Source of the DNA: Amanita rubescens
Lineage: Eukaryota > Basidiomycota > Agaricomycetes > Agaricales > Amanitaceae
Length of the DNA: 64,000 nucleotides
Reading direction: 5' to 3'
Assembly (NCBI GenBank): GCA_015039365.1
Contig: WION01000020.1
Coordinates: 62,001 to 126,000 of the forward strand
The translations under genes were made by a program, and so were the position numbers. Each line of letters starts with the position of its first letter. Positions within the stretch are counted from its first letter, which is position 1. Shown one piece after another: positions 1 to 64,000 of the stretch. Below the pieces are notes generated by a model. The model searched no databases. It had not been told where the DNA came from and was given only the letters and a program-made list of their open reading frames with translations.

Positions 1-139
1 CTTGGATTATGCACTCCAGATCATGACTCTTCGTGAAGACTGCCGTCATAGCTCAGGCTCTTGGAGCGTTCAGCGACGGGGAGAGGTTCCACTGGACTTC
101 GCTAAAGAAATCCAAGTTCGCTTCAACATTCGTCAGTGA
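1..139 (+). CDS. C-terminal end of a BTB/POZ-like protein (5' end outside window)
   Basis: The window opens inside a coding exon, read from base 2 to a TGA at 137-139. The last 45 residues (starting LDYALQIMTLREDC) match the C-terminus of the next gene (LDYALKVMALREDC), including the WS(V/I)(Q/S)QRG segment. It is therefore the tail of another member of the local BTB/POZ-like cluster. These proteins are usually adaptors or protein-interaction modules; no specific partner can be inferred. Only the tail is visible, so intactness cannot be judged. Confidence 0.6.
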   Translation, partial: LDYALQIMTLREDCRHSSGSWSVQRRGEVPLDFAKEIQVRFNIRQ

Positions 140-450
140 TATGTACAAGTACGCAATTGTAGCGGTTTAGGCCGGTCACCAAATGGAACTCGGTGCCAAC
201 TGCTACATGTTCACTTATCTGCATCTACGATCCGACCCGCCCTTCCGGAATTCTGAGGCTGAGTACTGAGTTCTCGAATTCTACTTCTGAATCTATTAGA
301 TAAATAAATACAAACAATTTCCTTCCTCGCAGCCGCCGCACACTGCGCGAGCACACTAATGGACAGCCTTGAGGCCTTCTTGCTCTTTGCGCAGCATTTT
401 ACGTTTCACGCACAGTGGATGTCTGGGAACAATAGTACGAAGTGGCCTTG
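140..450. other. Intergenic spacer between two BTB-like genes
   Basis: No coding sequence or recognisable repeat was seen. It must hold the 3' end of the upstream gene and the upstream promoter region of the gene starting at 501. Confidence 0.4.
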
Positions 451-456
451 TATAAA
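451..456 (+). promoter_or_regulatory. TATA box candidate of the BTB-like gene at 501
   Basis: TATAAA lies 45-50 bp upstream of the ATG at 501, a spacing compatible with a very short 5' leader. This is a motif match only. Confidence 0.45.
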
Positions 457-500
457 GATCGATAAGCGCTACCTCGGTCGCCACCATTCACGCAACAATC

Positions 501-1271
501 ATGGCGACGTTACCTATGAGTAAAGCCGCTATCTTTCATGACGAAGAATTCTATTTGCACGATATAATATTTCAGGTTCGTATAAGTATCACACTGCTCC
601 ACCTATCTTTAAATATTTGTCCTGCCTACAGGTCGAGAATAGACTCTTCAAAGTTCCTCGCCAACTATTCGTGCACCAATCTCAAGTATTTCGAGACATG
701 CTCTCATTGCCTGTCCCACCGGGTACCAAAGCGGATGGTACATCCGATGACCAACCTTTGACACTGGATGGAATCACGGCAATCAATTTTATCCGATTAC
801 TTAGGTACTTAATCCCAATCAAGTATGTAAAGCACTGGTTTTTTTCAAGTATGTGCTGATTATTATTTATGAAGACAATCTTCTGATTCGCACCCGCTGA
901 CGACACTCGACGAATGGACATCAGTCTTCCAGCTTGCTGCGTTATGGGATATGGAAGATGTGAAGGAAGATGCAATAGAGAAAATGACCCCACTATTCGA
1001 AAATCAACCAGCGAAACAAGTAAAATTATCACTTGAACATGACGTTGGGGAATGGCTCATACCGGGCCTTCAACGATTGGTGCAACGCGCAGAGCCTCTG
1101 AACAGAGACGATTTCGCCTTGATTGGTTTGGACTATGCGCTCAAGGTAATGGCGCTTCGTGAAGATTGCTGCCATGATCGTACATATCATCGATGGTCGA
1201 TTTCCCAACGAGGAGTGGCGAGGATAGACGTGTCTGCAGAGATCAGGACTCGTTTTGGTTTTCGTTCGTAA
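501..1271 (+). CDS. BTB/POZ-like domain protein, 3 exons
   Basis: Exons 501-575, 632-804 and 875-1271 join in frame into 214 residues; the introns are 56 and 70 nt with GT..AG ends. The first half has the fungal BTB pattern: a short acidic lead, the YLHDIIFQ strand, VENRLFKVPRQLF, then HQSQVFRDMLSLP, and a helix ending FIRLLR. The second half (TLDEWTSVFQLAALWDMEDVKEDA) is the conserved helical region after the BTB core in many basidiomycete proteins. It probably works as a protein-protein interaction module, but its partner is unknown. It sits in tandem with at least three relatives, intact or decayed. No frame break is seen. Confidence 0.72.
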
Positions 1272-1635
1272 CCCTGCATATGTACAGTAGTAAACGTTTA
1301 AACTGATCGACATGCACATGGACTCGAAATTTCGGCAAGGATATGCGACCTTTAGCATCTGTGTGACAGGTATTAATTGATATTACAAACGGCCAACTGA
1401 TTATTTATCAAATCAACTTTATCTCGTAATTTAAGCCAATCGCCACATCGACAAATCCGCCAATCTTTAAGCTTACGATTCTTTCCAATCGCAGCAACAT
1501 GAAACTGCGGAGAAGTGAGCCTGGGTATATCTTGCCTAGTGTGGTAGATAACACTACTATTAAAAGGCGAACACGGACTTCTCAAACACGTGTCGGATCT
1601 CTTAGCATCCTCCCAGCTCCGCAAGTGCATGAGAG

Positions 1636-2431
1636 ATGGCTAGGAAGAACCGTCAATCTCAGGCTATGGACGACGATGACTCGATGAAAGACACACCTCC
1701 GAGTTACTATGGTGACTTCCAGAAACACCCTACATTTTATACGGAGGATGTTTTCTTTGAGGCAAGCACTGGATGCGAGTGGCGCGGCTTGATCATTATG
1801 CTGACTATCCAAAATCAGATCGACAATACCATATTTAAGTTCCCAAAATATCACCTGAGGGATTCTCCAGTATTTGAACGGATCTTCGAGTTCGCGGCGC
1901 TCGAAGACGACGTGGAGATTAGCGGAGCTGGAACAGCACAAGACCCTTTCGGTTGCTCGACGATAGATAAGAGGGCGCTTGAATCATTTCTGGCTCTCCA
2001 GAGAACAGCGTACGTACTAATTATTATGGCGCCAGCTCTGCACCGTCTAACGTATACTTCCTCTCAGAGTCTACGATCAAGGGCCTGCCATTGTCGGGAA
2101 AGGAGAATGGCTTGACATTTTAAAAGTGTCATACTTTTGGAAGATGGACAAGTTGGGCAAGTTCGCAGTGGACCAGCTGAGCAAGACGCAAGTAGGAGGA
2201 GTCGAGAAATTGAAGCTTGCGAAGCGATACGATATCCTGGATAAAGAGTGGAAGCTAACGGCAATTCGAGAATTGATAAAGACGAATATAGATTTCTCAG
2301 AAACCGACGTGCAGGAAATCGGGGTGGATGTCGTATTAAGGATATGCGAGCTACGTGGCATGGCTAGCCAGCGCCTTTTATTTCCCGTGTCTGACTCGAA
2401 CATAAAGAAAGTGTTTCCTGAACTTCTTTAA
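1636..2431 (+). CDS. BTB/POZ-like protein, tandem paralogue A, 2 exons
   Basis: Exons 1636-2009 and 2068-2431 (intron 2010-2067, GTACGT..CAG) give 245 residues. The N-terminal half carries FYTEDVFFEA, then NTIFKFPKYHLRDSPVFERI, the usual BTB strand/helix order. The C-terminal half (ILKVSYFWKMDKLGKFAVDQL, then EKLKLAKRYDI) is the post-BTB helical region. The gene at 3089-3900 is its close tandem copy with the intron at the same codon, and the two share promoter-proximal sequence. A later ATG exists a few codons in; 1636 was chosen because the paralogue aligns from the same region. Role unknown beyond likely protein interaction. Confidence 0.68.
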
Positions 2432-2639
2432 TACTGTATTTAGCGTACCAGTGTAATAGTAGGTGGGCATCTTGTCGAGAAACATCCGAATTGAAATCAA
2501 TGTCCAATGAATTGCGAGACATCATAGGAAATTTTGAAGAGTTAAACATAATATGGAGGGACAGCTCGCGCACTCTCTTAATCGACTACGCAGTGTGACG
2601 GTCGAATACTGGGGACGTGAACATGGGCCGTGTACTCAC

Positions 2640-2760
2640 TGAAGCCACTGCGAGTCTTCACGTGAATGTTTCCGCTGTGAACGTTCATGTTGGAGCCTTC
2701 AGCAACGCAGAGAGGTTTTCCAGAAAGATCATGCCTCATTTTAATATTCATCTGCATGGA
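2640..2760 (+). pseudogene. Decayed 3' fragment of a BTB-like gene
   Basis: The stretch from about 2652 (GAGTCTTCACGTGAATG) to 2735 (TTGGAGCCTTCAGC, then GAGAGG) closely resembles bases 25-105, the tail of the BTB-like gene at the window start, but has no open frame. It looks like what is left of a further tandem copy between the genes at 1636 and 3089. The rest of 2432-3088 shows nothing recognisable apart from promoter-proximal sequence shared by the two neighbouring paralogues. Confidence 0.45.
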
Positions 2761-3088
2761 AAGTCGTAATCTTTCAGGCTTATTAACAGTAAGTCATCGA
2801 TAGGAGGCTTCGCGTGGGGTCTGAGGGACCTTCTCCCTGACTTAGCCCTCGAATGGATGCGCGACTACTGCGACTAGCAAGTGAATTGCAACCGTTGGTC
2901 GAGGCGGTCCAGGCAATTCCATATCTTCCGAATCCAGTTTCCATGTCCCAGTTTTTTAATTAACATCGCTAATCTCCGGAGGAGATAGGGCGTAACCTGC
3001 CTAGTGCAGTAGATAACATCATCAGAAGGCGAACATGCAACATACACGTGTGCTATACCTTGACATCGTCCCGGCTCTACAGAAGTGC

Positions 3089-3900
3089 ATGACAGAGAAG
3101 ATGTCCCAGAATCGCAGTCAATTCGGGCACGGTTTCGGATGGAAAGACTCGCTTCTGAGTTTTGGCTTCGTTCAGGACCTCCAGAAATCCCGGGTTTATA
3201 CCAGGGACGTGTTCTTTGAGGCAAGGGGACACGAGTGGCAGTTGTGAGGCGATTGCTGATGTTCTCCCAAATCAGCTCAACCATACACTTTTCAAATTCC
3301 CGATGTATTATCTTATCGACTCCGGAGTGTTTGAACGGATCTTAATTCGACAGATCCTCGGGCGAGGAGAGGTGGAAGATGTGGCAGTTGGTGGAGCTGG
3401 AACGCTACAAAATCCTTTCACATGTACCAAAATAAACGAAAGGGCACTTAAATCATTTTTAACTCTCCGGAAAACAGCGTACGTACGCAAAAACGCCTGT
3501 TTTACTATTCTCACAGCTCATTTCTTGCAGAATCTATGATCAAACGCCGCCCTTCTCTTCGAAAGAGGAATGGGTAGACATACTAAAAGTGTCGTACTTC
3601 TGGCAGATGGAAAAGATGGGCGAGTTTGCGGTCAGACAGTTAAGCAAAATGCAGTTGGGAGGAATTGAGAAATTGAAGCTGGCGAAGCAATTCGGTATAT
3701 GGGATAAAGAGTGGCGACCTTCAGCTATCCGAGAGCTGATAAAGAGGACGAATTTACGACTGGCAGAAGATGATGTGGCGGAAATTGGGGTTAACACAGC
3801 ATTGAGGATCTACAAGCTACAAGGGGTGGCCAGCCAGCGTTTGTGGTTGTTCCCTGTGACTGACGTCGACATAAAGAAGGAATTTCCTGAGCTTTCCTAG
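3089..3900 (+). pseudogene. BTB/POZ-like protein, tandem paralogue B, frame broken
   Basis: This is the close paralogue of the gene at 1636. The start (ATG 3089) aligns with that gene's start region, and the last intron (3479-3530) sits at the same codon, followed by exon 3531-3900 coding IYDQ, then SYFWQMEKMGEFAV to a TAG at 3898-3900. Between about 3235 and 3270 the frame changes by one: the 5' part reads VYTRDVFFEARGHEWQL then stop, while NQLNHTLFKFP continues in another frame. No convincing intron spans the break, since the only GT..AG there would be about 30 nt. I read it as a recent pseudogene or an assembly error. Confidence 0.55.
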
Positions 3901-3954
3901 TTCTGTAATCAGATATCTGTTGTATCTCACAAAAATGATTTCTTACCTATTACC

Positions 3955-4260
3955 ACGGCTTGTTCCTGTCGATATCCTTGAGCGGCGTTATCTCCATCGA
4001 AGCAGCGGATTTCTTGACTCGTAATTGCAGCAGGGAAAAGCGTTCACTATCCATCCCTCATGGATTCGAAGTGGATCTTGCAGCTGATTCCGTCGTGATA
4101 CTGTCCATTACTTTGCTTTCTTGACGACGCGTCAGTGAAGGTAAACCGCTGCACGAGGACTGCCGAAAAAAAGATGAGGTTACGCGGAAAAATGCAGAAG
4201 CAACGAATCTTGCGATTTGGGCGCCCGAACCATGGTCCTCGGGCCTGCTAGACATTCTCG
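3955..4260 (-). pseudogene. Decayed partial copy of the 3' end of the gene at 4499-5459
   Basis: Short blocks repeat the 3' part of the neighbouring minus-strand gene: the ATATCCTTGAGCGGCGTTATC region (3970s) against the CCCGTTATCCCCGTCG region (4600s), and CTTTGCTTTCTTGACGACGC at 4113 against the same words at 4745. The frame is not maintained. It is a local tandem duplicate that has lost coding potential. 4261-4498 shows nothing else. Confidence 0.5.
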
Positions 4261-4498
4261 GCAGGCCATCCCACGAAAGTTTTAGGAGTCGACGCGCAGG
4301 AAATCAAGATAATAGCATTAATGATTCATGAGTTACATGGATGGTGCGTTTCATGAGCTTTCCCAGTACCATAATCAGTTCGCCATTGCCACAGTAACCA
4401 TGTATAACGACCCTACTTAAAAATATGTATCCGACAAGTCAGCGCATGATTAATGACGGAAAAGAGGTTTCTTACCCATTCCCAGCCTCTCGCATGCA

Positions 4499-5459
4499 TC
4501 ACGAATATTCTTCCGTGACAAACTCGCCTGAATGATGCGAGGAGATATACGAATAATCAAGATCATCTGGATTCCCCGAGTCGATGTACTCGAGCCCCGT
4601 TATCCCCGTCGAAGAACCGGCACTTCCTGACGTCCAAGATCTCGGGGCTGCAACTGGAGATATACGTATCGCCATCCGTTCCTCGTGAATCCGATGCAGG
4701 TCCCGCAACCGATCCCGTAACGTCGTAATGGTATGCATTACATCTTTGCTTTCTTGACGACGCGTGTCGTCGCGATAGTTAAGGTCTTGAGATAGCAAAT
4801 TAAGCTTGCGTGAAATCTCTTTATAGCCCCGGAGTCTCTTGGATGCTTTCCGTGCCTGCGACCTTGAGGCAGAAAGCTCCGCTCTAGGAGGGTAACGAGA
4901 AGATGTGGCGACCGGGCTCACGGGGGCAGGTGTGAGTCTTCTGGGTGGAGCCAGAAACTGGGGTGATGCGGGCTTCCGCAAGTCGTTAGCGGGATCGGAA
5001 CCTTGCAAACGCACGAGACGTTCTGGACCAGAGACCTGAACAGTCCTGGGAGGCCCACCGATAGGAGGTTCTCCACGAATTTCTTCTTCGTCATCTAGAA
5101 AGTCCAAGAGTGATGCGCTGATAGAAGTCTGCGATACAATGGATAGCGTCGTGGTTGATAGATCACTGGACGAGGACGAGAACTCCAAAGAAACAGACGA
5201 TGGTGTCGATATCAATACGGGAGAGTTTTGTGGTCTCTGGACTACCTGTTCCGCGCGCCGTGTCCTCGAAACTGACGTCTCGGGCGGCGATGGACGAAGA
5301 AGAGACGAATCGTCAGCTTCATTGTCTTCGGCCCAAATCATCGTCGTCTCCTGGCCAGTACAAGATTTTTTCAAATATCCTCGAAAGTAACGGAGCAAGA
5401 GCAAGCAGGAGAAATGCGCGCAGCTACCCCACCCCACCAGGATTCATCGTGGCCGACAT
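4499..5459 (-). CDS. Hypothetical low-complexity Ser/Pro/Arg-rich protein
   Basis: An open frame runs from 5437 to the stop at 4499-4501. The likely start is either ATG 5341 (MIWAEDNEADD) or a short spliced exon 5459-5433 (MSATMNPGG) joined to 5350 across an 82-nt GT..AG intron; the latter keeps frame and gives about 293 residues. The protein is mostly disordered: an acidic N-terminus, Ser/Thr runs (SSSSSDLSTT), Pro/Arg stretches, then a charged helical segment (SQARKASKRLRGYKEISRKL and beyond) that may form a coiled coil, and an acidic tail. No known domain was recognised. It lies head-to-head with the gene at 5529, only about 70 bp apart, so the two may share a promoter. Confidence 0.6.
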
Positions 5460-5528
5460 GAGACTCAGAGCAGAGTCCAAGGTGGACCAAACATAACCAA
5501 CTCCAGCCCTTGTTGGCACGCGCCCCCG

Positions 5529-5978
5529 ATGCGCATCGCGACAAGGTACATCCCACACACCGTCTTCGCCATCGCCGTCACCACCATTTCTATCCATCTC
5601 GTGGACAAACGGAGAACATACAGCGATGAAGAAGCCAGCGTCAACGCGCGGATATCCATCCTAGAGACTATTGCAGAACAGTTGCGCTTGGACTCGCAAA
5701 AGTCCGGTTCGAATGAAACTCTCGAGCGACTCAAGCGGTTGGCGAGGAGGCCGTTGGTGAAGGACAATACTCCGACAGCTGGAAGAGAGGAGGGGATGAT
5801 ATCATGGAAGGATGTCTTGTTTGGGAGGAAACAGTCACCAGGAGATGAGTTGAGTCATTGGGAGAAGAAGGATTTGGAGAAAGGTAGCGTAGCGATTTCT
5901 TCCCTCGTGGAAAATGTTGTTGATTCCTTTCGTCAGTTCAAGTGGAGGCAGAAAAATCATGATGATACCAAGAAATAA
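5529..5978 (+). CDS. Small protein with one N-terminal membrane segment
   Basis: An intronless frame of 149 residues. Residues about 6-25 are hydrophobic with flanking Arg/Lys, giving a likely signal-anchor or mitochondrial inner-membrane segment. Residues about 30-75 are charged and helical (EEASVNARISILETIAEQL, then LERLKRLARRP), likely a coiled coil. The middle has an aromatic SWKDVLFGRK motif and the tail is Lys-rich. No family was recognised; the shape fits small fungal mitochondrial or ER membrane proteins, but that is inference. Divergent from the gene at 4499-5459. Confidence 0.6.
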   Translation: MRIATRYIPHTVFAIAVTTISIHLVDKRRTYSDEEASVNARISILETIAEQLRLDSQKSGSNETLERLKRLARRPLVKDNTPTAGREEGMISWKDVLFGRKQSPGDELSHWEKKDLEKGSVAISSLVENVVDSFRQFKWRQKNHDDTKK

Positions 5979-6179
5979 CAGTCATTATACGAATGCTCTG
6001 AGTTAATCACACTTTTTCGGACGGAAAGTCAAGTTGAACGAAAATTGAATTATTAATATCATTAGTTGTAACAAGCTCGTAATAGGTCTCAAATATCGTA
6101 TGCAATTATTATAGTGATGATATAATGCTCATCGAGTCATTTTCCCTTCGTTGTAAAATCTTAAGTTAAAAAAAGGTCT

Positions 6180-9602
<3,423 letters not shown>

Positions 9603-10436
9603 TTGATGCATGACTCCCCTGTCCCCTGATGCATGACTCACCTGTCCCCTCTCACCTGTCCTTTGATGCATGACTCCCCTGTCCCCTCTCACCTGTCCTT
9701 TGATGCATGACTCCCCTGTCCCCTCTCACCTGTCCTTTGATGCATGACTCCCCTGTCCCCTCTCCCCTGTCCTTTGATGCATGACTCCTGTTGGAATATT
9801 TCGGGCCGTGCCGAGCGCGCCGCTCGCTTTCCCCATTTAGTACATCCGCATGGCATCCACATTGCACAATCTACCTACGTATATAGCCCGTAAATACCCT
9901 GTATCCCCCATCCGTTTCCCCCCCCAATGTCCACCGGGGCCCAAACTGACCCCTCTTTGTCGTTGTGACGCCGTCGGGATTTCCAACAACTCCCCTGTCC
10001 CCTGATGCATCACTCACCTGTCCCCTCCCACCTGTCCTTTGATGCATCACTCACCTGTCCCCTCTCACCTGCCATCCTTTGATGCATGACTCCCCTGTCC
10101 CATCTCACCTGTCCCCTGATGCATCACTCACCTGTCCCCTCTCACCTGTCCCCTGATGCATCACTCACCTGTCCCCTCACCTGCCATCCTTTGATGCATG
10201 ACTCCCCTGTCCCCTCTCACCTGTCCCCTGATGCATCACTCACCTGTCCCCTCTCACCTGTCCCCTGATGCATCACTCACCTGTCCCCTCTCACCTGTCC
10301 CCTGATGCATCACTCACCTGTCCCCTCTCACCTGTCCTTTGATGCATCACTCACCTGTCCCCTCTCACCTGTCCTTTGATGCATCACTCACCTGTCCCCT
10401 GATGCATCACTCACCTGTCATTTGATGCATCATCAT
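9603..10436. repeat. Left terminal minisatellite array (about 37-bp unit)
   Basis: Repeats of a C/T-rich unit, GATGCATCACTCACCTGTCC followed by CCTCTCACCTGTCCCCT. Each unit holds two CACCTGT words, the same word that ends the palindromic transposon at 46936. Variants include GATGCATGACTCCCC and CTTTGATGCAT. The array is interrupted by a solo LTR at 9789-9988. Short ORFs inside it are repeat artefacts. Confidence 0.85.
9789..9988. mobile_element. Solo LTR (200 bp) with 5-bp target duplication
   Basis: It begins TGTTGGAATATTTC and ends GGGATTTCCAACA, so the termini are TG...CA with inverted TGTTGGAA/TTCCAACA. It is flanked on both sides by ACTCC (9784-9788 and 9989-9993), and the minisatellite continues without loss if the LTR and one ACTCC are removed. 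This is the footprint of an LTR retrotransposon that has recombined out. The end type resembles Ty1/copia LTRs, but class cannot be assigned without an internal region. Confidence 0.85.
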
Positions 10437-12060
10437 TGCCATTTGTAGAACACAATTGCCAGGCCTTCCCTTTAGGGTCAAATTTCCTAAAAAGGAATGA
10501 TTATGTAATTTCAGGGTCAACCAATTGTGTAGCCTTGGTCAGTGGCTTTCTAAATCTGGTTGTATGACAGTATTTGGTGCTAATTTCATTGAGATATCCA
10601 CTGATTGATTTTCAGGGTTGAATTTCCTAAAAAGGAAATGATTATGTAATTTCAGGGTCAACCAATTGTGTAGCCTTGGTCAGTGGCTTTCTAAATCTGG
10701 TTGTATGACAGTGTTTGGTGCTGATTTCATTGAGATATTCACTGATTGATTTTCAGGGTCAAATTTCTAAAAAAGGAAATTGATAATGTAATGTGCGCTT
10801 TAGGATCCTAGCATATTTCCAAAAATGGAAATAGCGCACTTTGGCATTGCCATTTTGGGAAATATCTGCTCACTGTTGGTGATGATGAGCAGCAAGAAAA
10901 TGCAATATCTCCCTTAATACTGGATATTCCTGTGGCGCATTTTTTGGAATACATTCCTTATATGTACATGCACCTATCCACCATGTTAGAATGTAAAAAA
11001 TGTGACTGGTTTCTGTCAGAATGCAATGTGTCTTGCTCATTGTTGTCAACAGTGAGGAGAAACAAATGACAATATCTCCATCAATACTGGTTATTTGTGT
11101 GGCGCTTTTTTTGGAATGGCCTTATTAAGCATATAGGAAGGTATTTGGAATGTTAGAATGCAAATAGTATGAACCAATCATGCCACAATAAAATTGGTGT
11201 GCTCACTGTCTGCCACAATGAGTAGCCATATCTTTGCCAGAACAAGATCTTTCTGTGGTGCCTCTTTGGATTACAATTTCTTATGATAACAGAGTGTCAT
11301 TCAGGGTGTCTGGAAGTAGATTGCCCTGCTGATTAATGTGTAACTTTCAGTTTCATGATAAGAGTCTGAACATGATACAGAAAGAATGGCTAACAAGTTG
11401 ACATGTCAGGAAGAATGGGACATTCCACTTGATCTTACCTAAGGATACTCTGTTGAGACCCTCCCAATGTTTATCTTTGTTTTGTGTGATCACAAATCCA
11501 AAAAAGCGCCACAGGAAGCACTTGTTTTGTTAGAGATATGGCTGCTCATCATGACAGACAGTGAGCACACCACTTTTATTTGTAAGCATGATTGGTGTAT
11601 ACTATTTGCATTCTAACATTCCAAATACCTTCCAGCAGTTAACACTGAGCCACCTATCCTAGTAGAATCCGAGCTGATTACGAGGAATACGAGTAGAGTC
11701 CGAGCCCATTCCGAGTAGGGTCCAAGGAGTACTAGTAATCCGAGTAGAATCCGAGCTGAGTCCGAGCCCAGTCCAAGTTGAGGTGAATCCGAGTGCAAAC
11801 TCGGAGTGCACTCGGACTCCGAGCTCAGTCCGAGTGGAGTCCGAGTGGAGTCCGAGCTGAGTTCAAGTCAGACTCTGAACCCAATCTGAGCTTATTCTCA
11901 GTTGTTTATCATTGCAATAAAATTCCAAATAAATCCTGAAAAAATGCAGAAAAATCATGTGATCCAGGCCATATAGGAATTATGAGACCAAACACACCCA
12001 AACTTGAGATATTTGCAAAATACTTCTTCAGATGTTCAGAGTGTAATCTTAGAAAATGAA
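10437..12060. repeat. Left arm of the giant inverted repeat
   Basis: AT-rich non-coding sequence with internal duplications: the block containing CAGGGTCAACCAATTGTGTA occurs twice, near 10512 and 10643. A nested palindrome spans about 11130-11635 and matches the core of the 2.1-kb element at 47.9-48.1 kb. From about 11650 to 11880 there are many GAGTCCGAG-type short repeats. No supported coding sequence. Confidence 0.65.
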
Positions 12061-13389
12061 CAAAATTCATGATGTGATCAAGGACATGCAGAGTTGCTGG
12101 TGGTTAGTAAATGATGACCAGAGGTGTACACCTGTCATTCCCTACTGGTGGTTATGAATGGCTGTCAGTAGTAGAAGTCAGTTGCAGTGACTTGCAATGG
12201 TCAGTACCAGTTGAGGTCTTACTCAGATGATCTGGTTGTGTACAGTGTCACAGTCAACTTCTACAATCCCACTGCCTGTTGACAACAGCAACCAATCACC
12301 TAGTATGACATTGCAGACAGTTTTAGAGCTCATGAATAAATGATAACCTAGGGTTGGAGATTGTGAGGTGTTTGTATTGAAGTCAAGGAGAGAAGGGGGG
12401 TGGATATGAGTTCTTGGTAATTTAATGATGGTACATGATTATGAGTACTGGTTTTTAACACCATCAGGGAATGTCTGGGGTATACCCCTGTCGTTCCTTA
12501 CTAGCCCTATCAGTTACACCATATTGATACTCAGTGTGTTATGATCATGTTTGGAACCTTTGCCTGCCCAGAAAGCTTCCACACCAGAAGCATCTAGAAA
12601 GCCCCACCTGGCACAGCTACTACTAGTAGTCCAGTAGTAACCACAGTCTGTTGGCATGGACTGAGACTGAATATCTTTCCTACCTGTGACTTGGAAAGCA
12701 CTCAGTAGACATGAATAACCCACCACACTTTATCACCTGGCCAGAACATTGTTCCATGGAATCTTTGGATGGGGTGCAACCTGGTCCAGGTGGCTGGTTT
12801 TTGGACAGCTCTCTGTGAGCCTGTGATGGACTCAGGTTGTCTCTGTCTCTATCATTTTAGAATTTTATACCAGTAACCAGATTTCTGCCAGATTCCATTG
12901 CTGCAAATACTCCATTTAATAGTGTTCCAGTTCCACATCAGATGAGCAGGATTTAGTGATTCAGATTTTATTGTATATTAACCTGGAACAAGTTGAGCAT
13001 GACTCTGTGGTTGAATCTTTGAGATTGTCAAGCCAAATTATAATCTGAGAGGAGTTGAAAAAGCCAGTTTCTGGTGTTTATTACCACCAATCTCCTTTAT
13101 TTTATGAGGGTACGTGTCTGCGCTTGTTTGAAGGATGCTATATTGGATAAAGACTCAACTATCATGGGAATATCAAATGGCACCCTCAGATAATTTCACA
13201 AGAAGTTGGAAATCACTATTGCTGGTGAATCTGTTTCATGGATGTGGTAATTCATGCAGTGCCACAAGGGAAGGAGAGCAGGTACATACATATGTACATT
13301 TAAAGATTGAAGCATTGTAGGAGGCAGGTATCAGTATCAAATTTTCATGTTGATCTGCATAGCTACTCAGAACAATGGCCTTGTTTGGC
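12061..13389. other. Central core of the giant inverted repeat
   Basis: Apparently single-copy, AT-rich sequence between the two arms. The ORFs here are at most about 70 codons and resemble no family. No transposase or other gene was recognised. Confidence 0.4.
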
Positions 13390-14851
13390 TTCACAATTCT
13401 TCTATGACCAGTGGAATCTGGACCACATGATTTTTCTACATTTTTGAAATTTTCTCACTTGCATTGCAAAAGTGTTTTGCAAATATCTCAAGCTTGGTTT
13501 TGTTTGGCTTCACCATTCTTATATGACCTGGATCACATGATTTTTCCGCATTTTTCAAGATTTTTTGCAGACTTTGCCATTTTTTACACAAAGCGTCTGA
13601 AAAAGTATTTTGCAAATATCTCAAGTTTGGCTTTGTTTGGTTTCATCATTTTTATATGACCTGAATCATGTGAATTTTCCGCATTTTTTACATATTTTTT
13701 GGGATTTTATTGGACATGTAAAGAATTCCAAATAGTACCAAATAGTGCCAAACATAATGGTCATATGTATATAGGGCCATGCCAATGTTGCCATTGCCCC
13801 CCCTGCTGCTCGGAATTGTGCACGAGAATTGAGCTTGGACTATTCGGACTTGACTCGTATTCCGAGTTGAGTCCGAGCTGGGCTAGCAGTAGGACTCTAT
13901 ATGGAACACTCGGACTGAGCTCGGAATCCGAGCTCAGTCCGAGCAGAGACAATCCTACTATATTCCGAGCTCAACTCGGATTCTACTCGGACTGAGCTCG
14001 GAGTGAGCTCGGAATACGAGTTCATGTTTTGGTGAGTTGTCTGCCATTTCTTTTGCTACTAGTAATCAGCTCGGAATCCGAGCTGATTACTCGTAATCCT
14101 CGTAATCCGAGATTCTTAGGTGGCTCAGTGCTAAGTGCTCATACCTTCCTATATGTCTAATAAGGATATACCAAAAAGGTGCCACACAAATAGCCAGTAT
14201 TGATGGAGATATTGCCATTTGTTTCTCCTCACTGTTGACAACAGTGAGCAAGACACATTGCATTCTGACAGAAACCAGTCACATTTTTTACATTCTAACA
14301 TGGTGGATAGGTGCATGTACATATAAGGAATGTATTCCAAAAAATGCGCCACAGGAATATCCAGTATTAAGGGAGATATTGCATTTTCTTGCTGCTCATC
14401 ATCACCAACAGTGAGCAGATATTTCCCAAAATGGCAATGCCAAAGTGCGCTATTTCCATTTTTGGAAATATGCTAGGATCCTAAAGCGCACATTACATTA
14501 TCAATTTCCTTTTTTAGAAATTTGACCCTGAAAATCAATCAGTGAATATCTCAATGAAATCAGCACCAAACACTGTCATACAACCAGATTTAGAAAGCCA
14601 CTGACCAAGGCTACACAATTGGTTGACCCTGAAATTACATAATCATTTCCTTTTTAGGAAATTCAACCCTGAAAATCAATCAGTGGATATCTCAATGAAA
14701 TTAGCACCAAATACTGTCATACAACCAGATTTAGAAAGCCACTGACCAAGGCTACACAATTGGTTGACCCTGAAATTACATAATCATTCCTTTTTAGGAA
14801 ATTTGACCCTAAAGGGAAGGCCTGGCAATTGTGTTCTACAAATGGCAATGA
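13390..14851. repeat. Right arm of the giant inverted repeat
   Basis: Reverse complement of the left arm. It starts with about 110-130-bp tandem copies (13390-13720) containing CACATGATTTTTC and GCAAATATCTCAAG, then GAGTCCGAG/CTCGGACT short repeats (about 13830-14110), then the conserved foldback sequence to 14851. No supported coding sequence. Confidence 0.65.
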
Positions 14852-15220
14852 TGATGCATCAAATGACAGGTGAGTGATGCATCAGGGGACAGGTGAGTGA
14901 TGCATCAAAGGACAGGTGAGAGGGGACAGGTGAGTGATGCATCAAAGGACAGGTGAGAGGGGACAGGTGAGTGATGCATCAGGGGACAGGTGAGAGGGGA
15001 CAGGTGAGTGATGCATCAGGGGACAGGTGAGAGGGGACAGGGGAGTCATGCATCAAAGGATGGCAGGTGAGAGGGGACAGGTGAGTGATGCATCAGGGGA
15101 CAGGTGAGAGGGGACAGGGGAGTCATGCATCAAAGGATGGCAGGTGAGAGGGGACAGGTGAGTGATGCATCAGGGGACAGGTGAGAGGGGACAGGGGAGT
15201 CATGCATCAAAGGATGGCAC
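14852..15220. repeat. Right terminal minisatellite array
   Basis: Same 37-bp unit as the left array, in inverted orientation (GGACAGGTGAGTGATGCATC and AGGTGAGAGGGGACAGG). The array ends near CAAAGGATGGCA around 15220. Confidence 0.85.
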
Positions 15221-15409
15221 ATCAGGAAAACGGCGGAAAATGGATAAGGTTAGATAAAGCCTTAAAATAAATAAAAAATCTGTAATATTTCCAAGTCTGA
15301 TATACCAATTGGTAATGCAATTTAAAGGACGGTAGGGTTGGCAATTTTCACAAGGTAGTCCAGAATTGGCACTTTCACAAGTATTGGACTGTCTGAGAAA
15401 CTGATTACA

Positions 15410-16200
15410 ATCTAATGATCAGAAATAATAAGTAAGATAATCCTAGGCAATTAGCTAAAAGAGTGACAAAATGCCACCAGCTGTCTCAGGACAGATAAAG
15501 GACAGTAGCAATGGTAGGTTCCACCACATGTATCAGGAAGATATTGATTGTGCTGGTGTGCAAGGCTGCAATTTTGTCATCAGAAATAATAAGTATGGTA
15601 ATTCTAGACAATCAGCTAAAAGACCTATGAAATGCTACCAGCTGTCTCAGGGCAGATAAGAGATGGTAGCAATGGTAGATTCTACCACATGTATCATGAT
15701 GATATTGATTGTGCTGGTGTGCAAGGCTGCAATCTTGTGATCAGAAATAGTAAGTATGTTAATTCTAGACAATCAGCTAAAAGACCTATGAAATGCTACC
15801 AGCTATCTCTGGACAGATAAGGGATGCTAGCCCTGGCAAATTTCATCACCAGTATCAGGGTGATGATAATTGGTCTAGCTTTATCTAACAGCACCATAAT
15901 TGATATCTTGATGCCCCTCCCTGATCAGGTATTACCTAGCAGTCATAGCTTGGAAGAAGTGCAAGCCTGTTCATTGCTGACAATCAGCTGGCAGAATTGT
16001 ATACAATGGTACCTCTGATCAAGCATATCCAGTGTGACAACACATGCATCTACTAACATCACTGGTATCAGGATGGTACTATTGACCTAACCTTACACAA
16101 CCAATAAGTATGGTGATTCTGGGTAAATTACTAAAAGAGTTACAAAAGACTGCCAGCTGTCTCATGAGAGATAAGAGATTAGCAATACCAGACAGGGTGG
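15410..16200. repeat. Degenerating tandem repeat, unit about 161 bp
   Basis: Units starting near 15418, 15580 and 15741 share ATCAGAAATAATAAGTA, CTACCAGCTGTCTCAGG and GATTGTGCTGGTGTGCAAGG at about 161-bp spacing. A fourth, weaker copy lies near 16105-16200 (AATAAGTATGGTGATTCTGG and CTGCCAGCTGTCTCATG). The 62-codon ORFs at 15471 and 15632 are the same repeat read twice and are not genes. Confidence 0.75.
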
Positions 16201-17889
16201 TAATGTTGATTTAGCTTTACCTGACCACATCATCACCGGTGCAAAGGTGGCTCTGATCATGTGCTGCCAAGTAACCATGGCTGATAAGATAATAGAAGAA
16301 TTGGTACCTTCAATCAGCAATGTCAGGATGACAAGACACACAGGATATGGTCACTTATGCTCCAGGATGGCAGAATATATAATTCTTATTGTGTATGGTA
16401 ATATACTATTACACTATACCAACTAGAATCATACAGTATCATAATTAGGGGTTGGCCCAGGTTGGCCAAACCCACACAGATTGCAGGTACAGGTAAGGTG
16501 GAGATGATGGTGGATGGGGGCCTGGCTGGGTAGCATGGGAGAGGGCAGAGGTAGGGTGAGCATGACAGTAGTAGGAGGTACAAAGGTGGTGGGGCTGCAG
16601 GTGTGAATAGTGTAATCATGGGATATATCTAACAAAGGAGTAAGGGGAGTGTTAGTGTTGAATGATAGGACAAGTATAATGAAATGCTTAGCACCCGTAT
16701 GATGAGAATAGATGGATTGAGCTTCAGCCAATAAATGAAGGACTGGTTTACCTACATAACGAGCACAGTCATACATTGAACGAGTAACAGATTGAATATA
16801 TGACAAAAGGGATGGACTTAGCGAAGCTGTGATTCAAGGTGATGATACAAGTCATGCAAATCATGCAAACTGCTGTATCCTATGTGATGGGGGCCTCGTA
16901 ACATGGCTGCGGTCAAATTGGGTGGGCAGTAATGCACACAACAGCACCCATTAGTTGTAGATACGGGATGGGTGGGAAGGATGGACTCACCGAATGGTCT
17001 CGATCGTGAAGGGGCACCGCAGGTGTCTAACCTTCAGACATGAAGTCTGCCCCTGAGTCCTTGCCCAGCTGGATCAAGGGGGTAAGGGAGACAATACTAA
17101 CTTGGAGGCGACGAGCCAGATTTCAGGATCTGGACTAGTGACACTGTTGGGTTTGGAGCAAGAGAAGAAAAGAGACTCGAATCACTTCGTCACGGCAGCA
17201 GCCTCCTGTCAATTGTCCGAACGATTGGACGACCCGAACACTCGGCACATCAGCAAGTTCTGAATGGGGCCAAATTTAACTTCACTTACAACTGTTTAGC
17301 ATTCAACGATGCTGAGGTATTCGAATGCTAGATCTAAGAGAATATCGTGAAAGAGCAACAAGGTAGGGGAATCCTATGGACCCATTCAACACTGCATCGT
17401 AAACGGGCAGAATATACTACAGAAACTCCATGGCTCCAGCCTCCCAACTCTTTTTCTCTACAGGGTCACCTTGAACGCATGGCGTACATAAAATGAAGGA
17501 CAGACAGCTCACCTAACTAAGGAGTGCGGTCGCACGTTGAAAATGAAATAAGAGAGATTGACTTACTGAATGGATTTAACTGTGGTTCAGGCGACGATAT
17601 AACGAATGCATGCAATAATGCACGTAGTGACAGGGCCCATTAGTTGTGGATACGGGACGGGTGGGAACAACAGACTTACCGAATAGATTGAGTCAATGCA
17701 GGTGCGGATGGTCTGACGGTCTCAATTGTGAAGGAGTCTACCCCTTGGGAGCGACGTAAAGTCTGCTCCCGCAGTCTTCTATGCCTGGATCTCTGTGCCA
17801 TGGACTACGGGGATGACAGAGAGAATAGTACGAGTCAAATGATTTCAAAACACGTGCACCAAAGGAACGCCACGGAGTGCATATTTCAT
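16201..17889. other. Gene-free, repeat-derived region
   Basis: No gene could be supported. A segment with CCCATTAGTTGT(A/G)GATACGGGA and GGTGGGAA occurs near 16945 and again near 17635, and short family A fragments with a shuffled order are visible (for example 17000-17060 and 17700-17770). The rest is unassigned. Confidence 0.4.
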
Positions 17890-19345
17890 GCAAAAGAAAG
17901 TTGCCGAATTCGTTGAAAATAAAGAAAGACCCTATCGCGGAGATACGGAATTAAAGGAATCGGTTGCCGTGCGAGGCGCAAATACATACGGGCCTGGTGA
18001 TGGAAGAAACGGCACTGGACGCGTGTTTTTTACATAGAAATTTGAAGATAATACCTATCCATAATTCCAAAACATTACCACTTCAATCATTCTAAGCCAC
18101 GCACCTAATCAGATTAACCTTCATTCGAAAGTCCAGCGGGTAACGACGACTTCTGTGCCGATGATCTTAAGGAACTGACTGCATCGAGAAAGATTGCCAA
18201 AGAACGCATTGGGAAACTTTCTATGATGGAAATAGGGAATTAAAAGAATCTGTTGACATGCGAGATCCAAATTGCTTACGGGCCTGGTGATAGAAGGAAC
18301 AGCACAGGATCCGTGTTTCATGCATAAAAAGTTGGAGGATCCGCTGAAAATAAGAAAAGATGCTAGAAGCTGATGGTAGAGGAGCCGTATGCGCCGAATA
18401 AGAGAGAACCCGCCACCAACGCGCACAACGTCAGCAAGAAAGCGAATGACGCAATATTAGGACTGGACGTATTAAAAGTAAAGCTTCTGAATTCCATTGA
18501 GCAACTTTCTATCACGGTGATAAAGAATTAGAGCAAGTGGTCAGCTTGCGAGACGCAAATTTAGTAAAATGACGTACTCAAGTCACTATGGATCGTCCCA
18601 GTCCGGGCTAGCTGGGCAGAAGGTGCCGGTAACTCTTGACAAAGCAGCAGATTCAAGGCTGGTCTCCGGGAGACGACAAAAAGACCAAATCTGTGGCATG
18701 AAGTCGCTACTGCCGAGACAAGACGCACCTAGCTCGGCTTGGACGCATTTAGGGAGGTCCTGCGAGGGGGTTGAAGAACTTAGAGAGACGCCGGAGGCTC
18801 AGGTTCCATACCTCGACAGCATTTTTGGCAGTCGCCGATGTTCCCGACAATTCTTCCGCTGTGCTAGCAGCGTCGTCGTCACCCCCAACTGTAAGAGCTT
18901 CAATGGCGTGAGGAACTGTTCATAAACCATGGAATCTAACCTGTGGATGAAACAGTAATAGAGGATTGGTTTTACATTCCCATTTGAAAACCAATTCATA
19001 ACCTGGCTTCCTTCGACGACCTAAGGGACCGATCATAAGCGAGTAAAGTAGCCTGGCCAATCTGTAGACCAGCAAGATGTCCGCATGTTCGATTGAGAAA
19101 GGGTGACCCGAGAGTCTAGCCCTTGGAAGCGACGCAACGTCTAGCTCCTGTGGTTTCTGCGCGGCGATCTTGAGGACGGCATAAGAGGGAGGTGAAGTGA
19201 AAAGAGGAGGTGCAGTTGACTCGGCACTGTCACGGTTGAACATGTGGCAACGTGACTGGAATCTCTCATTCGCTCTCTTAGGCTCTCTTTAGCTCTCTTT
19301 GTCTCTCTTTGTCTCTCTTTGTCTCTCTTTGTCTCTCTTTGAATT
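17890..19345 (-). repeat. Family A dispersed repeat, copy 1
   Basis: Carries the family hallmarks on the minus strand. At 19258-19345 there is a CT-rich 9-mer array of TCTCTTTGG/TCTCTTTGT words. Then come the conserved words AACCTGTGGATGAA, GAACTGTTCAT and GCGAGACGCAAATTTAG, and tail copies with GAACGGCA and GCGCCGAATAAGAGAGAA. Part is homologous to exon 4 of the DUF6698-type gene at 19631-21047, but frames are broken throughout. Between the blocks the minus strand still shows splice-like signals: GTAAG donors and CTAAC branch-like words. Confidence 0.65.
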
Positions 19346-19630
19346 TCTCGACCTATATGCGTCATTGATGCAAAGTGTTTGACATTGGCTGAGCGACTTT
19401 CCGAGGCAAGCAAGTTTCTTGCCAATGCTTGATGCAAGACTTCTTTAGTATTGTCGTGAGGACGAATGGGACTCGGGCGGATGAATCGGACAATTTTGAC
19501 GAGTTTTTCTTATGCCAGAATAGATTCTGATTGCGTACTGTCTGGCAGTCACAGTGATAAGATGTCATGCAAGAAAAGAGATTTATTGGATATGATGATA
19601 TCTTGTTCCCAATTATCACCATCCTAGATA

Positions 19631-21047
19631 TTACGACGCCCTCCCGTTCGGTAATTGTTTCAGCTTAGCCCTCTTCTCCTTCAGCTTGGCTAGCGCGCTT
19701 TGTTTTGTTATTCCCCCTTCACGGGTCACACAGCTGGGGAATACCTGGCTTTGAGACGAAGATATAGAGGACATCGGGAAGGTATTATTGAAAGCGAGAC
19801 CTACCAATCCCACCAGTTCAACAAATCAGTAACCTCATTCTTCTCATCGGGATCATCTAAAAAGTCTGATACGCTCTCGTAGAATCGTTCCGAGTCCGTC
19901 GTGGTGTCGGACCTGCTAAAGACAGATGAAGATGACAAGGCGAAACGAAGCTGCTTGAACGATCAGCGCTAAGAGTTACAAGCTCAGACGTCTGACACAC
20001 CTGCGTAGCTATGTAGGCTAAAGAACCCGTCGTGACTCGAGTCATGCCATGGATACGAGCATTGCCCGATCTTGTCGCTTTGACTTCCTTCTCAACAGAA
20101 CTGGGCGAAGTAAAGATATGTTTGTAGGCCTACACACAAAGTAGTCGATAATCTCCCCAAAAAATAGAAGGGTACAAACCCAGACAAGAAGTTCACTTCT
20201 GAAGAGCCCGTCCCAGGGTTCTTCGGGGTCAAACTGCTGCTTTGCATACAGCATCAATGGCCATTGATCTCCCCGAACACCCAGTTCGCCGCTGGCAAGC
20301 TTTGTACGAGTTCTATGCAGCAGATTAGCGAAATACGGAAACACGTATAAGCGGGGAGAAAGTCACTGCGGATCATTCCAGTCTAGGCCAGCCGGGCAGA
20401 GGAGTGCCCCAGTGACGGGATGGTTAAAGCCGCGAGTTGTCTTGACACTACGAGAGAGTGGTGGATTCAATGGCATGTCTCGGGGGGTTATCCAGTCCAG
20501 TACGACCCCCTTCAGGCTTTTGGTATCATCCGACCTTGCGCTTGACATGCCTTTTTGAATCTAACGGAAAACGATTAGATTAAGCAACTCCTGATCTAAT
20601 AAGCGCACCAGATTCGCCATTATCTTGTATTCTTCGTCTGAACCGTCCACGATACGCTCTTCTAGTCGGGGTACTACTTCCAACAGTCGCAGATACACCT
20701 TGTACTCGTTTCGTTGCCTGTAATGGATGCGTGACGTCAAAGGTTGAGAAACCAACAACAAACTTAAATACGGACTGTGGTGTCAGCATTTCTTGTGTAA
20801 CTTCCCCGTTCTCGAAGACGAGTAGGCAGTTCGTTATCAACGCTTGGACATTACACATTGCATGCACAGTTCTGCCAAAGTGTCGTCCGTGATGAACGAA
20901 GGGATCACTTGTAGAGCTGGGATACCATTAGCACTGTGTGTAGCAGACGAAGTTTTGATAACCTCACGGCTTTTTCCTGTTTCCAAGCTTTAGCGCGTTG
21001 GCTGGGGCGCCGGTGCCAGCAGGAGGAACGTTTTCGTCCTCAGGCAT
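19631..21047 (-). CDS. DUF6698-type fungal protein, 8 exons, intact
   Basis: Minus-strand exons: 21047-20968, 20916-20764, 20717-20609, 20560-20367, 20312-20180, 20129-20001, 19950-19805, 19748-19631, giving 353 residues with no frame break. Seen: SDPFVHHGRHFGRTVHAMCN, LLEVVPRLEERIV, SSARSDDTKSLKGVVLDW, then GFNHPVTGALLCPAGLDWND, RGDQWPLMLYA, FRSELLVWAYKHIFTSPSS, GMTRVTTGSLAYIATQ, ERFYESVSDFLDD and a WWD/QVFP end. This order matches the DUF6698 family, which is expanded in Agaricomycetes and has no known function. The intron before the last exon uses a less standard acceptor (CAAAG). This is the best candidate parent of the family A repeats nearby. Confidence 0.75.
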
Positions 21048-21314
21048 TGGGGCGTGAGGGCGAGCCGATTGCGGAGGGGTATAACACTTTCTCTTGACTG
21101 ATCAGACTTGCCTTTGTATTGGCATGTGAGTCATATTCAGGGACGCCAGAAATGACTCGAGTCATTGTGGCTGGCCTAGGGGCGCGGAGATAAGAATCCG
21201 TCAGCCCACTAATTCCTGCCCATTCCTAGCGCAAAACGTCACCTCCATCCCTTAGCACCTCAGAATTCGTACACGTAGTGGTACGCGCTAGAGCTTACAC
21301 TGATCCGTTCCATC

Positions 21315-22269
21315 ATGCCTAAGAATCCCAAACCGCCGCCCTCCCCAACAAACTATTGTCCAAATCAACTGTTGCTGTTGGACGTCTACAAGTCGACTCG
21401 CGAGGGCCGCCTCATGTCCTATAACCCAGAAAATGGGGGCTTAGTCGTGCACCAGTGGCAAGTAACCTCCGTAATAAGCTAAGTTGGATTAACTTGCATT
21501 TTTTTCCATAGGCCTGTGAAGCCGGACGGTGAGCGTATTCCGCCGGAGGGATTGCGCCAGCATCGCGAAGCCCACGAGTACCTCGGGCCAGGATGCTTGT
21601 GTCCCCTGTTGGAGCCGCTTGGAGAAAAACTTGCATATAAAGAAACAGCGATTTACATAACCACGGACGGGAGGTACAAAGGAGAGCATGTCGCCGAATG
21701 TGCGGAGGACCGGTGCGGCTATCTAGGTTAGTGGTCTCAATTATTCTAATCGCTTGACGAAGCGAGAACCCATGCACTCCATCATTCAGTACCATTAGAA
21801 AGATTATACGCTAGACGTAGTCTCCCTGTGAAGACCTATCCCCTGCGAGGTTGGTTTCTAAGTTTCTCGATTCCGTATCAACTTACAAACTTGGCTGTAA
21901 GACACTGGCACGCCCTGCCCTCCACAAGTCTTCACCGAGAGGGAGGCGAGACCCGTAACAAAAAGACCATTGAAGAGAACCTATGCTCAAGCTAGTATGT
22001 CAAAACATTAATTCCTAACGTGAGCTGATCACGATGACTCATCACATGGAGTAGATGTACTGGAGCCACCTCCCCATGCTCCTGCGCTTCCGGAGGCGAA
22101 TTTGAGTCGCCGGACCGACTGGCGAAAAATGCAGAAGCTCGACAGCTTGGATAGGCCCGGGTTAACTGAAGAGCAATTCATGGGCTTGTTCGTCCAATGC
22201 GACGCATGTGGACTCATCACCATGCATCAGATATTTGACGACCATGAGTGTAGGTTGCACAGAACTTGA
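21315..22269 (+). CDS. Unnamed Cys/His-rich fungal protein, tandem paralogue 1, 5 exons
   Basis: Exons 21315-21457, 21512-21726, 21799-21849, 21902-21994 and 22025-22269 give 248 residues. The paralogue at 23309 has identical lengths for exons 2, 3 and 4, which supports the model. Conserved parts: MP(K/R)(N/K)PKP start, HEYLGPGCLCPLLEP, TDGRYKGEHVAECAEDRCGY, and a C-terminal LSRRTDWRKM, then GLTEEQFMGLFVQCDACGLI with later His and Cys (CDACG...H...HEC). The last part may bind zinc. Family unknown; function not inferable. Intron 1 starts with GCAAGT, a GC-AG intron, where the paralogue has GTAAGT. Confidence 0.7.
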
Positions 22270-23308
22270 AAATGACCAACCTTGGATAAACGAGGCACAG
22301 CGGCACATAAACTGTGATGCAGATTCGAGTTGTTTTGCTCTTCTTCACTAGCATCTGGCCATACTTCTAAAATGCTCTTATATTTCCAATCTTCCTAGAC
22401 TAGATGCCTCAATTTATGACTTCTCCAATTTGTGCGTAGGACAATAACTAAGCGTCGGCACAGAAATGAATCCTAATAAAAGACAAACTGAGACCGACTC
22501 ACCGGAATGAAGGTGACGTCTGCGCAGTCCACTTGACGATGTACGAAAGATGACACAAGAGTCTAACCCTTGGGAGCGACATAAGGTCTGGCTCCTGATA
22601 ATTTCTGTGTGGTGGTCTTGAGGGTTACATGTAATAAGACGGCGCATCCCGGGACTCGGATGCTTGGGGAAATATAAGCCCAATGAGAACCGAACCTAGG
22701 TTGGTGTCATGAATACAACGAATGTCAGAATAGCATTGTCGGTGCCACCTAGCTAGAACTAAGCTGTTCCGAAAGCATAGGCCAGGCGATCCCATATGAA
22801 AGGGCCTATTCTCCGTGCCATTCGCTATTCTGGCCAAATTGTAAGCCTTGGGAACGTTCAGGGGGCGTAATATCTTACTCAGTCGAAGTTTCAAGAGTTT
22901 CAATGAATTATTAGTTGCTGATCGTCATCGTATTGCATAAAAATTGTCAATGAGGTAGTTATGATCCTCGGTCTCCGAACTTCCTAATGCCAGAACTTGA
23001 ACGATTCCCAATAAAATTCCACTAATTATGCTTCAACATCAAAGGTTTAAGTTGAATGACTACATTCTCACAGTTCGAAGATGTGTATCCACCCTGCTGG
23101 CCCCACGCACTTGAACGACCGAGGCTGCCGCCGAGTCTCGGTGCATTTAGCTTTAAACTGCTTTCTGCTCAACGGTGACAGGGTCGCCACTGGCCCTGTG
23201 TGAGTCAGACATTCAGGAACGCCACTCAAGTGACTCATTCTGACTCTAACCATCAGTGACATCATCCCTGTGCTGAAGTTGAATACTTGAGCCTTATTCC
23301 ATCTCATC
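22270..23308. other. Spacer between the two paralogues with a family A scrap
   Basis: About 22545-22630 matches family A (AACCCTTGGGAGCGACATAA and GGTCTTGAGGG). The remainder shows no gene; the last 150 bp resemble the upstream region of the first paralogue, consistent with tandem duplication. Confidence 0.4.
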
Positions 23309-24293
23309 ATGCCTAGAAAACCCAAACCACTACCATTTTTGACCTTCCCAACCTACCGTCAAAAGTTATTATATGACGTCGACAAGTCGACTCACCGCGT
23401 CATGTCTTATGACCCGGCTAAACTGAAGCTAGTCGTGCACTATTGGTAAGTAACCATGGTATCTACAATATAGAATGATTAGCTGAACTAGCGATGTTTC
23501 CATAGGCCGCTCAAGCCTGATGGCGGGCGTGTACCACCAAACGAATTGTGCCAGTATCGCGAAACCCATGAGTACCTTGGGCCAGGTTGTTTATGTCCCT
23601 TGTTGGAACCGCGCAGGAAAAACACGGCATATAAGGAAGCTACAATATGCTTATCTATAGATGGTCGGTACAAAGGGGAGTACGTCGCCGAATGTGCCCA
23701 GGGCCAGTGCGGATATTCAGGTTGGCCACCATTTGCCTGACTCATTGACGAAGCGGGTACTGATGCCCCTCATTCAGTACCACTAGAAAGAGTATACCTA
23801 GGGGGGAAAATCAAAGCGAAGAGCTATCCGCTACGAGGTTAGTTTCTAACTTTCTCAATTCTACATCAATCTGGCACTCATCACGACCCTGGGTTACAAG
23901 GTGTCGGTATGCCATACCCTTCGCAAGTCAATATCGAAAAGGAGACGAGTTCTGTAACCAAAACGCGGTTGAAGAGAACTTATGCCCAAGCTGGTATGTA
24001 AAAGATGATCTTAAGAACATGGACATAATGCATGTACTTGAGCAGATTTAACGGACTCACCCCTTCCTGCCCCTGGGTTTGAAGGCGTGGATTTGAGTCG
24101 TCGAACTGACTGGCGGAAACTAACAAAGCTTGAATGTATAGAGAAACCCGGTTTGACTGAAGAGCAATTCTTGGGCTTGTTTATCAAGTGTGACGCGTGT
24201 GGGCTCATCACCACGCATCTGTTGTTCCACAAGCATCACTGTAGGCCGGATACGGTTGACGATTCTGGGTCAGAGCTATCTGACAAGGAGTGA
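23309..24293 (+). CDS. Unnamed Cys/His-rich fungal protein, tandem paralogue 2, 5 exons
   Basis: Exons 23309-23445, 23506-23720, 23787-23837, 23901-23993 and 24046-24293 give 247 residues. All five exons align with the copy at 21315, with exons 2-4 identical in length. Conserved: HYWPLKPDG, ETHEYLGPGCLCPLLEP, DGRYKGEYVAECAQGQCGY, LSRRTDWRKL, GLTEEQFLGLFIKCDACGLI, and a His/Cys-rich end (LLFHKHHC) followed by an acidic tail absent from copy 1. All introns here are GT-AG. No known domain; the spaced Cys/His may form a zinc site. Confidence 0.7.
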
Positions 24294-24399
24294 CAAAGCG
24301 CAGGTACCGTCGGCAGTAATGGTTTAATGAATACTTGCTCATAGTTAAGATGTTGCCACTTCAATTATTTCTAGACCACATACCTCAATAGATTAAGGG

Positions 24400-24874
24400 C
24401 ATTTATCTGATTTATGCGTGTAAACGCATCCAGAGTCCAGAGGGTAGTGACGGCGCCCGAGTAAATGCTGGGCACTAAGCACTGAACCTGGCTTTTTGAA
24501 GCAGAGGGAATCTGTGCGGCTACTTGGCGATGCACGTCTTCGGTTGAGAAAGGGTGACGCGAGAGCCTAGCCCATGGGAGCGACGTAAAGTCCGACTCTT
24601 GACAACTTCTGTGCGAATGATCTTGAGCACCATGAGAGGGTGTAACAATGAGAGTATGATGGCGGCACTGCTCGTGCCTGGCGGGCCAGACGATCGTCAG
24701 TTGAGCAGCTGAGTGGGGGCCTTTTCCACTGGGTTCGGAAATGGCGACATAAATAAAGATTGAACAGTAGGAGGAGAGGAAACCGTGGCTGAACGTTAGG
24801 TCTGGGATCGGAGCCGATGCCATGAAGATCGACCGGGACGAGGGAACCACGCGCTGCATTTAGTATTGGATGGA
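24400..24874 (-). repeat. Family A fragment
   Basis: 24520-24650 holds the family A words GGTTGAGAAAGGGTGACG and GAGCGACGTAAAGTC. The flanks are non-coding and unassigned. Confidence 0.45.
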
Positions 24875-27240
24875 ATACGATTTATTAACAAAGACGAGAG
24901 ATACAAGGGTATTAATATTTCAAAGCTGCCAACGCGAAGTACGTTGGCTACTGCGAGAGTGGCAGAGCTTGAGCGTGGCAGGGTGAGACCGTCATGTAAA
25001 TGGATGGTATGCACGACTTTCTATCGCGGAAACACAGGTCAAAACGATCGATTGGTGTGCAGGGCGGGAAACAAGACCTACGGGGGTAGAGCTCGATATG
25101 GCGATCAAAACGTAGGTCTGTGGGCCGCTTGGTTCGAGGTCATGGTTCAGTGACTTGAGAACGGAAAATGCGCGTCACCTTACCAGAAATGCCAGAATTA
25201 CTCACTCCGCAGAATGGGTGATGCGCAATCAAACCCGCCTGACGACTACGTTATAGAAAAGTCCACAACGCACGAGCTAAAGCAAGATCAACGCTAGTAT
25301 GTGCACATTGCGAGAGAAAGGTAAGGCGGGTGCCGTCACGCGTGATGTGCCTGCCAAATTGGGCGAGCGCGTTGGCCAACGTGAAGAACGTGGGGGAGAA
25401 CAAGACGATATTGTGACCGGCCGTATAGAGAAAAATGACAGAGGGACGCGTTGGGGAACTTTCTATCGCCGAAATACTGAATTAAGTCGATCGGTTAGCG
25501 TGCGAGGCATGAATTGAGAGAAATGGAGCACTTACGGGCCCGGTGATGGAAGGAACGGCACTGGATGCGTGTTTCGTGCATAGAAAGTTGAAGGATGATT
25601 GGAATGAAGAAAAAAGTGAGAAGCAAACCATAGAGGGGTCGCATGCGCCGAATAAGAGAGAATGTGCCGCTAGCATGGCAACAACGTCAGCAAGAAAGCG
25701 AACGACGTGGTATTAGGGCTGGACTTATTGAGAAGAATGCTTCCGAATTCCATTGAGCAACTTTCTATCGTGGAGATACATAATTAAAGGAATCGGTTAG
25801 CGTGCGAGACGCAAATTGAGAGAATGGAGCACTTATGGGCCTGGCGATAGAAGGAACGTCATTGAATGCATGTTTTGTGCATATAAATTTGAAGGATGCA
25901 TTGGAATGAAGAAAAAAATGCGAGAAGACGGTGGTAGAGGGGTCGTATGCGCCGAATAAGAGAGAACCCGCCGCCAACGCGCACAACGTTGGCAAGAAAG
26001 CGAACGATGCGGTATTAGGACCGGACGTATTGAAGGTAATGCTTCTGAATTACATTGAGCAACTTTCTATCGCAGTGATACAGAATTAGAGTGACCGGTC
26101 AGCTTGCGAGACGCAAATTTAGCAAAATGACGTACTCAAATCACTATGGACCGTTCCAGCCTGGACCAGCTGGGCCAAGAGTGCTGGTAACGGGGAAAGC
26201 TGCAATGACACTACGGGACAGCAGCCAATTCAAGGTAGTGCCTGGAAGACATCCAATTCAGGACGACCCAAATTCCAACACACCGCTCTTCCACCGGGTG
26301 GGCGTTAGGGGAGGACTCTATTAAACCGTTGGAAAGCGGATGTTGCCAAGTATCACGTTCATGTAGTCAAAATCGTAATGCTTCCGGAAAAGACCATATC
26401 CTTCACATGGAGACTTGAGGGTTCGCTGCTGCGGACGAGACGCACCGCTCGGCTTGGATGCATTCAGGGAGGACCTGTGAGAGTGCTGAAGAAAGAAGCG
26501 CTGGAGGCTCAGGTTCCATACTTCGATAGCGTTTTTGTAATCGCCGACGCTCCCGACGATTCCCCCGTTGTGCCAGAAGCAATCCACGTCGTCGTTATCC
26601 ACAACTGCAAGAACTTCAATGACGTGAGGAACTGTTCATAATAGCGAAATCTAACCTGTGGATGAACCAGTAAAAGAGTATGGACATCAGGTGTCACAAC
26701 AGCCTGAAGAACCGTTCATAAGCGATATAATAAGCGCATGGAATCTAACCTATGGATGAACCGTTGAAAGAGTAAGGTAGCCTGGCCAATCAGTAAACCA
26801 GCAAGACGGTACGCATGTTCAATTGAGAAAGGGCGACCCAAAAGTCTATCCCTTGGGAGCGACGCAACGTCTAACTCCTGTGGTTTCTGCGTGAGGATGA
26901 CATAAGAGGAAGGTGAAGAGAGGCAACGCCGGGTCCTGCCAAAAGGGGCGAATCTCTCTTGATCTCTCTTGAACTCTCTTAGGCTCTCTTAGGCTCTCTT
27001 TGGCTCTCTTTGTCTCTCTTTGTCTCTCCCCTGATTGAAATTCTATTTTGAGAATGGCCCAGGAAACAAGTCAGACTTTCAACGTAGGCAGCAGCCAGGA
27101 TGGCATGAACGACGTTGAGATACATGTTGAGTACTCGGGAAGTTTTTGACAAGCCTAGAGTGATCAGGCCGTTTTCAATACCATCGTATCTAATGCATAT
27201 CATCTTGCTTGTATCTATTACTTTGCTTTGCGTCATGATT
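24875..27240 (-). repeat. Family A repeat, copy 2 (first of a tandem pair)
   Basis: Starts near GATTTATTAACAAAGACGA and ends past the CT-rich 9-mer array at 26950-27030. Inside it, two direct sub-copies of about 300 bp (about 25440-25740 and 25745-26060) repeat GAGCAACTTTCTATCG, GCGTGCGAG, CACTTA(C/T)GGGCC and GCGCCGAATAAGAGAGAA. On the minus strand these blocks keep intron-like signals (GTAAGT, then GCTAACCGAT, then AG). Short ORFs are fragmentary and not conserved between copies. Near 25350 it contains CTGCCAAATTGGGCGA, shared with the gene at 50171. Confidence 0.65.
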
Positions 27241-29375
27241 GCTTATCTTATCATTCGCGCCAGAATACGATTTATTAACAAAGACGACAGATACAAGGAA
27301 CGCGAAGTACGTCAGCTACTGCGAGAGTGGCAGAGCTTGAGCGTGGCAGGGTGAGACCGTCATGTAAATGGATAGTATGCACGACTGTCTATCGCGGAAA
27401 CACAGGACAGGTCAAAACGATTGATTAATGTGCAGGGCGAGAAACAAGACCTACGGGGGTAGAGCTCGATATGGCGATCAAAACGTAGGTCTGTGGGCCG
27501 CTTGGTTCGAGGTCATGGTTCAGTGACTTGAGAACGGAAAATGCGCGTCACCTTACCAGAAATGCCAGAACTACTCCCTCCGCAGAACGGGTGACGCGCA
27601 ATCAAACCCGCCGGACAACTACGTTATAGCAAGGTCCTCAATGCACGAGCTAAAGCAAGATCAATGCCAGTATGTGCGGGTGCCGTCACGCGTGACGTGC
27701 CTGCCAAATTGGGCGAACGCGCTGGCCAACGCGAAGAACTTGGGATGGGGGGAGAACAAGGCGATATTGTGACCGACTGTATAGAGAAAATGACAGAGGG
27801 ACGCGTTGGGGAACTTTCTATCACGGAAATACTGAATTAAATCGTTCGGTTAGCGTGCGAGGCACGAATTGAGCGAAGTGGAGCACTTACGGGCCAGTGA
27901 TAGAAGGAACGGCACTGGATGCGTGTTTCGTGCATAGAAAGTTGAAGGATGCATTGAAATGAAGAAAGAAGTGAGAAGCCAACGATAGAGGGGTCGCATG
28001 CGCCGAATAAGAGAGAATGTGCCGCCAGCATGGCAACAACGTCAGCGAGAAAGCGAACGACGTGGTATTAAGGCTGTACTTGTTGAGAGGAATGCTTCCA
28101 AATTCCATTGAGCAACCTTCTATCGTGAAGATACATAAATAAAGGAATCGATTAGCGTGCAAGACGCAAATTGAGAGAATGGAGCACTTACGGGCCTGGT
28201 GATAGAAGGAACGGCATTGAATGCGTGATTTGTGCATATAAATTTGAAGGATGCATTGCAATGAAGAAAAATGCTTAAGACGGTGGTAGAGGGGTCATAT
28301 GCGCCGAATAAGAGAGAAACCGCCACCTACGCGCACAACGTTGGCAAGAAAGCGAACGATGCGGTATTAGGACCGGACGTATTGAAGGTAATGCTTCTGA
28401 ATTACATTGAGCAACTTTCTATCGCAGTGATACGGAATTAGAGTGACCGGTCAGCTTGCGAGACGCAAATTTAGCAAAATGACATACTCAAATCACTGTG
28501 GACCATTCCAGCCTCGACCAGCTGGGCCGAGAGTGCTGGTAACGGGGAGAGCTGCAAGTTGTTTTGATACTACGGGACAGCAGCCGATTCAAGGTAGTGC
28601 CTGGAAGACATCCAATTCAGGACGACCCAAATTCCAACACCGCTCTTTCACCGGGTGGGTGTCAGGGGAGGATTCTATTAAACCGTTGGAAGGTGAAGGT
28701 TGCCAAGTATCACGTTCATGTAGCCAAAATCGTAATGCTTCCGGAAAAGACCATATCCTTCACATGGAGATTTGAGGGTTCGCTGCTGCGGATGAGACAC
28801 ACCCAGCTCAGCTTGGGTGCATTCAGGGAGGACCTGTGAGGGTGCTGAAGAAAGAAGCGCTGGAGGCTCAGGTTCCATACCTCGATAGCGTTTTTTGTAA
28901 TCGCCGATGCTCCCGACGATTCCCCCGTTGTGCCAGAAGCAATCCAGTTCAGGTGTCACATTCCCAATCCACGACTTGGCTTCCTTCAACAGCCTGAGGA
29001 ACCGTTCATAAGCGATATAATAAAGAGCGCATGGAATCTAACCTATGGGTGAACCGTTGAAAGAGTAAGGTAGCGCCAATCAGTAAACCAGCAAGATGGT
29101 ACGCATGTTCGATTGAGAAAGGGCGACCCGAAATTCTATCCCTTGGGAGCAATGCAACGTGTGGTTTATGCGTGAGGATGTCATAAGAGGAAGGTGAAGA
29201 GAGGAGAGAAGCTGTCGAGGCAACGCCGAGTCCTGCCAAAAGGGGCGAATCTCTCTTAATCTCTCTCAAACTCTCTCAAACTCTCTCAAACTCTCTTGGG
29301 CTCTCTTAGGCTCTCTTAGGCTCTCTTTGGCTCTCTTTGGCTCTCTTTGGCTCTCTTTGTCCCTCTCTCTAATCT
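27241..29375 (-). repeat. Family A repeat, copy 3 (second of a tandem pair)
   Basis: Same order as copy 2, offset by roughly 2.4 kb: it starts at AATACGATTTATTAACAAAG near 27267 and ends in the CT-rich array at 29249-29372. It differs by small deletions and point changes, so the pair arose by tandem duplication. No intact gene was found in it. Part of it is nearly identical to copy 5 at 43-45 kb. Confidence 0.65.
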
Positions 29376-29818
29376 CGGCGTGATCACGCGCTCTTATTAC
29401 CGTTATGGTGGACCGTGGGAAGGCGATGGTGAGCGGCAGTGGGAGGGCAATGGATCGGGCAATGGATCAGCAACGTTGCTCAGCCATGTATCATGGCTTA
29501 CCTGGTGTGATGGGATGCGGCAGGGTGAGGTGCTAGCGAGGATGAGAGCAGAGGCCTTGCAAGCAGGACGAGCCAGCGAGCGAGGACAGGCAGGAGCAGG
29601 CAAGGCTGTGCGCGGATTCCGGAAAAGGTTGCTGACATAATACGGCAATCACCGCTAGGTTAAGAGAACGTTACAGACTTTCACGTCATAAGACCGAGAC
29701 CTTCGTCTTACGACTACGGCCTCGGAACGTAACACAGGTTACATAGAGGGCTGGCAATATGGGTGCGCTTAAGTGGTATTGGAAAAGAGGAATGGTTCAA
29801 TGACGTTAGAGAGAGAAA
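29376..29818. other. Spacer between family A and the LINE relic
   Basis: One ORF (29347-29640, 97 codons, Gly/Arg/Ala-rich) overlaps the repeat array and has no recognisable homology. A short GC-rich segment with dyad symmetry (CGAGACCTTCGTCTTACG, around 29695) is present. No gene is supported. Confidence 0.35.
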
Positions 29819-30070
29819 CTACGGTATATCTAAGGGAAGATGGTCGAAAGAAAAGGCAAGTCCGTTTTCTTTTATGAATTTTTTAAGTTTTTTATCGTTG
29901 TGTCGATCATGTTTATAGGTACGTAAAGAGGAAAAGGAATGAACATACCTGCAGCTTGTTAGGATGTGCTCTCGTGTTTGGTAAGTGCCTGGTTCGCATA
30001 GCGGACAGTCTGTCGACTTATCAGGGAACATCCTGAGATTGTATTTGCCAATGGGCGCGTAGACCCAAAT
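29819..30070 (-). pseudogene. 3'-terminal relic of a non-LTR (LINE) retrotransposon
   Basis: The minus-strand frame ends ...GKYNLRMF, CPLCEPGTYQTREHILTSCR, then a Lys-rich tail. CPxC...TREHILxxC is the zinc-knuckle-like end of many fungal LINE reverse-transcriptase ORFs (Tad-like clades). No reverse-transcriptase domain is present upstream. Instead the sequence runs into a CT-rich 9-mer array at 30066-30126, so the copy is 5'-truncated, as is usual for LINE insertions. Confidence 0.5.
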
Positions 30071-30130
30071 CTCTCTTTGGCTCTCTTGGGCAGGCTCTCT
30101 TGGTAGGCTCTCTTTGTCTCTCTCTAATTT

Positions 30131-30601
30131 CTGACTTCGTGATTGCTGGCCGCTGAGTAATAGTATAGTAGTCCTGATTCTGATGTCATCTCCAGCCTGA
30201 CAAGCCAACCATTCATTATTCATTTAATTTCATTGCATTTGCCCATTGTGCCACGTTACTGCTTGTTCAAATGTATTCAAGCGGTCGTTTAAGATCATTC
30301 TACTCTATTTTCCTTCAGCTTGGGGTCAACGCATTGTATTGCTCACGCCAATCACTTGCCTGTTGTTTAAACTCGGCCTCGATCCGGGGATGTCTAACAA
30401 AGCATTCCCGGGCCAGACACAAGCCATACCGAAGACTGTTCAGGCCGTTTAGCATTGAGTAAGACGGAGCCAAATTTGAATGGTTTCTTAAAGCTATGGT
30501 ATTGAACGTAATGGTGGTAGTATTCGATGGGTCAAACATTCTGCAAACTTGAACAATAGATGGTATACTAAAAGCAGAGCACCCCCCAAAGCGACGTTCA
30601 T
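30131..30601. other. Downstream region of the deaminase gene
   Basis: No gene seen. The GGTATACTAAA/GCAGAGCACCCCCCAAAGC segment next to 30601 is shared with the region after the second deaminase (54020-54060), so the duplication covers the 3' flank as well. Confidence 0.4.
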
Positions 30602-33119
30602 TCAAAGTTTCATTCGTTCTCTCTCCTCCTTATATTTCTCATGGAGATCAGCCCTCTTCTCCTGCCTGTAATCTTCAAGCGTGTCTAGGGAAAGTCTATC
30701 TGAAGTTGCAGATATAGTACGATTTCGCACCAATTTGGAGTCGGTCATAAGTTTGATGAGTTGCGTTCTCAGTTGTTTCCCAAATGTCATGTTCATATCA
30801 CGAATCGCATCTTCTGGAAGTTGGGTCGGCAACGAGCACGGCGAAATCGAATTGTGAGCACCTCTCGTGACAAACACTTTTTCAGGGCAATTTGATAACG
30901 TCTGAAGTAGGTGGTGACAAACTGGGCAGCATGGTTTGGAAACACCTAAGACACGACCTGGAATCTAGTCATTGTGAAAGTATCAAACCGATGCAGAAGA
31001 GTAAAAGCAAACACGACATACGTTGAACGACCCCGAGGGTAGTTTAGGTATCTTACCTGAGATGATGTGGACGCCGAGCAGAGCTTCACAGTGTTCCACC
31101 CCCTCAAAGCCGGTCCCTCCCTCCATTTTGTCCAGTACATTGAAAAATTCGATGCCGGACGGCATCGACTCCTCGAGCATATTGATCATCTTGTTAAGCG
31201 TGGTGCAAAAGTGAGGCCTGAAACCCAAGGACTTGTCCTTCGACGGCCCGGGGACCTTCGGGTATTTGCGCCTCTCGGCATCAATCTCCAAGAGAGGGCC
31301 CTTCAAGGACAAAGCCATTGTGATGATAGCCGCAATGCTGGGATCCTCCACATCATTTGCATCCGTCCTATCCACCCCATCCTTCTTACCCTTCTTGCAC
31401 CCTGCATGCCCCTCATCCTCTGCGCCTTTCTTGCTTTGCAGTGGCTCCAAGACATTCCAAAGTTGGTGCCAACGTGGCAAGTCGGTGTTGTTACTAAGCC
31501 ACGTCTGCAAGGACTTCGCAGCCTTCTTCATAAGCTTCGCTTTCGTCTTCGAATCCTTCAAGAAATTGATGATTTCTTCGGCACGTCCTTCACCAGGGAA
31601 GTGTTGTGATCGCAATAGCTCTTCCCAGGGAAGTAGCTTGTTGTCTACGGGGGGAGGAGCTATAACCCTTAAGGCTACCCCCTCATAAGGAAAATATTTG
31701 CCCGTGACATGACGGTAGATAATCGCGACAGCGTCGAAATGAACTACCATCAGTCGTAACCAGTCCCTATATGACATCCACAGCGGAACCTCGGCGTCAT
31801 CTCGATAGGCGGATGGTTGAACACCTTGATGGTCGGCATCAATCTCACCTCCCTCAGCGCCACTTCCCTTAATCTCGCCTTCCCCAGCGCCGCTTCTGTC
31901 TTGACCCTTATCAGCTGTCCCCTGCAAGAGCAAGAGCTTGTCCTCGATCGCCTTCAAATGGCTCTCGATCGCACCGCTCCTGGAAATGGCCCAAAGAGCG
32001 TTTCCGAATAACATGGGACCACGCAAAAGAGAGAGGAAGCCCCCAGGATCTCGCGAACGATCATTATGCAGCTTTTCCAGCCGGTCTTCAAACATTTCAA
32101 GAAGCGTATGCAGGAGCCAATGAAACTCGGAACAGGTGTCCGCGGTATAGAGCCGGGCTGATCGGTCGCCGGCAGTTGATTTGCAAAGTTCGTATAAGTT
32201 TGGGATCTTGTCGGGAAAGAGCAGGGCAAGATTAGGTATGTGGTCATATAGAGCCTTGTCTGGAGAGTCCCCCTCTGGGTATGCATCCTTGAACTTGAAA
32301 GATGATATGGCTTTTAGGGAACAAATGAAAGGTTTCGACAATTTTTTATGTGTTAAGCGATTAAAGATCTTCGGAGTACAGGCGGCAAGGATATAGTCTT
32401 GAAAGAGGCCCATCTGTCCCGTATGATTCGAGTTGGTGATAATCCGGGATATAATCGCGGTATGCTCATCGAATGTTCGCATGTGCCTAAACATGGTGTG
32501 CCAATCAGGTTCTACCTCGAAAAAATTTCACCTGGACATACGTGTCGTGTGTGACATATAATTTGCGAAGCAAATCCTGATCCTTCGGGTCAGGATCCAA
32601 CTCCTCCGCTGGAGAGATAGGCGTGTCTCGAGTCCCGGCTCCCAGGGAACCATTCGTCTTGTCATCGTCTCTCCGAAAATTCCCTACAGTCAATATCGGC
32701 CAAAATCCGGTCTTGGGTTTAACGTCGTCCATCCGAGAAAATCCTGGCTGTTCCCTGTTGTCAGCACTAACGGATCGAGTGCAGGCAATCTGCTTGAGAG
32801 GAGATTCGGGTTCATCTTGTAACACTACAACACTGACGACTTCGTGGTTCCTGACGAGGATAGTGGCAAGCGCAACGAGTATTCTTAATTCTTGCCGGAC
32901 CTTCGGAGAGAGATCAGATTTATTGGTAAGTGTTAACTTCATCCGCCCAGTTCCCCGGAGGCTGGGAAGCATGGTTGTGATGCTACGGAATGCGAGAATG
33001 CTTGTCGGGGGCGTGGTATTGGCTAAAGAATCCGACGAGTGGGAGGGCGTATGCGCGTCAGAATCTGGGTCCGAGTTTGCTGCGCGAAGATTCGCAAGCT
33101 TCCGCTTGATTAAGCGCAT
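30602..33119 (-). CDS. OTT_1508-like deaminase-superfamily protein, copy 1, 3 exons
   Basis: Exons 33119-32542, 32486-31022 and 30964-30602 give 801 residues. The intron positions are confirmed by the paralogue at 51451. The catalytic-looking part is at the C-terminus: EHCEALLG (H658-x-E660) and GVSKPCCPVCHHLL (C694-x2-C697) form the H-x-E ... C-x2-C zinc site of the deaminase fold, and TRGAHNSISPCSLP follows as in fungal OTT_1508-like proteins. The upstream 650 residues are helical, with a Gly/Glu/Ala linker around residues 410-435. The substrate is unknown; the superfamily includes nucleic-acid and nucleotide deaminases. The nearly identical genomic copy lies about 18 kb away in the opposite direction. 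Confidence 0.75.
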
Positions 33120-34333
33120 TTTGTGCCGATGGTGAGCTCGGGTCCAGATTTGCGCTTCAGATATCTAAGGAAAGATGTTGAAACTGCCTGTGGAGACACT
33201 GGCACGAAGGGAGACCTACCAGCCTCTGCTTCTGATATAGCGGGATTCAAATTACTAGCTATGGGTGGAGAGCCCGTCGGAGATTCTCAACCAGCGCCGA
33301 GGGAGTCCGAGTGTGAGCTCGAGTTGGTGGGGAAAGCAGAGTCTGCCAAGGGTAACCGTGAGAACCACTGGCAACTTGAACATCGTTGTGCAAGCTGCAA
33401 AGTCAAGTTGCGACGTTGTGCGTAGTGAGAACCTACGAAGGCTGGTATGGTCACACCCACGTCCCTGACGATCACTTGGCAGAGCCTCTATGCCCTGCGT
33501 CCTATTACATATTATGTGGCCGTAAATCTACTATTCACACGGTGCCGCATTGAATTGACCCTGAGGCTGTGCACTCTGTGGGACTGCTGCGTTGGCGGCA
33601 CGTTCTCTCTTATTCGGCGCATACGTCCCCTCTACCATCAGCTATTTTTTTCTTCTTTCCAATGCATCCTTCAACTAGACATGCATCCGGTGCCGTTCCT
33701 TGAACTTTCAACCCACACCGGCGAAAACGGGAACTTCCAACCCACACCGCGCACCAGTGAACGGTCGTCACGTGCGGTCAGTGTAGTACGAATGAAAGTA
33801 CGCCCCAGGTAGGCATCAGCCAACGAGCGAGACGCAAATTTTGCGAAATGACACGTCACCATGGATCGTTCCAGGGCACCAGTAATGGGGTAGTTGAAGC
33901 TGCGAGTTGTCTTGACACTGCACAGAAGCAGCGGATTCAATGCCTTGTCTCTGGGAGTTATCCAGTCCTGGCCGACCCCCATTCCAACATCACTCTTCGA
34001 CAGGGAAGGTGTCAGGATGTCCATGACTGCAGGAGTTTCAGTGGCCTGGGGAACTTCTCATAAGCGATACAGCAGAGAGTGCATGAAATCTAACCTGTGG
34101 ACGAACCGATAAACGAGGATCGTCGTTCGACTGTACTTTGAAAACAAATCCACAGCTTGACTTCCTTCAACGGCCTGAGGAACTGTTCATAAGCGAGGTA
34201 CTAGTGTAGAGCACATGAAATCTAACCTGCGGATGAACTGGTGAAAGAGGATCGACATTCTTTGCTTACAACCTGTGGGTGAGCGGTCGTAGGAGGCGGT
34301 GTCGAGCTGAAACGACTGAGATGGATTGGCCGG
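33120..34333. other. Upstream region of deaminase copy 1 with family A and DUF6698-like scraps
   Basis: 33120-33200 repeats the region upstream of the second deaminase. 33460-33590 (CGATCACTTGGCAGAGCCT and CTATTCACACGGTGCCGCAT) recurs at about 54985-55110. 33600-33700 is a forward family A scrap. 33830-34310 is a reverse scrap whose minus strand still reads DWITPRDKALNPLL, then SVKTTRSFNYPITGA, clearly related to exon 4 of the gene at 19631-21047. Nothing here is an intact gene. Confidence 0.55.
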
Positions 34334-34906
34334 TGTAACGTACCGATTCCGGTTACGTTGTGCAGCAGGCATCCGCGGCCGATATTCCGACATCGGAGAT
34401 ATCCGTCGGAGCATTCCGACGCACTTAAACCTTCGCGCCTCGACACCCGTACACGATGCCAAGGGCTCAACCCGCCGACTCGACATATTCATACAGCAAG
34501 GCAATCCGCATACGCGCACGGACCATCGGAGGAGCTCAGGATGATTGCGGTGAGTGCGCCTCGTGCATATTAGTTTATATACGGCTTCATTGTACTGTAT
34601 GGACATCGAATATACTGCCCTTCACTCCTCCGCATCCGTTTGATATCTCTCCGTCGCAACTTCGTTGCACTCACGTTCCTTTACGTCGCGGGTTCACTCC
34701 GTCACCGTCGTACTGCCTTCGCACTTGTCCGACAATCTTCCGCTGCGACGCATCTTCGTCGGACTTGCGTCCGTTTGCATTGCGGGTTTACTCCGTCACC
34801 GTCGAACCCTCCGTCTCCGTACTCCGTACGATCCCATTTGTTAAGCCTTTCCTTCGGACCCCTTTGGGCGGAACAAGTACATCGCACGCCCTTCTCACAC
34901 GTTTCA
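34334..34906 (+). repeat. 5' LTR of the gypsy element
   Basis: Starts TGTAACGTACCGATTCCGG and ends CACACGTTTCA. The first 25 bp resemble the LTR start of the gag-only element at 45282-49998 (TGTAACGAGCCGATTCCGG). Confidence 0.95.
34575..34582 (+). promoter_or_regulatory. LTR TATA box candidate
   Basis: TTATATAC in the LTR, followed about 30-50 bp later by a pyrimidine-rich stretch (CTTCACTCCTCCGC), is a plausible start region for the element's RNA. The other element's LTR has TATATATAC at the comparable place. Motif-based only. Confidence 0.45.
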
Positions 34907-34908
34907 CC

Positions 34909-34925
34909 TGGAGCCCACCGCGAGG
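34909..34925 (+). other. Primer-binding site
   Basis: TGGAGCCCACCGCGAGG begins two bases after the LTR. TGG complements the CCA end of a tRNA. The identical 17 bases follow the 5' LTR of the gag-only element (minus strand, 49599-49583). The tRNA was not identified. Confidence 0.8.
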
Positions 34926-34935
34926 GGTTCCTTAG

Positions 34936-35589
34936 GAAAGTTTTCACGTCATAACCTCGAAACGAGAGGCAGCCAAAAAGGCCAGCGAGAGGTTCCCTGC
35001 TCAGTTAGGTCCGCAACGTAGGCCACGTTTTAGACCGCCGCCGGTTCCGCCAACAGCTGCCCCACCTCCGACACCAGTTGAATCCGCCACACCGCCGCTT
35101 CCACAGACACCCCGTAGAAGCCTCCTGCCGATATTCTCTAGTGCACAGCTTCAGTCCCTCCTGTTTTCGAGCTCCGTACAGACAGACGAAGATAGCCAAT
35201 CACTCCCAGGATCCTTTCCGTCTTCATCTAGGCAATCTCCCGAACCTACTGATTTCCCGCCATATCAATCAACACAGCCGTCGCCTTTACCAGTTAATTT
35301 TGATTGCCCAAGAGAGCGGACGCCAAGCCTAAGCGACGAATCTACTGCTCCGTCCCTATCTGCACTAGTCAACGCACAAGAATCTTCGCCACTTCCATCG
35401 CTTACACCATCAGTTAAGTCGCTCCCGCCAAGCAGACCAAATACTCCGCCTCCGCCGCCAAGCAGACCGTCTACTTCGCCTCCGTCGCCAAGCAGACCAT
35501 CTACTCCGTCTCTGCCGCCAAGCAGACCGTCTACTCCGACACCACCGCCAAGCAGACCATCTACACCGCCACCGCCGCCACCTCCTATC
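34936..35589 (+). other. Open, Pro-rich N-terminal extension frame upstream of gag
   Basis: The gag frame stays open for 218 codons before the first ATG at 35590, back to a stop just before 34936. It codes Pro-rich sequence with repeated PPSRPSTP units. There is no ATG in it. A splice acceptor (CCTTAG) sits exactly at its start, and an ATGATTGCG followed by GTGAGT lies in the LTR at 34541-34555 in matching phase. However, that ATG is upstream of the TATA candidate, so use of this exon is uncertain. Confidence 0.4.
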
Positions 35590-37392
35590 ATGTCCGGCCA
35601 GCCGACTCATATGCCCATCCGCTCCAGCAAGGAGGCTCCGCGTTTCGACGGCGTGGCAACCAACTTAGATCGATATCTTGATGACGTAGAGCTTATATGC
35701 CTTAATCGCGAAAAATCCGACGAAATCGTTAAATGGGCGGTCTATTACACAGACGAAAAATCATCAGGGCTATGGAAAACTACACGCGATGCGCTAGCCG
35801 ATAAAACATCATGGGAAGCGTTTAAGACAGCCATTACCAAATTGTACCCCGAAGCGAAGCCTGAGAACCGCCACACCATAGCCGCGTTACAATCGATCAG
35901 CAGCACGTTCCAAGCTAAACATACCATGACGGGACCAGCGCTAGGCGAATTTCACCGAGAATTCTCTGAGACGGCTGGCTTCTTGGTCAATAAGAGCACA
36001 ATGACCCGACGCGAAGCGGGGCTTATGTTTATCTCTTCATTCCCTGGTGAATACCGATCCGATATCACTACCCGCCTCACTATCAAGCACCCCGACGTCC
36101 GCCCTGACGAAGGATATGAATTAGCCGATATATTCAATGCTGCGGAGTTTGTCATTTCCTCCCGCCCTGTCATCGCTTTAATGGCCGCGACTATGCCTCC
36201 TAGATCAGCTCCGACAACAACCACGCCTCCGCCACGCTCTGACGGACAGCGCTACGATCGGCCATGGTACGACTGCACCTTCTGCTGGGCCAACGGACAC
36301 ACTCTTAGATACTGCCCAACTCTGGAAGAATATATCCGATCTAACAAGTGCCGACGCAATGATGGACGAATACAGCTGCCCGATGGATCGGAACCGACAG
36401 GACCAGGGAGAGGTATGAAGGAGAAAATCGATCGATGGCACCAGATAGCTACCACTGGCAACCCTGCAACAGGAACTAACAGGACACCTCTTGGCGCCCC
36501 CGCACCTCCGACATCTGCATCGACCAACTTGCTAGAGGTCTTTGCTACAGAAGCCTCCGACGCCGCCGACATTTATACCGCCCGACAGACAACAGCCTTA
36601 CCTAGATCTAAGCAGACCGTTCCGCCCGTTCCGCCTGTTCCCGCCGCTACTTCCGCATCCGCCTCCACGTCTAAAGGCAAAGAGAAGGACACACCCGCGT
36701 TCAAATATCGCACACCCATCGACGACATTGCCGCCCCGAAACGCATCGTTGATCACCTACTCAGCCTTCCCGTCTCTATAACCGCCAAAGACATCCTAGC
36801 GCTATCGCCGTCCGTCCAGAAAGAGCTCCGCCAATTAGTAACCAATAAACGTGTCGATCCAGCCTCCGCCAATGAGGTAGAAGTTATCTCCGATGAAACC
36901 GAACCTGAGACACACGATGAGGCGGAAGTCCTTATGGCATCCACGAGGCCTATCGAATCGCTCCGCGCAGTTGATGGCATTTTCGACGGAAACGTGAAAT
37001 GCGAATGTGTTATCGACAACGGATCTCAGATCATCGTCATCAGAAAAGACAAATGGCAGCTCTCCGGCGCACAGTATGCTCCGACACGTAGAATCATGAT
37101 GGAAACAGCCAACAGCTCGTCCAGTTGGACTTTGGGTATCGCCAATCTCAGCATGACAGTAGGCGGAATAACGATCAGGGTACAGGCACACATAGTAGAA
37201 GACGCGCCGTATGAAGTCTTGCTCGGCCGACCATTCCATACGCTCCTATCCGCCATTACACGCGATTACACCGACGGAGGCCAAGATATTACCATCACAT
37301 GTCCAGAGACAAGAGCGACAGCAGTCCTGACCACGAGGCCACGCACCAACAAGAACCGCGCCTGTACCCATCATGTCAGCTTGGGTTTTTAG
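35590..37392 (+). CDS. gag: Gag with C-terminal aspartic protease
   Basis: 600 codons from the first ATG. The N-terminal capsid-like region has WAVYYTDEKSSGLWKTTRDA, then ASKLYPEA-like and HTIAALQSI helices. A CCHC zinc knuckle sits near residue 228 (CTFCWANGHTLRYC). A Ser/Pro-rich linker follows. The retropepsin-like domain is at about residues 455-575, with CVIDNGSQI (D-N-G in place of the usual D-S/T-G) and LLGRPF. The frame ends with the slippery heptamer GGGTTTT directly before the TAG at 37390-37392, so read-through into pol needs a -1 shift. The N-terminus may extend upstream into the Pro-rich open frame. Confidence 0.92.
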   Translation: MSGQPTHMPIRSSKEAPRFDGVATNLDRYLDDVELICLNREKSDEIVKWAVYYTDEKSSGLWKTTRDALADKTSWEAFKTAITKLYPEAKPENRHTIAALQSISSTFQAKHTMTGPALGEFHREFSETAGFLVNKSTMTRREAGLMFISSFPGEYRSDITTRLTIKHPDVRPDEGYELADIFNAAEFVISSRPVIALMAATMPPRSAPTTTTPPPRSDGQRYDRPWYDCTFCWANGHTLRYCPTLEEYIRSNKCRRNDGRIQLPDGSEPTGPGRGMKEKIDRWHQIATTGNPATGTNRTPLGAPAPPTSASTNLLEVFATEASDAADIYTARQTTALPRSKQTVPPVPPVPAATSASASTSKGKEKDTPAFKYRTPIDDIAAPKRIVDHLLSLPVSITAKDILALSPSVQKELRQLVTNKRVDPASANEVEVISDETEPETHDEAEVLMASTRPIESLRAVDGIFDGNVKCECVIDNGSQIIVIRKDKWQLSGAQYAPTRRIMMETANSSSSWTLGIANLSMTVGGITIRVQAHIVEDAPYEVLLGRPFHTLLSAITRDYTDGGQDITITCPETRATAVLTTRPRTNKNRACTHHVSLGF

Positions 37393-40300
37393 TAGTCGAT
37401 GAATCGCCTCCAAGACGACAAGACATTCCGCCACTACCGCCCGACCCGCCTCCCGACCCGACGACCTCCGACAATGTTCATACGAGCCCGACGACAGTAC
37501 ATACAGATATCAAGCACATATACGACACTAATAAAGAAACATTCGCTTCCGCTACAATCGCTACCCTTAATATTGAAGTCGACGACTACCATTCCTCCGC
37601 TTATCTAGCCGACACGCAGCACCTCCACGTTTATACTGTCGGAGCCGACAAGAACCCATACCAGCTCAGTGACGGACACTTTGGGGAAATGTTAACAGCT
37701 CCGAGGATGGTTGGTGACTCCCTAATTCCTTGCATCGGACATATAGCTACTACGTCTATCGAAATTAATTTTATCTCATCTGCTGAAATTCTCGCTGCGA
37801 GCAAGAAAGCATACAAAAAGGTGGCCAACCGAACTAAGCCTGTAGCCACTACGCTACCAGAAAAATTCCGCATTATCCGCCGCATTCCGTCCGATCCGCT
37901 AGCCGATTTACCCACGCTTCCGACACGCCCGCCCGCATTCACACCAGGAGAACGATACACCGAAGAGCGCATGAAACAGCAGAATATTAACCCAGACGGC
38001 TTTCTAACCGAAGAGGAAGAGAAGCTAATACACCACCTAATCCGAATTCATGAAGAAGGTTTCGCCTGGACGGAACAAGAGAAAGGAAAATTCAGTAACG
38101 ACTACTTCGATCCGGTCATCATTCCGACAATAGAACACGTGCCTTGGGTACTCAGAAATATTCCGATTCCGCCAGGAAAGTACAACGAGATCGTCAAAAT
38201 TATCAAAGATAAGATCGCTTCTGGTGTATACGAGCCGTCTAACTCTTCCTACCGCTCCAGATGGTTCTGCGTCTTCAAAAAAGATGGAAAATCCCTCCGC
38301 ATCGTCCACGACCTCCAGCCGCTTAACGCAGTCACTATCAAAGACGCCGCCCAGCCGCCAAACATTGAACTTTTAGCGGAATCATTCGGCGGATACTCAT
38401 GCTTCGGAATGTTCGATCTATTCGTCGGATTTGACCAGCGTCGCCTTGCGCCTGAGTCCCGGGACTTGACCACCTTCCAGACGCCCCTTGGCACGTTCCG
38501 CCTCACTTCCATACCGATGGGATATACGAACTCTATGCAAATCTTCCACGGTGACGTTACCTTCATTTTACAGGACGAAATCCCACACGTTACCAAGCCG
38601 TTTATCGACGATTGCCCCTGCAAAGGACCGAAAACACGTTACGAGTTACCCGACGGCACGTTTGAGACCATCCCCGATAACACCGGAATCCGCCGCTTCG
38701 TTTGGGAACACTTACAAAACATCAACAGGGTCATCCAACGCATTAAGCACGCCGGCGGAACCTTCTCAGGAAAGAAGTCCTTTTTCTGCACTCCCGAAGC
38801 GATAGTTCTAGGACACAAATGCACGTACGAAGGCCGCCTCCCCGACGACGATAGAGTCTCCAAAATAGCCAAGTGGCCGATCCCTCAAAACATCTCCGAC
38901 GTTCGCGGATTCTTAGGAACCATAGGGACTGTACGCATTTACCTCAAGGATTACACTCTGCACGCGCCATTGCTCACCGCCCTCCTCAAATGGAAGACCG
39001 CCTTCGAATTCACCGATCGCCACATCGAAGCTTTCAACAGTCTTAAGAAGCTCGCCGCCAATTGCTCCGCTATTCGCGCCCTCGACTACGAGTCAGAAAA
39101 CGAGTCTATTCTAGCAGTCGACACGTCCGCCCATGCTGTCGGATACTATCTCTCCCAAATAGGCGACGACGGAAACCGCTACCCTAACCGCTACGGATCT
39201 ATCACACTAAACGACCGAGAAGCACGATATTCGCAGGCCAAACTGGAACTTTACGGTTTATTCCGCGCCCTTCGGGAGGCCAAAATATTCATTATCGGAC
39301 TTAAGAACTTCGTCGTTGAGGTGGACGCGAAATACATTAAAGGAATGATCAATAACCCCGATATACAGCCTAACAACACGATCAATAGATGGATCGCTGG
39401 CATCCTCTTGTTTGATTTCCGCCTCCGACACGTGCCCGGTAAAGATCACACCCCAGCCGACGGGCTTTCTCGACGACGCCGCGCAAAAGACGACGATCCG
39501 CCCGATGACTCCGATCCCGACGACTGGATTGATGAAGCTAACGGATTCTGTATACAGGCGGCTAACTGGGACGTCCTACACAATAAGGCCTCTGCCTGGT
39601 CGACAACAACGGACTCCGACCCCTTCCCCCGCTCCGACAAACAGCTCTCCCGCGACGCCGAAATTTTCAAAATTCAGGAGTTCCTCGACAATCCGCTACG
39701 GCCGATAGATATGGATGAAGAACGATTCCGCCACTGGATGGGCAAAGTAAAGCGCTTCTTCGTCCAAGGTGATAGGCTCTGGCGCCGCGACAAACACCGC
39801 CGCCATAAGCTGGTAATACTAGACGACACGAAGAGGTTAGAGATTGTTCAGGAGGCCCACGACGATACAGGTCATAAAGGCATTTTTGCCACTAGCGCAC
39901 GAGTCCGCGACCGATTCTGGTGGCCATCGCTTGAGCCCGACATTAGATGGTACGTCCGCACCTGTCACGCATGCCAAATAAGAAATGTTCAGCGCTTCCA
40001 CATCCCGCCGACCGTGCCGGAGCCCGGAGGTCTCTTCCGCAATATCCACATAGACACTATGAAGATGCCCTCCTCCGGCGGTTACTCATATATCACGCAT
40101 GCCCGCTGCTCTCTATCAGCCTGGCCCGAGTATAGGATGCTCCGAAACGAGAAAGCCGAAGGAATCGCGAAGTTTATATTCGAAGACATCCTCTGCAGAC
40201 ATGGCGCCGTCGAATGCATAGTCACCGACAACGGAACACCTTATATTGCCGCCTTGGATATCCTCCGACAACGATACGGCATTAACCACATCAGGATCTC

Positions 40301-41069
40301 GCCGTATAACTCACAGGCTAACGGTATCATCGAGCGCCGACATCGTGGAGTTCGGGAGTCACTTGTTAAAGCGGCCGACGGACAGGAATCAAAATGGAGC
40401 CAAGTAGCAGCCTCCGTCTTCTGGGCAGAACGTATCACCGTACACCCGTCCACTGGTTACAGTCCCTTTTTCATTGCGCACGGAGTAGAACCGACTCTTC
40501 CGCTTGACATATCCCAGGCTACGTACCTATGTCCACCTATTAGCGCAGAGCTGACGACGGATGACCTTCTTGCATTTCGCGCCCGACAACTTCAGAAGCG
40601 ACCCGCCGACTTGGAACGCATTAAAGATGAAGTATATCAGTCACGTCTCAATGCGGTCCGCAAACTTGAATCGCGCTTCCGCCACACCATCCGATCCTTC
40701 CAATTCGATAAAGGAGACCTCGTTCTAGTCCGCAATAATAAGATCGACATGGAGCTCGACCGCAAGACCAAAACCCGCTACCTCGGACCAATGGTCGTCA
40801 TCAGAAAGACTCAGGGAGGATCATTTATACTCGCAGAAACCGACGGATCCCTTTCCAAGCTAAGATATGCAGCTAAGCGTTTAATCCCATACCACCCGCG
40901 TAGAATACAATCCGGTGAGAGACTTCTAAAATTAATTAATATGACAGACAGGGAGCTATATACGATGACACACGAGCCGCCTGATGAAACCCTCTCCGCT
41001 GACGGCGGAGATGGTGGTTTCGACGACGCAGAGCTCACAGATGACGGCTCCGACGCCGAAGAATGCTGA
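37299..41069 (+). CDS. pol: Pol polyprotein: reverse transcriptase, RNase H, integrase
   Basis: Open frame in -1 relation to gag, overlapping it by 94 nt. The ATG at 37299 is probably not used; translation should enter by frameshift near residue 30. The RT starts near residue 278 (HVPWVLRNIPIPPG) and has its catalytic FIDD near residue 433. RNase H is near 605 (LAVDTSAHAVGYYL). The integrase has the HHCC finger near 851-895 (AHDDTGH, CHAC) and the D,D-35-E core: D in HIDTMKMP, D in TDNGTPY (near 974) and E in GIIERRHRG (near 1010). No chromodomain was seen at the C-terminus. Length and order are normal for Ty3/gypsy and no lesion is visible. Confidence 0.95.
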   Translation: MSRDKSDSSPDHEATHQQEPRLYPSCQLGFLVVDESPPRRQDIPPLPPDPPPDPTTSDNVHTSPTTVHTDIKHIYDTNKETFASATIATLNIEVDDYHSSAYLADTQHLHVYTVGADKNPYQLSDGHFGEMLTAPRMVGDSLIPCIGHIATTSIEINFISSAEILAASKKAYKKVANRTKPVATTLPEKFRIIRRIPSDPLADLPTLPTRPPAFTPGERYTEERMKQQNINPDGFLTEEEEKLIHHLIRIHEEGFAWTEQEKGKFSNDYFDPVIIPTIEHVPWVLRNIPIPPGKYNEIVKIIKDKIASGVYEPSNSSYRSRWFCVFKKDGKSLRIVHDLQPLNAVTIKDAAQPPNIELLAESFGGYSCFGMFDLFVGFDQRRLAPESRDLTTFQTPLGTFRLTSIPMGYTNSMQIFHGDVTFILQDEIPHVTKPFIDDCPCKGPKTRYELPDGTFETIPDNTGIRRFVWEHLQNINRVIQRIKHAGGTFSGKKSFFCTPEAIVLGHKCTYEGRLPDDDRVSKIAKWPIPQNISDVRGFLGTIGTVRIYLKDYTLHAPLLTALLKWKTAFEFTDRHIEAFNSLKKLAANCSAIRALDYESENESILAVDTSAHAVGYYLSQIGDDGNRYPNRYGSITLNDREARYSQAKLELYGLFRALREAKIFIIGLKNFVVEVDAKYIKGMINNPDIQPNNTINRWIAGILLFDFRLRHVPGKDHTPADGLSRRRRAKDDDPPDDSDPDDWIDEANGFCIQAANWDVLHNKASAWSTTTDSDPFPRSDKQLSRDAEIFKIQEFLDNPLRPIDMDEERFRHWMGKVKRFFVQGDRLWRRDKHRRHKLVILDDTKRLEIVQEAHDDTGHKGIFATSARVRDRFWWPSLEPDIRWYVRTCHACQIRNVQRFHIPPTVPEPGGLFRNIHIDTMKMPSSGGYSYITHARCSLSAWPEYRMLRNEKAEGIAKFIFEDILCRHGAVECIVTDNGTPYIAALDILRQRYGINHIRISPYNSQANGIIERRHRGVRESLVKAADGQESKWSQVAASVFWAERITVHPSTGYSPFFIAHGVEPTLPLDISQATYLCPPISAELTTDDLLAFRARQLQKRPADLERIKDEVYQSRLNAVRKLESRFRHTIRSFQFDKGDLVLVRNNKIDMELDRKTKTRYLGPMVVIRKTQGGSFILAETDGSLSKLRYAAKRLIPYHPRRIQSGERLLKLINMTDRELYTMTHEPPDETLSADGGDGGFDDAELTDDGSDAEEC
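37383..37389 (+). promoter_or_regulatory. -1 ribosomal frameshift heptamer GGGTTTT
   Basis: In the gag frame it reads (TT)G GGT TTT TAG, exactly the X XXY YYZ pattern with the gag stop as the next codon. Slipping back one base continues as TTA GTA GTC into the pol frame. A short possible stem (GTCG...CGAC) lies just downstream. The position and phase are what a Gag-Pol frameshift needs. Confidence 0.8.
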
Positions 41070-41190
41070 TCGTGCTCCCCTGTTCCAATACATTTTCTCT
41101 TTCTTTCATGCCATACTATACGATACGCTCATTTTAAAACATACATGGTACAGGTGCCTCGCGTCATCCGCCGCTCGCCGACAGTCCGTT

Positions 41191-42343
41191 TCAACCGCGC
41201 CCCTTGCCCTTGCCCTTGCCCTTTGGTTTCGGCTCCGTTTTGACGACAACCTCCTCTTCGCCACCCTCCTCATCCCGCATCTGTTGAATCCGCGAATGAA
41301 GGTTCTCAAACGATCGGCTATAGTGACTCAACGTAGTAGTCACAACGTTCTTCAGCTCCTGCATCTCCACCTGAATATCCGCCAGCTGTTTATCGCGTTT
41401 TGACGAGCTGGCCTCCCCCGATGCCTCCGCCTTAAGATCCCCCCGACTGCGCCTCCGCGGCGGTTGATCCTCTGGGCTCGACCCGACCACCTCCACCTTG
41501 CGCTTGACCGACCGTTTCGGAGTGCCTGGTTTGACACTCATGTCCGCTACCCCTCCTATCAACGACGACGAGACGCTTGGGATCGATGAGGAAGCCACGC
41601 TGGTTCCCCGCTTGCCGACATTGCTACACCCCTTCTTCCGACGACGACAAAAGTCACATGCATCGCCCGCCGAACTAACAATGCACAACTGATCATGCTC
41701 CACGCACAAAGCGCAACGCTGACGGCCCTTCAGCAACGACGGGACAAGCACATAGTCAGCAATCAACGTACCTGATCGGTCGCAATTAATTCGGTAGCAG
41801 GAAAAGGAGTAGCCTTACGAGACGATGCGCCAGCATCTGATTTCTTCGAGGAGGAGACCTGAACTGAAGACGGCCCCGCTCGTTTCCGCTCAGCAGCACT
41901 GGTAGTGACGGATGGCACGACGCTGATGGAGTCCGCTGGTGATAAACCTACGCCCGATTCCGACCGACTTATGGTGCCTGCTTCGTTCAGATCCGCCAAC
42001 CACCGTTCCAGCGTATCGAAATCCTCCAGTCCTTCTTCCACAACAGAGATGATCAGTACCTCCTTCTCCATCTCCTCCAGCTCCTTCTTGTACCGCCGTA
42101 TCTTCTTCTAGACTCGACGATAAACGAAAGGCCGATACGATGCGATCGACGTACCACATCTCCTCGAGCCAGTTCCACCCACTTGCGCACTTCGGCTACG
42201 TCTTCCGCCTGCGGACCCTCCGGCTTAGACTCTAGACGTTGGACAAACTTCACCGACATCTTCTTTAACTGAGCAGCGGTCGCATCAGCCAACGGATTCG
42301 TAGAGGCCGACGGAGCTTGCGATAGCGACGATGCCTGCGACAT
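41191..42343 (-). CDS. Antisense accessory gene inside the retrotransposon, 3 exons
   Basis: Exons on the minus strand: 42343-42155, 42107-41772, 41727-41191, 353 residues if the 47- and 44-nt introns (GTACGT donors) are real. Exon 1 is helical (MSQASSLSQAPSAS, then LKKMSVKFVQRL). Exon 2 starts KKIRRYKKELEEMEKEV, likely a coiled coil. Exon 3 has a Cys-rich cluster (CALCVEHDQLC, then CDFCRRRKKGC), like the small Cys/Lys-rich motifs of fungal zinc-cluster DNA-binding proteins. A coiled-coil segment and a basic Lys/Gly tail follow. It lies tail-to-tail with pol, and its promoter would lie next to the 3' LTR. Function unknown; nuclear targeting or DNA binding is an inference. Confidence 0.65.
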
Positions 42344-42457
42344 GATTGTAGCGATTCAAGAACGGAAGCATCCCACCCACCTCCCTTATCACAAATCTTA
42401 TCCCCTCTTATCACCGCGGCGCTGACTCGGAGTCAGTTTCTAAAAGTATCCAGGAGG

Positions 42458-43028
42458 TGTAACGTACCGATTCCGGTTACGTTGTGCAGCAGGCATCCGC
42501 GGCCGATATTCCGACATCGGAGATATCCGTCGGAGCATTCCGACGCACTTAAACCTTCGCGCCTCGACACCCGTACACGATGCCAAGGGCTCAACCCGCC
42601 GACTCGACATATTCATACAGCAAGGCAATCCGCATACGCGCACGGACCATCGGAGGAGCTCAGGATGATTGCGGTGAGTGCGCCTCGTGCATATTAGTTT
42701 ATATACGGCTTCATTGTACTGTATGGACATCGAATATACTGCCCTTCACTCCTCCGCATCCGTTTGATATCTCTCCGTCGCAACTTCGTTGCACTCACGT
42801 TCCTTTACGTCGCGGGTTCACTCCGTCACCGTTGTACGCCTTCGCACTTGTCCGACAATCTTCCGCTGCGACGCATCTTCGTCGGACTTGCGTCCGTTTG
42901 CATTGCGGGTTTACTCCGTCACCGTCGAACCCTCCGTCTCCGTACTCCGTACGATCCCATTTGTTAAGCCTTTCCTTCGGACCCCTTTGGGCGGACAAGT
43001 ACATCGCACGCCCTTCTCACACGTTTCA
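42458..43028 (+). repeat. 3' LTR of the gypsy element
   Basis: 571 bp, preceded by the purine-rich tract CCAGGAGG (42450-42457) and followed by the CCGG target duplication. Differences from the 5' LTR: one substitution in the CACCGTYGTAC region, one missing base just after it, and one missing A in GGCGGACAAG. Confidence 0.95.
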
Positions 43029-43069
43029 CCGGGTGCGTCTGAAAAGAGTAGCGGGTGAGATGCACTTTG

Positions 43070-45110
43070 AATGGCCATCACTGAAAACCAATCCACAGCT
43101 TGACTTCCTCTGGGAAACTGTTCATAAGCAACATAGTATAGAGTGCATGAAGTCTAACCTGCGGACGAACTGGAGATAGTAGCGAGAGAGGCATCGGCAT
43201 AGGGACAAGTCCTACGTTGCGCCTTCTGGGACGTTAAGTTTGCCGGATAGTGCCTACGCCGACTGGGGAACTTTTTTGGCTGCTGCGTGCCAAAAATTGA
43301 GCGTAGATCTCTCCGCGGCGGCTATTGATAAACCGGACTTGCTGCTAGAGCGTCGACTGGATATTTTGCATGTACTGCGCTGCCTGATAGGGCCGCTTCG
43401 ATTGTGCGTCACCTTACCAAATGCCAGAACTACTCCCTCCGCAGAACGGGTGACGCGCAATCAAACCCGCCTGACGACTACGTTATAGCAAAGACCTCAA
43501 TGCAGGAGCTAAAGCAAGATCAACGCACATTGCGAGAGAGACGGCCGTCACGCGTGACGTGCCTGCCAAATTGGGCGAACACGCTGGCCAACGTGAAGAA
43601 CGTGGGATGGGGGGAGAACAAGACGATATTGTGACAGACCGTATAGAGAAAAATGACAGAGGGACGCGTTGGGGAACTTTTTCTATAGCGGAAATACTGA
43701 ATTAAATCGATCGGTTAGCGTGAGGCACGAATTGAGAGAAATGGAGCACTTACGGGCCCGGTGATAGAAGGAACGGCACTGGATGCATGTTTCGTGCATA
43801 GAAAGTTGAAGGATGCATTGGAATGAAGAAAAAAGTGAGAAGCAAACCATAGAGGGGTCGCATGCGCCGAATAAGAGAGAATGTACCGCCAGCATGGCAA
43901 CAACGTCAGCGAGAAAGCGAACGACGTGGTATTAAGGCTGGACTTATTGAGAGGAATGCTTCCAAATTCCATTGAGCAACCTTCTATCATGAAGATACAT
44001 AACTAAAGGAATCGGTTAGCGTGCGAGACGCAAATTGAGAGAATAAAGCACTTACGGGCCTGGTGATAGAAGGAACAGCACAGGATGCGTGTTTCATGCA
44101 TAAAAGGTTGGAGGATGCGCAAAGATGCTAGAGGCTGATGGCAGAGGAGCCGTATGTGACGAATAAGAGAGAACCCGCCACCAACGGGCACAACGTCAGC
44201 AAGAAAGCGAACGACGCAGTATTAGGACCGGACGTATTGAAGGCAAAGCTTCTGGATCCCATTGAGCAACTTTCTATCGCAGTGATAAAGGATTAGAGCA
44301 ACCGGTCAGCTTGCGAGACGTAAAATGACGTACTGTCGCTATGGACCGTTCCAGCCTGAGCGTTCTCGGCAAGTTGTCTTGACACTACGGGAAAGCAGCC
44401 GATTCAAGGCTGCTGTTCGGGAGACATCCAATTCAGGACGACCGCGAGGGAAGGACTCTATTAAATTGTTGGAAGGTGAATGCTGCCGGAAAAGACCAAA
44501 TCCTTCACATGAAGATTTCAGGGGCCGGTGCTGCGAACGAGACACACCTAGCTCGGCTTGGATGCAGTCAGGTTCCATACCCCGATAGCGTTTTTGGCAA
44601 TCGCCGATGCTCCCGACGATTCCCCCGTTATGCCAGAAGCAATGATCCACATCGTCGTCATCCACAACTGCAAGAACTTCAATGATGTCAGGAACTGTTC
44701 GTAATAGCGAAACCTAACCTGTGGATGAACCAGTAAAAGAGCATGGACATCAGGTGGCATGGAATCTAACCTATGGATGAACCATTGAAAGAGTAAGGTA
44801 GCCTGGCCAATCAGTAAACCAGCAAGATGGTACGCATGTTCGATTGAGAAAGGGCGACCCGAAATTCTATCCCTTGGGAGCAATGCAACGTGTGGTTTAT
44901 GCGTGAGGATGTCATAAGAGGAAGGTGAAGAGAGGAGAGAAGCTGTCGAGGCAACGCCGAGTCCTGCCAAAAGGGGCGAATCTCTCTTAATCTCTCTCAA
45001 ACTCTCTCAAACTCTCTCAAACTCTCTTGGGCTCTCTTAGGCTCTCTTAGGCTCTCTTTGGCTCTCTTTGGCTCTCTTTGTCCCTCTCTCTAATCTCGGC
45101 GTGATCACGC
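43070..45110 (-). repeat. Family A repeat, copy 5
   Basis: Same block order as copies 2 and 3, with near-identity to copy 3 over the last 400 bp (ATGGAACC-type words, then the CT-rich array at 44986-45096). 43540-43620 contains CTGCCAAATTGGGCGAACAC, related to the N-terminus of the gene at 50171. A 150-codon frame at 44548-45000 is the longest ORF of the family, but other copies break it. Confidence 0.6.
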
Positions 45111-45281
45111 GCTCTCATTACCGATATCCCAAGGCTTGATACCCATTGAAATTCTATTTTAAGAATGGCCCAAGGTATCACTGAGAAATCTAGTCCTCAA
45201 TAATTAAACTGACAAAGTACCACCCTGTAAGAACAATACCCATCAATCTTTAGAAAATCGTTCAAAAACGAATCCAAACGG
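45111..45281 (-). pseudogene. Left half of a duplicated JmjC-gene upstream segment
   Basis: The sequence from GATATCCCAAGGCTTGATAC to AACGAATCCAAACGG is the reverse complement of 63415-63585. Its continuation is at 50003-50170, on the other side of the LTR element. Together they show the segment was intact before the retrotransposon entered. Confidence 0.7.
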
Positions 45282-45678
45282 TGAAACGATCAGAAGAAGG
45301 CCGATGCGGAAGTGCGTTCGGCCAAAGGGGCTTCGGAGGTCAGTCCTGGGGGTGCCTCGGAGGCAGAGAGAGTGCCGAAGACGAAGGTGAATGAGTGGAA
45401 GGTGTCCGAAGCACCGAGGAACGAAGGGAACGAAAGGAATCGAACTCGGAACGCAGATGGGGTGATAATTCGCTAACTACAACTATGTACACAATGGTAT
45501 ATATACTACGGAGGCACGAGGTGACCATGTGATGAATCCTGTGCCGAGTCCGAGGCCTGTGCATGCGTCCGAACACAAACGATCATCCTCCGGGATCGAG
45601 CATAGGCTCGGAGTGCTTCGGGGAGCTTCGGAAGGATTCGGAGATCGGTTCCAACGTAGCCGGAATCGGCTCGTTACA
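45282..45678 (-). repeat. 3' LTR of the gag-only element
   Basis: Minus-strand start TGTAACGAGCCGATTCCGG, end CTGATCGTTTCA. The gag stop codon (45583-45585) lies inside it. Confidence 0.92.
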
Positions 45679-48600
45679 CCTCCTGGGTACTTTTAATACT
45701 GACCTCCTGGTCAGGTCGGAGAGGTCGGATGGTGATAGAAAGTAGAAGGGAAGTGGTGGGTGGGTTCTTCTCATCTCGCTTTCTTCAATCGTGCAGGCGG
45801 TCAGGGCGGCGGTCGGAATTTCGGCGGAATCAGGTCTCGGAATGGCAGCTGTTGGGATGCCAGATGGCTCGGAAATGATAAAGACTTCGGCGATGGGGTC
45901 GCCGAGGGTTTCCGGGGTGGCAGAAATTGGCGTAGCAGTGGTGGGGTCATCAGGAGCCTCGGAGGTCTCGGCGGTATCATGCGTTGTAGTGGTAGGAGCG
46001 TCGGAGGGTCTGGAGGGTTCAGAGGGTTCGGAGGGGGTGGTATTAGGGAGCGTGGATTGATTAGGGATCGTGGTGCTAATGTGTATGTGCGTCGGAGTCG
46101 TATGTACGTTTTGCAGTTCTTCAGTATTGACAGGCTCGGCGGTATGCATTCCGGAGTGGTCTAGAGCTTCCAGGAAGTAGTTGGAGGACACAAATGGCTT
46201 CGGAGCGGTCGGCTGTGTGTACCTCAGCAGCCATACATCAATGCGTTCTTTGAACCATTGTCCGAAGTGGCGGTATTGGAATGCATTCGGTTCGTTGCCG
46301 TCCAAAAATTGAATCCGTCCATCGACTATTTTGATCTTCCCTTGCCTTGCGTATTCATCCCTGATATGGCAGCAGGCCGTCCGATGATTGATATCTCCGC
46401 AGAAAACGCATCCGCTAAGGAGATGGGTGGAAGCTGTGCTCGGAGGGGGAGTAGGGATAGGCGTCGGAAACGTCGGAAGCGTCGGAGCTTGTGGGGTGGT
46501 CGCGGCGAGCAAGGCTATAGCAGACCTTGAGCTTATAATGAATTGCGCAGCACTATTCATGTCCTTTAGATCATAGCCGTCATCGGGGTGGACGTCCGGG
46601 TACTTGATTGTGAGCCGAGTAGTGATATCGGGTCGGAGCTCGGGAGGGAATGCGGACATGTACATGATGCTTGCCTCACGGCGTGTCATGCGGTGCTTTC
46701 CGATGAGGTATTGAGCTGTTCCGGAAAATTCCCTGTGATACTCAGCAAGGGCAGTCTCGGATGTGACATTTTGCGCTGAGAAGCGGCCGGAAATGGCGTG
46801 TAGTGCTGCAATAGTGTGGCGGCGATCGGGCTGTGCCTCGGGGTAGATCTCGGAAATCACTTTCTTAAATGCATCCCAGGTTTTCGGATCCGATAGGGTG
46901 TCCCGAGCGGCTCTCCAGATCTCGGAAGATTTCTCCACCTGTTAAGCCGGCTAAATTAGCCTAATTAGCAGTGGACACCGATTGAGTGTCCAGAGCTAAT
47001 TAGCGAGGTTTAAGGGCCTACGGCACACTTTCAATAACTCTGATAAATATATAGAGAGATTTTGGTTAAGTCTTTTTTCCCACAACTAAATTACCATTTC
47101 TGGAAGGTGGGGGATATGTTTGTACATGTTATGAGATGGGAATGTGATCACAATTCAGAAACAAGGGATAATTGCCTTATTTGGTAAGGTAGCCAGATTC
47201 TAAATAAGGTAAGCAAGTCAGGATACCATTTTTGGAAGGGTGTGAGGGTGTTTGTACATGTTATGGCACAATTTCCTTTTTTGGAAAAGTGTCAAACTTC
47301 CAAATAAGGCACAAAATGGGTCATTCAGGGTCGAATTTCCTAAAAAGGAAATGATTACGTAATCTCAGGGTCAATCAATTGTGTAGCCTTGGTCAGTGGC
47401 TTTCTAAATGTGGTTGTATGACAATGTTTGGTGCTGATTTCATTGAGATATTCACTGATTGATTTTCAGGGTCAAATTTCTAAAAAAGGAAATTGATAAT
47501 GTAATGTGCGCTTTAGGATCCAGTGGCGGGTTTCCAAAAATGGAAATAGCGCACTTCGGACTTGCCATTTTGGGAAATATCTGCTCACTGTTGCTGGTGA
47601 TGAGCAGAAAGAAATTGCAATAACTCCCTTAATACTGAATGTTTTTGTGGCGCGTTTTTTGGAACATCTTCCTTATATGTATATGCACCTATCCACTATG
47701 TTAGAATGCAAAAAGAGCGACTGGTTTCTGTCAGAATGCAACATGTCTTGCTCACTGTTGACAACAGTGAGGAGCAACAAATGACAATATCTCCATCAAT
47801 ACTGGTTATTTGTGTGGCGCTTTTTTTGGTATGTCCCCATTAGGGATATAGGAAGGTGTTTGGCATGTCAGAATACAAATAGTACATACCAATCATGCCA
47901 CAAATGAAATTGGTGTGCTCACTGTCTGCCATGATGAGCAGCCATATCTCCACCAAAACAAGATCTTCCTGTGGCTGGGGACATACCAAAAAAAGCGCCA
48001 CACAAATAACCAGTATTGATGGAGATATGGCTGCTCATCATGGCAGACAGTGAGCACACCAATTTCATTTGTGGCATGATTGGTACGTACTATTTGTATT
48101 CTGACATGCCAAACACCTTCCTATATCCCTAATGGGGACATACCAAAAAAAGCGCCACACAAATAACCAGTATTGATGGAGATATTGTCATTTGTTGCTC
48201 CTCACTGTTGTCAACAGTGAGCAAGACATGTTGCATTCTGACAGAAACCAGTCGCTCTTTTTGCATTCTAACATAGTGGATAGGTGCATATACATATAAG
48301 GAAGATGTTCCAAAAAACGCGCCACAAAAACATTCAGTATTAAGGGAGTTATTGCAATTTCTTTCTGCTCATCACCAGCAACAGTGAGCAGATATTTCCC
48401 AAAATGGCAAGTCCGAAGTGCGCTATTTCCATTTTTGGAAACCCGCCACTGGATCCTAAAGCGCACATTACATTATCAATTTCCTTTTTTAGAAATTTGA
48501 CCCTGAAAATCAATCAGTGAATATCTCAATGAAATCAGCACCAAACATTGTCATACAACCACATTTAGAAAGCCACTGACCAAGGCTACACAATTGATTG

Positions 48601-49215
48601 ACCCTGAGATTACGTAATCATTTCCTTTTTAGGAAATTCGACCCTGAATGACCCATTTTGTGCCTTATTTGGAAGTTTGACACTTTTCCAAAAAAGGAAA
48701 TTGTGCCATAACATGTACAAACACCCTCACACCCTTCCAAAAATGGTATCCTGACTTGCTTACCTTATTTAGAATCTGGCTACCTTACCAAATAAGGCAA
48801 TTATCCCTTGTTTCTGAATTGTGATCACATTCCCATCTCATAACATGTACAAACATATCCCCCACCTTCCAGAAATGGTAATTTAGTTGTGGGAAAAAAG
48901 ACTTAACCAAAATCTCTCTATATATTTATCAGAGTTATTGAAAGTGTGCCGTAGGCCCTTAAACCTCGCTAATTAGCTCTGGACACTCAATCGGTGTCCA
49001 CTGCTAATTAGGCTAATTTAGCCGGCTTAACAGGTGGATTTCTCATCGGTATAGTAGACGGCCCATTTGATCAGTTCAGCATCTCCGGAGCGTTGTCTAT
49101 CCTCGCAGATCATCTCGATATCTTCGAGGTATCTCTCAAGACCAGCGGCAGTGCCTCGGAAGCAGGGTGCCTCCTTGTTCGTTCGGATGGGCATGCGGCG
49201 GTTTGGTTCGGTCAT
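45583..49215 (-). pseudogene. gag: Gag of the gag-only element, split by a transposon
   Basis: The 5' part starts at ATG 49215 (MTEPNRRMPIRTNKEAP) and runs to 49037. The 3' part runs from 46927 to the stop at 45583. Leaving out the insertion and one copy of its 8-bp target duplication gives exactly 508 codons in one frame, with the WAVYYTDEKSSEIW junction matching the other gag (WAVYYTDEKSSGLW). A CCHC knuckle is present (CVFCGDINHRTACC). No protease follows; the C-terminal third is Thr/Pro/Ser-rich. The frame was open when the insertion came, so the split is recent. Confidence 0.88.
46936..49036. mobile_element. 2.1-kb near-perfect palindromic (foldback) DNA transposon
   Basis: Ends are CACCTGTTAAGCCGGC and its reverse complement. 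The 8-bp target duplication GATTTCTC lies at 46928-46935 and 49037-49044. Two arms of about 1.0 kb are almost perfect inverted repeats around a spacer of about 60 bp (about 47955-48015). There is no transposase: two identical 92-codon ORFs (47506 and 48188) only reflect the palindrome. Internal blocks (CAGGGTCAAATTTCTAAAAA, GTGCGCTTTAGGATCC) are shared with the element at 9.6-15.2 kb. The 8-bp duplication fits hAT- or KDZ-type transposases; the superfamily cannot be fixed from the ends. Confidence 0.9.
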
Positions 49216-49601
49216 GATGTTACTGGCAGGCCGAAGCGAAGCGAGCTGTTCTGATGGAAAGCGAGGTGGATTAAGCAAGGGGCTTCAGGGACGAAAGCTA
49301 TTGATCGATCGGAGCTGGATCGGGAGTAGTGGAACGTGTGGGTGTTGTTCGGCTGATGCTGTGTCAGTGCTGTGGGGCCGAGTGGTGAAGGCTACTGCAG
49401 TGTAAAGAGCGGGGAGGGTATAATTGAAGAAAGGTCGGCGGGGTATGGTCTCTGAGCTATGGGAGGGCCGGCAGAGTGCTTGGAGTGGCTCGGAGCAGAT
49501 TCCAAGTGACACCGGAGCTTGTCCGATGCTTTCTGTGCAGCAGTTGGGTGAAAGGAATGACCGACGGACTGACCTAAGAGCCCCTCGCGGTGGGCTCCAG
49601 T

Positions 49602-49998
49602 TGAAACGATCAGAAGAAGGCCGATGCGGAAGTGCGTTCGGCCAAAGGGGCTTCGGAGGTCAGTCCTGGGGGTGCCTCGGAGGCAGAGAGAGTGCCGAAG
49701 ACGAAGGTGAACGAGTGGAAGGTGTCCGAAGCACCGAGGAACGAAGGGAACGAAAGGAATCGAACTCGGAACGCAGATGGGGTGATAATTCGCTAACTAC
49801 AACTATGTACACAATGGTATATATACTACGGAGGCACGAGGTGACCATGTGATGAATCCTGTGCCGAGTCCGAGGCCTGTGCATGCGTCCGAACACAAAC
49901 GATCATCCTCCGGGATCGAGCATAGGCTCGGAGTGCTTCGGGGAGCTTCGGAAGGATTCGGAGATCGGTTCCAACGTAGCCGGAATCGGCTCGTTACA
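49602..49998 (-). repeat. 5' LTR of the gag-only element
   Basis: 397 bp, same ends as the other LTR. It is followed on the minus strand by two bases and then the primer-binding site (plus-strand 49583-49599). TATATATAC occurs near 49817 as a TATA candidate. Confidence 0.92.
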
Positions 49999-50002
49999 AC
50001 GG

Positions 50003-50170
50003 ATAGAGTACATTCTCCACAGGCCGACGTGGGCAAAATTGGAGACATTGGGGTCGAAAGTTCAGATACACAGGAAGTTATTGATACCCTAAACTTTCAT
50101 TGCAGAATAGAACCGCCGAAAAACTACGAAAAACACCAGGTTTATTACAAGACTGAAGACGGCTGGAGAC
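50003..50170 (+). pseudogene. Right half of the duplicated JmjC-gene upstream segment
   Basis: Matches the minus strand of 63230-63410 (CTCCACAGGCCGACGTGGGCA, AACTACGAAAAACACCAGG, ACTGAAGACGGCTGGAGACA). A stretch present at 63.39 kb (GTACAAAATCTTCGTTGG) is missing here. Not a gene by itself. Confidence 0.6.
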
Positions 50171-51017
50171 ATGCCAAATTGGGCGAACGCGCTGGCCAAC
50201 GCGAAGAACATGGAATGGGGGAGAACAAACCGGGACTTGATTGCAACTCACCTGGGCCCTAAATATGTCGTCTCTCCCGGCATCGCGGCGTCGAGCAAAG
50301 ATATCACAGGCACTTCTCGCACTAACGGCAAACGCGTGTTTAGGTCTCGGGACGACCACCCAGCCATCACCAGGTCTGCAGAATCTGTGAAGCCATCCAT
50401 GATCCATCCCTGCGGTAAGCCTTTCACAGCTCGCTTCACATTTCTACTGACGGCGCACAGATATCCATGTTGGCGCGCATTACGATCCTCATCTTCTTCC
50501 AGACTTCGGTGGCCCCACATTCCGTCTGGTGAATGCCAAGCTCCTGCAGTGGGAAATCGTGGATGCAGCTGACGACTTGATCCCTCCTTGGGAAATGTAT
50601 GACAAAATGCGTCCAGGAACCCGATTCCTGATCGATCGGATCCGCGTCGTTGCACATTCGGAAGCAGAGATGGATGTACCGGACAACGGAAATAATGGAA
50701 TTTCCTCCTGTCGGAACCAAACCGCCATAGCCGAATGTGACGAAACAGACGAGGCGTTAGACGCCTTATTCTCAGCGAAAAAAAAAGACAGAGTCCTGTA
50801 ACTCTTCCATCATCGACCAGCCCTGCGTCCACGTCTCAGGTCCGTCACCTCGAAATCCTCATGAGTCCTCAGCTGACATCACACAGATCATTTCAACTCC
50901 GCAAAATCGCGTAAGGCAAACCCGAGTGCCCGCTCTGGAAAAGGGAAAGAAAAAGCGACCGAGGCGTCTGACCCAGAATGGAATGACACGGGAGATATCC
51001 CAATGTCGGAGATCTAA
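50171..51017 (+). CDS. Hypothetical Agaricomycete protein, 3 exons, frame broken in an A-run
   Basis: Exons 50171-50414, 50461-50839 and 50887-51017. Exon 1 reads ATHLGPKYVVSPGIAASS, then RVFRSRDDHPAITRSAE; exon 2 IHVGAHYDPHLLPDFGG, then YDKMRPGTRFLID; exon 3 KSRKANPSARSGKGKEKATE to SEI and stop. Exons 2 and 3 join in frame only if the nine-A run near 50778-50786 is read as eight. As given, the frame stops at 50799-50801. With eight As the product is 250 residues. No named domain was recognised, although the KMRPGT(R/L) region looks like a family common in mushroom genomes. The N-terminal PNWANALANAKN piece is also found in family A repeats, so the true start is doubtful. Confidence 0.55.
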
Positions 51018-51450
51018 ATTTACGCGTCTTAATCCATTGACTTGTACTCATGTAATTGTATCTTTTTATGTGAGTCGGAACGGCGTAGCGGGACTTGCGG
51101 CACCAGTGGCGCCCTCGACGATTATTTTGGTCGTTATTCTTGCCGCGGTTACTGTCTCGCATGTCACATGTCACATGTCACCATGGCAGCTTCAATTCAG
51201 CTTCATCATACAATTTGAGGCTATTTCAAACCCAGTCCCCACTTAGTCGGACTTCCTCAGCGGAGTCAGCACTGGTTGATGATCCGACGGGCTCTCCACC
51301 CATATCCAGTAGTCTGAATCTCGCTATATCAGAAGCAGAGGCCCATACTTGTACGTCTCCCTTCATGCCAGTGTCTCTACGGGCTATTTCAACATCTTTC
51401 CTTAGATATCTGAAGCACAAATCTGGACCCGAGCTCACCATCAGCACAAA
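51018..51450. other. Upstream region of deaminase copy 2
   Basis: No gene seen. From about 51360 (TTCATGCCAGTGTCTC, then TTCCTTAGATATCTGAAG) it mirrors the region upstream of the first deaminase (33130-33215). CATGTCACATG repeats at 51160-51180 are noted without a role. Confidence 0.4.
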
Positions 51451-54014
51451 ATGCGCTCCTATTTCAAGAAGTTTGCGAGTATTCGCGCAGCAAACTCGGA
51501 CCCAGATTCTGACGCGCATACGCCCTCCCACTCGTCGGATTCTTTAGCCAATACCACGCCCCCGACAAGCATTCTCGCATTCCGTAGCATCACAACCATG
51601 CTTCCCAGCCTCCGGGGAACTGGGCGGATGAAGTTAACACTTACCAATAAATCTGATCTCTCTCCGAAGGTCCGGCAAGAATTAAGAATACTCGTTGCGC
51701 TTGCCACTATCCTCGTCAGGAACCACGAAGTCGTCAGTGTTGTAGCGTTACAAGATGAACCCGAATCTCCTCTCAAGCAGATTGCCTGCACTCGATCCGT
51801 TAGTGCTGACAACAGGGAACAGCCAGGATTTTCTCGGATGGACGACGTTAAACCCAAGACCGGATTTTGGCCGATATTGACTGTAGGGAATTTTCGGAGA
51901 GACGATGACAAGACGAATGGTTCCCTGGGAGCCGGGACTCGAGACACACCTATCTCTTCAGTGGAGGAGTTGGATGCTGGCTCGATGGATCAGACTTTGC
52001 TTTCCAAATTATACGTCACATACAACGCGTATGTCCAGGTGAAAATTTTTCAAGGTCAAACCTGATGGTCACCTTGTTTAGGCACACGCGAACATTCGAT
52101 GAGCATATCGCGATTATATCCCAGATCATCACCAACTCGAAACATAAGCGAGATATGAGCCTCCTTCAAGACTATGTCCTCGCCGCCTGTACTCCGAAGA
52201 TCTTTAATCGCTTTATACATCAAAAATTGTCGAGACCTTTCATTTGTTCCCTAAAAGCCATATCATCATTCGAGTTCAAGGATGCATACCCAGAGAGGGA
52301 CTCTCCAGACGAGGCTCTATATGACCACATACTTAATCTTGCTGGGCTCCTTCCCGGCGAGATCCCAAAATTATATGAACTTTGTAAATCAACCGCCAGC
52401 CACCGATCAGCCCGGCTCTATACCGCGGACACCTGTACCGAGTTTCATCGGCTCCTGTGTAGCCTTCTCGACTTGTTTGAAGACCGGCTGAAAAAGCTGC
52501 ACGATAATCGTTCGCGAGATCCTGGGGGCTTCCTCTCTCTTTTGCGTGGTCCCCTGTTATTTGGAAGCGCTCTTTGGGCCATTTCCAGGAGCGGTGCGAT
52601 CGAGAGCCATTTGAAGGCAATCGAGGCCAAGCTCTTCCTCTTGCAGGAGACAGCTGATAAGGGTCAAGACGGAAGCGGCGCTGGGGAAGGCGAGACTGAA
52701 GGAAGTGGCGCCGAGGGAGGTGAGGTTGATGCCGACCATCAAGATGTTCAACCATCCGCCTATCGAGATGGCGACACGGTTCCGCTGTGGATATCATATA
52801 GGGACTGGTTACGGTTGATGGTAATTCATTTCGATGCTGTCGCGATTGTCTACCGTCATGTCATTGGCCAATATTTTCCTTATGAGGGGGTAGCCTTAAG
52901 GGTTATAGCTCCTCCCCCCGTAGACAACAAGCTACTTCCCTGGGAAGTGCTATTGCGATCAAAACACTTCCCTGGTGAAGGACGTACCGAAGAAATCATC
53001 AAGTTCTTGAAGGATTCGATGACGAAAGTGAAGCTTATAAAGACAGCTGTGAAGTTCTTGCGTCCGTACGTTAACGACAATCGCTTGCCACTTTGGCACC
53101 AACTTTGGAACGTCTTGGAGCCACTGCAAAGTGCAGAGGACGAGGGTCATGCAGAGGGTGTGGGGCGCAAGAAGGGTAAGAAGGATGGGGTGGATAGGAA
53201 GGATGCAAATGGTGCGAAGGATTCAGAGGATCCCAACATTGGGGCTATCATCGCAATAGCTAAGTCCTTGAAGGACCCCCTGGAGGCCGAGTCCAAGAAG
53301 CGCAAGACCTTGTCGAAGGAAAAGTCCTTGTTGAAGGAAAAGTCCTTGTCGAAGGAAAAGTCCTTGTCGAAGGAAAAGTCCTTGGATTTCAATCCTGAGC
53401 TTCGCACCAAGCTTAGCAAGATCATCAATATGCTCGAGGAGTCGATGCCGCCCGGCATCGAATTTTTCAGTGTACTGGACAAAATGGAGGGAGGGACCGG
53501 CTTTATGGGGGTGGAACACTGTGAAGCTCTGCTCGGCGCCCGTATCATGTCAGCTAACTTACCACCCTTGGGGTCGTCCTACGTATGTCATGTTTGTTTT
53601 TACTCTTCTGCATCGGTTTGATACTTTCACGATGACTAGAATCCAGGTTGTGTCTTAGGTGTTTCCAAACCATGCTGCCCAATTTGTCACCACCTACTTC
53701 AGATGTTATCAACTCAACGGCCAACTGGACAAGTGTTCGTCACGAGAGGCACTCACGATTCGATTTCCCCGTGCTCGTTGCCGACCCAACTTTCAGAAAC
53801 GGTGATTCATGATATGAACATGACATTTGGGGAACAACTGAGAGCGCAACTCACCAACTTTATGGCCAACTCCAAATTGGTGCGACATCGTACTACGTCT
53901 GCAACTTCAAGTAGACTTTCACAAGACACTCTTGAAGACCAGAAGCAGGACAAGATGCCTGATCTTCGTGAGAAATATAAGGCGGAGGGAGAAGAAATGG
54001 CTCGGAAACTTTGA
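51451..54014 (+). CDS. OTT_1508-like deaminase-superfamily protein, copy 2, 3 exons
   Basis: Exons 51451-52028, 52082-53582 and 53640-54014 give 817 residues. It is highly similar to the copy at 30602-33119 over the whole length, including the intron positions. The zinc/catalytic motifs are kept: EHCEALLG (H672-x-E674) and GVSKPCCPICHHLL (C706-x2-C709), then TRGTHDSISPCSLP. It differs by a block of about five 18-bp repeats (SLSKEK units, 53310-53390) absent in copy 1, and by scattered changes. Both copies are open, so both may be functional; substrate and role are unknown. Confidence 0.75.
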
Positions 54015-54177
54015 ATGAACCTTGCTTTGGGGGGTGCTCTGTTTTTAGTATACCATCTATTGTTTGCAGAACGTTTGACCAATATCGAATACTACCACCG
54101 TTACGTTAGACAGTGTCCTACCCTCTAGAAATGACCTTGGATGGTGTGTAGGTTGATACTATTCAATTGGCCAGCAT

Positions 54178-54870
54178 AATGACTCCCCTACCATCGGCGC
54201 AACCCACATATGAGTCAGAATGTAATTTTGATAAAACACCTGTGGCAGGCGGACTGGCATCTTGTCAATTCCCTTACTGCCCCAACAACGGATATGCCAC
54301 CCGCGTGGTCGCAACATACACGTGTTTGTCTGATGGCGAAGAAGCGGCTTTCCTGCCCTTTGGAAAAAAAGGCCAGAGATGTCTGACGGGCGATGAATTC
54401 CTTAAGTCTGCGCGCGTTGAACATATTTGGTCTTTTCCAATGATGAACGCCTTCCGGATCATACCAATGATCCCGCGACGAAAACATTATGACGAATGAC
54501 TTGCCAGTGATAGACAGGCATCACCAGACTCGTCTTCTACCCCCCAGCCCAACAATTACTACCCATATCCAAATTATTGCTACTATTGGAATGATGGTGA
54601 AAAGAAATCGCAGTCTTGCTTCCAGAATCTTGTCAAGATCATTGGACATCCGGAATTTCACCCGGAGGATGTTGCTGAGAAGAACTGGCAAACTATTGAT
54701 GCCCAGCTGAGCGGGCCCGGGGATGGTTGCAAAGTTGAAAGACCTGAATTGGGAGAACATGCAACATAACGAACGCTGGGTCAAGACGCCGATCAAAATT
54801 AATGTCCCTTTTCACAGTAGAATTCTTAATCCAGGGTCAAAAGAGTTCGAGGCCAGCATCCTTCTATAAT
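54178..54870 (+). pseudogene. Relic resembling the N-terminus of a Plavaka-type transposase gene
   Basis: 54515-54760 reads NNYYPYPNYCYYWNDGEKKS, then FQNLVKIIGHPEFHPEDVAE and KNWQTIDAQLSG. After a one-base shift, WVKTPIKINVPFHSR and LNPGSKEFE follow to 54870. This order (YPYPN..., W(Y)WN-G-KSQ, GHPEF-P-DV, KTP-I-VPFHSR) is typical of the N-terminal part of Plavaka transposon ORFs in mushrooms. The frame is broken and nothing of the catalytic core follows. An 110-codon ORF upstream (54167-54499) is of unknown nature. Confidence 0.4.
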
Positions 54871-55189
54871 CAGAGAGAAACTCACTAGAGCCTTCACATA
54901 CCCACTGAAGGACTCCGGGCCCAACTGTCGTTGCGATGTGTAGCAAGTTGTTCAACACCTGGAATGGGCATCTACGGTATCCCTGACGATCACTTGGCAG
55001 AGCCTAATACCAGCCAGGACTCCAGCCCTGCATCCGATTACATACTTATTCTGTGGCCGTAAATCTGCTATTCACACGGTGCCACATTGAATTGACCCTG
55101 AAGCTGGGTGTGCTGCACTGCTGGTGATGGCCATCAACTTCAAACTTGCCAAATCTGTAGAGCCAAAGAGAGATTCCAGACGGTCACAT
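54871..55189. other. Spacer with a duplicated segment
   Basis: 54985-55110 (CGATCACTTGGCAGAGCCTA, then CTATTCACACGGTGCCACAT) duplicates 33465-33580. No gene. Confidence 0.45.
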
Positions 55190-56380
55190 TGGCACATTTC
55201 TGAAACTAAGCCTTGGCCACGTTCAATCATCAACTTTGCCTCAACAGCTTCTCTCCTCTCTTCACAGGCTCGCTCTTATGTCGTCGTCAAGATCGCCGCG
55301 CAGAAACCACAGGGGCTAGATGTTGCGCTGCTCCCATGGGCTAGGTTTTCGGGTCATCCTGTCTCAATCGAACATGCGCACCATCTTGCTGGTTTACTGA
55401 TTGGCCAGGTTACCTAATGTAACACCTGAACTGCAATCGAATCATCCTGTATTACTGGTTCATCCACAGGTTAGATCTCACGGAATTTCTGCTATATTGT
55501 TTATGAACAGTTTCTCGTGGCGTTGAAGCTCTTGCAGTTGTGGATGACGACGACGATTGCTGCTAGCATAGCGGAAGAATCGTCGGGAGCATCGGCAACT
55601 GCCAAAAACGCTGTCAAGGAATGGAACCTGGGACTCCACTGTCCAGCGTCTTTTTCTTACACCCTCGCGGGTCCTCCCTGAATGCGTCCAAGCCGAGCTA
55701 GGTGTGTCTTGTCCGCAGCAGCAACTTCATGCGACAGATTTGGTCTTTTCGTCCTGAATTGGATGTCTCCCAGAGACCAGCATTGAATCTGCTGCTTTCT
55801 CGTAGTGTCCAGAGCTACCGGCACCTTCTACCCAGCTGGCCCGGGCTGGGACGATCCATAGCGACTTGAGTACGTCATTTTACTAAATGTGCATCTCGCA
55901 AGCTGACCGGTCGCTCTTTATCACCGCGATAGAAAGTTGCTCAATGGAATTCAGAAGGTTTACCTTCAATACGTCCAGTCCTAGTCGTTCGTTTTCTTGC
56001 TGACGTTGTGCGTGTTGGTGGCAGGTTCTCTCTTATTTGGCACGTCCGACTCCTCTACTATCGGCTTCGAGCGTCTTTCTTTACTTTCAACGTATCCTCC
56101 AACTTTTTATACATGAAATATCCTTCTATCACGAGGCCTGTAAGTGTTCCATTTCCCTCAATTTGCATATTGCACGCTAACCAATTCCTTTAGTTCCCTA
56201 TTTTCGTGGTAGAAAGTTCCCCAATGCATCCTTTGGAAATTTTGCTCCATACCGTCCGCGATACACTCGCGTTCGCCCTCTAGCCACGCTGTTCGTGTCG
56301 CCCAAATTGGCAGGTAACATCACGCGTGACCTCCAACCGCTATCTCTCATCCTCTCGCAACGTACACGTACGAACGTAGT
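55190..56380 (+). repeat. Family A repeat, copy 6 (forward)
   Basis: Forward orientation: CTCTCCTCTCTTCACAGG, GTTCGATTGAG-type words, then 55770-55870, which parallels exon 4 of the DUF6698-type gene with frame breaks (GAATTGGATGTCTCCCAGAG, CTCGTAGTGTCCAGAG, GGGACGATCC). Next come GCGTCTCGC-like and CTCTTATTTGGC blocks and the intron-like segment GTAAGTGTTCC ... CTAACC ... TTTAG near 56138-56195. No intact ORF. Confidence 0.65.
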
Positions 56381-56464
56381 CGTCAGGTGTTTTTTGGCGG
56401 GTTTGATTGCGTGTCACCCATTCCGCAGAAGGAGAAAATCAGCATAGTTCTGGCAAGCTGACAC

Positions 56465-56845
56465 ATGTTTTGCGTTTGCAAGTCACTGAAAAATATCATC
56501 AGTGGACAACACCTCGTCTTGTGGGATTTCGGGTTAGTCATCGAGTTCCCCCCTGCATCCACCATTCTTATCCCATCAGCCCTCCTTCCACATTCAAACA
56601 CATCCATCCAGCCGAATGAATCACGTTTTTCTATTGTTCAATACGCTGCTGGTGGACTTTTTCATTGGGTAGAGAATGGATGCATGACGGATCGGAATCG
56701 CTTGGCCCACGCATCAGCTGAGGATACGATCCAGCATCAATTGGCGGAATCTCAGAGATGGGAAAAAGCACAGGGTATGTTTACCCACCGGGATGAGTTG
56801 CTGAATGAGGAACAAGGAACGAGAGTGGTGAAGGAGACCCTATGA
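56465..56845 (+). pseudogene. C-terminal fragment resembling a fungal TET/JBP-type dioxygenase gene
   Basis: From about residue 14 the frame reads GQHLVLWDFGLVIEFPP, then STILIPSALLPHSNTSIQ and SRFSIVQYAAGGLFHWVENG. This order (G-LVLWDL-L-I-FPPGSTILIPSA---HSNT-I---E-RYS-TQY-AGGLFRW) is what I know from the C-terminal half of the 2-oxoglutarate/Fe(II) TET/JBP-like proteins expanded in mushroom genomes, often next to KDZ transposons. The N-terminal half of the fold is absent upstream, so this is a fragment. The family assignment is from memory of the motif order. Confidence 0.45.
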
Positions 56846-57258
56846 TACTTATATGCCTAAACAATGCTTGGTGACTTAATCATACCGTCATGTCACGTAG
56901 TGTGACCGTTAGTCCGAGTCACTACTACAGTTCAGTCTGTCGCTCTCCGTCGCTCTTCGTCGCTCTCAGTCTCTCCTCGCCCTCCTCTCTTTTCCGTCCT
57001 CAAGATCACTTTTCGCCGACCCGCTCTCTTGTAGGACCACGCCGATTCTGAGGAAATTAAGTCCTAGGAGACCTCTGGTTCTTCGCCTGGATTTTTCCTT
57101 TGGCTCCGTTTAGATCTGCAGTGCTGTTTCCGTTGCTTGCTCCCTGGATCCCTTGGACCTGCGACGCCTCATCGCATTTTGTTGCGATTCACCGCCTTCA
57201 GTATGTATATCTGTCTCTTATCACAGTGGTGCTGTTCTTATTGACCATACCCGAAGAT
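56846..57258 (+). promoter_or_regulatory. Promoter and 5' leader region of the gene at 57259
   Basis: Pyrimidine-rich block at 56940-57000 (GTCGCTCTCCGTCGCTC) and a likely leader intron 57201-57256 (GTATGT..AAG) ending two bases before the ATG. No TATA box stands out. Confidence 0.35.
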
Positions 57259-59321
57259 ATGACGCCGGCCGTTTCTATACCTACACAAGCGATGGATTTG
57301 TTGCGGAATCGGAGAACTGATGGTAAGCTATCTATGGCACGTACGATCACAGCATCTCAACGTTATCTTAGTGCCTCTCGGGGTGTTCGATGGACGCGTT
57401 GCAGCTGTTCACCCTCACTATTCCAATTATTACATCGCCACTCCCAACCAAGAGCACATCTTTGCGCCTCCTGGTCGTTGTAATTTATATGCAAGGATAG
57501 ACGGGCGTTATGGTGTGGACGATCACACGCAGTGGCCTCAGCCATTTTCTCGGTCAGCCCCGTACCTGTGCTGTGTTCCCCAAAAAGACGCGCTAGCGTC
57601 GGAGTATTCGATCATGTGGTGGAATCCCACCCGCATTGATTTTGAACCGGTCCATCAACATGGATGGAGCTTTGGGATCGGATTCCTTCCACATCACGAG
57701 TTGCAAGCAATGGAGCAGTGCTGCGAACGGTTGCATGAGAGGGCGGTCCAAGCTAAAGTTGATCATAGCACCCATTACCCTGAAACAAAATTGCTATCCG
57801 TTAATCTCCGCCGTAGTTTAAGTCGTTTGAGGGCAGTCGCAATGACGCGTAAAGAGGTCTTATTCGAATGTCGGCAGATTCAACGTCTGTGGATGGAGCT
57901 GTGGGCGCTGCTTGACTACATAGAGATTTTTGAACCCTACATGGAAGGTCGCGTCGCTCCTGCAACGGAAACGGCCAAGGTCATCGGTTGCTTTGTCCTT
58001 AACGCAGATGTCGCGGAGAGACTTTTTGCTGCGGGGATCCCTTATTGGTTCATACGCCCCATCTCGTCCTTCGTGAAAGAGAATATCCTCTCCATCACGT
58101 CTATCATTCAACCACAAGACAAGCTGGAACTGGAAGACTATGTCCCCCCCTTTCCACGCATCTACGTAGGCGATTCAAACTACAACCGATTTCGGGCGAT
58201 CTCCGAGCACGGCTTAAAATCACTTCGTTATACGGACCTCTTTAGTGACGGAAACCCGAGAGGAATTAAACCACACGAATTCGAGCAAGCTGGACCCTCG
58301 CGAAATACTCGAGACTCACGCATAAGGCACCAACCGTGTAAGTTACTCCATTCATTCAGCTAATTTTGCATCTTATATACAGACAGATTCCCGTTCTGGA
58401 AAACCAGGCCCTAAAGCATCAACAGACCGGGATAAGTTTGAGCCGATTGATAGTCCATACATGCCTCCTGCATTACAATCGTGGCAAAGTGCCTTGCGCG
58501 CTGTCGATCGTGACCCAAAATATCTTTACTCGTCGACCAAGCTAGCAGAAAATGATGGCAAGTATGCATTCCCGGAACCGGGACTTTTCTGTTCTGGAAA
58601 CAATCCCCAGCGACGAAATCGGTTCCTTACATTATGGACAACCATCCGTGATTTATGCATATACCGTCTGGCGTCTAATGCCCCTGAAGTCCGTTTGCTC
58701 TCGAACCAGGATTGGCGTACTCTATTGCATGGACATGAGCCCAATCAACAGACCATGGCAGGAAAATCTCGTCATTTCCTAACCAATTTGTTGTCACCAG
58801 AGGCAACTGCACTGGGCATCGACATATCCAATCTCCACCAGGTCTCTAACAGGGAGTTTACGGTACGGGAGACGCAGGAACACATGTGGGGTATTTCAGA
58901 GCTATCGTTCCGGTTCGAACTTCTCATATTGGATCGCCGTGCTCTTGATCGACGCCTGTTTGAGGGTCGACATCAAGATCTTGATTCTCTGGTCCGGGAG
59001 GGACTCGTATTACGGTGTTTCTACTTCCGTCCCAACCAACCTCGTCATCTGGCAACGGTGTCAGTTAGAAACGCTCGCCTGGGACTGGCATCGCCTGATG
59101 TCCGAGATCGCCTTCCATACCTCCATGCTTTGCGTTGGGTGATGTTTGAATGGGACAGTTATCATCGACATCATGTAGCGCGCCTGCCAACACCGACAGC
59201 AGAGGCCCCAGAGAACGAGCTGCTACATTACGAATACGCTCTTGCCAGATTCTACACCCAGAGTTACTTTCGATATTTTGGTCGTGCAGCCATCATTCCA
59301 AGAACATTGCCAGACACTTAG
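57259..59321 (+). CDS. Hypothetical Agaricomycete protein, 3 exons, intact
   Basis: Exons 57259-57322, 57372-58337 and 58387-59321 give 654 residues; the introns are 49 nt each. The N-terminal half has DGRVAAVHPHYSNYYIATP and MWWNPTRIDFEPV, then a long helical region. The C-terminal half has WQSALRAVDRDP, YAFPEPGLFCSGNN, RFLTLWTTIRDLCIYRLAS, LSNQDWRTLLHG, ISELSFRFELLILDRRA and a YTQSYFRYFGRAAIIPR end. This pattern is widespread in mushroom genomes as an unnamed family; no catalytic motif was recognised. The alternative start at 57320 lies inside intron 1 and was rejected. No lesion is visible. Confidence 0.7.
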
Positions 59322-59599
59322 TTGTAATAATCTCTTTGCCTTTCTTAGCATACCTTGATATCACTATCTTTTGATCACCGTAAGTAATATTCAAGTTGTC
59401 ATGTTGATCCGAAAAACGGTTGTCATGATTTATCTCCAGCCTAACCGCTCATTATTATTGTGCCGCATTACTGCGTTGTTCAAATACATTCAAGCGATCG
59501 CCGTTTAAGATTCTACTCTATGTTGCTCATGCCAATCATGCCTGCCATTTGAACTACTCGAGCCTACACTCGGCCAGCTCCCTATCTCATGGAGGAAGC

Positions 59600-61115
59600 G
59601 AGCGCGCCGTGATCGCGGAGCCTAGAGACAAAGAGAGACAAAGAGAGCCTAAGAGAGCCTAAGAGAGCTTGAGAGCGATTCAGGTCACACTGGGACTCGG
59701 CGTCTCTCCTCTCTTCACCTCCCTCTTATGTCGTCCTCAAGATCGTCGTGCAGAAACTACAGGAGTTAGACGTTGCGTCGCTCCCAAGGGCTAGACTTTC
59801 GGGTTACCCTTTTCTCAATCGAACATGCGCACCATCTTGCTGGTTTACTGATTGGCCAGGCTAGTGACCTTACTCTTTCAGCGGTTCATTCATAGGTTAG
59901 ATTCTATGTCCCCTTTGTTGTGTCGCTTATGATCGGTTCCTTAGGTTGTCGAAGGAAACCTGGTTGTGAATTGGTTTTAAAACGGGAATGTAACACCTGA
60001 ACTGCAACCGAATGTCCATTCTCGTTCATCCACAGGTTAGATCTAATGGAGCTTCTGCATTATCGTTTATGAACAGTTCCTCATGCCGTTGAAGCTCGTG
60101 GATGGCGACGACGTGGATTGCTGCTAGCATAGCGGAAGAATCGTCGGGAGCATTGGCGACTGCCAAAAACGCGGTCGAGGTATGGAACCTGAGTCTCCAG
60201 CGTCTCTTTCTTCAATATTCTCGCAGGTCCTCCCGGAATGCGTCCAAGCTGAGACAGATGTCTTGTCCGCGGCAGCGACTTCATGTGAGGGATTTGGTCT
60301 TTTCGTCCTGAATTGGATACCTCCTAGAGACCAGCCTTGAATCTACTGCTTTCCTGTAGTTTCAAGAGTTACCGGCACCTTCTGCCCAGCTGGCCTAGGC
60401 TGGGACGATCCATAGTGACTTGAATATGTCATTTTACTAAATGTGCGTCTCGCAAGCTGACCGGTCGCTCCTATCTTTTCTCATCGCGATAGAAAGTTGC
60501 TCAATGTAATTCAGAAGCTTTACCTTCAATACGTCCAGTCCTAGTGCTGCGTCGTTCGCCCTCTTGCTGACGTTGTGCGCGTTGGTGGCTGGTTCTCTTT
60601 TATTTGGCGCATCCTACTCCTCTACGATCGGCTTCGAGCGTCTTTCTTTATTTTCAACGCAATCCTCCAACTTTTTATGCATGAAATACGCATCCCGTGC
60701 CATTCCTTCTATCACCAGGACTGTAAGCGTTCCATTTCTCTTAATTTGCATATTGCAAGCTAACCGATTCTTTTAGTCCCCTATTTTCGTGATAGAAAGT
60801 TGCCCAATGCATCCTTTGGAAATTTTGCTCTATACCGTCAGTCGCGATACACTCGCGTTCGCCCAATTTGGCAGGTACTTGATTGCTATATTGAGCTCTA
60901 CCCGTACTAAGTCACCATTTTGCCTCTTTCTCGTCCTGCACGCCATTTAATCGGCTTTGCCCCGTTTTTCCACAATAGAAGGCCGTGAACGCCGTCGTCC
61001 TCGCTGTAGCCAACGTTCTTCGCTTTGGCAGCTTTACAGGTTCAATTGTCATGCGTACGCATCTCTTGTATTTCGTCTTTATTAATAAAACATTTGGGCT
61101 GCGGTGTGAGCTCTC
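59600..61115 (+). repeat. Family A repeat, copy 7 (forward, most complete)
   Basis: Opens with the purine array of AGAGAGCCTA/AGAGACAAAG words (59627-59690) and ends near 61085 in TTTATTAATAAAAC, which includes an AATAAA-type signal. Order inside: GATTGGCCAGGC, CCACAGGTTAGAT, GAACAGTTCCT, the exon-4-like DUF6698 segment (60300-60410), then CTGACCGGTCGCTC, CTCTTTTATTTGGCGC, and GTAAGCG ... CTAACCGATTC ... TTTTAG (60723-60778), which has the look of a real intron. Frames are broken between blocks. Confidence 0.65.
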
Positions 61116-61199
61116 TTTTTTCTTCGAACGTTGCACTAAGTCTTGTCTTTTTGTATTCCTACTTATGTGTCAACAACCTCAATTTGTGACGACTCAAGC

Positions 61200-61716
61200 T
61201 GTTATGATCACGTCAATCTCCACCTACGATGTGTCCACGCTATGGGCGTTTGACAAAGTAGACTAAGTCCAACGGACAAGTCAAACAATAGGCGAATGAA
61301 TAAGCTAAGTGATAAGACGACTAGAAGAAGTCTTATCCTTGAGAGCGATAATGAATGGAGTAGAAACGACGTTCTTTAGGCGAGATGAGATGATATTGAC
61401 AAGAAACGAAATAAGTCGAACTTAAGATTCGACGTTACAGTATATCGGTTTATATACATGTACAGAAACACAGCTGTATCGTAAGTAGAACAAGAGCGAT
61501 AACAAGTATAGGTAAAACAGGAGGCATAGGAGGTGGTACGCGTATGAACAAGGAGTTGGGCATAGGGTAAACGGAATGGGGATTGATAAGGGAACGAGGT
61601 GGTCCGTTTGATGAACATAATGGGGATATGACGAAGGGGTAGGTATATACGAAAAAGTAAGCATGTCCGACGTGTCATGTAATCATAATGTAGGAGTCCG
61701 TACCGTGTTTGTAACA
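61200..61716 (-). mobile_element. Solo LTR (517 bp) with 5-bp target duplication
   Basis: Plus-strand ends TGTTATGATCACG ... TTTGTAACA (TG..CA, inverted TGTTA/TAACA), flanked by CAAGC at 61195-61199 and 61717-61721. No internal retrotransposon sequence follows, so it is a solo LTR. On the minus strand there is a TATATAAACC word, suggesting that orientation. It sits at the stop codon of the JmjC-like gene: the duplicated CAAGC includes the last base of that gene's stop. Confidence 0.8.
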
Positions 61717-61720
61717 CAAG

Positions 61721-62842
61721 CTAAGCTAATACGTAAAGGATTCTTGCTATGTACGTCTTTTCTGGAACAACCGTTTGGAGTGAAGCCTTCAAGTAGTTTT
61801 TTACGACACCTATCCACTGCCGAATCTCTTCATTGACCTCCTTGTTTTTGCTCTTCTTCCGCAGCTCATCCCACAATTTCAGTTCCTCCTTCACGTCCTT
61901 GAAGTAATCCTGGAGGTGTTCAAACATATTATCGTCTAACTCTTCGTTCATATTCTCTGACTCAATCTTGTACATCTTCCTTGCCACGTCAAGATCTCCA
62001 ATACGGCAAAGCTTCAGCCCAGTATGGCAACTTTGGCTAAAGGTGAGTACTGCGTGGATCGTCCCTCCGGGCAGGATAAAACGTGTTTGTTCATCGTCCA
62101 ACAGCAACAACTCCAACCCTTCTAATCGATCAATGGCGTCTTCGGTTGAAAAGGTAATGAGCCCTGAAAAATGCTCTCGCACGTAGATATCAAGATTGCT
62201 CGGGGTGGGAGGCCAACAAAGCCAGAGTTTTCGTCCATTGATATGCTGGATGAGCTGGGAAGATCCGCAGTAATCCGTATGGGGGGTTGTGATGGCTCCT
62301 ATCGGGACAAGACAGCTTGCCCAGGCCCACGGATGGTCTGATTTCTTCTTTTCCGTTTTCCTCTCGCACACAAACTCCGTACAGTCCTCGACCAGGTTCG
62401 GTAATAGGTTAACTTTATCTAGGCCAGAGGATGATGCAGGAATGGTGAGAGCGCCAATCGGGAGAACCTTTTCACCCGAACTGTCTCCAGACAAGGGAAA
62501 CAATTTTAACAGCTTTTCGATCGGGGTGTGGTTTGCGGGACCATTGCGTAAAAAATTGACAATACTCGCATGGTTGCCATTTCTTCTCGCCTCAGATAAG
62601 TCCGTTATGACATGCGACATGTCTGGTTTGTCCGAGTCCCCCTTCGAGAGGTGTCCGGTACTCTGAGCATGGATAATGATGATATGTTTTAATTCTGGCC
62701 CATGTGGCCATGAAGGGACCGATTCCGAGGACCTGGATAGGGCCGTCACTAACTTCGAAAGGATTTTCCGCCCTTGTTCATGCAGCGTTGGGTGCGCAGC
62801 GTCGGTGATATCCTTACTCTGCCACCGATGATATTCTTCCAT
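61721..62842 (-). CDS. JmjC-like (cupin) 2-oxoglutarate dioxygenase-type protein, C-terminal exon
   Basis: 373 codons from ATG 62842 to the TAG at 61721-61723. It has a JmjC-type iron site: TTPHTDYCGSSQL (H188-x-D190) and LPGGTIHAVLTFS (H263), with GRKLWLCWPP between them supplying a likely 2-oxoglutarate-binding Lys. The C-terminus is helical and charged. Such proteins are frequent in mushroom genomes; whether this one acts on histones is not known. The open frame continues upstream past the ATG (APSWI), and an exon-like piece at 62968-63222 (ERLSDSIQHLEGEIMMQLSQ) plus 63230-63400 probably belongs to the same gene, but I could not find an in-phase join. The 5' end may be decayed. Confidence 0.6.
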   Translation of the reverse strand: MEEYHRWQSKDITDAAHPTLHEQGRKILSKLVTALSRSSESVPSWPHGPELKHIIIIHAQSTGHLSKGDSDKPDMSHVITDLSEARRNGNHASIVNFLRNGPANHTPIEKLLKLFPLSGDSSGEKVLPIGALTIPASSSGLDKVNLLPNLVEDCTEFVCERKTEKKKSDHPWAWASCLVPIGAITTPHTDYCGSSQLIQHINGRKLWLCWPPTPSNLDIYVREHFSGLITFSTEDAIDRLEGLELLLLDDEQTRFILPGGTIHAVLTFSQSCHTGLKLCRIGDLDVARKMYKIESENMNEELDDNMFEHLQDYFKDVKEELKLWDELRKKSKNKEVNEEIRQWIGVVKNYLKASLQTVVPEKTYIARILYVLA

Positions 62843-62967
62843 GATCCATGAGGGAGCTAAAATATATTTTCAGAGACTTATTTCTTAGCAGAGAGGAGCG
62901 GATCATATTACTACTGCGATCGAAGGTCATCGAGTCTGTTCGAGCTCGTTTTTTCGCTTTTTGTGAG

Positions 62968-63400
62968 TCACCATCTATCGTTGCTAGGTAAGAATGCTTT
63001 CAAGTTCGGTTCTTGGCATTCTCGTACCGTGACTTGGCTCAACTGCATCATGATCTCCCCCTCCAGATGTTGAATCGAGTCGCTTAGACGTTCGGCGCTT
63101 GCTGTTGGCAGAGTAGTTTCTAGCGTTTCTCCATGTGAATGAAAAGTCATCCAAGAAATACAATGAGATTTCCGGATGTCTGGTGTAGGGTTTGCCATTG
63201 TCATGCCTACGTTTGTCTGCATGTCTCCAGCCGTCTTCAGTCTTATAATAAACCTGGTGTTTTTCGTAGTTTTTCGGCCGTTCTATTGTGCGTTGAAAGT
63301 TTAGGGTATCGGTAACTTCCTGTGTATCTGAACTTTCGACCCCAATATCTCCAATGTTGCCCACGTCGGCCTGTGGAGAATGGGGACCAACGAAGATTTT
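62968..63400 (-). pseudogene. Probable upstream exons of the JmjC-like gene, join unresolved
   Basis: Two minus-strand frames overlap. One codes SHGETLETTLPTASAERLSD and on to QVTVRECQEPNLKAFLPSND then stop; the other codes SSDTQEVTDTL, then NYEKHQVYYKTEDGWRHA. Intron-like ends (CACCAG|GTTTATT, ACGTAG|GC) occur. The 63230-63400 part is duplicated at 50003-50170. 63415-63585 is the paralogous empty site for the gag-only retrotransposon. Confidence 0.45.
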
Positions 63401-63599
63401 GTACTCTATCCGTTCGGATTCGTTTTTGAACGATTTTCTAAAGATTGATGGGTATTGTTCTTACAAGGTGGTATTTTGTCAGTTTAATTATTGAGGACTA
63501 GATTTCTCAGTGATACCTTGGGCCATTCTTAAAATAGAATTTCAATGGGTATCAAGTCTTGGGATATCGGTAATGAGAGCGCGTGATCACACCGAGTCA

Positions 63600-64000
63600 G
63601 AAATTAGAGAGAGAGACAAAGAGAGCCAATGAGAGCCAATGAGAGCCAATGAGAGCCTAAGAGAGCCAAAGAGAGCCTAAGAGAGTTTGAGAGAGATTCG
63701 CCCCTTTCAATTGGCAGGACTCGGCGTTGCCTCGACAGCTTCTCTCCTCTCTTCACCTTCCTCTTATGACATCCTGACGCATAAACCACACGTTGCGTTT
63801 CTCCCAAGGGATAGACTTTCGGGTCGCCCTTTCCCAATCGAACATGCGTACCATCTTGCTGGTTTACTGATTGGCCAGGCTACCTTACTCTTTCAACGGT
63901 TCATCCATAGGTTAGATTCCATGCCACCTGATGTGCATTCTCTTTTACTGGTTCATCCACAGGTTAGATTTCGCTATTATGAACAGTTCCTGACGTCATT
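63600..64000 (+). repeat. Family A repeat, copy 8 (forward, cut by window end)
   Basis: Starts with the purine array of AGAGAGCCAATG/AGAGAGCCTA words (63604-63700), followed by ACTCGGCGTTGCCTCGACAG, GATTGGCCAGGCTACC, CCATAGGTTAGATTCC and GAACAGTTCCTGACGTCATT up to the last base. It is the mirror image of the arrangement at 44.7-45.1 kb, together with the neighbouring empty-site segment. Confidence 0.65.

What the first reader, a model, noticed from the sequence alone, without database searches (positions are those of the whole stretch)
46928..49044. Near-perfect 2.1-kb palindromic transposon with a clean 8-bp target duplication
Arms of about 1 kb are inverted copies around a spacer of about 60 bp, ends are CACCTGTTAAGCCGGC, and GATTTCTC is duplicated on both sides. 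Removing the element restores an exact in-frame gag junction, so borders are known to the base. It encodes nothing, so a transposase in trans must recognise these ends. A foldback element with arms this long and an 8-bp duplication is unusual, and I know of no named family with these termini.
Basis: partly seen in the sequence, partly recalled or inferred. Interest (0 to 1): 0.85.

Follow-up and report, generated by a model that had tools for sequence, protein, structure and literature searches.

The report
Palindromic jumping gene moved by KDZ
A 2.1-kb piece of probably mushroom-type fungal DNA that is almost its own mirror image turns out to be a gene-less passenger of the KDZ group of jumping genes; its two mirror halves stay nearly identical to each other while ends and middle have been exchanged among its relatives.

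Summary
Confirmed and identified. The element is 46936..49036 (2,101 bp), flanked by GATTTCTC on both sides; the outer 950 bp of the arms are perfectly complementary. It is no artefact: of 29 distinct sites of short related elements examined, 23 have an exact 8-bp TSD, and 14 of 14 empty host sites compared overlap by exactly 8 bp. The transposase source was found: of eight 8.5-12.9-kb elements with the same ends, 7 hold KDZ (Kyakuja-Dileera-Zisupton) transposase matches, against hAT 1 and MULE 0. So it is a non-autonomous foldback element of the KDZ superfamily.

Relatives share a palindromic core but bear different terminal modules, mirrored on both sides; two end types match KDZ-bearing elements, two have no proven partner. 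Chimeric copies record the exchange. Drosophila Galileo behaves alike (PMC2775673, PMC3573991, passages), but belongs to the P superfamily; I found no KDZ foldback in the held papers searched.

The parts
46928..46935 (.). left copy of the 8-bp target site duplication GATTTCTC
   Evidence: sequence; empty sites overlap by exactly 8 bp in 14 of 14 host-repeat copies compared
49037..49044 (.). right copy of the target site duplication
46936..49036 (.). non-autonomous palindromic (foldback) transposon of the KDZ superfamily, 2,101 bp
46936..46951 (+). left terminal motif CACCTGTTAAGCCGGC, shared with KDZ-bearing elements
49021..49036 (-). right terminal motif, inverted copy
46960..47004 (.). left subterminal dyad (type I, GGACAC...GTGTCC within CTAATTAGC...GCTAATTAG); probable transposase binding site (inference)
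48968..49012 (.). right subterminal dyad, mirror of the left
   Evidence: mirror position of the left one
46936..47885 (+). outer 950 bp of the left arm, perfectly complementary to 48087..49036
48087..49036 (-). outer 950 bp of the right arm
46936..47335 (+). left terminal module (about 400 bp), the part that differs most between subfamilies; boundary approximate
48637..49036 (-). right terminal module, mirror of the left
47336..47975 (+). left half of the shared core, with three imperfect repeats about 167 bp apart (26-bp motif at 47582, 47749, 47916)
47976..48028 (.). centre: extra 53-bp copy of an arm repeat standing where related copies hold a 248-bp asymmetric spacer; looks like a template-switch scar (inference)

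Best explanation
A non-autonomous foldback transposon mobilised in trans by KDZ transposases. SHOWN: termini, subterminal dyad and 8-bp TSD are shared with 8.5-12.9-kb elements that hold KDZ transposase matches; the palindrome has no coding capacity; the window copy and a copy on contig C18 have no difference over both 1,045-bp arms yet sit in different TSDs, so movement was recent. SHOWN: the two arms of a copy resemble each other far more than arms of other copies, while the asymmetric spacer is inherited; ends and cores reassort between subfamilies. INFERRED: the transposase binds the subterminal dyad and cuts at CACCTG by cut-and-paste; arm-to-arm gene conversion keeps the arms alike; recombination between copies, in one case probably after insertion of one element into the end of another, makes chimeras with new ends, and conversion then makes them symmetrical again.
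For: KDZ link: of 8 pairs of exact CACCTGTTAAGCCG ends 8.5-12.9 kb apart, 7 contain PF18758 matches; if 126 matches fell at random, P of 7 or more of 8 is about 6e-12. One of them (contig C157) has PF18758 at E 2.6e-45 and PF18802 CxC1. Of those 7, 4 have an exact 8-bp TSD. Controls: hAT PF05699 lies in 1 of 8 spans (139 matches), MULE PF10551 in 0 of 8 (5 matches). TSD: 23 of 29 short-element sites. Subterminal dyad: 82.2% of 360 cells paired against 25.6-39.4% when slid; 7 pairs changed on both sides. Concerted arms: 181 of 196 variable columns concordant in 15 copies. Mosaic ends mirrored on both sides. Spacer conserved 244 of 248 between subfamilies that differ at 63 of 922 outer-arm positions.
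Against: No transposition was observed. Similarity to KDZ-bearing elements is confined to the outer 75-120 bp, at 75-83%. No KDZ-bearing copy was shown to be intact, and six further frames of at least 150 aa of the C77 element have no Pfam match. 6 of 29 short-element sites and 3 of 7 KDZ-bearing elements lack an exact abutting 8-bp TSD. Two end types (III, IV) have no proven autonomous partner. One hAT match lies in one long element. In the dyad, the two innermost pairs are unpaired in 10-11 of 18 sequences, and 'further pair types' is reached by 76 of 500 shuffles. The chimera C34/C693 moved without having its arms made equal, so conversion is not part of every transposition.
Confidence: 0.88

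Rival explanations
1. The palindrome is moved by a hAT (or other 8-bp-TSD) transposase, and the shared ends with KDZ elements are coincidence or KDZ genes are cargo.
For: hAT elements commonly make 8-bp TSDs; 139 hAT dimerisation-domain matches exist in the genome, one inside one of the long elements.
Against: hAT in 1 of 8 and MULE in 0 of 8 long elements with these ends, KDZ in 7 of 8. C. neoformans KDZ1 (about 11 kb, CxC1 plus KDZ, 8-bp TSD; PMC12810828, passages) has the same build.
Confidence: 0.04
2. Arms are alike because each palindrome was made anew by snap-back copying of one arm, not because arms convert each other.
For: Template switching does occur: the centre of the window copy carries an extra copy of an arm repeat.
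Against: Subfamilies with different outer arms share the same asymmetric 248-bp spacer (244 of 248, and 223 of 248 with C153b), which snap-back should replace. Concordant differences are spread along the arm. A chimera with unequal core arms moved and stayed unequal.
Confidence: 0.1
3. Assembly artefact: a read or contig folded back on itself.
For: Long palindromes are prone to it.
Against: Different unique flanks on the two sides with exact 8-bp TSDs in 23 of 29 sites, empty sites at 14 of 14 compared, recurring inherited arm differences.
Confidence: 0.01
4. A simple internal-deletion derivative (MITE) of one KDZ element whose long TIRs it inherited.
For: Outer 75-120 bp resemble KDZ elements.
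Against: The TIR of the KDZ element on C504 is 149 bp, and the remaining roughly 900 bp of the palindrome arm show no match to the parts of KDZ elements held here (C504 whole; about 9-10 kb each of C157 and C77; end pieces of C13 elements). Other KDZ elements were not read whole.
Confidence: 0.1

Closest known systems
KDZ elements of fungi (C. neoformans KDZ1-3, PMC12810828, passages seen; superfamily naming after Iyer et al. 2014, recalled and as cited in PMC12730594)
   Same: about 9-11 kb autonomous elements with KDZ plus CxC1 and 8-bp TSD match the long partners here
   Different: The element itself has no transposase and arms of about 1 kb instead of TIRs of 139-241 bp; that paper saw no mobilisation of clearly non-autonomous copies
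Galileo (P superfamily, Drosophila; PMC2775673 and PMC3573991, passages seen)
   Same: Long internally repetitive TIRs up to 1.2 kb, arms >99% identical within and about 7% different between copies, chimeric copies, copies with ends of one subfamily and centre of another
   Different: 7-bp TSD with consensus GTAGTAC, P-type transposase, insect host. Its two-TIR chimeras in D. mojavensis lack matching TSDs, whereas C34, C693 and C168a here have exact 8-bp TSDs
Foldback/Tetris (PMC4079207, passages seen)
   Same: Non-coding foldback element with repeats inside the arms, 8-10-bp TSD
   Different: Its authors suggest Mutator; no partner transposase was found there
Non-autonomous DNA elements of Marasmius oreades (PMC8290104, PMC9674265, passages seen)
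   Same: Agaricomycete, KDZ TIR motifs described (in a supplementary figure I did not see), non-autonomous elements classified by TIR and TSD
   Different: No palindromic KDZ derivative in the passages seen

Membership tests
KDZ superfamily (as non-autonomous member) | 8-bp TSD | tested here: met
   23 of 29 short-element sites exact
KDZ superfamily (as non-autonomous member) | Termini shared with elements that encode a KDZ transposase | tested here: met
   7 of 8 long elements with the same exact 14-bp ends hold PF18758 matches
KDZ superfamily (as non-autonomous member) | Own KDZ transposase | tested here: not met
   Longest internal ATG frame 52 aa; defines it as non-autonomous, not as outside the superfamily
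KDZ superfamily (as non-autonomous member) | Cut and joined by KDZ transposase | not testable with these tools
   needs an excision or binding assay
hAT | hAT transposase in elements with the same ends | tested here: not met
   1 of 8 long elements has a PF05699 match, with two stops inside
MULE/Mutator | MULE transposase in elements with the same ends; TSD of about 9 bp (recalled) | tested here: not met
   0 of 8 (5 matches in the genome); TSD is 8 bp
P superfamily (Galileo) | 7-bp TSD near GTAGTAC | tested here: not met
   8-bp TSDs of varied sequence
P superfamily (Galileo) | P-type transposase in partner elements | not tested
   no search with a P/THAP family was made
Foldback architecture (class by structure) | Very long inverted arms with internal repeats and little else | tested here: met
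   arms over 1 kb, three repeats about 167 bp apart in each

The most novel reading that the evidence does not exclude
The palindrome is an end-swapping device: because its arms are copies, a new terminal module acquired on one side by recombination or nested insertion can be copied to the other side, so a gene-less core can change from one transposase lineage to another and stay mobile. Cores T and V occur with end types I, Ib, II, III and IV in the combinations seen, and C168a holds a type-I end stacked outside a fossil type-IV end. The order of events (one end first, then copied) is not shown.
Probability: 0.35. Interest if true: 0.72.

Novelty: new variant of a known kind. Interest (0 to 1): 0.5.

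Why it matters
It gives the little-studied KDZ superfamily a non-autonomous, very long-armed derivative with base-exact borders, an identified partner group and a candidate binding site (the covarying subterminal dyad). It shows Galileo-like dynamics (concerted arms, chimeras, exchange of ends and centres) in an unrelated superfamily, which argues that long arms as such, not one transposase, drive this behaviour. Recent, identical copies make the partner hypothesis directly testable.

Tried and rejected
Rejected: assembly fold; hAT or MULE as mover; a protein hidden in the arms (nothing over 52 aa wholly inside); Rfam RNAs anywhere in the window (0 at gathering scores). I first read the C153-type TSD as 9 bp; the computed value is 8. 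I first took C168a as a copied end; the alignment shows a type-I end of about 80 bp outside a fossil type-IV end, better explained by nested insertion followed by deletion between homologous cores (inference). I first took C34/C693 as a snapshot of end copying; C451 (type III ends, V core in both arms) makes exchange between elements the simpler reading. C2:349636-361061 was at first a possible autonomous element; it has no KDZ match and shares its flanks with C359 and C629b, so it is the same insertion, enlarged.

Led nowhere: the right end of the C95 type-III candidate was not found in 20600-25300; an autonomous partner for type IV was not found (8 exact matches, which are the ends of four palindromes). 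The host species was not identified; the named proteins among the hits are all from mushroom-forming fungi. The Iyer 2014 paper by the DOI I recalled is not held; supplements were not available.

Full report
WHAT IS THERE. The window holds a 2,101-bp element at 46936..49036, with GATTTCTC at 46928-46935 and 49037-49044. The outer 950 bp of its arms are perfectly complementary; mismatches begin at arm position 951. It has no ATG frame over 52 aa wholly inside and the window has no Rfam match at gathering scores. The window lies on contig C113 of a 75.7-Mb unnamed assembly of 786 contigs. The closest named relatives of its KDZ proteins are from mushroom-forming fungi, so the host is probably an agaricomycete (inference).

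IT IS A REAL, RECENT INSERTION. Searching each flank separately, I compared coordinates for 14 copies of the host repeat that hold both flanks; in 14 of 14 the flank matches overlap by exactly 8 bases, which is the undisturbed target (40 copies were scored in each search). The arm used as a query gives 51 matches in the genome, a lower bound since 40 of 255 candidates were scored. The copy on C18 has no difference from the window copy over both 1,045-bp arms, including the same unusual centre, but a different TSD, GATCGTAA.

TSD CENSUS. Among 29 distinct sites of short elements (under 5 kb) that I examined, 23 have exactly 8 bp duplicated next to the ends: 16 of 18; C153 type, C321, C157b and C693 but not C359; C167/C640, C451 and C629a but not C65, C86b and C495. 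Copies with the same flanks on several contigs were counted once (four of the C153 type; C167 with C640; C359 with C2 and C629b). For C167/C640, C629a and C495 only the ends were read, so their palindromic form is assumed.

THE TRANSPOSASE. The exact 14-mer CACCTGTTAAGCCG occurs 80 times, the reversed control 0 times. Eight pairs in opposite orientation lie 8.5-12.9 kb apart. Seven of the eight contain matches to PF18758, the KDZ transposase family (126 matches in the genome). With matches placed at random, 7 or more of 8 has P about 6e-12. The C157 element shows PF18758 at E 2.6e-45 and the KDZ-associated PF18802 (CxC1). Controls: hAT PF05699, 139 matches, one of them inside one of the eight, on C13 (150 of 175 candidates scored); MULE PF10551, 5 matches, none inside. 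Exact 8-bp TSDs flank 4 of the 7 KDZ-bearing elements (C157, C504 twice, C77); C704 differs at one base by eye; the two C13 elements have none abutting. Size, domains and TSD agree with C. neoformans KDZ1, about 11 kb, 241-bp TIRs, 8-bp TSD, CxC1 plus KDZ (PMC12810828, passages). Against: no KDZ-bearing copy was shown intact, and six further frames of the C77 element have no Pfam match at 0.01.

THE ENDS. All short and long elements compared begin with CACCTG or CACCTA and carry, at positions 25-69, a nested dyad. On 18 ends, 82.2% of 360 cells pair, against 25.6-39.4% when slid; seven pairs change on both sides; 0 of 500 shuffles reach the paired percentage, 1 of 500 the seven pairs, but 76 of 500 the number of pair types, and the two innermost pairs are unpaired in 10-11 of 18. 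The dyad thus keeps its symmetry while its sequence changes: GGACAC..GTGTCC (I), GGGACACAGG..CCTGTGTCCC (II), GGTGACTCA..TGAGTCACC (III), GGACAG..CTGTCTCC, less regular (IV). Type I is on the KDZ elements of C77 and C13a, type II on those of C157, C704, C504 (two) and C13b. Their KDZ fragments are 85% identical within type I and 70-73% between types I and II. Type III has only a candidate partner on C95, whose right end I could not find; type IV has none. That the dyad is the transposase binding site is inference.

THE ARMS EVOLVE TOGETHER. In 15 copies of two subfamilies, 196 columns vary within the first 900 bp; at 181 of them both arms agree in every copy. Of the 15 others, 7 come from one indel of C245 at the block end. 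Mean arm-to-arm difference within a copy is 1.0, between copies 82.7 (same call; within the T1 set without C289 it is 1.4 against 10.5). Hence changes that arise in one arm reach the other. Remaining arm differences pile up next to the spacer: 34 of 1,396 positions in the inner 100 bp against 15 of 13,228 in the outer 945 (14 copies, C18 dropped as a duplicate of C113; 10 of the 15 are in C289). Some inner differences may simply mark the end of the arms. The 248-bp asymmetric spacer is shared between subfamilies (244 of 248; 223 of 248 with C153b), so the palindromes were not remade from single arms; conversion between arms is the better reading.

ENDS AND CORES REASSORT. Profiles of one subfamily against another are mosaic and mirrored: C780b against C146a is 62-85% over the outer 400 bp and 94-100% over the inner 1,500 bp, then 67-85% again; C780b against C157b has an unrelated stretch at 300-600 on both sides. 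Core T occurs with ends I, Ib and II, core V with IV and III. C34 and C693 carry type-III ends alike in both arms over nearly 400 bp, then a V core in one arm and a T core in the other; both have exact 8-bp TSDs, so the chimera moved. C451 has type-III ends and V core in both arms. C168a, also with an exact TSD, has a T left arm and a V right arm, on which a type-I end of about 80 bp stands outside a recognisable type-IV end. I read this as an element inserted into the end of another, followed by deletion between the homologous cores (inference).

COMPARISON. Galileo copies have TIRs over 99% identical within and about 7% different between copies, chimeras from ectopic recombination, and copies with ends of one and centre of another subfamily (PMC2775673, PMC3573991, passages). 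The behaviour is therefore known; the superfamily, TSD and host differ. Searches for KDZ or Zisupton with non-autonomous, MITE, foldback or palindromic terms gave no KDZ foldback in the listings and passages I saw. M. oreades KDZ TIR motifs are in a supplement I did not see (PMC8290104), and Repbase was not searched, so a family with these ends may already have a name there.

VERDICT. A non-autonomous foldback member of the KDZ superfamily: a new variant of a known kind. The partner assignment is strong by sequence; the end-swapping idea is the boldest reading that the data allow.

Noticed in passing
G000 C77:89407-89425 and C86:12416-12435 (L049, L052): Two elements with these ends lie only 17-18 bp apart, on two contigs; perhaps new insertions favour the neighbourhood of existing ends.
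   Followed up: no
G000 C504:42497 and C504:103443 (L017, L018): Left and right halves of a window-type palindrome lie about 61 kb apart but share the flank atatggca, as if the spacer had taken in about 59 kb, including one KDZ element.
   Followed up: no
G000 C86:44185 left flank and C495:98722 right flank: The same 8 bp, cgcttttc, stand on the outer side of two different copies without own TSD, as expected after ectopic recombination between copies.
   Followed up: no
L070 (C321:161700-166850): The right arm of a palindrome holds an insertion of about 2.4 kb with ends resembling GTGGGGGAGGGTAAAG inverted and what looks like a 9-bp duplication, a different transposon.
   Followed up: no
window 34936..41069 (+): Ty3-like retrotransposon frames: aspartyl protease, DUF4100, reverse transcriptase (below cut-off), RNase H and integrase zinc-binding matches.
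   Followed up: no
G000, several contigs: Some insertions with identical flanks recur on two to four contigs, pointing to segmental duplication or unmerged haplotypes in the assembly.
   Followed up: partly
G000: 126 matches to the KDZ transposase profile; by position most lie outside the elements with the CACCTGTTAAGCCG ends, so other KDZ lineages with other ends exist here.
   Followed up: no
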